This document shows, one piece after another, positions 1-64,000 of a stretch of DNA of 64,000 nt (the stretch's first letter is position 1; the number at the start of each line of letters is the position of its first letter). The stretch comes from Zygnema cylindricum. Lineage: Eukaryota > Streptophyta > Zygnematophyceae > Zygnematales > Zygnemataceae. Under the pieces are notes generated by a model. It saw only the letters and a list, made by a program, of their open reading frames with translations, searched no databases and had not been told where the DNA came from. The DNA lies in the NCBI GenBank assembly GCA_037447655.1, contig JBBHKE010001006.1, positions 62,001 through 126,000 on the forward strand, given 5' to 3'. Both the position numbers and the translations under genes were made by a program.

Positions 1-402
1 TCTTAACTATTGCTTAGGCATCACTATTGTATACCAAAGGTCTGCACACATTTTGCAAATGAGTCAAGAGCATAACACCATGTCTCCTCTCTCTTCTCTC
101 TCTTCTCTATCCTCTTTAAGTAATCTCTTACTCCAATATCAAATCCTCTATGATTCAATAATGTAAGATCGATTAATACAATTTGATTAATTCGATACTC
201 TGCACATGTTTACTGCTGCCTATATATACTCGCTACTCTGCACTAAGAGACAACAAGAAAAGACAAGCAACAAGAAAAGACAAGCAGAACTTAGTGTAGA
301 GACGAAGTCTTTCCCTAGCTGACTGTGGACACTACAATGAAAAGTTTCGCGAAGAAAGTAGTACACGCTTTCTTCCTTCGCAGACTAACTCCAAACGTTG
401 AC
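1..402. other. Left edge, probable interior of a hAT element
   Basis: No convincing gene is seen. The stretch lies downstream (minus sense) of the hAT transposase fragment, so it is probably transposon interior or decayed transposase; the second terminus would lie outside the window. A CT-rich patch sits near position 85-115. Confidence 0.4.
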
Positions 403-993
403 TTAACACGTGTCGTCACACGAACACACCTGCACGCAAAATGTAACACCTGCGCACGAAACAAACAAGTGACGCGAAACGATTCCACGTCGATCTGGTA
501 TCGCCACCTTTGGCGCCAAGCCCTTGATCATCTCTCGAAATTCAGGGCTCTCCACCACACTTAGTGGCTGGTAGTCTAACACTATCCACCGAATGAGCCT
601 ATCTTTGAAGGATGTTGCTGATCCTCGCTCTACGAAATCCTCCAAAGCTCCTCGCTTTTCTTCAATTTCTTTCAACCTATCACCTACAAATAACTTCTTA
701 TGGTTAACCTTTAAATGAGATAGTAAATTGGTAGGACTCATTGACTTCCCCCTCGCAACAGGCATAGAACAATAATTACAAAAAGCTTTGTCTGGATGCT
801 TCCCATCATGTAGGACTTTGAAATGATGCCAAACTTTTGAATTTACTCCTTTCGGAACAACCTTTTTTGCTTCCCTAAACTGATCTGCAATTTCGGATAA
901 ATTTTCTAACTCTATTGTTTCCATATCCGGAAGCAGTTCACTGTCATTATCCTCTTCACCTCCCATGCTGCCTCCCATCTCTTGGGAATCCAT
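403..993 (-). pseudogene. hAT transposase, N-terminal BED-finger part
   Basis: An open frame of 196 codons. After an acidic N-terminus (about residues 1-35) comes a BED-type zinc finger: W55 of the VWHHF segment, C72 and C75 of CNYC, H93 and H98 of HLKVNH. A segment then reads RLIRWIVLDYQPLSVVESPEF (about 132-152), the conserved region just after the finger in plant hAT transposases. From about residue 165 the frame stops looking like a transposase and soon ends, and the RNase H-like catalytic core and dimerisation domain are absent, so this is a truncated or decayed copy. BED fingers bind DNA, usually at transposon ends. The ATG near 993 faces the terminus at 1529, as expected for the 5' part of a hAT element. 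Confidence 0.75.
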
Positions 994-1375
994 GGAGAAA
1001 ACAAAAAATGTAACCTTTGCACAATATTAATCGCTAGTAATGGATAAGTAATAATGTACTAATTGCTACCAATTTGCCTGCAGACTGCAGATTGCAAATC
1101 CCTTCCTGCCCGAAACGAACAGTCTGCAATTTTTTTTTTTCATATCATACTTTGACTAAATTAGTGTGGGTTTCAAGTTTTCATATGTGAAGTTCTGTAC
1201 CATATTATGTACTAAATAAGTATCTATATGTGTTACAGTATTAGTATTACAGTATAAGTACTTTTTCGTCCGTTACATTTTGCGGCGTTACCTTATAAGT
1301 AACGAAACGAAAATCACGGCGTACGTTGCGTTTCAGAAAATTTGTCAGTATCGCTAAAATAACATATTAAAAAAA

Positions 1376-1529
1376 AAAAAATTATATTAAAAATTCAATA
1401 TATCGCGATATATATCGCGATAATTTATGTTGGTCGCGGTACGATATATCGAGGACTTTCCTCGATCGATATTCGATATATCGAATATCGAGATTATCGC
1501 GATATGAAACTACCCGATACCCAACACTA
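1376..1529. repeat. hAT terminal and subterminal TATCG-rich repeats
   Basis: Many copies of TATCG and CGATA in both orientations (for example TATCGCGATA at 1401-1420) precede the terminal CCAACACTA at 1521-1529. Clustered short subterminal motifs in both orientations are the usual binding sites of hAT transposases; the assignment as such is inference. Confidence 0.55.
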
Positions 1530-3535
1530 CAGATAAGGATTCAAATGCCAAATTTAGGGGGCCGGCCGGATTCGGCCGGGTGATACAGAAAAAAAAAAAA
1601 CCAAAGCAGGGTACGACAGGATAAAAAAAAAACGAAAAAAAATTGAAGGTTTCGTGGGTGCGTACCACTTCACCGCGAATCGTAATTAGAGTTATATAAG
1701 CTAATTCCGTCACCCCAAATTTTGACTCTATCACCATAAATAGAGTACGTTATTCTAAATTATTCTTTACATTATTTAAGGTACTTTTTGAATGACCGTT
1801 AATAACTCTAATACAATGCCGTTTTAAATAGTGTGGCGTACGGTCCGTGTCTGACCGTGCAAAATTGTACTTTATTAAGTAAATAAGTACAAATAATGAT
1901 TCAATACTGGCCGTTATCACGTAACTGCGTTTTAACAAACCACGTAATGCAAACGTCATAATGACGTGAAACTGTACGTTTTGTCATATTTTTTACGTGT
2001 ACCTAATCTACATCAGATATATTCAGTGCCCAAATTTACGCCCAAATTAGAGTTATTGATTAATTGGAGTAATGTTTTTTTAGAAAAGGGTTGATCACCC
2101 AAAATAGAGTAAATAACTCTAATTATTATTTTTCGATTTTTTACTCTAATTATTTCTTCACCTAATTACGATTCGCGATGTACAGTACAGATACTGTGGT
2201 GTCCATACTATCCAACATTATTGTACTTTGTACTCTTGGTATCTAGGAAGAAAACAAAAAACTAGACAATTGCAAATTTCACCCGAAAATTATGTGACAT
2301 CATTATTACCGTCGCAAATTCCTCTCCCAAAGTCTTAGATACAATACTAACACTATTCATGTCGAAAACCTTACAGGAAGGTAAGGGCCTCAAATCGTAC
2401 TCTATTGCAAAGTGTTAATTATGCACTTTATAAGTTGTTTCCACAAATTACGAGATGTATTAGTTTTAAAAGGTTATACAAGCCATCTCCTACCCAAATT
2501 GTAAACACATGAAATATAATCATAACGAAACTTAGCCTTTGGGAATCACAAAGTAGAGAGCATTGGGAGAGGCAAATTATGAAATCAATAGAATAGACTG
2601 GTTTAGGCAGCTTAGAAAATGTATTTATAGTCAAGGGGCCACAAGGCGTAAGTCGAAGTGAGCCCGGATTAAAATACATTTGTTCCTATGAATTAATTCT
2701 AATTAAAGTTGCATTCTATTTATAAGCTCTACATCGAGAATGCGGAATAAGAATGTACAAAGAGTTTTGATGAATAGACTTTATGCTTCGATGAATCTAT
2801 TTACCTGTTGCAAGAGATTCTTGATAGAGTTATGAGATATTTTAAAGATCTTAGAGATAGATGTTATAAATGCCTTGTTGCACTATACATCTTTTTGTGT
2901 GTCATCCTGCCATGAAATGCATCACTGAGTCCTGCAATCAAATAATGTCATTTGTCGGCTTCCACCACAAAATGTCGCTCGCCGATTCCGATCCACAAAT
3001 ACATACGTTAAAGATTGGCGGAATTGGCATCGAATTCCGTATACTTCGATTCGTCGCGTCACGTCACACCAAAAAATGAGAATCGGTAAAGTCTGCCGAT
3101 ACAAATGGATCGCAAAACATAACAAGATGTACCACTAATGTTGTACTTATTTGGTTACCTCCGAGTACGGGCAGTCGCCAGAAATAGAGTTTAGGTTAAC
3201 TTTTTTTTTTATTAAACAATTATTGGGTACTAGGTAACAATTTAAGAGCGTCCAATAACGCGGCCGGATTTCGAGGGTTCAGATTTTGAAAAAAAAAAAA
3301 ATGTAGGATTCGGGTATCTGAAATTTTGACTTTTGTGACCTCTGTAGGGAGGTCCCTTTCAATTGTACGGCATAAATTAAAAGCAAAACGAAACGTTACA
3401 TAACGTACGGCATCCAATCAACTACCACACTTTACGTTCATGGAGATCCAGCTTAAGATAATAATACATAACGCGACTTGCGACGGCCACGTCGACGACG
3501 CTATTTGTTGTTATCGGTGTCATCGTTTTTAAATG
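1530..3535. other. AT-rich intergenic DNA with one TIR element
   Basis: No coding signal. It contains the inverted-terminal-repeat element listed separately and short A/T runs at 1590-1640 and 3200-3300. Around 2990-3110 there is a GC-richer patch with several GATTCGG/CGATTC-like words, perhaps an old repeat. Confidence 0.4.
1662..2188. mobile_element. MITE-like element with ~27-bp inverted ends
   Basis: The left end (1662-1689) and the right end (2161-2188) are inverted copies of one another: CGCGAATCGTAATTAG on the left meets CTAATTACGATTCGCG on the right, and both flanks begin with GTAC. The interior (about 470 bp) is AT-rich and non-coding, with repeats of AGAGTTAT/ACTCTAAT. The size and lack of coding fit a non-autonomous DNA transposon. 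The exact outer boundary is uncertain because of the GTAC palindromes. Confidence 0.5.
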
Positions 3536-3604
3536 TTGTCGCTGTCACTGTCACTGTCGCAAGACGGTGTCGCTGTCGCAGTCGTTGTCGCTGTCACAAG
3601 GCGG
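3536..3604. repeat. GTCGCT/GTCACT hexamer minisatellite
   Basis: About ten imperfect six-base units (GTCGCT, GTCACT, GTCGCA and variants) run in tandem, interrupted once by AAGACGGT. The triplet period means any ORF across it would encode a low-complexity peptide; I see no sign that it is translated. Confidence 0.6.
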
Positions 3605-6153
3605 TGTTGTCTGGCATTGTTGTTTTGGAATGTCAAATTTATTTCAAAAAGTGCGATGGAATAATCCATCAAGTACAAAGGGGCTCAAAAAGAAGAAATA
3701 GACGCTTGTTGCTAAAGAATAGCCAAAGGAAAAGAAGGTAAACAAAAACGCATAGATGCATTGTTGTTTTAGGGTTCTCTGTCGGTTTATCCTCCCTTGA
3801 CTTTTTACACGTTTGGTCCCTTCGCACACGCATCGGACGAATCGCACAACTCGCGGCGGTGGCAAAAAAAGCAGAACTGATTGCCCGACCAAAAAAAATT
3901 TCCCGCAGCCAATCACAAATTGCGAACAATCGCACAACTCACTGCGGCAACGTTCAAAAAAGTGAGAAAACCTTTACGTTTTGTTAAAAACAAAACTTTT
4001 TTTTTTTTGGTTGCGGCCGTCGTCGCTATTTTTCCAACAGTTTTTTGACTTTTTTGACTTTTTCTCTCTCGAGTCGGTACTGGGCAGTCCTCTTATTTTT
4101 TGTCGCCACCTTTCTCGCTGTCTTTTCGCCCGTAGCAAGTCGTGCGTCGCACGTGCAGAGTAGTACAGCCCATGATCATTAGGATTTTCAGTGTTAATGC
4201 TAAATTGAGACGTGGCAGATTGTTATCCACTTCCTTAAATAGTGTTGCTAACACTGTTTTGACTTCTGGCCAAAAAATAGGCGCCCAAATTGTTGTTACC
4301 AACTCTAATAACGACGGTGGTGTAGTATCCAACACATGTAATCCCTACAATTACTTTGCGTAATTTTATTTTTTGCTTATCTCTCTCTTACCAACTTTCT
4401 CTTTTCTTTCTCTTTTTTTTTTTTTTTTCTTTTTTTTTCTGTTTTCACCCACACTCCAACTTCATGTTAGGTGTTGTAATGTGTAAGTTATTCTCGATGG
4501 TAATGTCAATTTGGTTGCGCGTCACGTCGCGCTCTTCGTTTCATTTGCGGAGTTCACGTTTGAAATAGGGAAAACGGTATGGTATGAAAACAATATTTTT
4601 TTTGTCCGCCATGAACTAGCACGTGACGCTAGCCTACGTCAACTAGCGTGTTGTGATATGAGCCACTTGTCTATACGAAAAGTAAACACATTGCGGACAT
4701 GATATGTACGAAGCCTTCCAAATAAAACAATATTGCCACGCGCGTTTGTCGTACCGATAATAACCCTAGAGGAACTTAGAACATGCCCAAAAAAAAACTC
4801 GGGCGCCCGAATAAAAAACAGCAAAGGACTAAGCGGGCACCTCACACGAATCATCTCTTCCTTTCACTTTAAACATTCCAAAATTTTGATAAACCAAACA
4901 AAACTTTCCCAAGCAAAGGCTTTTTTTATATCCGTGTTTTCCTTGACAACCTCTTTCCGTTGCTACTCGCCGCTCATTCCTAAGGTTTCTTTACCCTCAC
5001 CCTGGTTGTCTTTTTTTCTTGCCAACTTAACTTTAAATCTGCAACTTTTGATGAATGTTTAGATTTTAATATCAATTATGTTGTAGTCTGACGTACAAAA
5101 ACAACTCTACTAACAAAAACTCTACTGACAGGCTAAAAAGCTTTATATTTATAAAGATTTGGACTTTTTATAATTCTCAGTTCATGCTCATTAATTTCAA
5201 TATAAATATAGTCGTTAGTTTTTGTAAATTAGGCTATAATTTTTATGAATTTATAAGGTGAATCTTCTAAATGTTGATTGATAATATTAATAAGCCGCTG
5301 TAAAGTTATATTTGAATTATGTGCAATATTTGAATGTAAAATCTTTAGAAAATCGAAATCTACATAAAGGCTAGTTTGAAATAATTGTAAAAAATCTACT
5401 GCAACATATTAGATAAATTAATTATAACTGTATTTGAATATAGTATCTTTATTAAGAAAAAAAATCATTCGTGACTATCTAAATCTTTATAAATCTATTA
5501 TTTAGAATATCTTTGGAAAGCCTTTTTTTTTTTAAGGTCTTGTTGAGTCTTTTAGTATGCATGCATGAACCGACGTTGGGGTTCAAATACTTCATTGTTC
5601 GTGAGGTACCTTAAGCTTCCAGATGTATGCCTATTTTTATTTTTTTAATGAAAATATTAATACTCTTGCAAATATTCGCTTCGTAAGTTTTTTTAAGCGT
5701 TAATGTTTCTTTTACTAGTGTAGTTTGTAAACCTACAATATAATTAACCTGAATGAAATTTTATTGAGATTTTATGCGTTCTACGTAAGACTTAGCTAAA
5801 ACATTCTTTTTTATCCCTAAAATGTTAAAAACTATACTTCCAATTAAAACTCTTAATTCATTTTATACAGTTTTTTTTTTAATGGCTAGAATATGTATTT
5901 TGATCAATAATTGTAATTTCTCTGTTACAACTTTAAATTTTTTTATGGAGTCAAAAATAAATCTGCCCAAAAACTAGTTCATCTTCCCAAGAATTAAATC
6001 GTCTTTTAAACTATAAGTTAAACCATTTAATTGAAGGAAGTTTATGATTATAATTCACACACACCCTATCCATCACTAACACACCCACTCCCATTTTTTG
6101 CCATTTACTACTTGTACAAGCATGTTGTAAACAGAGGAGGGAGATACACATAA
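3605..6153. other. Intergenic DNA, no supported gene
   Basis: A 73-codon plus-strand ORF at 4142-4363 ends in a near-normal-composition peptide but matches nothing I recognise and has no neighbours. A T-rich tract is present at 4400-4440. From 5060 to 6050 the DNA is strongly AT-rich with no open frame of note. Confidence 0.4.
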
Positions 6154-6750
6154 ATGGACGACATTAACCTTCCCATTTTCACTCAAACTTCACAAGAAGA
6201 TACGCCTCCAAATAGATATTTCAGGAGAGGTGAACCGGAAAAAGATCGTTGGACGAAACATGAAATAAAGGTTTTGTTGGTTAGGTGGGTCAAACTAAAA
6301 AAAAAGCCTAGGGAAGCATTGCACCAAAGAGCAATGGCAGAAAATTGCAACTGTTGTTAGTCAACTACCTGATAGCAAAAGTCGTTTCATTGCTTCATGT
6401 AAACAAAAACTAAGTGACGAAAAAATAAATACAAAGATGCAAAAAGGAGGGAGAAAGAAACAGAGGAAAAACCTCTAGGGAAATTCTTTTCCACATTAGT
6501 CCTTATCCTACATTGTCGCTTTGGCACTACGGGGCTCAAAGGTGGACGGGGAAATTTTGGAGCGATTCGAAATGTAGCAGGCAATAATGCAAGATCAAAA
6601 GTCAGTTCACGCAAACAAGTGATACCTCAAAATAAGTCACCAGTTCACGGAAATGCGTGATACCTCAAAATGAGACACCAAATCAAGGCAGGCAAAACTT
6701 AAACCAACATGAACCTGGTCCAAAGAAACATCAGCAACCAATTACAAAGG

Positions 6751-6840
6751 GGTGAGATTAACGACGATGAAGGAAAATAGGGTGAGATTAACGACGATGA
6801 AGGAAAATAGGGTGAGATTAACGACAATGAATGAAGACAA
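6751..6840. repeat. Three tandem 30-bp units
   Basis: GGTGAGATTAACGACGATGA followed by AGGAAAATAG repeats exactly at 6751 and 6781, and with changes at 6811. The period of 30 keeps a reading frame, suggesting a former coding repeat of the trihelix pseudogene. Confidence 0.8.
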
Positions 6841-6917
6841 AATGCAACAGGGGTGTGGGGCAGTCCAATTCTTGTGGATGAATTAACAAGTGATAAAAAT
6901 AATAAGAGAGTGGATAG

Positions 6918-7232
6918 AAGAAATGAGGACATTGGTGAGGAATATGTGGCGTTTTCTCTAAGTAAAAATCATGCATAAACTATAAATCCAGAAAATGGTG
7001 CATAAGGCAAAAAGGTGACGCTCATGACGACGAACGAGAGTGCGAAATGTGAGAGGGGCCTTTTAACACCGCAGAAGAGAGGATATTGGTAAGCATTATG
7101 ACGCGTTTTCTCTAGGTAAAAGTCATGCAAAACCTATAAATTCGGATGAAAGGTGCACAAGGCAAGAAATTAACGCCGATGACAACAAAAGAGAGTGCGA
7201 ATGTGAGGGGTGGCTTTTAACACCCAGAAGAG
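6918..7232. repeat. Two tandem ~160-bp units
   Basis: The block from about 6918 (GAGGACATTGG, GCGTTTTCTCTA, GTGCATAAGGC) recurs from about 7083 with scattered changes; each unit ends in a CTTTTAACACC segment. A diverged tandem duplication inside the pseudogene. Confidence 0.6.
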
Positions 7233-8027
7233 AATGTTAAAGAGGTGTTCAGCTCGCCAGAGAGCAAGAAATTTGCGCGCCAACCAAAACAACTCCCAGC
7301 GAGAAGACAATGAGCTTTCTGGCAATTTAGTGTTGATGCATTGAAAATTTCAAACCTTGTGGAGCAAGAATTAGAGGAGTTTTGGAGGTTGGAGAAAATA
7401 ATGCCTCGTCCCAAAGAAATGATGATTTAAATGGGTTGGTAAGGAGAATCTCTAGTATTATCAATAATGCAGATCAATCTGACAAAGACAAACAAGAGGC
7501 GTTACAAAGGTCTAACAAAACCAAAACAGAGTTGATTTACCGTCGACTAGCTTTCGACATGGAGTGTCGACAGAAAATAAAAAAGATAAAAGGGAACAAA
7601 AACAGAAAGAAAATGAAAGAGAATAATAATTATGATATTAATTGATGAGAGAGAATTAAAACTTGAAGAAATAAAGGTTAAAAACGAGGGGATGCGTCTA
7701 AAAATAGTGTGCGCCAAGCGCAGAGTCATCTACTAAAAACACGCAGTGGGTAAGGTTCAATTTAGGTGGGTTGTTTTTTACATGATTCCTTCACATGTAA
7801 TTTAATTGACCACAAAAAAGAGTGTAAATTTGAAAAAAAAAAATAGTTCATATTAAGAATGAGCAGTCGCAAGCCTAACCAAACAACCAAAGCAATTTGA
7901 GCTCCGTTTTGACATGTATTTGATATATAATTCCTTTGCTTTTGCATCTCTTAAGGATGTAGGTTATTTGTTGTTGATTACAAGACTGTTGAATTGTGGA
8001 AATGAAACAAACATAGAGTTAGCACAT

Positions 8028-9066
8028 TGTAGAATTTAAAGGTTCTTTTAGTATTTCTAGGTTTTGTAAAAGATAAAATGCAAAAAAGAAGCTGAGGTAG
8101 TCTGCCTCTAACTCCTCTCTCCAGCTCCCACACTTTTCGCAGTCAATCAAAGTTGGAGAGGGAGCTAGAGCCATAGCTACCTATGCTATCCTGACGAAAC
8201 GGACATTAGATTGGTAGATTTACCAAAATGGTTCTTGACGGACCCAGGATTTGAACCTGGTACCTGTCGTCTGTCAATTCCGCCGGTAGCCGATAGCCTT
8301 AACTAATTAGTCTAGGACCAAGGTTATATGATATAAGGTGTGATAGCTGAATAAATGTTTACACGTAGACAATTTAATTTAATGCAATATTTGGACATAG
8401 ATATAGTTTGTGTTGTACGAGGTATAGAACATCCGAAACGAATACCACGCACTTTATTTCAAAAGCAAAACAAATAGCGCGAAAGTATTTATGACAGCTA
8501 CAATTGAAATCCGGTTTAATCGGACGGTAGCGAAGCATTTTGAGGTCGCAGAATAGGTTTTTGGCGGTTTGCGGTCGACATCACATTGATTGAGACATGG
8601 CACAACCACATTGAATTACTACATTTTCGCGGATTTCATGAACGAATCCAAATATGACATGTGTCGATTTGTTGACCATGTCGTACAATGGCCGTAAAAA
8701 AATTACACTAGCACCTGTACCTTTTTATACGACACAATATTATGATTGTTGTCGTACTTCAGTAGATTCATTTTTAGAGAGAGATATGACTTAGAAAAAT
8801 TGATATATTGGACTCTCTTTCCCAAAGAGCTTCTGTCCAAAAGGTCAAGTTTGAACCTCCATAACTTACTGCTCAGGGGAGCATATTCAGAGATTCTTTT
8901 TGCTAAAAAATCAAGGGAATTTTCCCATCACAAAGGTGAAAGTAGTCAGATTTTTTGTGTGCCACGGTGGCAGTTATTTTTGCTTAAACACAAAAGGGTG
9001 AGGGTTATCTTAGACGCTTCTTGTGAGCAGCCTACGCTGAGGACCTATACAGGTCTCAAAGTTGCA
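8028..9066 (+). repeat. Copia 5' LTR
   Basis: It starts TGTAGAATTT, ends GTTGCA, and is closely similar to 13408-14451. It holds, in order: a GC-balanced block with AGTCTGCCTCTAACTCC and GGAGAGGGAGCTAGAGCC, an antisense tRNA-like segment (8236-8320), a block with CCATGTCGTACAATGGCCGT (8677-8696), and a 3' part with AGATTCTTTTTGCT common to the whole LTR family. A TATA box is not obvious in this copy. Confidence 0.85.
8236..8320 (-). other. tRNA-like module inside the LTR
   Basis: On the minus strand this reads with an A-box-like TAGACTAATTAGTTAAGGC (8296-8314) and a B-box GGTTCAAATCC (8247-8257) embedded in a stem CCAGG...CCTGG, followed by GTCCGTCA. Spacing and TΨC-arm pairing are tRNA-like, but the acceptor stem is incomplete. 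The same module is found in every better-preserved LTR of this family in the window (13.6, 16.1, 17.4, 19.3, 24.5 and 26.8 kb). Confidence 0.65.
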
Positions 9067-9068
9067 AG

Positions 9069-9081
9069 TTATTGGCCCACC
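9069..9081 (+). promoter_or_regulatory. Primer binding site, half-tRNA type (iMet)
   Basis: TTATTGGCCCACC begins two bases after the LTR. It is complementary (one mismatch) to the anticodon-stem side of plant initiator-Met tRNA, GGUGGGCCCAUAA, not to the tRNA 3' end. Drosophila copia primes in this way from a 5' half of tRNA-iMet. A related element at 18179 has the exact TTATGGGCCCAC. Confidence 0.7.
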
Positions 9082-9114
9082 CTCTAAGGTACCCATCTTC
9101 AATGGAAGTGGCTT

Positions 9115-10168
9115 CATACACTAGGAAAGTATGATGAAAGGAGCTCTATGTGAGAAACGGTTTTAGGGAATAGTGAGTGGACAGGTGAGGCGTCAATCAA
9201 GTCTAAGGATCCCTCTAGGGTTTGCAAGAAGCACATTCACAGAGATGTAGATCCATCTCCAACGGAGGAGACAAAGGAAGGGGACACGGTGGACAAAGGA
9301 AAGGAGAAGGAGACGGTCACACGAATCGCAACTTGTTTGGCATTTATGTAGCCTATTCCGAGGAACGAGGAAATTGATATCGATACCTGGGACTACAAAA
9401 ATATGGCGGTTAAGCACTTCATCCTCCGCCATCTTACTCAAGGGCTTGCACCTCCTCATTTGCAGGTAGATATGGCATCCAATCTTTAGGTGGCTCTTAT
9501 AGAGATGTACTAAAGTGGTAAGATCCAGCAACAGTAGTTGGTTGATCAGAATATAGACGCATATATATATATACAAGGGGGGGAAGATGTTGGATTTTTG
9601 TAAGGTGCTTGCAACACTTTTCATGGAACTAGAGAGTGCTAGATAGGTTGAAACATAAAAGATGAAGGTTAACTGCTTGCTTATGAAGTTACCAGATGAG
9701 TTCGAGAACATAGTCCACGGTGTGCAGGACTTGTCCAACTGAAGGTGGATATGGAATCCAGTGGTAGAGATGATTCTCGTTCAAGGGATTAAGATTGAGA
9801 TCCGAAGGGGAGGAAATAGTGGGCAAGCCTTGGCAACCAGGACCGATTTGAAGAACAATGATCCCAAGAAACCGGTCAAAAAATTTAGAAAAGGGGGGAA
9901 AAAAAATCAGCCCGACGAGTTTAGACCAAGGACTCCCAAGGGCTTGTGCCACTTTTGTAAGAAACCAAGGCACTATAAGGCGGAGTGCGCTTAGCTAACC
10001 GAGCTGCAGTTAAAGGAGGGGCAAAATGGTGGAACCCTGAGAGGAAAGAAAAATGCCCTTCTGATAAAGGTACATGAGGCGGAATCCGAGGACGAGGATG
10101 ATGAACTATTATTGGATGCGGAGTAGGAAGCAAAATACGAGGTCGAAATTCCACGAAGGCACAAATGA
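9115..10168 (+). pseudogene. gag: Copia Gag remnant with CCHC finger
   Basis: Frames are broken by stops. A lysine/glutamate-rich stretch near 9270-9320 and a Gag-like middle part lead into a CCHC zinc knuckle at about 9940-9990 (CHFCKKPRHYKAEC; ligands C, C, H, C all present). The knuckle would bind genomic RNA. The frame closes with TAG right after the knuckle, and an acidic stretch with several stops bridges to the protease. Confidence 0.7.
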
Positions 10169-10180
10169 GCTTACGGTGGA

Positions 10181-11467
10181 TTGAAATGTGAAGCAGGCTG
10201 GATTGTAGATTCACGTGCCTCTATGCACATGTGTAAGGATAAATACCCGTTCACTAAGATGAAAAGGATTCCCACCGTAGAGATAGAGTACGGGGATGGG
10301 AGGATAGTTACTACTACTCTTGTACGATCGGTAGATCAGAAAGTGTTAGTAGAAGGAAAAACATCCATAATTACATTCTCCAACGTATTCTTTATTCCAG
10401 AGCTAAACAAAAACCTCATCTCTACGTCTGTATTAGATGATAAGGGTTTTGATACTAGCACTAGAAAAGGAGAGGGTTTTGATACTAGCAGTAGAAAAGG
10501 AGTCTTTACTGCTAGTTTTGAGGAGGAAGTTTATTTCACTGCAGAAATAGGTAGCCAAGGGATGTTTAGGCTGATTTTAACCAATGAAAAGAAGAAAATT
10601 TATTATATTGGAGTTGATGATATAACGTTGTGGCATAAAAGGCTTGGGCATGTGAATCTAAATAAGTTACGAGAGATGAAAAAGATGGGAGTGGTGGAAG
10701 GGATCCTGTTCGGTGAGAGTGAAAATCTAAGTAATTGTATTAGATGTGCTCAAGGTAAAGCACACATATTACCCTTCCCAAACACTGCCACCTTTAAGGG
10801 AGAAAAGATTCTAGATTTAGTAAACACACATATTTGGGGGCCTGCCAAAGTGCCCTCACCCAGGGGGAAGAGATTTATGATGACTATCGTTAATGATAGG
10901 CCTCGCTATTCCAGGGTGTTTTTTATGAAAAATAAGTCAGAGGCTTAGGAATGTTTTAGGAAATATAAAGCATGGAAGGAAAAACTCCATAAACCCCCAA
11001 TCAAGAGGATAAATAGTGATAATGGTGGAGAGTACACCTCTAATCAATTTGAGGATTTTCTGAGAGAAGATGCAATGCAACACCCAAAGGCAGTTCCTAA
11101 AAATCTCAAGCAGAATGGTGATGCTGAAAGATTAAATAGAACACTGAGAGATAGTGTTAGGAGTATGTTGTCAATTAAAAAGATAGGAAAGAAGTTTTGG
11201 GCCGAAGCAATGAACTGTGCAAATTATCTCAAGTATAATGTTCTTACTTTGGTTGTAAAAGGCCAAACACCATATGAGAGATGGACAGGCCGAAAACCAG
11301 ATGTTTCACACTTAAAGGTTTTCGGTAGTCAAGTGTCCAGTTTAGACACAAATCTACCAGAGTGGAAGTTAGATCCAAAGGGAAAACTAGGATATCTACT
11401 AGGTTATGATGAAGATGTCATAGGATATAAAGTCTATGATCTTAAGAGAGAAGATAGAAATCTATAA
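10181..11467 (+). pseudogene. pol: Copia protease and integrase remnant
   Basis: The first open stretch (10181-10948) starts with the protease active-site loop IVDSRAS, where the usual DSGAS glycine is arginine, which should kill the enzyme. It continues to a pre-integrase finger (LWHKRLGHVN, then CIRCAQGK) and the start of the integrase core (DLVNTHIWGPA, first Asp replaced within the motif). A TAG at 10946 separates it from the rest: SDNGGEY near 11020, then the Glu region (LKQNGDAERLNRTL, from about 11110) and the C-terminal LKVFGSQ segment. A duplicated heptapeptide-like block (GFDTSTRKGE / GFDTSSRKGV) lies near 10445-10505. Confidence 0.8.
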
Positions 11468-11869
11468 ATCCATTTAAGCATACAAAGACAGTCAAAATCA
11501 GATATGAGTCAAAAAATTTTGATGACTTTGAGCTTCCTAACTATCCAAGATTTCAAAATGATGATGATCTTGCAGGAATAGATCAGATCGAGAAGGACCC
11601 AAATCTGGAACCCCTAGTATCAACTCCAACCAAAGCGGATGACGTGGTGGAAATCGACCCGGAAACAAGGGATAGGGGAGAAGTAGAAATTGTTTGGAAG
11701 AATCTAAGGGAGCCATCTATTCCGGCAACCACGTTTGAGAGAGGAAGAAAAAGCAGCAAAAGACTGCAAGAGAGACAAGTTAACAATAAAGAAACCAAAC
11801 AATCTCACCCAAATGAACCTCAAACTTATAATGAGGGAAGGACTTGTCCTGACTGAAACCGGTGGAAGA

Positions 11870-12540
11870 CAACCATTATTGATGAGATGGCCTTAATTAT
11901 GGCGGCTGATACATGGGAATTGGTGGATTCTCCTCCTGACAGAAAGCCAATTGTGTGTAAGCAGGTATTTAAGCTGAAACTCAACTCGGATAACACCATT
12001 GAGCGCTACAAGGCTCGGTTATTCGCAAAGGGATTTACCTAGAAAGAGGGAATTGACTACGAGGGAACTTTTGCTCCGGTCGTTAGGTTTCCTTCGGTTT
12101 AGATACTTCTCTGTATGGTGGCAGCACAAGACATGGAAGTGCATCATATGGACATCAAGACATCCTTCCTACATGGAGAGTTGGAAGAGGAAATTTTTAT
12201 GCAACATCCCAAAGGATTTGTGGAGTAAGAGGAGGAAAGCAAGGTATGCCGATTGATCAAATCTTTGTATGGGCTGAAACAGGCGCCCCAACAATGGAAC
12301 AAGAAGCTCGATGAGTTCCTTATAGGTTTGGGATATATTCGGATCAGCTCAGATCACTCAATTTATTTGCTTGAAGATGAGGAAGGAACTATTTTTATTG
12401 CATTTTATGTTGATGATTTGCTTATTTTAAGTAAATCTATGGATAAAATAAATAAGTGTAAAAATGATCTAAAAGGATGATTTGAGATGAAGGATATGGG
12501 AGAAACAAGGTATATTTTGGGAATCCAAGTAGAGTGAGAC
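11870..12540 (+). pseudogene. pol: Copia reverse transcriptase remnant
   Basis: Conserved copia RT blocks are seen across two frames: TWELVDSPPDRKPIVCK, YKARLFAKGF, YEGTFAPVVRF, HHMDIKTSFLHGELEE, SLYGLKQAPQQWN and the catalytic YVDD at about 12406. Stops interrupt it at the KGFT, PSV, GFVE, LKG and QVE positions. The active-site aspartates remain, so decay is by scattered nonsense changes rather than loss of the domain. Confidence 0.85.
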
Positions 12541-12588
12541 AAAGATAGAAATATAATAAGATTAACTCAAAATGAGGCCATTGGAAAC

Positions 12589-13400
12589 ATGTTAGAAAAA
12601 TTCCAAATGGATAAGGCTAATAGGTGTACCACTCCTATGGAACTAAAGAAGACAAGTGAGGGGAGTGTGGAAGAGGGAGTTATAATCTTAGATGATGAGG
12701 TAGGCCCGCAAGAGAAAAGATTTTTGCATACCATCCCTTATAGACAAGTAGTGGGCAGCCTAATATATTTCATGAATTGTACCCGTCCGGACATAGCTGC
12801 AGATGTAGGAGTACTAAGTATGAGTCTGAATGCTCCCACTAACAAAGATTGGGAGGCAGCTAAGAGAGTCCTTAGATATCTCATAGGGACTAGAGATCTA
12901 TGGTTGCATTTGAGTGGGAGGAATACTGACATCACCATTTGGAGTGATGCCAACTATGGGGATGCTCATATGATTAGATGCACTTCTGGATATATATTTA
13001 ATGTAGGTGATGGGGCTTGCTGCTGGAGCAGCAAGCAACAAAAGGTCATTGCTCAGTCCACCATGGAGGATGAGTACATGGCTTCTTGCTCTGGTGTAAA
13101 AGAATTAATGTGGGTCAAGTCTTTGTTTCGTGAGCTTGGTCATCTAAAGAGTGGTGTCCAAAAAGTGTTTTGTGATAATCAGGCAACATTGCCGTTTTTG
13201 CCAATCCTAAACATCACTTTTAAGCCAAACACATGGACATTAGACTTAGCTTTGTTAAGGAATAAGTAGAAAACAAGACAATCAGTTTGGAGTGTAAACT
13301 AGATAGTGAAATGGTAGCAGATATGATGACCAAACCTGTGCCTTCCCCTAAACTACTTTTGGAGAAGTGTGGTCTTAAATTAAAGAGTGACTAGAAATTA
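12589..13400 (+). pseudogene. pol: Copia RNase H remnant
   Basis: Includes the RT-RNase H connection (YRQVVGSLIYFMNCTRPDIA) and RNase H motifs WSDANYGD, CCWSSKQQKVIAQST, DEYMA and FCDNQA. The frame breaks near 13200 and closes at 13269. The remaining 130 bases in another frame still match the family C-terminus (KPVPSPKLL-like), ending just before the polypurine tract. Confidence 0.85.
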
Positions 13401-13407
13401 AGGGGAG
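13395..13407 (+). promoter_or_regulatory. Polypurine tract of the copia element
   Basis: AAATTAAGGGGAG lies directly in front of the 3' LTR TGTAG. The minus-strand copia element at 19.58 kb has the related AAATAAGGGGAG in the same place. Confidence 0.8.
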
Positions 13408-14451
13408 TGTAGTTTTGAAGGTTCTTTTAGTTTTTTCTAGGTTTTGTAAAATATAAAATGCAAAAAAGAAGCAGAGGCAGTGTGCCTCTAACTCCTCTCT
13501 CTAGCTCCCATGTCACACTTGTAGCAGTCATTGAAAAATGGAGAGGGATCTAGAGCCATGGCTGCCTATGCTATCCAAATGGGACGGACATTAGATTGGT
13601 AGATTTACCAAAATGGTACTTGACGAACCCAAGATTTGAACTTGGTACCTACCGTCCGTCAATTCTGCCGGTAGCAGGTAGCCTTATCTAATTAGTCTAA
13701 GACCAAGGTAATATGATATAAGGTGTGATAGCTTAATGAATGTTTACACGTAGACTATTTTATTTAACGAGATATTTGGACATAAAATTAGTTTATGTTG
13801 TACGGCGTATGGAACATCCGAAACGCATACCGCGCACTTTGTTTGGAAAGCAAAACAAATAACGCAAAAGTATTTATGACGGCTAGGATTGAAATCCGGT
13901 TTAACCGGACGACCGCGAAGCATGCCGAGATCGCGGAATAGGTTTTCGATGGTTTGTGGTCAACGTCACACCAATTGACATGTGGCACAACCTCATTGGA
14001 TTACGACATCAGTGGGGATTACATTAACCCATCCAAATATGACATGTGTCGACTTGTTGGCCATGTCGTACAATGGCCGTACAGAAAGTACACCGGCACC
14101 TGTAACTTTCTGTAGGACACAATATTATGATTGGTGCAGTAGTTCAAAAGATAGAGTTTTAGAGAGAGATAAGACTTAGAAAATTTGATAGATTGGACCC
14201 TCTCTCCCAGAGAGCTTTCTGTACAAAGGCCAACTTTGACCCTCCATAACATTTTGCTCAGGGGAGCAAATTCGGAGATTCTTTTTGCTATAAACTCAAA
14301 GGAGACTTACCTTTAGAGGAGGGAAAGTGGTCAGATTTTTTGTTTGCCACGATGGCAGTTATTCTTGCTTAAACACAAAGGGTTAAGGGTTATCCTAGAG
14401 GCTTCGTGTGAGCTGCCTAATCTAAAGACCTATGGAGGTCTCAAAGTTGAA
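13408..14451 (+). repeat. Copia 3' LTR
   Basis: Starts TGTAGTTTTG and ends about TCAAAGTTGAA; alignable throughout with 8028-9066. The conserved CCATGTCGTACAATGGCCGT block is intact (14063-14082), while the G-box CACGTG of related LTRs reads CATGTG here. The tRNA-like B box is degraded (AGATTTGAACT). Confidence 0.85.
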
Positions 14452-15140
14452 AGAAATATAAATAGTTCATATTAAGAATAAGCAGTCGCAAGCATACCCA
14501 AACAAGTAAAGCAATTTGAGCTCCATTTTGACGTGTATTTTATATATGGTTGTGTTGCTTTTGCATCTCATAAGGATTTAGGCTTTTTTTTATCGATCAC
14601 AAGACTTTTGAATTGTGGAAATGAAACAAACATTGAGTCCGCACCTTGTAGAAATTAAAGGATTTTTTAGTATTTTTCTAAATTTTGTAAAAGATAAAAT
14701 GCAGAAAAGAAGCAGAGGCAGTCTGCCTCTAACTCCTCTCTCCAGATGCCACACTTGTCGCAGTCACTCAAATGGGGAGAGGGAGCTAGAGCCATGGCAG
14801 TCTATGCTATCTAGACGGTGATGGACAATTTATGAGAGAGAAATAAATCTTGGAGAAATGAAGGTTAAAAACGAGGAGATGCGTCTAAAAAAAGAGTGTG
14901 CCAAGCGCGAAGTCAACTACTAGAAACACGAAGTGGGTAAGGTTCAATTTAGATGGGTTGTTTTTTTACATGATTCCTTCACATGTAATTTATTAGACCA
15001 TAAAAAACAGTTTAAAGCTGAAAAAAATATAAATAGTTCATATTAAAAACTAGCAATCACAAGCCTACCCAAACAAATTACAACACTTTTAAATTGTGGA
15101 AAGTAAACAAACATAGAGTCAGCACCTCAAATTCAAATTT
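14452..15140. repeat. Duplicated insertion-site flanks
   Basis: 14455-14646 copies the DNA left of the 5' LTR (about 7835-8027). 14647-14817 is the first ~170 bp of an LTR (TGTAGAAATTAAAGG). 14826-15140 then copies 7640-8027 again, including the trihelix pseudogene tail (KVKNEEMRLKKECAKRE), and continues past AGCACC into DNA without an LTR, so it holds the uninterrupted target site. Confidence 0.75.
14647..14817 (+). mobile_element. Copia LTR fragment (first ~170 bp)
   Basis: Begins TGTAGAAATTAAAGG and carries the family block GGCAGTCTGCCTCTAACTCC and GAGCCATGGC, then breaks off before the tRNA-like module. Confidence 0.75.
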
Positions 15141-15914
15141 GTTGAAATAGAGCTTGTAGTATTGCTCAAGTGTATATTTTATGAAATTCGTCTATAGATG
15201 CAAAGACGAGTGTGAATTAGCACTATATCAAAACTTCTTCGTAGTATATGTTTTGTATTTTGTCACTTTTTGAGGTCATTTAAGTCATATTTTTTGTGTG
15301 AGATTTAAGGATGCACTTATTATTTGTGGAATATAAGGCATCCTTATTATGGAAAGGAGATAGACATGGAGCCACCACTTTAGATCTAAATTTGTTGAAA
15401 TTGAGTTTGTGGGGTTGCTCTTGTATAAATTGTATGATATTTGCTAATGGAAGCGAAAACCTATTTGTATGGGCACTTTATGAAAGTTTTTTCTTGTATA
15501 TTTAATGTATGAATGTTTCGGTTTTGAAAGTCATTCAAATCTAGGTTTTTTTTATTTTTTTTGCAACTATGTGAAGACAATGATGCCCCATGTATGTAAG
15601 ATGTTTGCAATGCAAAAAAAAAACACACTAATATGGCAATTTTGTAGGTAATCATGGTCAAAGTGTAAAAACAATCTGAACACTTATACATCTTCTATCC
15701 CGAACCTACAAACTTTTATGGAAATGTCCTCATTCTGATAAATTACACTAGTTATACATGAACAAAAAAAAAATAACAATGTGTATTTTCACATGGTTTC
15801 AATATTGTGAAAGAATCATAAAGTTATGATTATAAGATAATTCACAATGATACACGAGACCATTCAAAACCTTTGAGCTTGAAAACTATTTTGGTGAAAG
15901 ATATAGGGATATAA
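15141..15914. other. AT-rich intergenic DNA
   Basis: No gene seen. The segment around 15125-15205 (AAATTTGTTGAAATAGAG, GTATTGCTC) recurs diverged at 15375-15450, pointing to an old ~250-bp tandem duplication. Confidence 0.4.
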
Positions 15915-16900
15915 TGAAATCACTAAGTTCGAGGGTATTTTCTAGGTCTAAATAGATTAAGTAAAAGTGCAGGCAGCCTGCCTCTACCTTCTCTCTCTAG
16001 CCCCTATACTTGTTGTAGTCACTGAAGGTGTGAGAGAGAGGGTGGTGGAGCCATGGCTGCCTTAGCTACTCACGCAGGACTTTAGAGTGACATAAGTCAC
16101 TCTTAACAAAATGTTCAGTCCGGCAAGACTCGAACCTCCGACCGGCAAAGCGAGGCGCAGCCGTCAACTCTAACTGGTCAATCGTAGAAGATCGTTAAAG
16201 ATAAAGGGTTTCACTTCTATTTAAACAGTGTTTAGTGACATTAATCCTATTAACGGAAATACAGACAAAAAATATAGAAAATAGTTGTTATATACTGGAA
16301 ACAAAAACCCGCACGAAAAAAATGTATCAAACATTTGTTTTTAACGGCTAATATCAAAAGTCGGCTTAGATCTGACGACACGCATCATCGTCGAGATCCT
16401 GGAATGGCTGCTTTGGCGGTTTTCGGGCGTGATATGACCAGGGGCCACGTGGCAAGATAGAATTCGGAAACAGGAATCCCAGAGAGCTTGAGGACAAGCT
16501 CAAGAAAAATAGACGTCCACTCCATGGCCTTGTCGTAGATAGCCCGGTCAAAAAAGACATCGCCCATAGTACCTTTTTGTATTGTACTGTCTTCTGATTG
16601 GTTCGTACATTAATAGATAGGGGTTCTAGGAGGGGTTTAGGACTTAGAGGATTTAGGAGGTAGCCTCTCTCCTAATAAGTCGGTATAAATATCGGCACCT
16701 TGCCACTGACAATTAATTGCCCGTCAAGGTTTTCAGTAATTCTTTTTGCTGCAGATCAGGAGAGTCCAGACTGCACAAGGGTGTAGTCATATTTTCTATT
16801 TGCCTGCCTGGGTAGCAGTGATCCTAGCTGAAATGGGTTAGTCAAAAACTATCTAGAGGCTTCCTAAATTATGTAGTCTAATGGGGGACACAGAATTGCA
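15915..16900 (+). mobile_element. Solo LTR of the copia family
   Basis: The body shares all blocks of the family: GGCAGCCTGCCTCTACC, GAGCCATGGCTGCC, an antisense tRNA-like module with B box GGTTCGAGTC (minus sense, 16127-16136), a G-box GGCCACGTGGC at about 16443, a TATA box GTATAAATA at about 16683 and the end ACAGAATTGCA. No internal region and no clear target duplication, so ends are approximate. Confidence 0.75.
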
Positions 16901-17310
16901 AAGTTCACACTTATTGTGTGAAAGTGTGATATTTTCATTTATAATCTGCAAAACAATAAAAACAAACCTCAACTAGAACCAACCAAAACAAAACACAAGC
17001 GTATAAATTTCAATTGCACACCATTTTATCATATTACTATATAAAAGAAGTAGAAAACTAGAAGTAATTAAAATAACACGCAAAAAAATAACATAAATAC
17101 ATGTGTTAGACTCAAAAATCCTTGTAACTTTTTACGTACCAATAATGATGCCCATTTAAAACACTCATATTAAAATCTTTAATATCTCAATTATTCAACT
17201 ACCTATCATGTACGTAATCATGCACAATTTGGCATGATCATTAATCAATGTATCGTTGAAAAATTTATCTTATGAGTCTATCTTTTGACAGTATGTGGTG
17301 TTAGCAAGTA
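16901..17310. other. AT-rich spacer
   Basis: No coding or repeat signal recognised between two LTR copies. Confidence 0.4.
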
Positions 17311-18569
17311 TTCATACTTGTCGTAGTCATTGAGGACTCAAAGGCAGCCATGGATGCCTTAGGCACACAAAGAGGTATATAAGAGGATTAGTCCATTGCA
17401 AAAGTTAAAAAATGACACCAAGATTTGGACCTAGGTCCTACTGGATAACTGCCGTACGAAATAGCCATCTACCTTATCCGCCAAGTCATAGATGAATCGA
17501 TATATATAGGGCGATAGATATTGAAATTGTTTCACGGCGGCTCATTCATTTAACGGAGCGAACGGCTGACGGTGTACATATAAATGTATGAAATTTACTG
17601 ACGAAGTCAGACACCACAAATTAGCGTGATCAGATGATCGACGTTCATTCAACCAATCCAGAATGAACTTTTGGCGACTATCCACGAACAATGTTATGGA
17701 ATGCCATGTGGCACCATATCATTGGCCAGTGGAGAATACGGGAAGAAGAACCATAGCTCCCAAGCTAACAGGCGTCAACCAGAAGGCCATGTCGTACAAT
17801 GGCCGTACAAGAAGTACATCGACCATTGTACCTTCTTGTACTGTAGAGTCATCGTATTGGACCAAGGTTTAATAGTAGGTAGCTGTGAGTGGAGGTTTAG
17901 GGACTTAGAGTTTTTGAGGCGCCTCTCTCTAGGTGACCTTTTGTATTTATAAGCCATCTTAAGCCAACAATAATTTACTTCACTGGGGAGAAAATTCAGT
18001 GATTTTTTTTTGCATTTGGCTCGTGGGAGTCGGGCCTTGATAAGGGTGAAGGTGGTTAGAATACTTGTGAACCTATGTCGCATTTATTCAGTGGGAAAGT
18101 CAAAGGGACAAAAATTATCCTAAAGGCTTCATAAAAGTTGGATACTCCGTGGGCCAATGGAGGTCAGTGAGTTATAGGTTATGGGCCCACTCTTTAGGGT
18201 GCCCATTTTCAATTGAACGGGGTTTATATAATGGGAAACTATGATGAGGGGTGCACTTTTTCAAAAACGTCTTTGAGGCATTGTGAGTGGTCGTGTGCAG
18301 CGGACAATTGCAAATTTGGGAGTTCCACCCGGGTTTGGAGGAGCTTGATACTCAAGAGGATGTGCAAGGAAAAACAGGTAGTTGATGATGGAGAAAGCAT
18401 CATATTGGAGAAAGAGAAGGAGAAGGGGAAGGAGAAACTCACACCAATAACTACTTAATCGGTACTTGTAGGAGTTGATAAAAAAACTAAGGCAAATGAT
18501 ACTGAAATCTGGTTCTTCAACAACACTGTGGCAACTCATTTTATTCTCAAGTCTTACCCAAGCAGTTGC
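17311..18569 (+). mobile_element. Truncated copia element: LTR, primer site, start of Gag
   Basis: A 5'-truncated LTR (about 17311-18175) begins within the CTTGTCGTAGTCATTGAGG block. It has the tRNA-like module (near 17412-17480), the CCATGTCGTACAATGGCCGT block (17789-17808), and TATTTATAAG near 17945. It is followed by a half-tRNA primer site and about 370 bp of internal sequence with a lysine/glutamate-rich Gag-like frame and a short protease-like end (EIWFFNNTVATHF). It stops where the minus-strand element's LTR begins, which suggests it was the insertion target. Confidence 0.65.
18179..18190 (+). promoter_or_regulatory. Half-tRNA (iMet) primer binding site
   Basis: TTATGGGCCCAC is exactly complementary to the anticodon-side stretch GUGGGCCCAUAA of plant initiator-Met tRNA. 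Its position just after the LTR matches the site at 9069. Confidence 0.75.
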
Positions 18570-19577
18570 TGAAATTCTGTGTCCTCTATTGGACTACAGA
18601 ATACAGGAAGCCTCAAGATAGTTTTTCACTAACCCACTTCAAGCCACAACCACTACTGCCGAAGAAGGCAAACTTACATTTTTACTATACCCTTGTGCAA
18701 CGTGGACTCCCTTGAGTCTGTAGCAAAAAGAAACACTAAAAACGGCCAGCCAGCCGATAAGTTATAAGCCGACAAAAATGCCAATTTTATAAAAAGCTCT
18801 CTTAGAGAGAGGTGACTACCTACCAGATTTTCCTAATTCCTAAACTCCTCTCACAACCCCTATCTACCGAAGTACGAACAAATAACATGACTGTAAAGTA
18901 CAAAAAGGTACTACGATCAATGTTCGTTCTGTACGGCCTGTGTACGACAAAGCCACTGAGTGGACGCGTGTCACTTTTCCACTCGTCCGTATGTTCCCTA
19001 GAATTCCCGCGACCGAATGTCATCCTTCCACTCGGCTCCAGGTAATGCCAGGATCATAAATGCCAAAGTGATCATTCTGCGATATCGGTAGTGATGTATG
19101 CCGTTAGATTAAATGTGACATTAAATGCTGGACGTGAAAACAAATGTCTGATTCATTTGTTTCATGCAAAATGATGTCCACACTGAATCTTTAACTACTT
19201 CTATGTTCCTTTATTTACATTTCAGTACATCGGTCACAAGACCATATACAACCTTAAATACAATTCAAACCCTATGTAACTTAACGGGCTCATAGGACAG
19301 ACTGGTTTGAGCTACCGGCAACGCTGTACTCTACCGGTTGGAGGTTCGAGTCCTGTCAAACTCAACCTTTTGTTGAGAGTGACATTAGTCACTCTTTAGT
19401 CCTGCCTGAAAAACTAAGGCAGCCATGGCTCAACCACCCTCTCTATCCTTGAATGACTACAACAAGTATGAGGGCTAGAGAAAGGAGGTGAAGGCAAGCT
19501 GTTCGCCTTTTTCTTTTTCGTTTTATACTAACATATTTATACCAAGAAAACACTCTAAAAATCTATTAATTTCAACA
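18570..19577 (-). repeat. Copia 3' LTR (minus strand)
   Basis: In minus sense it starts TGTTGAAATTAATAG at 19577 and ends ACAGAATTTCA at 18570. It holds the tRNA-like module with B box GGTTCGAGTCC (plus sense, 19343-19353), a GCCATGGCT block, and a TTTATAAAA box near 18788-18797. Confidence 0.8.
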
Positions 19578-19590
19578 CTCCCCTTATTTT
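19578..19590 (-). promoter_or_regulatory. Polypurine tract, minus-strand copia
   Basis: In minus sense AAAATAAGGGGAG directly abuts the LTR start TGTTG at 19577. Confidence 0.75.
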
Positions 19591-20846
19591 CTAGTCTAAT
19601 TTTAATTTCAGTTTTAGTCTACATTTTTCTCTGCAATATTTTAATTTGGGAGAGGGCACTAGTTTTGTCATCATATGAGCCACCATCTCCTCATTAGTTC
19701 TATATAGAAGATTCACAATCTTATTCTCAACTTTTTCCCTCACAAAACTCAATCTTATTTCCATATGCTTAGCTTTGAAATGATGTTTTGGAATGGCTTC
19801 AATTGGAATGGCAGCTTGATTATCACAAAACACTTCATGCACTCCCTCCTTCATATACCCCAATTCTTGCAACAAGGATTTGACCCACATTTACTCTTTC
19901 ACAATAGAACAAGACGCCATGTACTAAGCCTCCATAGTAGACTGAGCAACCACCTTTGGTTGCTTACTGCTCCAACAACAAACACCTTCCCTCACATACA
20001 ACACATACCCAGAAGTGCATCTTCTCATAGGTGCATCCCCATAACCAACATCACTCCAAAGTGTTATGAGTGTGCTTCCCTCCCAAATGCAACCATAACT
20101 CTCTAGTTCCTACCAGATACCTAATGACTCTCTTGGCTGCCTCCCAATCTTTCATTTTAGGATTGTTAAGACTCCTACTGAGGACTCTTACGACTGCCGC
20201 TATATCTAGCCTTGTACAGTTTATAAAGTAGATCAAACTTCGTACGACCTGGAAAAGGGAAAAACTTCATAAACTCTCTCTTCTCTGGACTCATGTGATC
20301 ACCTAAGATTATCCCTCCTCCTTCTACACTCCCATCACTTACTTTCTTCAAGTCCATGGGAGTTGTACAACTGTTTGCCTTTTCCATCTGGAATTTCTCA
20401 AGCATATTACCCATTGATTCGTTCTGAGTAAGTCTGATATTCCTCTTCCCCCTTTCTCTCTCTATTTGGATCCCCAAAATATATCTTACCTCCTTGAAAT
20501 CCTTCATATCAAATCTGTTTCTAAGATCTTTCTTTAACTTACTAGTATTTTCCAAAGTTTTACTCAACACAGGCAAATCATCCACATAAATTGCAATAAA
20601 AATGACACCATTCTCATCTTCAAACATAAAGATAGAATGGTCTAAACTTATCCGGATATATCCCAGACTGGTGAGATACTCATCTAGTCTTTTATTCCAC
20701 TGTCGGGGATCCTGCTTGAATCCATATAAGGACTTTATGAGCTTGCAGACTTTGCTCTCTTCTCCTTCTTCCAAAAATCCCTCTGGTTGCCTCATGAAAA
20801 TTTCTACCTCTAACTCACCATTAAGAAAAGTAGTCTTAATATCCAT
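19591..20846 (-). pseudogene. pol: Copia RT and RNase H remnant
   Basis: The longest frame (20175-20846) reads DIKTTFLNGELEVEIFMRQ, SLYGFKQDPRQWN, the catalytic IYVDD and the GIQIERE segment. Lower down are YFINCTRLDIA (20051-20236) and, in a further frame, WVKSLLQELG and FCDNQAAIPIEAIPKHHF (19591-19890). It is closely related to the plus-strand element at 12-13.4 kb but the two differ enough to be separate copies or subfamilies. Several frameshifts make it non-functional. Confidence 0.85.
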
Positions 20847-20850
20847 CTAG

Positions 20851-22006
20851 TGTATTTCCATGTCTTTCGATGCTACCAGACTTAGGAGAATCCTTACTGA
20901 TAGGATATGTCTTTCTTCGGACTGTTTATTGCCTCCTAGTATGGCTGAGGCTTATCTGGGTGAGATGGCATAGTTACCTTGTGAGCTACTTGTTTTTCTT
21001 GAATCTGTTTGCTGCTCCCTCTCCCCCCCTCAAACTCCAAAGTTGGGATGGAGAGAAGTCTTCAAATTCTTCTTACTGTCTCATTGGACCTCTAACCATG
21101 GAAGTCGGTTTTGGTTCCTCCTCTTATGTCTCCTTGAAGTCCATAGGAATATGTGAGGTTTCTGGTGGATCTCTTCTGTCTTTGATCTCCGTTGAATCTA
21201 CAATCCATGTTTCACTCATGTCCCTTTTGAAGATCTGAAGTCCTTTTCACCTTTAAACTCAAATCTGATTCTTATCTTCTTGGTGTGTTAAAAGGGGTCA
21301 AATGACTTCCCTTCATCCATGACAACTAGGTGTTTGACCAGAATGATATCTTTTTTTGCTAAGTTATAACCTCTATATCCCTTGACATCCTCATCATATC
21401 CTACAAAGTATCTGGGTTTTCCCTTAGCATCTCATTTCCAATTTTTCCTATCCGTGTCAAGACTGTAAACTTGGCTACCGAATGCTTTAAGATGAGAGAA
21501 ATTTGGTTTCTTTCCCACCCATCTCCCATAAGGCGTCATTCCCTTTACAGCTGAGGTAAGGACTCTATTCTTCATATTGTTGGCACAGTTCATATGCTCA
21601 ACCCAAAATCTCCTTCCTATTTTCTTGTCGGCCAACATACTACATGCACTATCTCCTAGTGTTCTGTTCAACCTCTCAGCTACCCCATTTTGTTCCGAGC
21701 TATTTCGTACGGTTTTCTGGTGCTGAATTCCCTCATCTCTCAACTATTCCTCAAACTGGTTAGAGGTATATTCCCCCCATTATCACTTCTTATCCTTTTA
21801 ATGAGGGTTCTATGCAACTTCTCACTCCATGCTTTTTATTCTTTTAAGTAAGTTGAAGTTTCAGACTTTGTTTTTAGGAAGAAGACTCCAGAGTATGTAG
21901 ACCACTCATTGGCTATTATCAACATAAATCTCTTTCCTCGAATCGAAGGCACTTTTGCAGGTCCCCAGATATCTGTGTGGACTAGTGTAACATGGTTACA
22001 AGGAAG
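20851..22006 (-). pseudogene. pol: Copia integrase and linker remnant
   Basis: 21432-21743 encodes the integrase Glu region (SEQNGVAERLNRTL), then WVEHMNCAN and the SHLKAFGSQVYSLD segment. Upstream (to 22006), broken frames carry HTDIWGPAKVPSIRGKRF, the start of the core. Between 20851 and 21430 is the Ser/Pro-rich linker before RT, with stops. Confidence 0.75.
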
Positions 22007-22462
22007 TGTACAATATAGTTAGAGGCCAGGCTGCTGTAGTTGCGGTTGCATAGCAGTGTTGCTACGGCACCAGAGTAGCGCAAAAGAGCAACGTAACAAC
22101 TTAGTAGTATAGCAGCGCAGCGTAGCAGCATAGCAACACCACAGAATGTAGATTGAACTACTTGGTTCTGAAAAGATAGCTTCGATTGACCTAGGTTCAT
22201 TGGGAAGGTCCACGTGTACAATCGTATAGTACTAGGTTGACTAGCAGATAGTGAGTTTAAATAGTAAAGTAATCTCAGTGAACAACAAACTCTTTTGAGT
22301 AGACCTTCGCAGCGAGCTTTCAACTAGTAATCTTCTTCCGACTAATAAAGCTCAACCTTTGTCCGTGTGTGCTATGTACTGTTGCTGTTGCTACGAGGAG
22401 ATCCTTGGAGTCTTTCCCTTATGTTTTGGGGTATGTTGTAGTTTACTTTGTCCCCGTTTACA
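22007..22462 (+). repeat. Gypsy 5' LTR
   Basis: Begins TGTACAATATAG, ends GTTTACA and is followed by the primer site. It is rich in TAGCAGCG/TAGCAACA words near 22080-22140. AATAAAGCTCAACC near 22344 could be the polyadenylation region. There is no second LTR to confirm the borders. Confidence 0.7.
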
Positions 22463-22463
22463 T

Positions 22464-22475
22464 TGGTATCGGAGC
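22464..22475 (+). promoter_or_regulatory. Primer binding site, iMet 3'-end type
   Basis: TGGTATCGGAGC differs at one base from the standard TGGTATCAGAGC complement of the initiator-Met tRNA 3' end. This is the ordinary plant mode, unlike the half-tRNA sites of the copia family. Confidence 0.8.
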
Positions 22476-22497
22476 TTCTCCTCTAGACTTGAAAGCA

Positions 22498-23430
22498 TGA
22501 CAATGCACGGCGTATCCACAGCGGACATGTTAGCTCAAGTTCTTCGGGAGTTAGAAAATGTCAGATTACAAAATGCTCATTTGAGTGACACCGTTGCAAC
22601 CTTGGAATCTCGTCTTGGTGAAAGACTTCATAGAGGCGTGGAGAGAGACTAAAAGAGGCCTAAATTAAGACTTCCCGACGAGTTTGACTTGGCTAGACAC
22701 AAGAACCTTGATATGTGGCTATTCTCCATTGCAAATTACCTCGAGAATTTCCCTAGCCTGTCGGATCGTGAGAAGATTCATTATGCGGGTGGTCTTCTCA
22801 AAGAGGTAGCCGGAGCATGGTGGAGGACAATGGTGGAAAACGATGAAATATCGATTGTTTGGGCTCTATTTGTTTAGCTTCTCCATGACTCTTGGCAACG
22901 CGTCAACAGAATTAAGGCTGCAAGGGATCAGATTGCGGTGTTGAAGCAACGTACTTCTGTGTTGGAGTACACGTAGCGGTTCTTGGAGTGCAAAGTTTAA
23001 ATACCCTCGATGACGAAGGACGAAGCCGTGGATCTTTATGTTAAAAGGCTTAAGGCCTCCATTCGGAGGGATGTGGAGCAATAGATTGCTCGGCAGAGTA
23101 TGATTTCGAGTCTCACGGCCCTTATTCAGTTTGCAAAACAGACTGATTCGGTGGACTTTTCCTTAGGTAGACCCTAACATTATGGGTTGAGCAGCGGCGG
23201 AGGAGTTTGACGAGAGGATGGTCCAGCCCCCATGGATCTCGAAGCGATTAAAGAGGATTAGGAGGTGGTCAACGTGCTTTGGAAGAAGAAGAAGACTACC
23301 AAGGCCAAGACCAATGACTTGTTTCCCGAGGAGCTCTAACGGAGGAAGCAAAACTGCCTATGCTTGCACTGCGGTTTCCCAGATAATATGGCCCGAGAAT
23401 GCCCAAATAGGAGAGGTCCTTAGAAAGGCA
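22498..23430 (+). pseudogene. gag: Gypsy Gag remnant
   Basis: ATG at 22498 opens a coiled-coil-like N-terminus (MLAQVLRELENVRLQNAHL). After a TAA the same frame resumes with KNLDMWLFSIANYLENFPSL and a WWRTMVE segment, typical of the retrotransposon Gag domain. The knuckle near 23352-23395 reads CLHCGFPDNMAREC, with asparagine where the CCHC histidine should be. At least six stops occur. Confidence 0.75.
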
Positions 23431-23439
23431 AGCTAAACA

Positions 23440-23527
23440 TCATGAGGTTAGCTAGTGAAGGAGGAGATCCTTTAATATTTCCAGGTCGGAACGGAGTGAG
23501 TGCAGCTAGCTTCATGGTAGACTCAGG
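23440..23527 (+). pseudogene. pol: Gypsy protease, N-terminal half
   Basis: The protein line GVSAASFMVDSG ends at the catalytic DSG motif exactly where the solo LTR begins. The second half resumes at 24726. Confidence 0.7.
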
Positions 23528-24720
23528 TGAAACTCTGAGACCTCCATTGGCCCTCAGAGTATGCAGATCCAAAAGAAGCTAATCTAGATAGTGCCGACTC
23601 CAAGTTAATATAAACCCAAGTGACTGACCCCTTGACAGTCAGAACCCCAATATAGATTCACCCCTGTGAAATAACACTTTCTGTGTGCTCAGTTCCACCA
23701 CAGAATGCAAAGTTAGAATATGAGATTTGGACACATTCACCCACTTTGACTTTCCCTTATAAATACAGCCACCCTGGCAGACAAAAACTCTGACCGACTA
23801 CTCCCCTGTGTAGCCTGGACTCCCCTGAGTCCGCAGCAAAAAGAATCACTGAAAATGGTCAAGTAAATTGATAGTTATGGCTGCCCAAAGTTTGCCATTT
23901 ATACAGGGTGCTCTCTGGGAGAGGCAGTGCCTATCCAAAATTTATCTAAGTCCTATTCCCTCTCTAAAACTCTATCTACTGAAGTACGGCACCAATCAAA
24001 TTACTGTGTCGTACAGAAAGGTACAGGTGCCGGTGTACTTTCTGTACGGCCATTGTACGACATGGCCAAAATGTCGACACGTGTCATATCCGGATTTGTT
24101 CCCGTAATCTCCGGAGTTGCCGCAATCCAACGTAGTGTTACCACGTGTCACGCAATGTGGCGGTGATCGCAAACCGCCAAAATCGTACGCCGCGATCTCG
24201 GCATCCTTCGCGGCCGTCCGATCAATTTCAGGTTTCAATCGTGGCCGTCATAAATACTTGCGCGGTATTCTTTCCGGCGTCAAACAAACTCGCGCGGTAT
24301 TTATTTCGTAATCGTACCGTACGTCGTACTTTCCACAACTGTTTCTATGCAGTATGCATATAGTTCTAGTTAAATGAATTATTCTTATTGTATTTATTTA
24401 AATAAATATCATACCTCATAATATCTAATACAATTTAGATTATTTGGATAAGACTACCGGCTATTGCGGGTGGACAAGTGGCAGGTACCAGGATCAAATC
24501 CTGGACCTGGCAAAACTATCTTTTAGAGAAAACCCCCTATAAAACAACTGTCTGTCTCCCTCTAGACAGCACAGGCAGCCATGGCGAACTCCTCCTTCAG
24601 TCTTCAGTGACTGCGAAAAATGTGGGGACTTAAGGAGGAGTTAGAGGCAGGCTGTAAATATCTACTATTTTGCTTTTTATTTTGCAATCTCTAGACCTAG
24701 AAAATACTTGAATTCCAACA
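23528..24720 (-). mobile_element. Solo copia-family LTR with 5-bp target duplication
   Basis: TCAGG at 23523-23527 is repeated at 24721-24725. Between them lies a 1193-bp LTR in minus orientation, starting (minus sense) TGTTGGAATTCAAG and ending GAGTTTCA. It carries the tRNA-like module (B box GGATCAAATCC at 24491-24501), two CACGTG G-boxes (about 24073 and 24142) and a TATA box (minus-sense TGTATAAATG near 23899). Recombination between the two LTRs of a full element is the usual origin. Confidence 0.9.
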
Positions 24721-24725
24721 TCAGG

Positions 24726-26169
24726 CGCATCGGGGAACTTCATCAACGAGATGATGTTGAAAAAGTTGAAACTTCCTCTCGTGGTGCTAACCGATCGTCA
24801 TTCGGTGCAATTGGCCGACGAAAGTTCCCTATCCATTACTCATCGTACCCCTAGGGTGCGCGTCGGAATTGGGAAGTTCCATTGGTTTGACACCTTTCAT
24901 GAATTATCGCTTCGAGACCATGAAGTAATCTTGGGGAAACCGTGGCTGCAAAAGTGGAACCCGACGATCGATTAGAAAAGTGGCACCATGAGAGTTACGA
25001 AGGGTGAAAAAGAGTTTGAGGTAAAGGTGGGAGCGGCTAGTAAGGGATCGGAAGAAGGACGCCTGCTTTCGGCCTTACAGCTTAAGAGGGCACTCAAGAA
25101 AGGGAAGACGGTTGGTATGGTGGTTGTCCAACCCGTGGAGGAAACAAAGGAGGGAATTCCGGAGGAATGGAGTAAGAAAGATGCCGAATTCAAATAATAA
25201 AATGGTGACTACTCAGAAAAGACTTTCGTAGAGGCCCTGGAAGTTGTGACAAAACTTCTCGAGGAGTATGTTGATGTCTTTTCCCCAAAGCTCTCGGAAG
25301 GTTTACCTGTGAAGAGTGAAGTTGACCACAAGATAGAGCTTGTTCCCGGAGCCGTACCCCCGACAAATTGGATGAACAGGATGAGCTACACCGAATTAGA
25401 TGAACTCAAAAAGCAACTTGCGGAGTTGGTCAAAGCTAGAGCAATCAAACCGAGCAAGTCGCCATATGGAGCCCCAGTCCTCTTTGTGAATAAGAAAGAT
25501 AGAGGGTCTCTAATGTGTGTGGATTACCAAGCGCTATATAGGTTGACGGTGAAAATTTTGCGTACCCTCTACCAAAAATAGATTAGTTGTTCGACAGGTT
25601 AAGAGGTGCCAAATATTTTTTTAAGATAGACTTACGAAGTGGTTATCACCAAATCCTAATTGCCGAAGAAGATGTGGAAAAGACAGTATTCCAGACTCGG
25701 TACGGTCATTTCGAATTTCTGGTTATGCCATTTGGGTTGACCAATGCGCCAGTGACCTTTATGCACTTGATGAACTCAATATTTTGGCAAAATTTGGACG
25801 CCTTCGTAATTGTCTTCTTTGGCGACATCATGGTGTATAACAAGAGGTTGGAGGATCATGTGGAGCACCTGCAAACGGTCTTACAAGTCCTTCGAGAGAA
25901 CAAGTTGTATGCGAAGAGGAGTAAATGTGACTTCTCGAAGGAGAAAATTGAGTTTTGGGTCATGTGGTGAGCCGAATGGGATGGCAGTGGACCCGAACAA
26001 AACTAGGGCAGTGAAGGAGTGGCTGAAGCCGACTAATGTTACAGAGTTAAGGAGCTTTCTTGGATTATGCTCCTACTATCACCGTTTTGTAGAAGGTTTC
26101 GCAAAAATTGCTGCACCACTCACAGACTTACTTAAGAATGACGTGCCTTATGAGTGGCAAACAGCGTAA
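24726..26169 (+). pseudogene. pol: Gypsy protease end and reverse transcriptase
   Basis: Resumes in the protease (GNFINEMMLKKLKLPL, then ILGKPWLQKWNP). RT starts with YVDVFSPKLSEGLP (from about 25267) and shows [28 protein letters not shown] and [12 protein letters not shown]. The catalytic box reads VFFGDIMVY, where the usual F/YxDD has lost its first Asp. Frame changes at about 25580 and 25968 and a stop near 26167 confirm a dead copy. Confidence 0.85.
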
Positions 26170-26638
26170 GGGGCAGACTTTGACACGCTGAAGGAGCGGT
26201 TGGTTATCGCCCTTCTGTTTGCTGTTCCTGGCCTAAAGTTACATTGGACGATAATTAATGACGCCAACGATACGCCTATTTGAGCTATCCTTATGTAGGA
26301 TCAAGGGAAAGGGCTTCAACCCATCGCCTACGACAGTCCGAAATTGAAGGCAGCGGAGCTTAACTGGGCTACACATGAGAAGGAGACAATCGCAATTTTT
26401 AACGCGCTAGAAGTTTGGAAATGCTACATTAAAGGGAAGCCGATCACAATCATCACCGATCACCACGCCCTACGGTATCTCAAGACACATCCGAAGTTGT
26501 CAAAGAAACAGGTTCGATGGATGACGTTTCTTCAAACCATAGGACCAGAGCTAATTATTGAGTATAAACCGGGCAAGACAAACCTAGCGGATGCGTTGTC
26601 AAGAAGACCCAGAGTAGCTGCGCCAATAACGTGTTGAT
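26170..26638 (+). pseudogene. pol: Gypsy RNase H
   Basis: ELNWATHEKETIAIFNALEVW, IITDHHALRYL and NLADALSRRP are canonical gypsy RNase H motifs. The first aspartate region (INDAND near 26260) lies among stops. The frame runs into the next solo LTR. Confidence 0.8.
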
Positions 26639-27938
26639 ATTTGAGTATTTTATAGGTCTTTATTAGGATAGAAAAGGAGCAAAGGCAGTCTGCCTCTGAC
26701 TCCCTTCTCCAACCCCCCACACTTGTTGTAGTCACTGAAGGCTGGAAAGGGAGCTAGAGTCATGGCTACCTAAGCCCTACAGAGAGACAAGGGTAGATAC
26801 AGGTAGGTTTACTAAAATGGTAACTAACGGACCCAGGAATCGATCCTGGTACCTACCGTCTGTCAAGCTACCAGTAGCCGTCAGCCTTATCCGTTTAGTC
26901 TACGACTAGAGCTAGACGTAATGGGTTTCGTAGATATTTAAATAGTATTAAGTAGGGTCTTTCATTTAACTAGACTACGATTCACATTGTATAGAAACAG
27001 TTGTACTTTAAAGTATCGGACAAAACAAATTGTACGGACATTTGTTTCGACAGTCCGTATTAGATGCCGAGATTTGAATCAGACGGCCGTGATTACCGCT
27101 GGCTTCACAAAAGGATAATTTGGCCATTTGCGGACGTCACCACTCTGGATGACACGTGGCGATATCGTACAAGTTGCGGAATCTACGGAACGGAAAATAG
27201 CTATTTCGGATGTGACAAATGTCACATTATGGCATTATCGTACAATGTCCGTACAAAAAGTACTCCGGCACCTCTACTTTCATGTACGGTACAGTTTTTA
27301 TGACGTGGCATGGCCTGGAGCCACGTGGAGATATAAGATTTGGACCCAAGAAATCCGGAGATTGTAAAAGCGAATCTGGATAAGACATGTGTTGCCTTTT
27401 AAGCCATGTCGTACGATGACCGTACAAAAGGTACCCCGACACCTATACCATTAGGTACTTTATAGTAATGTGATTGGTCCGTACCTCAGTACTAGAGGGT
27501 TTAGAGAGGGGTTTAGGATTTAGAATATTTCTTGTAGGTAGCTGCCTCTTCAGAGAGCACCTTGTATAAATGGCAAACTTGGGCAGCTATAACTATCAAT
27601 TCAATTGACCATTTTCAGTTTTTCTTTTTGCTGCGAACTCAGGGGAGTCCAAGCTACACATGAGTGTAGTCGGTCAGACAATTTGCCTGCCAGGGTGGCG
27701 GCATTTCTAGGGGAAAGTCAAACAGGGTGAATGTGTCCAAAACTCATATTCTACCTTTGCATTTTGTGGTGGAACTGAGCACACAGAAAGTCTTATTTCA
27801 CAGAAGTGAAGCTATTATGGGGTTTTGATTGTCAAGGGGTCAATCATTTGGGTTAGTATAAACTTGGAGTCGGCACTATCTAGATTAGCTTCTTTTGATC
27901 TGCGAATTCTGTGTGGCAATGGAGCCCATAGAATTTCA
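26632..27938 (+). mobile_element. Solo copia-family LTR with 5-bp target duplication
   Basis: TAACG at 26627-26631 recurs at 27939-27943 on either side of a 1307-bp LTR that starts TGTTGATATTTGAG and ends AGAATTTCA. It is the best-preserved LTR of the family: antisense tRNA-like module (minus-sense B box GGATCGATTCC at 26836-26846), three ACGTG cores around 27151, 27303 and 27322, TATA box TGTATAAATG near 27563, and two copies of the TCGTAC...CCGTAC block near 27238 and 27410. Confidence 0.9.
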
Positions 27939-27943
27939 TAACG

Positions 27944-28306
27944 GAGCAACAATCGCAAGCATCGTAGGATAGAAGCAACAACTCTTTCAGAAAGGACACC
28001 GCAGAGTTTGTCAAAGCGCAAGATCTGAAACTTGGCGCAGTGACCAGTATGGTTCAATAGGACGACCAGTTGTTAAGTAGGATTAAGGTTGCATATGACA
28101 AAAACGTGACCATCAAGGAATTAGTGAAACGGAAGGTATTAGTTTGAACAACCAATGCTATGTGGCGGTACAAACTGAGTGAGACAACTAGACTATACGT
28201 TCCAACAAACTAGGAGTTACGTGATACGATACTTAAATTGAGTCATGACGAGCTGCTTAGTGGACATTTCGGCAAGGATAAAACAATTGCACGTGACGCT
28301 GATGCG
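27944..28306 (+). pseudogene. pol: Gypsy integrase start
   Basis: After the solo LTR the broken frames end with LKLSHDELLSGHFGKDKT, the HHCC zinc-finger region of integrase. The catalytic core is missing because another LTR piece starts at 28307. Confidence 0.6.
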
Positions 28307-28460
28307 TGTAGAAACTAATGGATTAAATAGTATTTTCTAGGTCTAAATAGAAATATAGAAAGAAGCCGAGGCAGTCTACCTCTAACTTCTCTCTCCAAAT
28401 CTCAAACTTGTCGCAGTCACTGAGAAATTGGAGAGGAAGCTAGAGCCATGGCTAACACTT
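28307..28460 (+). mobile_element. Copia LTR fragment
   Basis: Starts TGTAGAAACTAATGG and shows the family blocks TATTTTCTAGGTCTAAATAG, GGCAGTCTACCTCTAACTTC and GAGCCATGGCTAAC before breaking off. Confidence 0.75.
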
Positions 28461-29060
28461 TTTTTCTAAACCCTCACAACAGGGGGGCGCTCCGTCATTG
28501 TTTGTACCGATTTCTGGTTAATTCATATAAATAAAAAAAAACACCTACAAGTGGATCTTTTGTTTAACTTAGGAATATTCTCCCACACACATGAGCATAA
28601 TATCGCACTAGTAATGTGTTTTGACCAACTTGGGAGTCATCCCAAAGCACTGCTCACATTGCCACCTTTTATTTTTAGAGTTTTTCATTTACTTATAACT
28701 TTGTGTTATTAACGGTTTAGCAGTTTTGAGTCGTTTGATTTGATGGTTAATTAGGACTTCGTGACGAGTTCAATGTCATCAGCTATTAGCGATCTAATCA
28801 AAGGTCTGATACTGGACAACTTGCAAGTCACATAGTGTAACAACTAGCGAAAATTTTCAAGCACCAAAAGTCAACGGAAAACAAAAGTCAGATACACTGC
28901 TATTCAGCATACGAGTCAAAAAACCGAGACAAAAGCAAAACAACAATTGTCTATTATTTGACGGAAACCACAAATGTTTACTATTTAACGGAATGGACAT
29001 GCCGGTGACCTGAACCCGAACAATATTTTCTGATCGAACATAAAACTATTTTCGGCAGCA
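28461..29060. other. Intergenic DNA, nothing recognised
   Basis: No coding frame or repeat family identified. Confidence 0.4.
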
Positions 29061-29061
29061 G

Positions 29062-29250
29062 CTAAAAGAATTTGAGGTAGCGTTCAATTTCCCAGTCGGA
29101 CACGTGGGTGTGATACTCCTGCCACTCCTTGGTCTTGTATTCCACGAAACTGTTGAACATCAACTCTCCAAAAACTGATTTGCTCAATGGATCCGCTGCG
29201 ACCACAAAAACAGTAAACGCCATAAGAAAGGCTACAAGGCGGATATGCAT
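29062..29250 (-). CDS. Candidate small secreted protein
   Basis: A 62-codon frame. Residues 1-19 look like a signal peptide: a short basic start (MHIRLV), a hydrophobic core (AFLMAFTVFVVA) and small residues before DPLSK. The mature part is about 43 residues, acidic and aromatic-rich (YKTKEWQEYHTHVSDWEIERY), with no cysteines. An upstream in-frame Met at 29313 would add 21 residues and hide the signal peptide, so the inner ATG at 29250 is preferred. The hAT element ends 68 bp upstream, so the original promoter may have been cut off. I do not recognise the family; it may be one exon of a longer gene or a chance ORF. Confidence 0.3.
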   Translation of the reverse strand: MHIRLVAFLMAFTVFVVAADPLSKSVFGELMFNSFVEYKTKEWQEYHTHVSDWEIERYLKFF

Positions 29251-29317
29251 CAATGCTGCAAATTGACTTAACGACACACTAATTAATGGAGAGCACCTAG
29301 CGTAGAGGTGCAAAAAG

Positions 29318-31260
29318 TAGTGTTGTGTATCGGTAAGGATTTGCCGATAACCGATATAGGCCTTTTTTCGGGTTGCCGATAATCGACATATTGGTACGAT
29401 ATATCGTCATCGGTGTTATCGCCGATAATTAACCGATAATATCGGTTGTTTATCGGCGATAACACCGATATTGATAACTATCGGCGATAACTGTACGGAC
29501 CGTACAGATAAATGTACGGCCAGAACACTCAACTGTACGTGCTAAACCCCGGACGCGCCGCGGACCCCCTTCCCCCCGATTTCGGTAAAAAATCGCGATA
29601 TTTCCTTGATTGTTTCTAATTTAAGGGGGTTTTACTTGGGTTCCACGCTCCCATACCCGTCCAGAATGTCCTTTTGACTGTAATTTTTTTTTGCAAGGTT
29701 AGTTACGCCCTCATATCACTTCCATTGTTTGTCTATATTGGTTTTTTACTTTAATGCATTTTCAGTCCATTTTAGAAACGATCCGAAATAAGGTCGGGCA
29801 AAATAAATACATAAGTTGAAATTTGGATTGATATTAAAACAGGATTTCAGCCCTGAGATTCAATGCAGCACAAAATTTTAGCATTGGATTTGAGAACAGA
29901 GGACATCAGCATTTAAATTTAGTGCAGCACTAGATTTCAGCACAGAATTCTAGAAGATGCTTTTAGCACTTGAATCAAGTGCAGCAAAGTCTTTTAACAC
30001 TGAATTTGAACACAGAAAAGGTTTCAGCACTAAATGTGAGCACTCAAATTTAGCACTATATTTGAGCACTGAGTTTTAGCACTCTATTTCAGTACTCGAC
30101 ACTTTAATTAACCACTGAAATTTAACACATAAGTTTTGTCGTGAGATTTAGCACTGAACTTCTCTAATTCAACACTGAATTCCACAAATGAATTTCAGCA
30201 CAACACTAAATTTCGACATTGAATCTTAGCACTTCATTTCAGCTCTAAAATTCAGTGCGCACCGTTTCTAGGTCTGAATTTGACTGGTGAACGGTTCATC
30301 ACTAAATTTAAGCATTTTATTAATTTTATAAATATTAATTACTTTCTTTATTATTAATTACTTTATTACTCAAACAGTAATAGAGCACTGAAATTCATCA
30401 TAGCACCCAGCACTGAACTTTTCCACCGAAATTCAATACAGTATTTTAATCTAGCACTGGTTTGGCGGTGCATTTTAGCAAATGAAATTTAGTGCAACAT
30501 TCACCACTCAGATTTAAAACTGAATTTTAGTGTAGGGATTCTAGCACAAGAGTTATGTTATGGAAATTTAGTGCACACTGAGAGCACTGGAATTTACCGC
30601 AAAAATCCGACACTATATTTCAACACTGAATTTTGAATTCAAAATCTGAAAACTGTAAAATTCTTAACTTATCAAATCCCAATCTCCAAAAATCACCAAT
30701 GTCAAATTTCTCAAAATTCAATTTCTACATTGTCAATGTTTTAAATTTCCATTTAAATAAGTGCCCCTGAATTTTTAAAAGATACTGGCAGTAGGTTGTT
30801 GTAAATGGTGCCAGGCTGACAAATGTGAAAATGATGGTGGCAGTAGGTTGTAGTGAATGGGGGCAATCTGACAGATGTGTGTTCGTCTGTCTGTTTTTCA
30901 AAAAAGTTTGTTTTAACAAGTTACAATGTAATTTAAATTTTTCGTTTCAGTACTATAGTTTTAGAAATATAAAGTATTGTTTTAAATTTATAGCGCTGTC
31001 CGTAATAAATTCCGTAATAAATTCCAGTTAAAAAGATACGGAGCAGATTCATTATACGTGGCATGCCACGCTAATAGTCAATAATGTAATACAGTATGTT
31101 ATAAAGTACTAGTGTATGCGTACTATATTTTTTAAAGGTTATCGCCAATATGGAATTTGTTGGTGTCTGACCGATATATCGGGACCTTTGATCGTTCGAT
31201 AACCGATAACTATCGGTATCGGTGTTATCGCGATAAGTTTTTTATCGATACACAACACTA
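29318..31260. mobile_element. Non-autonomous hAT element
   Basis: Left end TAGTGTTGTGTATCGG and right end CGATACACAACACTA are inverted repeats. Both subterminal zones are rich in CGATA/TATCG words (for example CGATAACTATCGG). No transposase is encoded. An exact 8-bp target duplication is not visible (GCAAAAAG versus GAAAATCG), so the insertion is old or rearranged. A 424-bp relative lies at 46401. Confidence 0.75.
29840..30640. repeat. Degenerate GCACTGAATTT minisatellite
   Basis: Dozens of imperfect units around TTTAGCACTGAA (variants AGCACT, GCACTG, CAACACTGAATT) recur every 10-20 bases inside the hAT element. Unit length drifts and no long frame results. Confidence 0.65.
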
Positions 31261-31679
31261 GAAAATCGGACAAAAAGTGTACGGAGAAAAGATGTTTTAA
31301 ATGGCAAAAAAAATATTAACAAAAATAGCGATACAAGGTGTACTTCTTTTGGTCGATTCTTATCCTTGCACCAAAATAGTATTGTACATTCTAAATTCCT
31401 GTTAACACTAAAAAATCTTACACGCTAATAACGATGGACACTTTAAGAAAATGGATTGCAATGATTGAAAATGTCGACAACCAATGGCGTTGTCACAATG
31501 TGTTAACCCACCAATGTTTTAATAGACGATTGTTGACCAAAGAAAAAAGAAAATCTTTTGATATGCTCCCCTCTACACATTGAAAAGATTTTACGTCATG
31601 TAGAGTTAGGGCATGTTTCCATCTGATAAAGTAATGGTTTTTTTTTGTTGTTTTGCTCCAAAAGTCAAAATCTCCAGGG
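31261..31679. other. Spacer between hAT element and inverted repeat
   Basis: AT-rich, no coding or repeat signal recognised. Confidence 0.4.
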
Positions 31680-33550
31680 GTGTCCCCATGTATTAAAATA
31701 TCTACTTTTCTTTGTCGTTTTGCCCGAAAATTCAGGGAACTTTGAGAAAAACTTTAGTCGTACGAGAAAATCATTATAACCAAAGTACAGTGAACGTCAA
31801 CTTGATACTTCGAATGCACTACATGTTTGTCGTCATGTGAACGCATTTTGGCCTTTTCCTCTTTTCGACCCCACGGCAGGAAAATCCAGCCCATCAAAAA
31901 ACTTCATCAAAAATCATCTCGAAAGGCTGTTTTTAGTTGAAGTATCGCCCAAACAACAAATGAAAAGCGGCTCACGCACGCGCCACTCGTGTGGGAAAAT
32001 TTTAAGACGAGGGAGAGTACTCGTTATTTTTCTCCGTGCCCATCACGCGCATGTATAGAAAAGACGAGCATGTCGGCAAAAAATTTGCAAGGGTCTCGGA
32101 CCTCCACTTTCATGGGTCCTTTGCAAAATTTTGCGGCGTCTTCGCCTCTCCCCTCTCCCTCTTACACAATTGCTTTTATCTCACACTAATTAGAATGAGG
32201 CACAACAATACTACTACGAAATGAAAGATATTTGAAAAATAATTCTTTTGACTACCTTTAAGTCGAGTGAGAAAAGTCGAAAAGACGACATCGGGTAGCC
32301 ATGGCTAAAAGTTCTTGAATTCGTGACGTCGACGTTGTCATAAGTGAGCATGGCGTCACAATGTCACAAAACCCTAAACATCCGCCATATCAAAAATTAC
32401 AAAAATCTAGTTATTTGTAACAGTCCTTGTTTTTTTTTGCGTCACCAATTTCGTAGTCCTATTCAACTGTCACAAAATTGTACCTACGTCTACAATCGTC
32501 ACATGTTAAAGTTCCTATTTTAAATTCGCACATTGGGACGCTCTTCAAAGTAGTACTGAGCATCTTCACCACAGTCCTAAATACTTTATCAAAGTACCAA
32601 TGTAACGCTGGCCTTGTCCCCATGTAATCGGTACTTTGATAAAGTATTTTGGACTGTTGTGAAGATTCTCAGTACTACTTTGAAGAGCGTCCCAATGTGC
32701 GAATTTAAAATAGGAACTTTAACATGTGACGATTGTAGACGTAGGTAGAATTTTGTGACGGTTTAAGACGAGTACGAAATTTTCGACGATTGGTGAAGCC
32801 AACAAAAACAACGACGATTGTAGACGTCAAATTAATTTTGTGACATTAGGGTTTTGTCACATTGTGACGCCATGCTCACTTGTAACAATGTCAACCCCAC
32901 AAATTCAAGAACTTTCCGCCATGGCTACCCGATTTCATTTTTCTGACTTTTCTCACTTGACTTGCCATAAAAATATACATAAAGGTAGTCTAAAGAATTC
33001 TTTTTCAAATATCTTTCATTTCATACTAGTATTGTCGTGCATCATTCTAATAAGTGTGAGATAAAAATAATAGTGTAAGAGGGAGAGGGGAGAGACGGCG
33101 ATGCCACAAAATTCCGCAAAGGACCCATGAATGGAAATGGAGGTCCGAGACCCCTGCAATTTTTTTTCCGTACATGCTCGTCTTTTTCGTACATGCGCGT
33201 GATGGGCAGGGAGAAAAATAGGGAGTCCTCTCCCTCGTCTTAAAATTTTCCCACTCGTGTGGCGTGTGAGTGGGTAATTTTTCATTCGTTGTTTGGGCAA
33301 TAATTGAACCGAAATCACCTCTTATGGGTGATTTCGGTTGAAGTTTTTCGATGGGATGGATTCTTTTGCCCCGAGGTCGAAAATGAGTTCACATTACGAC
33401 AAACATGGAGTACATTGGAAGTATCGAATTGACGTTCACTGAACTGTGGTAAAAGTGATTTTTTTCGTACGGCTAAAGTTTTTCTCGTTTGGGACTGAAT
33501 TTTGGGGGAAAACGACAGAGAAAAGTAGATACTTTAATACATGGGGACAC
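31680..33550. repeat. Inverted repeat, ~920-bp arms, 31-nt loop
   Basis: The left arm (31680-32598) and right arm (32630-33550) are reverse complements with scattered changes and indels. Both outer ends carry GTGTCCCCATGTATTAAA, and the inner 90 bases are nearly perfect. The loop (32599-32629) itself contains GTCCCCATGTA, echoing the arm ends. Foldback transposons and hairpin-RNA loci have this form. The arms carry no credible protein. Confidence 0.85.
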
Positions 33551-34053
33551 TCCCTTAGCCGCAAAGAGAAAATCTCCAACCGTACCAAAAAAATGAAAAT
33601 GAAAACATCACTATACAATTTGCATCATCCTCCAACCTAAGATGTAATGCTATTTGTCGTCTTCCTCGTTGACTCACTTTCGCATCACTCCGTCTCATCT
33701 TCAAACTTCTACAGAAATCACCTCGCGAGGCGATTTTAGTTAGAGTAACAAGGTATAACCGAATAGGAGGACGTTGTGGCTCGCGTCACACGTTTTATTA
33801 AACTATTTTGCAGTACGCGGAGAAAAAAAAATCTTATTGTACGTTTACTGCCTATACGTACTTTATTCCGCACAAGGGCCGTGGAGGGGTCTTGAGCATT
33901 AGATGCCATTTCGCAAAAGCAAAGTCCGTGAAGGCGCCTCTCTCCCTCTCTCTCTCCATCTCCCTTTCCCACTACCTCGTGGAATAAAACACGTCAATTA
34001 TGGTATCAAGTGAAACATCTTTTAAACATATTGCTTTTGACTATCTCTAGGCG
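33551..34053. other. Spacer with CT-rich patch
   Basis: No gene. A CTCTCC run lies at 33940-33965, and TGGTATCAAG at about 33999 resembles an iMet primer site, but no matching element structure is evident. Confidence 0.35.
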
Positions 34054-34380
34054 TTAGATTTTTGCCAACTTGAGGGTTTGCTTCAAGGGGCGATGGGAAA
34101 TATTAGCGTGGAGAAATAAATGGAGGTCACCTAAATCCATGATGTCAAAGTGAGCAGAGAGAAGCTGCTTGAATTTTTCAATTTCAACTCTATTTGGACC
34201 CGTAGCAATGTAAGTAAACATAGACGGTGAGAATGACAAAACCATTGTCTTCTTTCTCAGCTCTATATGCAATGATGGAACAAGCTTAGGAGAACCTTTT
34301 TAAGTGTTTTTTGCCAACCTTAAGGGCTTGCTTCAAGCCATAGACTGATTTGCTGTCGTGCATGTGTCAAATAACATGAA
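34054..34380 (-). pseudogene. Copia RT fragment of a different lineage
   Basis: A 72-codon frame holds the region after the RT catalytic box: GPNRVEIEKFKQLLSAHFDI then MDLGDLHLFL. Farther up (34330-34380) a broken frame gives a YGLKQ-like motif. The YVDD box itself is degraded. It differs from the copia family at 8-22 kb. Confidence 0.7.
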
Positions 34381-34546
34381 GGTGCATGCAATATCATCAG
34401 CTCCGCTCAACTTAAACTCAAATAATAGCGAGATATCGTAAATAAAATAAAAACATAAAAGTAAAAATGGATAAATACAACAACAGGCAAGGTGATTGGA
34501 AAAGAAAGGTCAACGACTTAGCTGGTTATGGTTAGGTCGGTTTATC

Positions 34547-34559
34547 CCCCCCCCCAGCT
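34547..34559 (-). promoter_or_regulatory. 3' polypurine tract of the methyltransferase element
   Basis: In minus sense AGCTGGGGGGGGG lies a few bases beyond the Pol stop. An identical AGCT-G9 string lies inside Pol at 37931-37943. Confidence 0.6.
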
Positions 34560-34561
34560 CT

Positions 34562-37500
34562 TTAGCCGGCAGAGGAGCTGGCCAACACGACCGGTAGCTC
34601 GCGACATCCGTGGCAAAACCAGTGACCGTCCGGAACCGCCAATAAAGGTGGCACCAAACACTCCATGTGAAACCCTTGATTGCAATGATCACAAAGTAAC
34701 ATGGTGGTTTCCCCGTCTGATCGATGGCAAAAGGTACATGCCGTCGCCTCCGTAATCGGCATACGCATAGGATCCATATCCTGCGACAAATCTGGTAAGT
34801 AACATGGAGCACAATTCTTGGAGTGCTCTCGAAAAGTCCGTGTGTCCGCTCCTTGTAATCCTAACATCCCGTTCGGATCCACCTCGATAATCCGTAGGAT
34901 GTGTGCAGAAACATCCGTGTCCAAAGTGTCAAAAGATTGCCTGCGAAGATAAACATAATCTCCCACCCGATAGGGCTTCTGTTGCGGCCTGTAACTGCCG
35001 CTGCGAGTGGTGGCAAACCGAAGTGTGTCCCGATGCTGGGCAATCTGCAGGTTATCAAAAGCCATGGGCATTTCACGGGCAAAAAGCAAAGCACGACGAG
35101 TGAGTTCTTCCAAAAAAATAGTGTCAGACATCAGCGGAAGTGGGAAGCTTGCGGCTTTCTGAATATTGCGACCGAGCAATGGTTGTCGCCCAAATAAAAC
35201 ATAATACGGGCTGAAATTAGCCAGACTAGCCTGAACCGACATGCGATATCCCATGGTAATGTAACCAAGGGACTCGTCCCAAACCGAAATGTGTTTCTCT
35301 AAGCAATGCTTACGCAAGGCACGCTTAAATGTCTGGACTGCTCGTTCAGCCAGGCCATCGGCCTGGGGGTGATCCCGGCTAGTACGACGATGATCGATGA
35401 GAGCCTCATCAAGCATCTCTTGAAATTCTCCCCGAAATTCTGTACCTTGATCGGTTAGGACCTCGGCTAGGGCACCGTATCTCATAAGGACATGTTCCTT
35501 AAAAGCTGCGGTGGTTAACTTAGCGGTCTTGTGAGGCAGGGCTACAACTTCTACCCACTTACTGAAATTTTCAATCATAATCATGATATATTGTTTACCC
35601 TTACGTGAGATAGGAAAAGGTCCAGCCAAATCGACCGACCATCGATAGAACAAACCTCTAATAGGTAGAGGTTGAAGCGTAGTCTGCCGGTTAGAGAAGG
35701 AAGTTCGAAGACGGTCACAGGTGGCACACTTGTGCAGAATAGCAGCGACATCAGCTTGCATTCCTGACCACCAATACCGTGCCTGAACTAGACTTAACGT
35801 TCGCTTGGTACCGTAGTGACCAAGCTCGGTGTGAATCTGCTCAATGAGAGAAAGACGCTCGGTAGGCCGTGGAACGTGCCTATGGCTTCCGTCTGCCAAC
35901 AACCGAACTAAAGATCCCCCAAGCCAAAGGTAACTTTTGGCCCTCTTTTTCACTCTGTCTTCTTCATCAGAGGTGGTGCCGGACCTGAAGGTCTGGGAGG
36001 ATAGGAAAAGAATGAGAGGCCCATCACGCCAAGGATCTGTGGCGGGGCGGGGGTTCGGAACAGACGCCAGGCAGTAAGTAAGATAAGAACCCATTGACAT
36101 GACGGGAACATCGTCGTCATCGAAATCCTGTCGAACTCCGTTATCTGTTGTTCGGGGCAAAGGATTTCGGGAAATTCCGTCTGCGTTTAGACTAAGCAGA
36201 CCTGGTCGGTGAATTATTTCAACGTCATATTCTTGTAAGATTAAAGCCCATCGGGCTAACTTCCCGGAAAGCTTATCGTTAGTCATCAGCCAATGTAAGG
36301 GCTGATGGTCAGTTAAGAGTGTGAAAGGTTTTCCGTACAAATAATGGCGGAAGTGAACGACTCCCCAAACCGCGGCTAGACACTCTCCCTCGTAGCTACT
36401 ATAATTTGATTCGGCCCGGTTATTGCTTCTACTCGCGTAAGCAACTACGTATTCCTCTCCGCTCAACTCTCTTTGTGTCAAAATGGCAGCGATTCCGGGT
36501 TTCCCAAAGTCAGTTTGTAGACAAAAAGGGAGTTTGTGATTGGGAGGACGGAGAATTGGGGCACTTGATAAAGCGGTTTTTAATTTTTGAAATGCGGAAA
36601 TCTGATCGGGACCCCATATAAACGCCACTTCCTTCTTGAGAAGGTCGTTTAACGGGAATGCGATGGTGCTAAAATTAGATACAAATCTGCGATAATAATT
36701 AGCAAGTCCGAGAAAAGCTCGCAGACTGGTGAGGTCCGTGGGAGCAGGCAATTTACTGATTGCCTCTACCTTTGCTTCGAGAGGAGTGATCCCCTCAGCC
36801 GAGATAAAATGGCCGAGGTAAGGCACTCCCTCGGCTCCAAAGGTGCATTTCGCTGGATGACATTTTAATCCGACCTTTTTCAATTCAGTCAATACCCATT
36901 CGATGTGAGCAGCGTGCTCTTCGATAGTAGCCGAGGCAATGATAAGGTCATCGATGTAACATCTAGCAAACTTACAGCCTCCAAGAACGGAGTCCATGAC
37001 TTTTTGAAATACTGCCGGAGCATTTTTTAGTCCGAATGGCATTACAGCCCATTCCCATCGGCCGTCGCTACCCCAAAAGGCAGTTTTATGCCGGTCTTTT
37101 TCCTCTATCTCGATTTGATTGAATCCTTGACGGAGGTCAAGGATACTAAAATAATTTGCTCCGCCTACATGATCAAATATTTCTTCGGCAAGAGGCATGG
37201 GATGACGATCTTGAACTGTTCTAGCATTTAGTTCACGATAGTCACCACACATTCGACGTTCAGTAAAATTTCCCTCGGAATCTTTTTTCCGAGGCATGAC
37301 AGTGGGAGCTGCAAATGTGGAGTCTGACCGATAGATTAGGCCAGCTTCCTCTAGTTCAGCACATCGCTTGTCTACCATTTCCCATTCAGTTTCTGACAAA
37401 CGATGTTTCGGTTTAAATATAGGGCGATCATCTTCGAGATCTATCGACATTTTATAAGCAGTGTGACGACCCAAATCATTCATAGAAAAGGCAAAGGCAT

Positions 37501-38353
37501 CGATATTTCGTAAAACTACGTCATTCAGTAACTCTTGTTCGGCCTTTGTTAGATTTGTGCCGAATTTCCATTTAGGAGCATCAGGATTTTCGGTCGTCAT
37601 AGCTTCCATGGCTTGTGCAAAGGCCAACTGCTCATCTGCGATAAGCGTTTGACCTAACTCGTAAGCTACAGGTGTCTGTTTAAGGCAATTAACCGAATGA
37701 TTCCAACTGCGTGTTGGAAAAGCAGCACTCCAATGAGGAGTGGGTGGAATATGCATGGGACTTGTAGACTGGACAGCCGTATATGCGGGAATAGACCAGG
37801 ACATATGGCTAGGATTGAGGAAATCGTAGACAGAGATTTCCGGAACTGGTGGAATTGGAGAAGGAAAGAGGAAAAATTGAAATGTGGTCCCTTGGAGAGT
37901 GGGACGGAAAGATTTTCTTAGTGATGCATTCCCCCCCCCAGCTGGTTGAGACGGATGTGCCTGAGAGTGGCGACCAGCTGCAAACCCAAGACCTAAAACA
38001 AAAGACAAAGACTGAGGGTCCATGACACGACCTAATAAAGTGCATCTTTGACGTTCAGTAAGACCAGGAGCGGCAGTAGTGCCGGGAATGAAATGCATTA
38101 GGTGTTCTCGTTCCGTAGAGGTAGGCTCTTCGAGCTCACCGGTATGAATGTTTCGGAGCATGCCAGGACCGTCATTAGAGAATGCATGTGAATGTGGGTA
38201 AGAAACTAAGGTAGGAAGCACCTTGAGAGGTTGACCCGGGACATTGACACTGAAATTAGGGGGACAGTCCTTTTGAATGCAAGGCTGCACCTTATGAAAA
38301 GGAAGAAGGGCAGCCTGAATGTCTGTAGGAGGAGGACGAATAACAAGTTGGCC
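34562..38353 (-). CDS. pol: Pol: methyltransferase end, RT, RNase H, integrase, PHD
   Basis: Residues counted from the GTG at 38290. About 1-105 complete the methyltransferase (EHLMHFIPGTTAAPGL, QRCTLLGR), then a Pro-rich linker. RT follows, with SILDLRQGFNQIEI (382-395), MPFGLKNAP and catalytic YIDD (445-448). RNase H has D594, E636, D661 and D704 (NADGISR). Integrase has an HHCC finger (H820, H825, C855, C858) and catalytic D887, D947 and E982, with 34 residues between the last two (35 is usual). At 1185-1229 is a complete C4HC3 PHD finger (C1185, C1188, C1200, C1203, H1208, C1211, C1226, C1229), where chromoviruses have a chromodomain. The frame has no ATG before residue 44, so it must be read from the methyltransferase frame. 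It looks catalytically competent. Confidence 0.92.
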   Translation of the reverse strand, partial: GQLVIRPPPTDIQAALLPFHKVQPCIQKDCPPNFSVNVPGQPLKVLPTLVSYPHSHAFSNDGPGMLRNIHTGELEEPTSTEREHLMHFIPGTTAAPGLTERQRCTLLGRVMDPQSLSFVLGLGFAAGRHSQAHPSQPAGGGNASLRKSFRPTLQGTTFQFFLFPSPIPPVPEISVYDFLNPSHMSWSIPAYTAVQSTSPMHIPPTPHWSAAFPTRSWNHSVNCLKQTPVAYELGQTLIADEQLAFAQAMEAMTTENPDAPKWKFGTNLTKAEQELLNDVVLRNIDAFAFSMNDLGRHTAYKMSIDLEDDRPIFKPKHRLSETEWEMVDKRCAELEEAGLIYRSDSTFAAPTVMPRKKDSEGNFTERRMCGDYRELNARTVQDRHPMPLAEEIFDHVGGANYFSILDLRQGFNQIEIEEKDRHKTAFWGSDGRWEWAVMPFGLKNAPAVFQKVMDSVLGGCKFARCYIDDLIIASATIEEHAAHIEWVLTELKKVGLKCHPAKCTFGAEGVPYLGHFISAEGITPLEAKVEAISKLPAPTDLTSLRAFLGLANYYRRFVSNFSTIAFPLNDLLKKEVAFIWGPDQISAFQKLKTALSSAPILRPPNHKLPFCLQTDFGKPGIAAILTQRELSGEEYVVAYASRSNNRAESNYSSYEGECLAAVWGVVHFRHYLYGKPFTLLTDHQPLHWLMTNDKLSGKLARWALILQEYDVEIIHRPGLLSLNADGISRNPLPRTTDNGVRQDFDDDDVPVMSMGSYLTYCLASVPNPRPATDPWRDGPLILFLSSQTFRSGTTSDEEDRVKKRAKSYLWLGGSLVRLLADGSHRHVPRPTERLSLIEQIHTELGHYGTKRTLSLVQARYWWSGMQADVAAILHKCATCDRLRTSFSNRQTTLQPLPIRGLFYRWSVDLAGPFPISRKGKQYIMIMIENFSKWVEVVALPHKTAKLTTAAFKEHVLMRYGALAEVLTDQGTEFRGEFQEMLDEALIDHRRTSRDHPQADGLAERAVQTFKRALRKHCLEKHISVWDESLGYITMGYRMSVQASLANFSPYYVLFGRQPLLGRNIQKAASFPLPLMSDTIFLEELTRRALLFAREMPMAFDNLQIAQHRDTLRFATTRSGSYRPQQKPYRVGDYVYLRRQSFDTLDTDVSAHILRIIEVDPNGMLGLQGADTRTFREHSKNCAPCYLPDLSQDMDPMRMPITEATACTFCHRSDGETTMLLCDHCNQGFHMECLVPPLLAVPDGHWFCHGCRELPVVLASSSAG
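37931..37943 (-). promoter_or_regulatory. Possible central polypurine tract
   Basis: Minus-sense AGCTGGGGGGGGG within the linker between methyltransferase and RT (encodes AGGG). It repeats the 13 bases of the 3' tract at 34547-34559. Confidence 0.4.
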
Positions 38354-39225
38354 TCACGGAGTCTACCAATATCGATCAGGTTCGTCCATTTGGAGCGAAC
38401 CCGGTGTGCTAGTGAACCATGGCGAGCCGCGTCAATAATAAGAGGCGGTCCAATTAATTGTTCGATTCGTTGATAATCAGCCAAAACCGTAGGTCTTGGA
38501 TCATTATAGGCCGCGACATTTTCCAAGATATACCCTATAGGATGATCTAAAGTTTGTAGAAAATGCAGGATGCGAACCAACTCAAAAAATAATTTGGTGC
38601 GGGGATCGGCTAATCCGAGACCTTTCCCGGCCCGAGACATTCCCTGGCACTCCCATCCGCCAAAAACTAGATCGATTGGACCAATCTCGAGTAAGTGATG
38701 GTTGCCTACAATCCGGATGTCTTGTGGCATGGCAATATGCATATGCTCGTATGCAGATTTTGGGAACAAATGCGGGTATTGGGAATGCAAAAGATTACAA
38801 TGAGGTAATTGTGCTTTCCGTGCTAACGGATCAATCTCCACCGAATAATAAAATCGGATTAATAATCCATTCCGCAAACATGCCAGTAGAGAAGTGCCTA
38901 TTCCAGCAAAAAGGTCCAAAATCACTAATCCATTTGGATGAGGTTTCAAATGGACCGGATTCCAATCAATGGGAAGAAACCCACAAGAGTCTGTAGGGAC
39001 TGGGATTGGGGAAGAGACAGGAGAAAGTGCAATTGATAAGGTTTGGTTATAGATCCGGTCAAATTCCCTCGTATCTATAAGAAAACCTGGGTCAATGAAA
39101 ATTTCTGGTAGGTAAGAACTATCGGGCAAAATTTCTTCTGCTGACAATGAATGAAATATTTCAGCCCCCACCGAATTCCCTGAAAATGCAGGTTTGGAGG
39201 TGGCCGAATTTGCAATAATAGGCAT
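38206..39225 (-). CDS. DNMT3-like cytosine-5 methyltransferase domain
   Basis: ATG at 39225. After about 95 variable residues come the methyltransferase motifs: I, LDLFAGIGTSLLACL (103-117, AdoMet binding); II, YSVEID (127-132); III, QDIR (168-171); IV, GGWECQGMS (189-197) with catalytic Cys193; VI, LENV (234-237); VIII, AHRVRSKW (273-280). Spacing and the motif VI-VIII sequence resemble DNMT3/DRM enzymes. The invariant proline before the catalytic cysteine is glutamate here. Near residue 290 the target-recognition and C-terminal parts move to the frame of Pol; codons after that in this frame are out of frame. The product would methylate cytosines in DNA, perhaps of the element itself or its target; that role is inferred. 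It follows protease by about 100 bp and leads straight into Pol. Confidence 0.9.
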   Translation of the reverse strand: MPIIANSATSKPAFSGNSVGAEIFHSLSAEEILPDSSYLPEIFIDPGFLIDTREFDRIYNQTLSIALSPVSSPIPVPTDSCGFLPIDWNPVHLKPHPNGLVILDLFAGIGTSLLACLRNGLLIRFYYSVEIDPLARKAQLPHCNLLHSQYPHLFPKSAYEHMHIAMPQDIRIVGNHHLLEIGPIDLVFGGWECQGMSRAGKGLGLADPRTKLFFELVRILHFLQTLDHPIGYILENVAAYNDPRPTVLADYQRIEQLIGPPLIIDAARHGSLAHRVRSKWTNLIDIGRLREANLLFVLLLQTFRLPFFLFIRCSLAFKRTVPLISVSMSRVNLSRCFLP

Positions 39226-39322
39226 GGGCTTCCTAGCGGAAATTAGCAGAATGCAGATTTTGCGTTCCGGAAGCTAGTGGGCCTATAAAAAAATGTTTGA
39301 TCATGCATGTCAACACCACCCC

Positions 39323-40402
39323 CTACACGAAATATAACGTCCTGTCCCCTAGGCATTCATAGTCACTACATTTAGTGACTAGAGCATGAACCGAGATTTC
39401 AGCAAAGTCTGAGGCCGTTTCGTTCTGGAACCTGAAAACAAGCGGTTCCTTAGTGATTCCTAGGACCGGTTCGGTTGTACCCGCTGATGTTAACAGGCGA
39501 GTAGAAGTGTACTGAAGCTTGTCAGGAGTTAGACCAAGCTTTAGTGCAAAGCTAGAGCCCAATATCACCGGCTTTGCACCCGTATCCATGAGAGGCAGGG
39601 AAGGGGCTATACCATTGATCAACAATGCACCCTTCGCATTATCCAAAAAACTGATGTGAGGATCGAGAGACTTTCGCTCATCCATGGAAATAGGCTGAAT
39701 AGCAGCAAGATTTCTGTGCAGCTGAAGTGCTTGTAACGCGGCAGCTGCAGCCGAGCTATCGGAGAGTAAGGAGATGGGGGAGATTTTCGGTGAGTCGGAA
39801 ATCATAACAGATAGAATGCACAAGCGTTCTTTCACGCGGTGTGCCTCATATATAGTTCGATCCACTATGTTGAGAGCTTCAGCCGCGATGGCTGAAGCGG
39901 TTTCAGGCAAGAGAGGAGAAGGTTCTTTAGTGAATGACAAAGGAATACGCGTGTTAGGTGTTTTACCGTCACGACTGTGATCGGTCAAACCTTTGTCGAA
40001 CGTAGCCTCTCGTTGTTGGATGGTGGAATCTCGTAATATTCGACCTGCCAACGTGGGCATGTGTACAACAGTGCGAGCCATGCCTGTAAATTGTTGCTTC
40101 ATTTGGGTCATGAAAGCTGCGAATTGTTCTTTCATTATAGCCGCCATTTGCTCTTGCATTTCTAAACGCTCTCTCTCTCTTCGAGATACCTTAGGTGGAG
40201 TGGTGTCTTTTTCCCGTTCTTTAACTGGTTGAACCTCTCTTGCGGATCGAGCTGGAATGCCACCACTCTTAATTTGGTTTTGGTAGGAATATTCCGGGTT
40301 TTTTATATGACAACGATGGACATAATGTCCGGTTTGCTTGCAATGTGTACAGGTAGCAGTTTTGTCTGGACACATTCGGGCATCATGCCTAGTCTTCCCA
40401 CA
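39323..40402 (-). CDS. CCHC fingers and aspartic protease
   Basis: Opens directly behind an in-frame TGA (40403-40405). The first finger spans that stop: C, F, stop, then CGKTRHDARMC. The second reads CTHCKQTGHYVHRC. A charged Met/Gln-rich coiled-coil-like part follows (REREREMQEQ-like, about 40140-40190), then a long linker. The protease active site is LPLMDTGAKPVILG near 39590-39550 (minus sense). The frame ends near 39323, 98 bp ahead of the methyltransferase ATG and in another frame. An ATG at 40375 could start a short form lacking the first finger. Confidence 0.85.
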   Translation of the reverse strand, partial: CGKTRHDARMCPDKTATCTHCKQTGHYVHRCHIKNPEYSYQNQIKSGGIPARSAREVQPVKEREKDTTPPKVSRRERERLEMQEQMAAIMKEQFAAFMTQMKQQFTGMARTVVHMPTLAGRILRDSTIQQREATFDKGLTDHSRDGKTPNTRIPLSFTKEPSPLLPETASAIAAEALNIVDRTIYEAHRVKERLCILSVMISDSPKISPISLLSDSSAAAAALQALQLHRNLAAIQPISMDERKSLDPHISFLDNAKGALLINGIAPSLPLMDTGAKPVILGSSFALKLGLTPDKLQYTSTRLLTSAGTTEPVLGITKEPLVFRFQNETASDFAEISVHALVTKCSDYECLGDRTLYFV

Positions 40403-41701
40403 TCAGAAACATAATCGGTTTCCGGGAGCAACAGGTGGGGTTCCCATGGCCGGAACTTTAGGAGGCCGGTTGTTAGGACGAGGATTGTTCCATGGTGGAA
40501 CAATCGGTTCTTTCGGGACCGCTTTAGGTCGGTCATGGGCTTCCCACCAACAATTTTGCATTTCGTATTCCACGGCATGCTCGGCGGCTTGGTCGAAAGT
40601 GAACTTCAAGCCATACGTTTGAGTCAGGTGACTCTGGATAAATTTCTTAGACTGACTCGGAAACTGTCCTACAAATTTCTGGACAGCTTCAGCATCCGAC
40701 ATTAAGTCCGGCAATGCTTCACGTAGAGCTTCCATGCGAGCACGCATGGCCGGGGCAGTCTCTCCTGACTTACGTTCGAAGTTCATTAACTCCCGAACTT
40801 GGTCAGGGTTTTGCATACGGTATTCCGCTTGCAACATTTCAAACATGACTGAGAGCGGATCCAATATAGGGATCCTCATCGCTGGTCGTGCTGGAATTCC
40901 AGCGCGTGCGGCTATAGCAAACTGTTGCGGTATTTCCGCAACTGCTGCTGTAACAACATCGCCGTTGAGATCGAGGACTTCCGAGATAGCCGGTTGGTAT
41001 GGAATTTCTGGTTGTCCTATAATAGCAGGACTCCCAGCGAAAGCCGGAGAAAACTCTGTCATCGCAAGTACGGAATCATACTTGCGAGAATAAAGAGTAA
41101 GGGCTGAACCTCGAAGGTAACGGCCTAAAAGAGAGAAAGCGACCCGTAGATCAAACCGATCTTGGTACCGAAATGCAAGATCACGCATTTCGGTATCGAA
41201 TAGCATTCGAAAATGCGATAAAGTCATGGTGTCCTTCATTCCTGAAAAACAGAAATGAAGGCGCCCCCCTCCCTCCGATGTGGAAGCCATTTCCAATAAT
41301 GGAATGCTTGGGGATAAAACTGGATTGATAATTTGCGGAAACCAAAAAGATAATGAATCGGAATCCGACCCGTCAAAGGAATCGTGGTCAGATTCCTCTT
41401 CGAAAAATGCGGTGGAGATTGATGATAAGGAAGATACTGAGGTGAGAGTGGATCGAACCGAAGGGGAAATTTGACCCGCGATATTTAGGAAATGATGGTC
41501 CAAAAGGCTAGATAAATCTGATGGTCCGGGTTCCGTGGGCCTAAACGAGGCCGACGATCGAGTGGTTCCGACAGGATAATCAAGATTATCCCAATCGGTG
41601 GGCATAAAAATGATAACACCAAATGATGACCAGATAACAAACCGATCTATCCGATATGCCTCAAATGCCAAGCCACACCACTCTTTTGTCCAATCAGCCA
41701 A
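40403..41701 (-). CDS. gag: Gag
   Basis: The frame has 432 codons. ATG at 41701 or, more likely, the ATG of MPTDWDNLDYP at about 41605 starts it, since the first 32 codons overlap leader sequence. The N-terminal third is acidic and Ser-rich (SSLSSISTAFFEEESDHDSF). The C-terminal half holds a retrotransposon Gag domain with QAEYRMQNPDQVRELMNFER, REALPDLMSDAEAVQKFVGQ and a Pro-rich tail, ending in NRLCF, the first two positions of the first zinc finger. The TGA that closes it lies inside that finger, so the frame was probably continuous with the next one, or the stop is read through. Confidence 0.8.
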   Translation of the reverse strand: MADWTKEWCGLAFEAYRIDRFVIWSSFGVIIFMPTDWDNLDYPVGTTRSSASFRPTEPGPSDLSSLLDHHFLNIAGQISPSVRSTLTSVSSLSSISTAFFEEESDHDSFDGSDSDSLSFWFPQIINPVLSPSIPLLEMASTSEGGGRLHFCFSGMKDTMTLSHFRMLFDTEMRDLAFRYQDRFDLRVAFSLLGRYLRGSALTLYSRKYDSVLAMTEFSPAFAGSPAIIGQPEIPYQPAISEVLDLNGDVVTAAVAEIPQQFAIAARAGIPARPAMRIPILDPLSVMFEMLQAEYRMQNPDQVRELMNFERKSGETAPAMRARMEALREALPDLMSDAEAVQKFVGQFPSQSKKFIQSHLTQTYGLKFTFDQAAEHAVEYEMQNCWWEAHDRPKAVPKEPIVPPWNNPRPNNRPPKVPAMGTPPVAPGNRLCF

Positions 41702-41716
41702 TCAATCTCTAACAGG

Positions 41717-42020
41717 GCCTCGATGGCCAGATCTATCAGGAAGCCGTATTACCAAAACCTTCTACCCTGCAAACAAGGGGACAAGGCCGAAGGGCCAGAT
41801 CTATAAAGGCAAATAACTTACTATCCAAGCACTCCCAAGTGCAGATCTAAAGCGACACAATCCACAAAAGTGCTAACCAATGCCTCCAACGGCAAGATCT
41901 ATGGAAGAAATCCCACTCCGGGCAAAGCAAACTCAGCCAAGGCCACTCAGGGCCAGATAGCAAGCAAGGAAAGCTGGACAAATGCAATGCTCAATACAAG
42001 TGGATTAACACTAATCCACT
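41717..42020 (-). repeat. Hairpin array in the element leader
   Basis: Plus-strand units: GGCC-TCGAT-GGCC-AGATCTA (41717-41736), GGCC-GAAG-GGCC-AGATCTA (41786-41804), GCACT-CCCA-AGTGC-AGATCTA (41829-41849), TGCC-TCCAAC-GGCA-AGATCTA (41881-41901), GGCC-ACTCAG-GGCC-AGATAG (41941-41960). Units 3-5 are preceded by CCAA. Stem sequences differ but stay paired while AGATCTA is kept. A sixth, perfect 9-bp stem with loop ACAC lies at 41999-42020. Confidence 0.7.
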
Positions 42021-42192
42021 CCAAACACGATCCCTCTATGCGATCAACCGACTACCTTAACACGCGCCTGTACCCGCAAGGCATCGTGATACTTACATAT
42101 CACTCTTAGCAATCTGGTGATTACCAAGGGTGAACTGCGGTTGTTCGCTACAACCAAAGTTTTGCAGAGCTCCCAAGAACGGATCCGCTCCA

Positions 42193-42640
42193 TTTATGGA
42201 CATCAAGGAGGCCATGGAGGATCTCATGAAGGACGTGATGGACACGGTGGAAAATACTCGGGGGAAAGAAAGACACTCGAACAAGAACGTGAAGGATAAA
42301 AAGTTAACGTTAGAATTGCATGACGTAAGCGTTTTGGTTGGAGTTGTTTGCAAATAATTTACAATACCATGTACATTTTCGAATCAAAAATATTTGAGAA
42401 GGATGAAACTTTATTTTACACGACTGAGTTTATGAAAAAAACATTTTGATGATGTTGTGAGTGTATTTTTTGGATGTAGATCTTTGAGGACGTGATGGAT
42501 GGAGGACACCATGGGGTACACCATTGGGGATACCATGGATATGGAGGACATTAATTGTGAAGAGGAGGAAACCTATCGCGGAAAGCGACTTCCTTGAAAT
42601 TCTTTATAGCATAGTGATTTCTTTTTCTAGGAAGGAGTAG
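42193..42640 (+). pseudogene. Detached 3' end of the Gly/His-rich modular gene
   Basis: Plus-strand match to the last exons of the gene copy at 54.8-55.25 kb. It contains GHQGGHGGSHEGRDGHGGKY and ERKTLEQEREG then TAA, a GTAAGC donor near 42327, and a later exon after TTGGATGTAG (near 42480) with GGHHGVHHWGYHGYGGH. The match begins at TTTATGG (42193), in the middle of an exon whose other half is at 46825 in the opposite orientation. It has no start of its own. Confidence 0.7.
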
Positions 42641-43173
42641 TTTTAATTTCAACTTAATTTCAACTTGTTGCTTGAACCTCTTAAGCAAGTAAACGTAACT
42701 TTTTGTGTGAACTAGTAGACTAGTTGTTGCAAGTAAACAAAGATTTTATTGTCGAAAATGCGCGGTAAGACCATCAAGGTACAAAGCTTGATTGTAACTG
42801 AAAGTTGTTGATGATCATCAAGTAAAAGAGCAAAATCCTTGTGGAATAAAAACACAACAAAGGTTAAACAACAATAAAATCCCAAAAAGGGAAAGCAACT
42901 AGTGTAGCAAAAAGAAAAAAACGAAAACCAGACCGTACGAACACAAAAACTTACCTTAGACACTTAAGCCTAAGATTATGCCACACTAAAGGTCAAAAGT
43001 ACAAAATCGTATACATGGCCCAAGTGGCGTGAGGGTAAGTCTCCTAATCCTCAACAATCATTCACCACTGTGTTTTGTCAAATAAGAGCCGAAGCTTGGG
43101 AAGGTTAAAGGCCGATAGAGAGACATTGGCGACGTAAACGACATGAGAGATTGAGAAGGGCAACTTAGTCCTC
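42641..43173. other. Spacer
   Basis: No gene recognised; AT-rich. Confidence 0.35.
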
Positions 43174-43500
43174 TGCGATTCTGTGGTCTCCATTGACCCA
43201 CAAGTCTCCATTGACCCATAGAATGAGCAGCCTACTTAAAGCCTCTAAGATAATATTTGCCCCTTCCACTTTCCCACTGAATAAGGACCGCCCAGGCACA
43301 CAAACATTTTGACAACCCTCACCCTTGTGTGGACAAGAATCCCCTGAGTCAAACGCAAAAAGAATCACTGAGTTTTCTCCCCTGCCTGAGCAGTAAGTTA
43401 TTGCTGGCCAAAGATGGCCAATAAATACAAAAGGTCACCTGGAGTGAGGCGCCTCAAAAACGCTTATGTAAGAGGCTATGTTTTAAAGTTAGGTGTGAAA
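43174..43500 (-). mobile_element. Copia-family LTR fragment
   Basis: In minus sense it ends ACAGAATCGCA at 43174 and carries the family downstream blocks: AGTGATTCTTTTTGCG, a TGTATTTATTGG box near 43420 and GAGGCGCCTC near 43450. The upstream half of the LTR (tRNA-like module) is missing. It is closest to the LTR at 17.3-18.2 kb. Confidence 0.7.
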
Positions 43501-43864
43501 AAGAGGCAAAACTCACTTGAATGCTAATTCCTTTGAAACTCGGTGAAAGAAAAGTTAATATCTTTCCCTTGATTCAGTTCTCTCTTGGGCAGACGTCTTA
43601 GTATATTTTCTCGGATTTTAGGGGAGAATTTAAGGTAGCAAACGTGGTGCATATATAGTAAAACCTGCTGAAAGAAAATTCTCTATAAGGATTGACATCA
43701 AATTAGACATAATATTATTTTCGCTTTCAAAGCTTCAACGTTGTTTTTTAAAATCAACAACTTTGTTTTATGAACCGAAAAGTGATATTCTTTACACTGT
43801 TACATACAATGTTATATATCGTATAAGATGCATATTGTATCGATAAAAAATTAAAAGACGTACA
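43501..43864. other. Spacer
   Basis: AT-rich, no feature recognised. Confidence 0.35.
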
Positions 43865-44062
43865 ATTTAGTTACTATATGTTGTCACAAACCACTTGAAA
43901 CCACGAGCATACATCGCGCGGGTTTTTCCATGAGGAAAGTTCGTCTGTTTGGTCGATCAGCCCAGCTTTGAATTCCAGCAAGATGCTTCGTGGTCCCATA
44001 GTATACCTGGAGAATCCACAATAAACCCTAGTGTTTTTTAGTGAAAGCTCTTCATCTTGCAC
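43865..44062 (-). pseudogene. LRR receptor N-terminal domain exon
   Basis: The frame reads ILLEFKAGLIDQTDELSSWK and then DVCSWFQVVCDN. This is the LRRNT_2 cap of plant leucine-rich-repeat receptor kinases or receptor-like proteins, with its paired cysteines. No LRRs, membrane segment or kinase follow in minus direction, and no signal peptide precedes it. An acceptor-like CTCCAG stands just before the YTMGPRS codons. Either a gene fragment or one exon of a gene with its remainder lost. Confidence 0.55.
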
Positions 44063-44879
44063 TCCTGTGGAACTTAGAAATAAGATACCTATATTTGCAC
44101 GTGGAATATCTCTAGTATGGTGGTTTCATATTTAGTCCAAACTATTCAGATTGTGGTAATAGTCTAAAAATTGATCCTATGTGAGATTGACTGATGTATT
44201 GACTCCCAATTTCAGACATCTCGAAACTTATGCGCTTTATCTATCCTTACACTACCATTTTTCTCTATCTATTTGCCCTTTCAAAAAAAACTCCCTTTTT
44301 TCTTTTGGTTTTCATTATATTGTGTGAGCGATCAGATAGAAATAAGGGATTATTATTCAAATTCTGACATTGTATACTTCCGTTTTCATTCATTATCATT
44401 ATGATATTTAAAATATTTTCAGATTCCCTTACTATCTTTTTGGCAAGTCGTTTTCATTTCGGAACACTTCAACATTGGTTAAATCAAAATCTACATATTA
44501 TGATTGGATAGGGCCATAAATGACAGAAAATTGATTATGTTCTCTTTTAGTTTGTAAATTCATTTTATTTCAACTGAATTTAACCCGATTTCCATAGAAA
44601 AATCATTGGGAATCATTAGTATGTGTAGTTACTTTTCTCGAACAGTGACCTCTCAAGCAAATATAATCAAAGGAATTGGTCTTTTTCTATTGTTTTTAAT
44701 TCTTGCCATTAATTAATGTCAGTAAATTCCACAATTTCTTTGATTTCTTTGATTTTTTTTATTTTTTTTCGAGAGTGTGTATAAATGGAACGGGACGTAT
44801 TAGGAATTTGTCCATTTTCAAATGTATTTTCCTGATCATTTTCTTGTTTGGCGTATAACCAGGTGACGCTATTTTCTTG
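44063..44879. other. AT-rich spacer
   Basis: No gene. A short duplicated sequence (ATTTTCTTGTTTGGCGTAT) occurs at about 44836 and 44870. Confidence 0.4.
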
Positions 44880-45570
44880 TTTGGCGTATTACCAGGTGAC
44901 GCTGGGGGAGGCTAAGGAATTGCGGATGACGCTGGGGGAGGGCGAGGAATTGCGGATGATAGAGGAGGAGAGGGAAGAGGTGGGGAAGGAGGAGGTGGGG
45001 GAGAAGCAAAAGGAGGGGAAGGAGAGGGGGCAATAGGAGGTGGGAGTAGTGGAGTGGAAGGGGGAGAGGGAGAGTGAGAGGGAGGAGGGGGAAGACGAGG
45101 AGCTGGGGATGGGGGAGGTGGGCGAAGACATGGGATGAAGGATCAAAGATGATGGGAGAGCGATAAAGTGGAGGCAGAGATGACGATGACAAGTAAGATG
45201 CGGCGAAGGGACGCGATGAAGAGTGATGGACGCGGAATAACAAGGATGACGAGGATGATGAGAATGAGATCCGATGCGGAAACCGAGATAAAAAGACCAT
45301 AAAGTCGATGAGGACGGATGATGATGCGGCATGTGCGGCGTGTGACAGATGGAGTCAGGGGATTTATCGCGAGGATGAGGATGAGAGGAAAGGATTGACG
45401 ATGATAACGCGGTCGTCGATAAATGAAGGGGAGAGAGATGATGTGGAAGAAGATGGCGTGAGGAGAGGGAGGAGGAGGAGGGGAGGATAGGAGGTGGGGT
45501 GCTGAAAGACGAGAGGGAGGAAAGGAGGGGAGTGAGTGGAGACGGGAGAGGAGGAGGTGATGGAGATACA
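44880..45570. repeat. Purine-rich low-complexity tract
   Basis: Almost 700 bases dominated by GGAG, GAGGA and GATGA words on the plus strand. The long frames seen on either strand are Ser/Pro/Leu or Glu/Arg-rich by composition and are not credible genes. GGCGTATTACCAGGTGACGCT repeats near the left edge. Confidence 0.7.
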
Positions 45571-46400
45571 AAACAAAAAAATCAAGTCGTGAGAGATCAG
45601 ATAAAATCAAGATTGAAGGTTCAATAGTGGAGGAGGAAGAAATGATTGCTTAATAATGAACTTACCAAGGGACCTTTCACTGAATCCATCACAAAAAAGT
45701 CACGGTGCGTGACTGTTGGGCTGTTTAGGGGCTTCATTATGTATGTTTGTAATTTAGAGGAGAATCCAATGCCAAATGAACAAAAAAACCAAAAAAACTC
45801 AAATCCGCCAACATTTGACCCTCCAAATTGAAGCCTAAAGTTAAATCTACTTTTTCATTTTGATGTATTTAAAACGCATGAAAAAAATGGCCTAATTAGC
45901 CACTTTCAACAATTTTCTTTTTTTGAATAACCATATTATATGCATATTGTTGAAATGAGCTTGAAACAAAAAAAGATGTTAGGTATTTAAACGGTTTAGA
46001 AAAGAGAAAACTTGATAAGAACAGAGAAAAATGTTTCCAAATCTCCTTAAATCGCAAGCAAGGCATTAAATAGACTCGAATGCCAAATAAAAGTAGCTTA
46101 TATATGCATATAGATTGAAAACGCCGACATAAAAGAATATCCTTAAACCGTGACAACATGTTAGCCAATGCGGACTAAACACGTGTAACTTGTGAAAGCC
46201 TCTCTTAACCGCAACTTGATACATTGCTCTAGTGTGTGGAAACTTTTTCAAACCCGATATATTATAACCCTGTATAGAACGAATATTGTACGGGAATTCT
46301 GATTATCATACGATGTAACGATACAATTGCATTAGCACATCGAACATGTGAAATAATCCTGCTGCCATCCATTCATCCTCCGACGGCAATTCCTAAAAAC
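45571..46400. other. Spacer
   Basis: No gene or repeat family recognised. Confidence 0.35.
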
Positions 46401-46824
46401 TAGTGTTGTGTATCGGCAGGGTCTTGCTGATAATCGATATGTACCTTATTTGGCTTGCCGATAATTGATATATTGGCACGATATATCGAAATTGGTGTTA
46501 TCGTCGATATAAAACCGATTATATCTGTTTTTTATCGCGGTAACGCCGATACCGATAACTATCGGCGATACCTCTACGGTTTGTACCCTACAACCGTACA
46601 GTTTATCCCGTCGTACTGAACGGCCGTTGTTCCATTACTCATATTACGGAACTGATTTTTACACGTGGCATGCCACTATATATACAGTGAAAAATATAAT
46701 ACAGTATATTATAAAGGACTGTTATATAGCGTACTATACGTTTTCCATTTATCGCAGATGTGGAATTTGTTGGTCTCGGAGCGGTTTATCGGGACCCCTG
46801 ACCGTTCGATAACCGATAACTATC
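46401..46824. mobile_element. Short hAT element, right end lost
   Basis: Starts TAGTGTTGTGTATCGG, with subterminal TATCG words and central CACGTGGCATGCCAC like the 29.3 kb element, but without the GCACTGA minisatellite. It is cut at CGATAACTATC and joined directly to a host-gene exon at 46825. Confidence 0.75.
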
Positions 46825-48490
46825 CGTGATGTTCTTGAAGCTCTACATAAAAAAATATATTTTTCCCTAAAATGTCTCGATGATGTTGTTGATAACTCAA
46901 TTAAGTAAAGCTAAAGGTCATCGTAAGAATATAGAATCGCAAAGAGCTTTAACCAAAACGCTTACCACGCCCATCTTCCAAAGTTTCACGTTGGTCTTCG
47001 AGACTTTCATGTCCTTCCTCGAGTGTCTGTCTTCCTCTCGAGTAATCTCCACCGTATTTGTGATATCTTTCATAGTTTTTTTCGTGACGTCCATGTTGTC
47101 CACGATGTCCACGATGTCTTCGAAGCTCTGCATCGTAAAAATTGACTTGCAACGTCCGAGTGGTGTTTTATCTAAACTCACTCCATCCTTCACTTATATT
47201 TTTCTATTCAGAAATAGAGGACTTATGATATATTTGTTGCGAAGGACTCAAATAAAAACGCTTACCTCGCCCATCTTCCAACGTTTCACATTCATCCTCA
47301 AGACTTTCACGTCCTTCGTCGAGTGTTTTTTTGTCAAACGAGTAATTTTCACCTTGTCCAAGATATTCTAATTGAGTAATACAAGTTATAAAAAAATTAA
47401 TGCAAACGACTCTAACAAAAAAGCTTACCTCGACAATCTTCTAACGTTTCATGTTGCTCACGTCCTTCCTCGAGTGTTTGTCTTTCTCTCGAGTAATCTC
47501 CACCGTATTTTTTATATCCTTCATACTTTCCTTCATGACGTCCATGTTGTCTATGATGTCCATGATGTCCTCAAAGCTCTGCATCGTAAAAAGTTACATG
47601 CAACGTTTTAGTGTTGTTTTTACTAAACTCACTTCATCCTTCACTTGTATTTTTCTATTCGAAAATAGACGACTTATGATATATTTGTTGCAAAGGACTC
47701 CAAAAAAACGCTTACCTCGCCCATCTTCTAACGTTTCACATTGGTCCTCGAGACTTTTACGTCCTTGCTCGAGTGTTTTTCTTTCACTAGAGGAATGTCC
47801 ATCGAACCCATGATGTCCTTCGCCATTGCCTTCATGAAGTCCACAAATGCCCTCCACTTTCTGCATCCGAACCAGCAAAGAAGCATTCAAACAACTGAAA
47901 CCAGCATTTCTTTCAATCGTAACAATTTTCCATCCTTTTAACAAAGTACGACAAAAGCATTGTGTCCGCGAGGTATGTGCGGCAAGGTGGTCTTCAAGGC
48001 TGGAAAACAACCACCGATTTACTTACTAGGCATAGCTTTGACTTTAACTCTCGCAAACAACCACCTGACCATCCAACTTTTAGTTATAACGTTTTAATTA
48101 ACTTGAACTTGCCACTTTTGCAACTAGACTCAAATTTTGTTTGACAATGTATCCCGCTCTCATTATCTCAATCTGTTTCAGTGGCCTTCTCATGATATAA
48201 ATATGTAAGCCTAAAAGCTCTAAGATTTCAAAACACAATACCTCGAAAAAAGATGAATTTTGTAAAGAAATCAATGTGGCTCGTTGCTCTTACTCTATCT
48301 TTTTTATGTCCTCCATAGTTATTGAGATTAAAACTCGGTATGAGACCCACCTCGTCCCTCTTCGGGAATCTTCCGACCACTCACAATTTAGCCTCGACTC
48401 GACAAGAAAAATAGCAATATCACTCCATAGAAGATGAGAGAAACTCGAGGAAACGAAATGTTAACCATTTTGTCGATGCACTCGAAGGTC
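46825..48490 (-). pseudogene. Gly/His-rich modular gene, copy 1
   Basis: Exons by GT-AG borders, minus sense: signal-peptide-like exon near 48470-48395 (with an in-frame TAA), module E1 (47716-47860), E3 (47429-47578), E4 (47266-47367), E5 (46966-47127) and a broken E6 (46825-46848). E1 has 145 nt, one more than in copy 2, which shifts its frame; E3 begins with a TGA codon. The translated modules are a His/Gly-rich part (GHRGQHGRHEKNY) followed by a charged part (ERQTLEEG, SLEDQRETLEDG). Copy 2's module E2 is absent here. The last exon is severed at 46825. Function unknown; clearly a pseudogene as it stands. Confidence 0.7.
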
Positions 48491-50868
48491 ATGTCACAGG
48501 TTTTCACTATTGGATGTCCAAGTCTCATGAGTTACCACACACACAAAAAGGAAAGACAAAGGGAAACATATTTATATGACAAGCGCTAAAGTGAGCGCTC
48601 TGTTTAACTCCATTTGTCTTGGCGACTGAGTCCGTCGAAGTTTTGCAATCGGCCGTTCAACGGCAAGATTGCCGCTGAGTTTTAAAATATCAGCGGTGAT
48701 GTCGCTGTGCGGAAATCAACGTTCTGTACGGCTGTTTAGTGCGTTTGGAAAACTCCTCTCCGTGTTGGCGTGAGAACGCAATGCGTAGGGAAGCGACTTC
48801 ACCGTGAAGGACCGTACTGTAGTACACAGAAGGATTTCGTTTTGTAATTTACGACATAAAATCTAATCATAATCTTTGATTTTGTGGAAAATTTTTTTTT
48901 TCAGTAGGATTCGTGTTTGTCAGTGGTTATAGAGTAGTTAGAATCGAGCAGAAACCCTAACCATAATATTCAGTATTAGGCACCGTATCATTTACAGAGG
49001 TTGGTAAAATGCTAACGAGTGTCACGGTATTTGGTCGGCCAATAAAACAATATTTTGCAACATAAGACACTGTTTTATTTCTTTTGGTTGGGCCTCTGCC
49101 CAAGCATTCGATCTTTGCGAAGTCCTTGAGGCTTACCACTTTGTATTTATAGAGGCGTGGGTTTATTGATATCTGTTGTTGCCCCGCGCTAATCATGAAC
49201 AAGGAATTTGTTTTCTTCGGCTTAAAGATTATGTTTTTACCTTTCGATTGTCTTAGTGTTTATTTGGTTTGGTGCTGTACGAGTTTGTTGAACATAAGGT
49301 TATATGTGTCGTTTGTTCTTGTTGTCGTTAGTATGTGTGTATGTACTCGTTACATGCGCGTTTATATGGCTGTAACTTAATATTTTTGTTCCGAACGTTT
49401 TAATTAGTCCAATTTTTGGTCCGAATAGGTCCGAATACAATATGGGTCTTAAGGTCATATTGTATGTTTTATACAATAGGCCATTGTATCGGCCCTTTCA
49501 CCTACTTTGAACTATAATTTGCTTTCTCCGCTTAAGATTATGTTTTTCGACAACTCCAGCGTTTAACACCGTGTACTTGTTGTTGTACATGGGTTTATGT
49601 GTCACCTGTCACGGCAGTGTATGTACTTGTTACATGCGGGTTTATATGGCTGTAATGCTTGTATGTCTTTGTGTGATATTACTAGCATGTAGCATATGGT
49701 GCTCCACGAGATTTATCTAACAAGAGGAATGATAACGGAATTGAAAAGGGTTTCCGACTTCTTAGAGGCATTAAAGGCGAAGTCTTTCCTATTTAATGAG
49801 CATGCGTTGTGAGAGAGGAAAATAATTTATTTCATTTTAAAAGGAGACAAAACAAATTTAAACACATTCTTATGTCATGTTAAAATTAGCGTATTGCACC
49901 CTAAGTGTGTCTTGTAACCAATAGTAATTATTAAAGTTTCCAATTTTACTACTATACGTTCGTTCGTACTTAGTTTTTTGTGTCTTAATTTTAAATATGT
50001 CTTTTGCTTACATTCATTCGTCAAATTTACAATTTGTATTTTAGTGTGCCAAACCCTCATTATCGCCGAATAAATTGCAAGAACTTTATCCATATTGAAC
50101 TGCAATAAACCTATTCTCAATGAAATCGAAGTAAATTTATTGTCGACAAAATCGCAGTTGATTTAGGGACGACAAAACCACAGTAACTTTGCCGACAAAA
50201 TTACAGGAACTTTATCCATATGGAAAGCGTTGTTATTTTATCCATATCAAAACTGAGGTAAATTTATCCGTATAGAAATCGTAGTAAATTGTCGACGACG
50301 AAGTCGCAAGAAATTTATGGTTGACAAAATTGCACTAAGTTTATGAACGAAATCGTAGAAATAAATTTAATGAGAACGAATTCACAATAACTCTATCGTT
50401 GACGAAATCGCAATAAGTTTATTGTCGACGAAGTCACAAGAAATTTATGAACAGATAAATTGAAGTAATTTTATGAACAGTCAAATCACGGGAGATATTC
50501 CAGTGAAGAGCTTCGCTTAACTAAATTTGTTTTGTTTGGGAGGAGGAAGAGAGGGGAGGGAGGGGAGAGGGAGAAAAAGCCTTTGAACAATTTTGGAGTC
50601 TAAATCATCCAGCTAACACTCTAAGTAGTGCACCCCGAATAGGCAACTTTAACCCTGGCCAAAAAGTAGTTCGGGAGGGAGAGGGGAGAGGGGGAGGAAT
50701 GGGGAAGGGATAGAGAGAGGAAGAGAGAAAGGGATATTGTAATGAGTCATCTCGATGAGAGACAGGATATGTACTCCAATGGCCCTTACAAATCATGAGG
50801 CAATTGCGCTGGAAAGGGAGGGGAAAAAGGGTGGTTTTTGCTTGTAAGATGGGGACAAGGAAACGAGA
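48491..50868. other. Upstream part of the duplicated segment (copy 1)
   Basis: Aligns in blocks with about 57170-59670. Contains a block with CCAAT and TATTTATAGAGG (about 49030-49155) conserved in both copies; the ORF that follows it at 49195 is not conserved in copy 2 and is discounted. A minisatellite follows at 50040-50500. Confidence 0.5.
50040..50500. repeat. Degenerate ~30-bp GACGAAATCGCAGTAA repeat
   Basis: Around a dozen imperfect units built on GACGAAATCGCAGTAA and TTTATTGTC or TTTATCCATA. The same array is at 58890-59300 and in part at 61213-61487. Confidence 0.65.
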
Positions 50869-50902
50869 GAGAGAGAGAGAGAGAGAGAGAGNNNNNNNNN
50901 NC
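50869..50902. repeat. GA microsatellite and assembly gap
   Basis: (GA)n runs from about 50869 into a run of unknown bases at 50893-50902. In copy 2 a shorter GAGAGAGAGAGA lies at the matching place near 59671, so the gap size here may be wrong. Confidence 0.9.
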
Positions 50903-52012
50903 GAATCTTAATGTATTTTTTCTTGAGATCAAAAACAAGAAATATAACCAAAATAATATGTTTGTATTAGATTACACGTTAGCCAATAAGATTTTGGTTG
51001 ATATTTAGAGTTTCGTTGGGATAGTAAAATTACTTTTTTTTGCCTACTTCACCTGCTTCCCCTTCATTTTCCCTTCATTTTCCCACCCCTATTTGGCATG
51101 TTTAATTTCTATTAGTGGTATGAATGCAACACAAGATCGATTATCATGCAATAAAGTGGTTTTCATATGATAAGGTGTTTTTCAAAGGGCCAAAAAAGTG
51201 TTAAAAAAAATTTGGTCTAATCTTTTAATGTTAAGATAGTGTTCCATGGCTCATTAAAATGATAGGGTTGCTTTGAGATTTATAGTTGGTTTTAGAATAA
51301 CCGATTGCACATTAGATTATGTTTGTATAATAAAACCAATATAAAGAACAAAAACTAGAGTTCTTTTTTATGTAATTCTAAGCTTATAAAAACGAGGTAA
51401 GATTTTTAGATGAAACAACATAATAAAATAGACTTATTATCCGCCTTTGTCCGAGCTAAAACACATAGCAATAATAATTGTGGGTTTTCATTTTTTTGAG
51501 GCAAAAAAATGCTTTAATACCTGTTGCAGCGGTCAAAAAACGTCAAAAGTGTCACTCTTAACTGTTTTCTCCAACTTCCCACCGGTCAGCCTAGAGTCGC
51601 CTCGAGTCGCCTCGTGACAGGATGAGGAATAGTGAAGTTTGAATGTGATGCTGCGTGAGAGAGGCGGCACGTGCGAGTTGACGAGAAATGGCATTGTAAC
51701 CTTTAGATCCCAGAAATGAAAAAAACAGAACTGCACTGTACTGAACGAAACCCGACAAAACAAAACAAACTGTGTACTTCGATTGACGCAAACGGAGGAC
51801 AAAACACAGCGAATCGTGTCCTTTTTTTCGTCGTCGCTTGAATTCGAATGAAAATTTTGGAATTTTTCAACACGTGCGAAATTTTGTTTTTATTTGTGTA
51901 GCGAAAATTATTTGTTTAAAAAACACATCGCCGATGCGTTTTAAATTAAAGGTTGAAGATGACTTTTATTGTCGTGGTCGTGGGTAAAAAACACAAAACG
52001 ACAACATATACA
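50903..52012. other. Intergenic DNA
   Basis: No gene recognised. Confidence 0.35.
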
Positions 52013-52217
52013 GTACACCGTCGATCGTGTTTAGCGTGTTGAACACTAATTCGGCGCCCCTAAATTTTGACCCTTGAACATTAAATAGAATAAATGACGC
52101 TATTTAAGAACGTGGACCATAATTTGCCACGTCTCCTGGCACTGAATTGGAATTAATGACGCTAATTTTTTCTTTACTCTAATAATTTCTACACGCTAAA
52201 TACGATCGACGGTGTAC
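52013..52217. mobile_element. 205-bp MITE with 27-bp inverted ends
   Basis: Left end GTACACCGTCGATCG...TTTAGCGTGT (52013-52039) and right end (52191-52217) are inverted with one mismatch. If the outer GTA/TAC is excluded the flanks give a TA duplication, as for Stowaway/mariner MITEs. The AATGACGCTA words inside resemble the interior of no protein. Confidence 0.7.
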
Positions 52218-54779
52218 CAGAACTGGCGTAAAAAGGTAACTGTACGGATGAAGCCGCGATTCCGCGAAAGTCGCCAACCCGCAAACAAGTGACAGAAGTA
52301 AAGTGACAGGGCGAGTTTTAATTCCACCATCTCCACTCTCCCTTCCGCCCTCTCTCTCTCTCTCCTTCCCTCCCTGCTAAACCTCTCTTTACGGCTACCT
52401 CTCTCTGCCATTTTTCCATCCCTACCTTTTATCTCTCACGTTCCCTCTTCCTCTCCCTGTCCCTCTCCTATCTTTCCCTCCCCCGCTCTGAATATCTCAC
52501 AAATGCCTAAAAAATTCGTACTGTCCGTACATTTCGGAGTTTTGTACTTCCAATCCTAAATTATTCAAAGTTTTTTTCATTTTAAATGAAGGATCAAAAA
52601 TCGACATTTTGTATCCAGTTTTTTTGTCGCAAAGGGGAAAAAAATGACCGGCGGCTAATTTCGGAGGTGGTGGACGCTAGTCCCGCGTGGAGTGTGGGAA
52701 GGGGAGAGAGAGAGGGAAGGTGGTGTGGATCCGTACATTGGAGAGTACAAGGAGGGAAGAGGTAGAAGCGAGGGAATATGGGCGACACTGGAAGCTTGCA
52801 CTTGGGGGGGAATCTAAAAACTGGGAATTTGGGGAATTTGGGGAATTTGGGGAATTTGGGAATTTGGGGTATATTTGGGAAAGGGGGAATTAGAATAATA
52901 GGGGAATGAGGAAATTTTTGGATTAGAGTATTGAAAAATTGGGAATACAACTTTTTTGGAGAATTGGGGAATTGTGAATTGCGGAAATCGAGAAATGAGA
53001 AATTAAGGAATTGGTATTTTTACGATGAAATGTAATGTAAATGTTTAATAGTCATAAATTAATTTTACAATAAATGTAATGAAAAGATACGATAGCCATA
53101 AGACTATGAGAAAATAGATGTTAAGGAAGCTTCTCGGAAGGCTCTAGAGACAAAAAGACATCTGTTGAGCCAATTTATGTCTCCAATTGTGCATCAATGT
53201 TGTAAGTTAAGCATGTACATTTGGAGTCGACAAATGGCATTTGTGATCATAATTTAAAAGAGGAATGCCCTTCTCCCGGAGACTTCCGCCTTTCTTCAAA
53301 GAGTCATTCTAGTTATTTACCATAATATATGCCATGCGCAAAAAAAGCTGTGATTGTAGACACAACTATCAAAGAATGATGATACCAAGTAAAGCGAGGT
53401 TTCCTATGAAGGAATTGAGGCAATTTAAAAAAATCTTAGACTGTTGACCATATTCAATTGTGACACTCTAAAAACTTCCCATAGACAGGAAGGAACCTGC
53501 TCCGTTATCTTCAATGGAGGTGAATTTGAAGCTTTATGGTAGAAGTACGGTTAACATTCTTGTCTATTTACAATTTTTTTCTTTAAGCTTTGTACGGCAA
53601 AAGGCACAGTTTCGTTGAGCACTCGGCTCAATTCTGATTTGTTCTCGCAGGCTTTGGTTTAGTTAAACCAAATTGAATTGCTGCAAATCGGTTTTCCGAA
53701 CCAAATCAAACTGTTAAATTTCTCCGAATCAAATCGCTCAAAAATGTTTTATCGTTTCAAGATCCTAAAATATCCTAGAAAATCATCATAGAGCCCTAAA
53801 CACTAATTTATCTTCGTAAAATTTAATGTACTACTGGTATATATAGTCCTTCCATTTTGTCATACTTTTTGTGAGTGCATTGGTTCAAACTGCGTTCATT
53901 GAGATAGAGCAGAGACCGATAAAGCGAATCGAGCAAGTCGAAACTACTAACAAACCGACCTACTCGTTCGGTGAACTACTACTTCCGTTTGGTTTCATCC
54001 CCTAAGGATTTATTAGTGTTGATGTGAAATTAAAGTTAATAATACTAGTTTAGAGCACGAGGATGTGTCAGATTTTAGTCCACGTCATTTTATATTGTTG
54101 TTAACAATTTGTTTTGATTTTCGGCCGACATTATTTGCGACCGTATTAGTGTTATTAAATCTATTAATGATGGGCGGTGTAGTTGTCAAGCTTAGAGAGT
54201 ATTGTACAATAATAAAATTAGTTGTTGCTGACAAGTAGCATTGTGATATTACTATTTGAGTTGATATCCTATCAAAATCAAAATCAAAATCAAAATCAAC
54301 AGGTTTGTATATTTAGATTACAAAAACTGCAGTAATGAAAACTAAATAGAATCATATGCCAGTTTAACAATGCTACCAGTCAATCTTCTAAACTTGAGTT
54401 GCGAATTTGAATCATAGCCAGTAATTGTAAAAACGGGCAACATACATACGAACTCATTTTAAACTAAGACATAAAAAACATTTAAAAATCTTGTCCAAAT
54501 GGATTATTTTGAACAAAATTGAGAAAACATTCACTTTCATGAGGATAGGTACAGGCGTAAAACAAAAAAAATTGCGGATTTACCCCGTTCATAGGTACGA
54601 TTTATCAAAATGACAAATCTTTACTCACAAAAACCCGTCTAACACAAATTGACATTTTATAGACAATTGCCTAAAATCAGGCAAAACAAGACCCCTATCT
54701 CTAACGAATTTCCTCGCACATGCCAAAAATTGTAAAGGTCAAGTTGTTATACCCTCTCTCTCCCACTTATACAACTAAA
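52218..54779. other. Intergenic DNA with simple repeats
   Basis: No gene. A (GGGGAATTT)n array lies at 52820-52872 with decayed copies to about 53010, and (CAAAAT)n at 54272-54299. A CT-rich patch is at 52330-52490. Confidence 0.45.
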
Positions 54780-57167
54780 ACTACTCCTTCCTAGAAAAAG
54801 AAATCACTATGCTATAAAGAATTTCAAGGAAGTCGCTTTCTGTGATAGGTTTCCTCCTCTTCACAATTAATGTCCTCCATATCCATGGTATCCCCAATGG
54901 TGTACCCCATGGTGTCCTCCATCCATCACGTCCTCAAAGATCTACATCCAAAAAATACACTCACAACATCATCAAAATGGTTTTTTCATAAACTCAGTCG
55001 TGTAAAATAAAGTTTCATCATTCTCAAATATTTTTGATTCGAAAATGTACATGGTATTGAAAATTATTTGCAAACAATTCCAACCAAAACGCTTACGTCA
55101 TGCAATTCTAACCTTTACTTTTTATCCTTCACGTTCTTGTTCGAGTGTCTTTCTTTCCCCCGAGTATTTTCCACCGTGTCCATCACGTCCTTCATGAGAT
55201 CCTCCATGGCCTCCTTGATGTCCATAAAGTCCGTGATGTTCTCGAAGCTCTACATAAAAAATACATTCTTCCCTAAAATGTCTCGATGATGTTGATGATA
55301 ACTCAATTAAGTAAAGCTAAAGGTCATCGTAAGAATATAGAATCGCAAAGAGCTTTAACCAAAACGCTTACCACGCCCATCTTCCAACGTTTCACGTTGG
55401 TCTTCGAGGCTTTCACGTCCTTCCTCGAGTGTCTGTCTTCTTCTCGAGTAATCTCCACCGTATTTGTGATATCCTTCATAGTTTTCTCCGTGACGTCCAT
55501 GTTGTCCACCATGTCCATGATGTCTTTGAAGCTCTGCATCGTAAAAATTGACTTGCAACGTCTGAGTGGTGTTTTATCTAAACTCACTTCATCCTTCACT
55601 TATATTATTCTATTCAAAAATAGACGACTTATGATATATTTGTTGCGAAGGACTCAAATAAAAACGCTTACCTTGCCCATCTTCTAACGTTTCACGTTCA
55701 TCCTCAAGACTTTCACGTCCTTCTTCGAGTGTTTTTCTGTCAAACGAGAAATTTCCACCTTCTCCATGATATTCTAATTGAGTAATACAAGTTATAAAAA
55801 AAATAATGCAAACGACTCTAACAAAAAAGCTTACCTTGACAATCTTCTAACATTTCATGTCGCTCACGTCCTTCCTCGAGTGTTTGTCTTTCTCTCGAGT
55901 AATCTCCACCGTATTTTTTATATCCTTCATACTTTCCTTCATGACGTCCATGTTGTCTATGATGTCCATGATGTCCTCAAAGCTTTGCATCGTAAAAAGT
56001 TACATGCAACGTTTTAGTGTTGTTTTTACTAAACTCACTTCATCCTTCACTTATATTTTTCTATTCGGAAATAAACAACTTATGATATATTTGTTGCGAA
56101 GGACTCCAACGAAAAAGCTTACCTCGCCCATCTTCTAACGTTTCACGTTGGTCTTCGAGACTTTCACGTTTTTCCTCAAGAGTCTGTCTTTCTCTCAAGT
56201 AATCTCCACCGTATTTTTTATATCCTTCATACTTTCCTTCATGACGTCCATGTTGTCTATGATGTCCATGATGTCCTCGAAGCTCTACATCGTAAAAAGT
56301 TACCTGCAATGTTTTAGTGTTATTTTTACTAAACTCACTTCATCCTTCACTTATATTTTTCTATTCGGAAATAAACAACTTATGATATATTTGTTGCGAA
56401 GGACTCCAACGAAAAAGCTTACCTCGCCTATCTTCTAGCGTTTCACGTTGGTCTTCAAGACTTTCGTGTCCTTGCTCGAGTGTTTTTCTTTCACTAGAGG
56501 AATGTCCACCAAACCCATGATGTCCTTCGCCATGGCTTTCACGAATTCCATGATGCCCTCCACTTTCTGCATCAGAACCAACAAAGAAGCGTTTAAACAA
56601 CTGAAACCAATATTGCTTTCAATCGTAACAATTTTACATCCTTTTGACAAAGTACGACAAGAGCATTGTGGCCGCGAGGCTTGTGCGGCATGGTGGTCTT
56701 CAAGGCTGGACAACAACCACCGATTTACTTACTAGGCATAGCTTTTACTCGCAAACAACCACCTAACCATCATACTTTCAGCTATAACATTGGAATTAAC
56801 CTGAACTTGCCACTTTTGCAACTAGACTCAAATTTTGTCTGACAATGTATTCCGCTCTCATTCTCTCAATATCTTTCAATAGCCTTCTCATAATATAAAC
56901 ATGTAAGCCCAAAAGCTTTGAGATTTCAAAACACTTTATCTCGAAAAAAGATGAATTTTGGAAGGGAATCAATATGGCCCATTGCTCTTACTCTATCCTT
57001 TTTATGTCCTCCATAGTTATTGAGATTAAAAATCAGTATGAGACCCACCTCGTCCCTCTTCGGGAATCTTCCGACCACTCACAAGCGAGCCCTCGACTCG
57101 ACAAGAAAACTAGCAACAGTACTCCACAGAAGATGAGAGAAACTCGAGAAAACAAAATGGAAACCAT
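54780..57167 (-). pseudogene. Gly/His-rich modular gene, copy 2 (best copy)
   Basis: Minus-sense exons: signal peptide exon (57083-57167; MVSILFSRVSLIFCGVLLLV and FLSSRGLA, donor GTGAGT, phase 1), E1 (56423-56566, 144 nt), E2 (56123-56284, 162), E3 (55835-55984, 150), E4 (55672-55773, 102), E5 (55372-55533, 162), E6 (55122-55249, ending in TAA), and a downstream exon from 54941. All internal modules are multiples of three with phase-1 ends, so any can be skipped or duplicated. Each encodes a Gly/His/Tyr part (HHGHGGQHGRHGENYEGY) and a charged repeat (LEEGRESLEDQRETLEDG). E3 has lost its acceptor (AG to AA) and starts with TGA. Joining the signal exon directly to E1 gives a stop, so an exon is missing from my model. 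Probably a secreted repeat protein; function unknown; activity uncertain. Confidence 0.6.
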
Positions 57168-59690
57168 TTTGTCGATGTACTCGAAGGTCACGTCATAGGT
57201 TTTCACTATTGGATGTCCGAGTCTCATGAGTTACCACACACACAAAAAGGAAAGACAAATGGAAACATATTTATATGACAAGCGCTAAAGTGAGCGCTCT
57301 GTTCCACTCCATTTGTCTGGGCGACGGAGTCCGTCAAAGTTTCGCAATCGGCCGTTCAACGGCGAGATCGCCGCCGAGTTTTAAAATATCGGCGGTGATG
57401 TCGCTCTGCGGAAACTGATGTTCTGTATGGCTGTGTACGGCAGTTTAGTGCGTTTGGAAAACTCCTCTCTGCGATGGCGTGAGAACGCACTGCATACGGA
57501 AGCCACTTCTCCGTGGGTTTGCATGCGCTTAACTTCCAAAGACCGTACTGTAGTGTACAGGAGGGATTCGTTTTGTAATGTACGACATAAAATCTAGCCA
57601 TAATCTTTGATTTTGTGGAAATCTTTTTTTTTCAATAGGATCGGTGTTTGTGAATGGTAACAGAGTAGTTAGAATCGAGCAGAAAGCCTAACTATAATAG
57701 TTAGTATCAGTCATCGTATCATTTTACACTGGTTAGCAATTAGCTACAAGTGTCACAACTTTTGGTCGGCCAATGAAACAATACTTTGCAATGTAAGACC
57801 CTTTTTTTTTTTTTTTTTTTTTTCGGTTGGGCCTCTGCCCAAGCATTCGATCTTTGGGAAGTCCTTAGAGTCTTAACACTTTGTATTTATCGAGGCGTGG
57901 GTTTATTGATATCTGTTGTTGCCCCGCGCTAATCATGAACTGGGAATTTGCTTCATAGTTCGAAAGTAGGCGTTGTTATGGTAGGCCTTTGGTCGGCGCC
58001 TTTAGTGTAAGTTGTGTTATGGGCAATTCATGTAATCTTCTTAGATCGCTACTTTGATTAGCGACCCTCCGATCGTCCGAATGTGACGGTGTAAATTAGT
58101 ATTTTTGGTCCAAATGTTTTAATTGGTCCAATTTTTGGTCCGAATGTTTTAATTGGTCCGAATAGGTCCGAATACAATATGGGTCTTAAGGTCGTATTGT
58201 ATGTTTTGCATACAATAGGCATATTGTATGGGCCTACTTTCACCTACTTTTGAACTATAATTTGCTTTGTCCGGCTTAAAGATTATGTTTTTACCCTTCG
58301 ATTGTCCGTAGCGTTTATTTGGTTTAACCGTGTTGTACGCGTTTGTTGTACATAAGGTTATATGTGTCGTTCGTTTTGTGCATTGTATGTATATTATGTT
58401 CGTTTCGCGTAAGTTAAGTTTGTCGTACACGACTGCCAGTTTGGTTTCTAGTAGTTTCATTTTGTTTTGTACCACATTTACGTCTAAGTACATTTAGACA
58501 CTTCTAGCGTTAGTGTTCTAGATTGTTTCCACGACTTAGTTTAATAGCCATCGTGTGAGTTAGAAATAATTATTAGGAATCAATCAAGAGTCAATTAACG
58601 AGGAATAAATTAAGAGAAGTGTAATGTTTAAGAATTGAGTTAATATGAGTTTATTTTATTGAGTATTCAATTTCTCTCTATCTTGGATTATGAGCTTTCA
58701 ATGTGTTATAATGTTTGATTTGATTTTAGTTTCGCTTCCGCATTGAGACATTTAAGTATTTGTGAGCGCATTCTGATTGACTCTTATTTCTATCATTCCT
58801 TCGTTGTGTCTTAATATTAAATATGTCTTTTTGGTTAAATTTGTTGGTTGAATGTACAATTTGTAACTCACTGTGCTAAACCCTTATGATCGCCAAATAA
58901 ATTGCAAGAAATTTATCTATATTAAACTGCAATAAATTTATTATCAATGAAGTCACAGTAAATTTATTGTCAACGAAATCACAGTAAATTTAGGGACGAC
59001 AAAACCACAGTAATGTTCTTGACAAAATTACAAGAATTTAATCCATATCGAAACCGCGGTAAAATTATCCGTATAGAAATCGTAGTAAATTGTCGACGAC
59101 GAAGTCGCAGGAAATTTATGGTTGACAAAATTACACTAAATTTATCGAGAACGGAATAGTAGAAATAGATTTAATGAGGACGAATTCACAATATTCTATT
59201 GTTGACGAAATCGTAGTAAGTTTATTGTCGACGAAGTCCCAAGAAATTTATGAACATATGAATTGAAGTAATTTTATGAACAGTCAAATCGCGGGAGATA
59301 TTCCACTGAAGAGCTTCGCTTAACTAAATTTATTTTGTTTGGGAGGAGGAGGAAGAGAGGGGAGGGAGAGGAGAGGGAGGAAAGCCTTTGAACAATTTTG
59401 GGGTCTAAATCATCCAACTAACACTCTAAGTAGTGCACCCCGAATAGGCAACTTTAACCCTAGCCAAAAAGTAGTTGGGGAGGGAAAGGGGAGAGGGGGA
59501 GGAATTGGGAAGGGATAGAGAGAGGAAGAGGGAAAGGGATATTGTAATGAGTCATCTTGATGAGAGACAAGATATGTACTCCAATGGCCCTTACAATTCA
59601 TGAGGCATTTGCGTTGGAAAGGGAGGGGAAAAAGGGTGGTTTTTCCTTGCACGATGGGGAGAAGGAAACGAGAGAGAGAGAGAGACTAGA
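57168..59690. other. Upstream part of the duplicated segment (copy 2)
   Basis: Counterpart of 48491-50892, about 150 bp longer. Contains a T27 run near 57803, the conserved CCAAT/TATTTATCGAGG block (57760-57900), a GGTCCGAAT-rich block (58100-58200) and the ~30-bp minisatellite at 58890-59300. No conserved ORF. Confidence 0.55.
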
Positions 59691-61212
59691 AGTGAGGTAA
59701 GGGAGAGAGGAGGGGAAAAAGAGAGGAAAGGAGAAGGATTTTGTTCCTTTTTGCAAGCAATTCTGGCGGCGTCTTGGTGCTTGAAGATGAGGGGTGAGGG
59801 GAAGCCCGGGGTCCCAACAGATGGGCAAGATGGGAGGGAGGGAAGGAGAGAAGGAGGGAGGGAGGAAGGGCAAGCGAGGGGGGGGAGCATTCTATTAAGG
59901 AGGTGGGGATAATTGTGCTTCCCTCCACCTACCCAAAACCCTACCCCGCCCCGTGCTCTCTCTCCCCTCTCTTTGTGCTCCCCTCCTCGCTTATATATAC
60001 ACATGTAGAGGTAGAGAGAGAAAGGCGATTTTGAGACATACAATGTGACACACATATACACATAACACGTGACGATAAAGTCGATAAAACATTTTCTTAA
60101 GAGAGATAAAATGGAAAAAAATAGTTTGTAATGTGCGATAAAGCTGAAAAAGAAAATGATTCTTGTGTACACTTTTTATGTATGAGAAAACCAAAAAACA
60201 ACAAGTCTCAAATGTATGATAAAGTCAAAAGAGAAAATATTTGAAGTCAGATAAAATCAAAAATATCATTGTCGCCAAAAGCTTGAATTCGCCCATAAAA
60301 ACATGCTTGTCTCGTTTTATGCAATCCTGCAGATGGTCGGATGACCACCCAAATAAAATTATCCCATTGGTTCCTCGGGTGCCCCTTTTCAAAAACGACT
60401 TTAAGAGACGATCATGTTGTGTGACATGACGGTGCACGCTTGTACTTGAGCTTGTGGCCCAGTGAGCCATGGCCCCTACATGGCCCATGGCTTGTGTGGG
60501 GTGTGAGGGCATGGGCGCATGGCCATGCATGCACCACGAGGGATAATTTGGTGACAGCCGCAACGCTTGCAAGGCGTCATGCAAGGCCGTAAGCGCCATA
60601 CATCGCTAAGGGGGCGACGACAACACTAATGGCCGATGGCGAGGCCCGACCCACCTTGAAGGGTCAAAGCTTTGCAAATAGGAATGGGGGCTCTGAATTA
60701 GGAAATAATAAAAAGTGGTTCAAATTAGGAAACCTCTACCTCCAATGTAAGCATAACCTTTTCTCAAGTTCGAGAAGTTGATCCCTAAATGCTCTGGCTC
60801 TTAGATACACTTGGTATACTGGTATGTTTAACTTTGAACTCTTTTATGTCTATATGTGTTATTAGTTCTTTTTTAGCATCTTTGGTGTTGATGATTACCA
60901 AGAGTTAGTTTAAGAGCAAGCTTAGCGATAGCTGCCCAACTACCTTTTTCTTGAAATTCACTAATACACAATGTGTCCCAATTAATGAGTCAGAGCCCTT
61001 AAACTTATCTTGCTCGGCCTTGAGGCTCATAACTTATGAATTTCAGCTACTCATGCAAACAATATGACGGCCTCAAAAGTGACATTAAGTGGGTGTGTGT
61101 ATTGTCATCGATGAAAGAAAGGGTCACAAAAGATAATTGATAAATGGCATTAGTACTATCACAAGTGCAAAAAAAGGCCGGTCTCGATATCACCAAGAAG
61201 TTATTAGACCTA
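59691..61212. other. Intergenic DNA, GA-rich then mixed
   Basis: 59690-59900 is GA-rich; a minus-strand frame across it is compositional. 60280-60660 is GC-richer with CATGGCC palindromes and GCATGGGCGCATGGCCATGC; I cannot place it in a family. Confidence 0.4.
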
Positions 61213-61487
61213 AAATTACAAGAATTTAATCCATATCGAAACCGCGGTAAAATTATCCGTATAGAAATCGTAGTAAATTGTCGACGACGAAGTCGCAGGA
61301 AATTTATGGTTGACAAAATTACACTAAATTTATCGAGAACGGAATAGTAGAAATAGATTTAATGAGGACGAATTCACAATATTCTATTGTTGACGAAATC
61401 GCAGTAAGTTTATTGTCGACGAAGTCACAAGAAATTTATGAACAGAAAAATTGAAGTAATTTTATGAAAAATCAAATCGCGGGAGAT
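61213..61487. repeat. Third copy of the minisatellite block
   Basis: Nearly identical to 59026-59300, far closer than either is to 50220-50500, so it was copied recently from the 59 kb array. Confidence 0.8.
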
Positions 61488-62374
61488 TTTTTGTTGTTCT
61501 ACAACCACCGTTGCAGGAGGAGAACCACCAGTAGTAGTGGAAGTAGACATTAAAACAGCTGAAACTATCAAAATACCTACTCAACAGCCAACTCTGAGAT
61601 GACACAAAATATTAATTCTAAGGCCAATATGCCTCAAAGTTGTCACAATGATACACAACATAGTAAACTGACAATTCCTAAAATTGCAGCCAAAATGACC
61701 CATTAAACCATAAGATATGATGTCTCGAAGTTTCCCAAAAACTGCCCTTAGAAAATCATATTCCCAAAACTGGATAATTCAAAATTGCCTTAAGTCCTAA
61801 ACTATATACTCACAGTGAGTATCTACTAGTCACACTAATTCGGGTGGTTGTACCACAATACTATCCTGACTTACGACAAACTAAACAACTTGCACGTCAC
61901 TGAACCGAGCGATTTTCGGCCTTCGGAGGCCGTGTGGAGGTGTGCAGGTCTCCGGTGAAGCGGCCACGTCACCCCCCCTCCAATTTTGGGTTACGACGCC
62001 TCGCTGCGCGCGGACGTTTTCACAACCCAAAATTGACGGACGTCAAACACTAAACACGAAAATTTTAACGTGCCCTTTTTTTGTTTTTTTTCGACATTCG
62101 CGCTCGGTTGTGCTTTTGGACCGTGCAACCGACACGCCTTTAACTGAACGTCAACACGTATTATTTTTCTCTTCCCCCCCCCCCCCAACGGTCGTCTTTC
62201 AACCTAAAAAAAGATTATACTATTTTTTTTCCGCTTTTACCCTTTTTTCGTGTCATTATCATCGTGATTTTGAGGAAGTTATTCCCCTTTTCACCCTTTT
62301 TGCTTCTCTCTCTCTCTCTCTCAACATTTGGTGTTGTTTGGCTTATATGTTATAGTTATTATCTAGTGTGCTAC
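61488..62374. other. Intergenic DNA
   Basis: A short minus-strand start (MSTSTTTGGSPPATVVVEQQ, 61490-61551) resembles the beginning of a copia Gag but nothing follows. A C12-14 run lies near 62173. The rest may be the promoter and leader of the gene at 62375. Confidence 0.35.
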
Positions 62375-62695
62375 ATGGAAACCCTCGTGAGTAAGGCCCA
62401 AAGACGTAGGGTTGGATTAAAACATGCTGCACATCTAGCTGGCGAAGAAACAAATAAACCTAGTGGAAACGTTAGTAATTCTGTCCGTAGGAGGAGAAAT
62501 GGACGTGAAGGAGTTGTGTCAGGATTTGATGGTGGCGAAACGGACGACGAGGACGATAGCAGACGTACTAAGAGGAGAAGGGTGGAACCACCTGCCGATT
62601 TTATTCCGAAGACAAAAGAAGCCAGAAAAGAGGCAGTTTGTCAAACGGAGACAGCTTCAAAAGAAACCCACATACAATATACCCGACGCATGTGA
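62375..62695 (+). CDS. Unknown basic protein, probable first exon
   Basis: METLVSK opens a 107-codon frame that is Arg/Lys-rich with an acidic patch (GGETDDEDD) and a bipartite-looking nuclear signal (RRTKRRRVEPP). It closes at TGA 62693. A longer in-frame start at 62264 adds a hydrophobic stretch, but that part is CT-rich leader-like DNA and is less likely. Composition suggests a nuclear protein. Exons at 63079 and 63466 may belong to the same gene, although a donor that would join them is not clear. Family not recognised. Confidence 0.4.
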   Translation: METLVSKAQRRRVGLKHAAHLAGEETNKPSGNVSNSVRRRRNGREGVVSGFDGGETDDEDDSRRTKRRRVEPPADFIPKTKEARKEAVCQTETASKETHIQYTRRM

Positions 62696-62699
62696 CAGT

Positions 62700-62930
62700 G
62701 GAAGGTGCCTCCCCCTCCCCCTCCCCCTCCCACTCCCCTTCTTCCCCTCCCACTCCCTCCCTCATCCCTCTCCCTCTTCCTCTCTCTCTCTCTCCCTCCC
62801 CCCCTCATCCCCCTCTCTTTCTCCCTCCCCCTCTCTCTTTTTCCAAATTTATATTTTATTTTAGTGGGTTTGAATAATTTCGAACAATCCCCCCCCTCGT
62901 CCCCCTCCCTTTCCCCCTCCCTCTCTCTCT
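62700..62930. repeat. CT-rich low-complexity tract
   Basis: CCCTCCC and CTCTCT words dominate, interrupted by an AT-rich stretch at 62840-62885. The Pro/Ser/Leu frames across it are compositional. Confidence 0.75.
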
Positions 62931-63078
62931 TTCGCTATCAATATAATTGATTTTAGGGGGCTTAAATAATTTTGAACAATCATTTAACTCATGAACGGTA
63001 GTGGTTGATATTTTTATGTCTTGATTTTTTGAAGTCTTGTTTCATTTGTTTTAAGAGGTTAGGGGTTTTTTTTTGGTA

Positions 63079-63900
63079 ATGTGTGTTATTGTACAAAACT
63101 GGTGGGCTGAGCAAGAAAAGATACAACTTGATAAAGGGAATGCTTTTCCTCCTGACTACCTTCGAAAAATGGGAGGGAGGGTTGTGGGAGCCCATGGGCC
63201 TCACATGGATGAGCCCTACTTGGTAATTACATAGAAGTCGGTAGATGATTTTTACGTGTCCCATCGAAAACAGGTACGGTAGGCATTCCTGTTTTTTCAA
63301 TCGACAAAACAAGGTTATGAATTTAAAACATTTAGAGAATGAAAAGGTGTGGCGGGAGTGGTATAGAGAGAGGAAAGCAACACAAGTTTTAGTTTTGAGC
63401 ACGAAAAAAATTTGACATTGAAGGATTTATGGTTCCATTTTTTTATTTTTTTTTGTCTTTTGCAGACACAAGGTTTTTTACAAGCCATGATGAAAGCATT
63501 AAAGTTCTTCCATAAAACACAATGTGATATCATAGGGATTACACATGAAGACGTCGGAAATGGACCTCATACATCAAATATTATGAAAAGAATGATATGC
63601 CAAACCGGTGTGAGGTGCAAAAAAGAATATTTGGATTGACAATCGGGGGCTGTTAGCCATGGTTACAACGGCAAGCAGCAGAAGCAAATGAGTAGGAAAT
63701 GGCTTGATGCATGTATGACGATGGATTTTGTGCATGAGAACATGTTGGCTCGTGGTATTACTTTGTTAACCCATTTTGCAGCATGGAGAGGGAATAGTGC
63801 CCGTGCAGAAAACTTATGCGATTTGTTTAACATGAAAGTCGATAGTGTGGGTCCCTCGTCTTGCCACATGCTAGGATTTCTTGACATAAATACAATTTTG
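63079..63900 (+). CDS. Unknown gene, two in-frame exons, runs on rightwards
   Basis: Exon A (63079-63222, 48 codons from ATG) reads NWWAEQEKIQLDKGNAFPPD and DEPYL, ending in a GTAATT donor. After a 243-bp intron with a T-rich tract and TTTTGCAG, exon B (from 63466) continues in phase: TQGFLQAMMKALKFFHK, then CDIIGITHEDVGNGPHTSNI. A TGA at 63637 interrupts, but the same frame carries on with well-formed protein to about 63900 (KWLDACMTMDFVHENMLARG, THFAAWRGNSARAENLCDLF). So it is either a gene with a recent nonsense change or one needing another splice. Coding-like codon use continues across both exons. I do not recognise the family; a transposon-derived protein is possible. Confidence 0.45.
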
Positions 63901-64000
63901 TTCTCTTTGCCTTGTATAAAACGGCTTAGTCAACGACATTTTTTTGTGCTTATAACAACTAGCTGTACATTGTTTTTTGTAATCCAGAATGGCCATAAAG

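What the first reader, a model, noticed from the sequence alone, without database searches (positions are those of the whole stretch)
34545..42110. Gypsy-type retroelement that carries its own cytosine methyltransferase
One minus-strand unit encodes Gag, protease, a DNMT3-like methyltransferase, RT, RNase H, integrase and a PHD finger, all with nearly complete motifs. Methyltransferases captured by retrotransposons have been reported in dinoflagellates and a charophyte alga (de Mendoza and colleagues 2018, from memory), so the principle is known. This architecture (methyltransferase between protease and RT plus a terminal PHD finger) may be a new or little-described variant. An element able to write DNA methylation could protect itself from host loss or mark its target sites.
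Basis: partly seen in the sequence, partly recalled or inferred. Interest (0 to 1): 0.92.

Follow-up and report, generated by a model that had tools for sequence, protein, structure and literature searches.

The report
Methyltransferase retrotransposon with circle-derived ends
The window holds a worn copy of a large family of mobile elements that carry their own DNA-methylating enzyme, and better-kept copies elsewhere in the same genome look as if they were inserted from opened DNA circles, a route that textbook relatives are not thought to use.

Summary
The minus strand carries Gag, protease, a DNMT3-like cytosine methyltransferase (MTase), RT, RNase H, integrase and a PHD finger. The window copy is incomplete and frame-broken. 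The same genome holds at least 119 MTase-bearing places, the window's included; one copy is a single 2395-codon open frame. DNMT3 inside a Gypsy Pol with DIRS-like repeats is already published (KnitGypsy-Dnmt3, PMC5890265), so the principle is known.

The new part is integration. Six copies with both ends read have the order A1-coding-B1-A2-B2, yet with DDE-integrase marks: TG...CA ends and 4-bp target duplications (4 of 6 exact, 2 of 6 at 3/4). B1 and A2 meet at a palindrome, GACA-GC-TGTC, whose two middle bases are missing at the outer ends. B starts at the polypurine tract. The A2|B2 join has 20 different sequences in 41 places; the A1 boundary is identical in 31 of 31. This fits end-joined cDNA circles opened by integrase at an internal palindrome, the route abandoned for retroviruses. 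It is inferred from sequence; no circle was observed. The MTase's role is untested.

The parts
41702..42192 (-). remainder of the untranslated leader; A1 and about 308 nt of leader are missing
   Evidence: blastn to C829 leader, 96.5-98.3% identity, ends at 42192
40403..41701 (-). gag frame, up to a TGA inside the first CCHC knuckle
   Evidence: knuckle and stop read by eye; no Pfam gag hit
39323..40375 (-). frame with second CCHC knuckle and aspartyl protease (protease match about 39446-39619)
38206..39225 (-). DNMT3-like MTase, motifs I to VIII (LDLFAGIGTS, WECQ, ENV, AHRVR)
   Evidence: PF00145 E 2e-12; DNMT3A best PDB match; motif names recalled
37910..38353 (-). C-terminal part of the MTase in another frame, at the start of the Pol frame
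   Evidence: tblastn with P0001, P0002, P0017
34562..38290 (-). Pol frame of 1242 codons
36809..37264 (-). reverse transcriptase, YIDD
   Evidence: PF00078, residues 343-494
36227..36616 (-). RNase H
   Evidence: PF17919/PF17917, residues 559-688
35366..35866 (-). integrase: H2C2 zinc domain and rve core
   Evidence: PF17921/PF00665, residues 809-975
34604..34738 (-). PHD finger
   Evidence: PF00628, residues 1185-1229; PDB matches PHF12, KDM5, DPF3, BAZ2
34546..34561 (-). polypurine tract directly after the Pol stop
   Evidence: sequence; pattern hit C750:96530-96560
34354..34545 (-). repeat B1; homology stops about here, no A2 or B2 follows
   Evidence: blastn 93% to B of C829

Best explanation
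The window copy is a truncated, frame-broken member of a large Ty3/Gypsy-like family that codes Gag-protease-DNMT3-RT-RNaseH-integrase-PHD as one polyprotein. By the positions of the polypurine tract and of the A1 boundary, reverse transcription should make an LTR of the form B-gc-A and a linear cDNA B-gc-A-coding-B-gc-A. I infer that its two ends are then joined imprecisely, giving a circle with an A|B join, and that integrase cleaves one of the two internal palindromes GACA-GC-TGTC, loses the two middle bases and inserts the opened circle with a 4-bp target duplication. That yields A1-coding-B1-A2-B2. The PHD finger probably steers integrase to chromatin; the MTase probably methylates the cDNA or circle before integration. 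Shown by sequence: domains, copy number, split repeats, TG/CA ends, target duplications, palindrome, varied A2|B2 joins. Inferred: the circle, the cleavage step, and what PHD and MTase do.
For: Split repeats in five copies, a sixth. Outer ends TGTCATGC...GCACGACA with flanking 4-mers TTGG/TTGG, AAGG/AAGG, CCCT/CCCT, CCAT/CCAT, TCAT/GCAT and CCTC/GCTC. Two extra bases between B1 and A2 in 12 of 12 copies read; the exact palindromic 20-mer 125 times in the genome, reversed control 0. B starts at the polypurine tract. A2|B2: 20 different strings in 41 places, control 0, all readable as A-end plus B-start with 0-3 extra bases; A1 boundary identical in 31 of 31; eight elements with the same B1 start have six different joins. 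A and B copies of one element are about equally alike (C1344 100% and 99.6%, C829 99.6% and 99.5%, C1915 99.5% and 99.5%). PFV and HIV-1 integrases cut palindromic LTR-LTR junctions (abstracts; PMC1180852 section 9).
Against: No circle, cDNA or integrase activity was observed. Of 24 copies whose ends were fetched, only six show the full order with both ends; A2|B2 was read in 11 of 24. Copies C2577 and C783 (A-coding-B) and C1112 (second A inverted) have no target duplication; C449 and C2573 match at 3 of 4. Seven of 24 showed no recognisable full 3' structure for unknown reasons (C633, C1864, C82, C1908, C12, C49, C2293). No tRNA-type primer site (TGG) is seen after A1, so the A1 boundary as primer site is inferred. 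The control for the B1|A2 junction did not complete. The Pro before the catalytic Cys is Glu in the window and in 32 of 54 MTases, so MTase activity is unsure.
Confidence: 0.72

Rival explanations
1. Reverse transcription itself, by an unusual template switch, makes a linear DNA that already ends at A-start and B-end; integrase then works on normal linear ends and no circle is opened.
For: Linear DNA is the precursor in retroviruses (PMC11054761 passages). TG/CA ends and 4-bp duplications are equally expected.
Against: A2|B2 is varied in a way expected of end joining, while template-copied boundaries are constant or nearly so; a templated switch should give a constant join.
Confidence: 0.12
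2. DIRS/PAT-like replication: the internal B1-A2 stretch acts as a bridge to close a circle, and the repeats have the same origin as in tyrosine-recombinase elements.
For: Same repeat order as PAT elements (PMC4157794 passages) and as stated for KnitGypsy-Dnmt3.
Against: The element has a DDE integrase, no tyrosine recombinase hit, and target duplications; the variable place is A2|B2, not B1|A2, which is two bases long in 12 of 12.
Confidence: 0.07
3. One-LTR circles recombine homologously into older solo A-B units; the target duplication belongs to the old solo unit.
For: Gives the same order; would explain A-B units if common (their number was not counted).
Against: In young copies B1/B2 and A1/A2 are equally and almost fully identical, unlike insertion into old units; it does not say how the first A-B units with varied joins arose.
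Confidence: 0.05
4. Nothing unusual: just another KnitGypsy-Dnmt3-type element whose repeats come from chance rearrangement or misassembly.
For: DNMT3 in a Gypsy Pol with DIRS-type repeats is published.
Against: The same order in six insertions with their own flanks and 41 A2|B2 joins are not chance.
Confidence: 0.04

Closest known systems
KnitGypsy-Dnmt3 of Klebsormidium nitens (de Mendoza et al. 2018, PMC5890265)
   Same: Dnmt3 MTase inside the Pol frame of a Gypsy element; repeats described as those of a DIRS element; purifying selection on the MTase (passages).
   Different: The words PHD, palindrom, target site and circular do not occur in its main text, and TSD occurs once, for a LINE (figures and supplements not seen). 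Its MTase sequence was not in hand, so kinship was not tested.
SymbioDIRS-Dnmt3 of Symbiodinium
   Same: Dnmt3 in a retroelement Pol with A-coding-B-A-B repeats (passages).
   Different: Tyrosine recombinase in a separate ORF; here DDE integrase in Pol and target duplications.
PAT-type DIRS elements
   Same: Split direct repeats A1-B1-A2-B2 (passages).
   Different: Tyrosine recombinase; absence of target duplications is recalled.
Foamy virus (PFV) two-LTR circle cleavage (PMC1180852)
   Same: Integrase cut of a palindromic LTR-LTR junction with loss of two bases between CA and TG (section 9).
   Different: There the palindrome is the joined LTR ends; here it lies inside the reverse-transcribed LTR and is inherited, and the joined ends (A|B) are not the cut site.
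Chromoviruses (chromodomain Gypsy elements; named in PMC6338049 passages)
   Same: A chromatin-reader type module; its place at the integrase C-terminus is recalled.
   Different: PHD finger instead of a chromodomain; binding not tested.

Membership tests
Ty3/Gypsy LTR retrotransposons | order protease, RT, RNase H, DDE integrase | tested here: met
   Ty3 is the best PDB match of Pol
Ty3/Gypsy LTR retrotransposons | identical LTRs at both ends | tested here: not met
   split repeats A1-coding-B1-A2-B2
Ty3/Gypsy LTR retrotransposons | TG...CA ends and short target duplication | tested here: met
   4 of 6 exact, 2 of 6 at 3/4; none in three odd copies
Ty3/Gypsy LTR retrotransposons | tRNA-type primer binding site after the 5' LTR | tested here: inconclusive
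   no TGG after A1 by eye; primer unknown
DIRS/PAT elements | split direct repeats | tested here: met
DIRS/PAT elements | tyrosine recombinase | tested here: not met
   no such Pfam hit in the window or C1344 frames; rve found instead
KnitGypsy-Dnmt3 | Dnmt3 in a Gypsy Pol with DIRS-type repeats | tested here: met
   against the passages
KnitGypsy-Dnmt3 | MTase of one clade with the K. nitens element MTases | not tested
DNMT3 methyltransferases | closest to DNMT3 among known classes, motif order not rearranged | tested here: met
   best 29 of 48 PDB matches and 29 of 29 for C1344 are DNMT3; PDB only, no tree with reference classes

The most novel reading that the evidence does not exclude
A whole clade of DDE-integrase retrotransposons integrates obligately from end-joined cDNA circles that integrase opens at an inherited internal palindrome, the circle-junction model realised in nature; and capture of MTases goes with such circular life cycles (DIRS with Dam-like MTases, SymbioDIRS-Dnmt3, this Gypsy clade), the MTase marking the extrachromosomal circle.
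Probability: 0.45. Interest if true: 0.9.

Novelty: new variant of a known kind. Interest (0 to 1): 0.77.

Why it matters
Integration of retroviral DNA through the circle junction was proposed in 1984 and set aside when linear DNA proved to be the precursor (PMC11054761 passages). A DDE-integrase family whose insertions can each be read as an opened two-LTR circle would be a natural case of that route and a bridge between LTR and DIRS-type elements. It is directly testable, since every A2|B2 join is a fossil of one circle. It also gives a fresh handle on why retroelements repeatedly pick up DNA methyltransferases.

Tried and rejected
Repeat search in the window alone found no element-flanking repeats; the reason became clear only from other copies. 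A viral-contig scan with Pol found nothing. tRNA and Rfam scans of the window found nothing. CpG depletion as a sign of self-methylation: element CpG o/e 0.89, rest of window 0.85, other copies 0.89-0.93; C>T between C829 and the window is 3.7% at CG, 2.4% at CHG, 1.7% at CHH (and 3.1, 3.6, 1.6% the other way); a weak excess, no depletion. A control Gypsy (C1031) was cut off by the fetched stretch and proves nothing. The first motif and dN/dS run was wrong because minus-strand loci were not turned; one search replaces it. A programmed frameshift in the MTase was considered: of 35 sequences 28 could be measured, 16 in one frame phase, 11 (the window's and the young C829's among them) in another, 1 in a third; a shared old change is simpler, but it is not excluded. 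The RT tree does not make the MTase-before-RT group one clade (quick method); 41 of 58 rows without MTase and PHD were left out of that tree, and many 'no MTase' rows are partial proteins. C1407's 5' repeat was not found.
Full report
What is in the window. The minus strand of 42192-34352 is a copy of a Gypsy-like element: gag with CCHC knuckles, aspartyl protease, a DNMT3-like MTase, RT, RNase H, DDE integrase and a C-terminal PHD finger. The Pol frame ends at 34562 and is followed at once by a polypurine tract and a repeat of about 192 bp, here called B1. The copy is broken: TGA in the first knuckle, frame changes near the end of the protease and in the MTase, and it lacks the outer repeats. 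The assembly is unnamed, 352.8 Mb in 2689 contigs.

Not a one-off. A search with the MTase gave 119 scored places (the window's included) out of 1643 first-look candidates, at 62-100% identity (a lower bound). Copy C829 is open from gag into the MTase for 1147 codons, and C1344 has one open frame of 2395 codons with MTase, RT, RNase H, integrase and PHD (Pfam lists no gag or protease there at E 0.001). So the polyprotein is real and the window's breaks are decay or shared old changes. Over 35 copies the catalytic cysteine is kept in 34 and the ENV glutamate in 35. Between subfamilies dN is 0.15-0.27 with dS too high to compute; C1344 against C783 gives dN/dS 0.17; the median over 434 of 595 pairs is 0.40. 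Copies were found by protein similarity, which favours conserved ones.

Relatives. The Pol search returned 161 proteins at E 1e-30 or better, 120 listed, from 7999 scored candidates; the MTase region of P0007 returned 18; the window's MTase itself returned one. Named sources are Closterium, Klebsormidium nitens (RT parts only), a Mesostigma label (MTase only), the liverwort Calypogeia fissa (RT parts only) and distant animal and plant Gypsy proteins; the rest are unnamed. Of 138 sequences scanned, the MTase lies before RT in 21, between RNase H and integrase (or before integrase in proteins without RT, or after RNase H in one without integrase) in 33, alone in 3, and is not found in 81. The second placement is one side of a branch in the MTase tree (99/93, 57 rows). 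In the RT tree all 38 MTase-bearing rows lie in one group of 69 of 77 rows with 21 PHD-bearing rows without a detected MTase and 10 others (SH-aLRT 99, quick method); one PHD-bearing row, P0071, lies outside. The residue before the catalytic cysteine is Glu in 32 and Pro in 18 of 54 MTases with letters there; the cysteine is kept in 53 of 54.

Ends of the copies. End pieces of 24 copies were read. Six show A1-coding-B1-A2-B2 with both outer ends; all six begin TGTCATGC and end GCACGACA. Flanking 4-mers: C1344 TTGG/TTGG, C829 AAGG/AAGG, C1915 CCCT/CCCT, C232 CCAT/CCAT, C449 TCAT/GCAT, C2573 CCTC/GCTC. Four exact matches in six would come up by chance at roughly 4 in 10^9 (my arithmetic). Three further copies with both ends have no duplication: C2577 CACT/GCAA and C783 GGGT/TAAT, both A-coding-B only, and C1112 GAAG/GTGT with an inverted second A. 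The other 15 lack one recognisable end or both; five of these still show an A2|B2 join (C1407, C284, C906, C1272, C71). Between B1 and A2 there are two extra bases in 12 of 12 copies read (GC in 8, AC in 2, CC and GT in 1 each), giving the palindrome GACAGCTGTC in the GC form; the exact 20-mer occurs 125 times in the genome, reversed control 0.

The join. B begins directly after the polypurine tract, as a plus-strand-primed LTR start does, and A ends at one fixed place before the leader. Reverse transcription should thus give the ends B-start and A-end. In the genome these two are found fused, at A2|B2: read in 11 of 24 copies and, for one subfamily, by a pattern allowing 0-20 bases between them in 41 places, control 0. 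The 41 show 20 different strings, the commonest 9 times; 20 read as blunt joins, 11 share one base, 10 have 1-3 extra bases; one keeps seven Gs of the polypurine tract, and two keep bases from beyond the A end. The A1 boundary, tested the same way, was identical in 31 of 31, and the tract|B1 boundary varied mainly in the length of the G run and one A (37 places). In 13 elements linked to their own B1, the eight with the same B1 start have six different joins. C1407 has its join near A position 700 of 931. So the join is made anew, imprecisely, at each insertion.

Model. Linear cDNA B-gc-A-coding-B-gc-A is end-joined into a two-LTR circle; integrase cuts a B-gc-A palindrome, loses the two middle bases and inserts. 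The PFV work proposed this chemistry for LTR-LTR palindromes, with loss of the bases between CA and TG (PMC1180852 abstract and section 9), and HIV-1 integrase cuts such a palindrome in vitro (PMC1905944 abstract). The circle-junction model for retroviruses was doubted after work on linear DNA (PMC11054761 passages). Joining and cutting are inferred, not seen.

MTase and PHD. The PHD finger resembles those of PHF12, KDM5, DPF3 and BAZ2; that several of these read unmodified H3K4 is recalled. I infer targeting of integrase. Methylation of the cDNA was proposed by de Mendoza and colleagues; the KnitGypsy enzyme showed no activity in their yeast test, which they call inconclusive. CpG content here gives no support for heavy self-methylation.

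Literature. Seen of PMC5890265: abstract, passages and parts 2 and 4 of 7 of its main section. Passages of PMC6338049, PMC12344493, PMC4157794 and PMC11054761; abstracts of PMC1905944 and PMC1180852 and one section of the latter. Searches for Gypsy with PHD fingers, split direct repeats, or circle integration gave listings, some cut short, in which no title or opening of an abstract describes this arrangement; I opened few of those papers, and the library lacks most subscription papers.

Noticed in passing
window 31677-33553: Long imperfect palindrome made of several inverted-repeat pairs, like a fold-back element.
   Followed up: no
window 10181-10948 (+) and 20175-20846 (-): Copia-type remnants: Pol_BBD with gag_pre-integrs, and RVT_2.
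   Followed up: no
window about 37930 (minus strand): A second AGCTGGGGGGGGGG tract between MTase and RT, like the 3' polypurine tract; a central tract or chance.
   Followed up: no
G000 C1112, L045-L046: A copy whose second A repeat is inverted, so that both ends start TGTCATGC; perhaps a product of self-integration.
   Followed up: partly
P0023, P0028 and 31 other sequences: Relatives with the MTase between RNase H and integrase, one side of a branch in the MTase tree; repeat structure unknown.
   Followed up: partly
MTase motif IV, window about 38650: WECQ: Glu in place of the usual Pro before the catalytic Cys, Glu there in 32 of 54 relatives with letters.
   Followed up: partly
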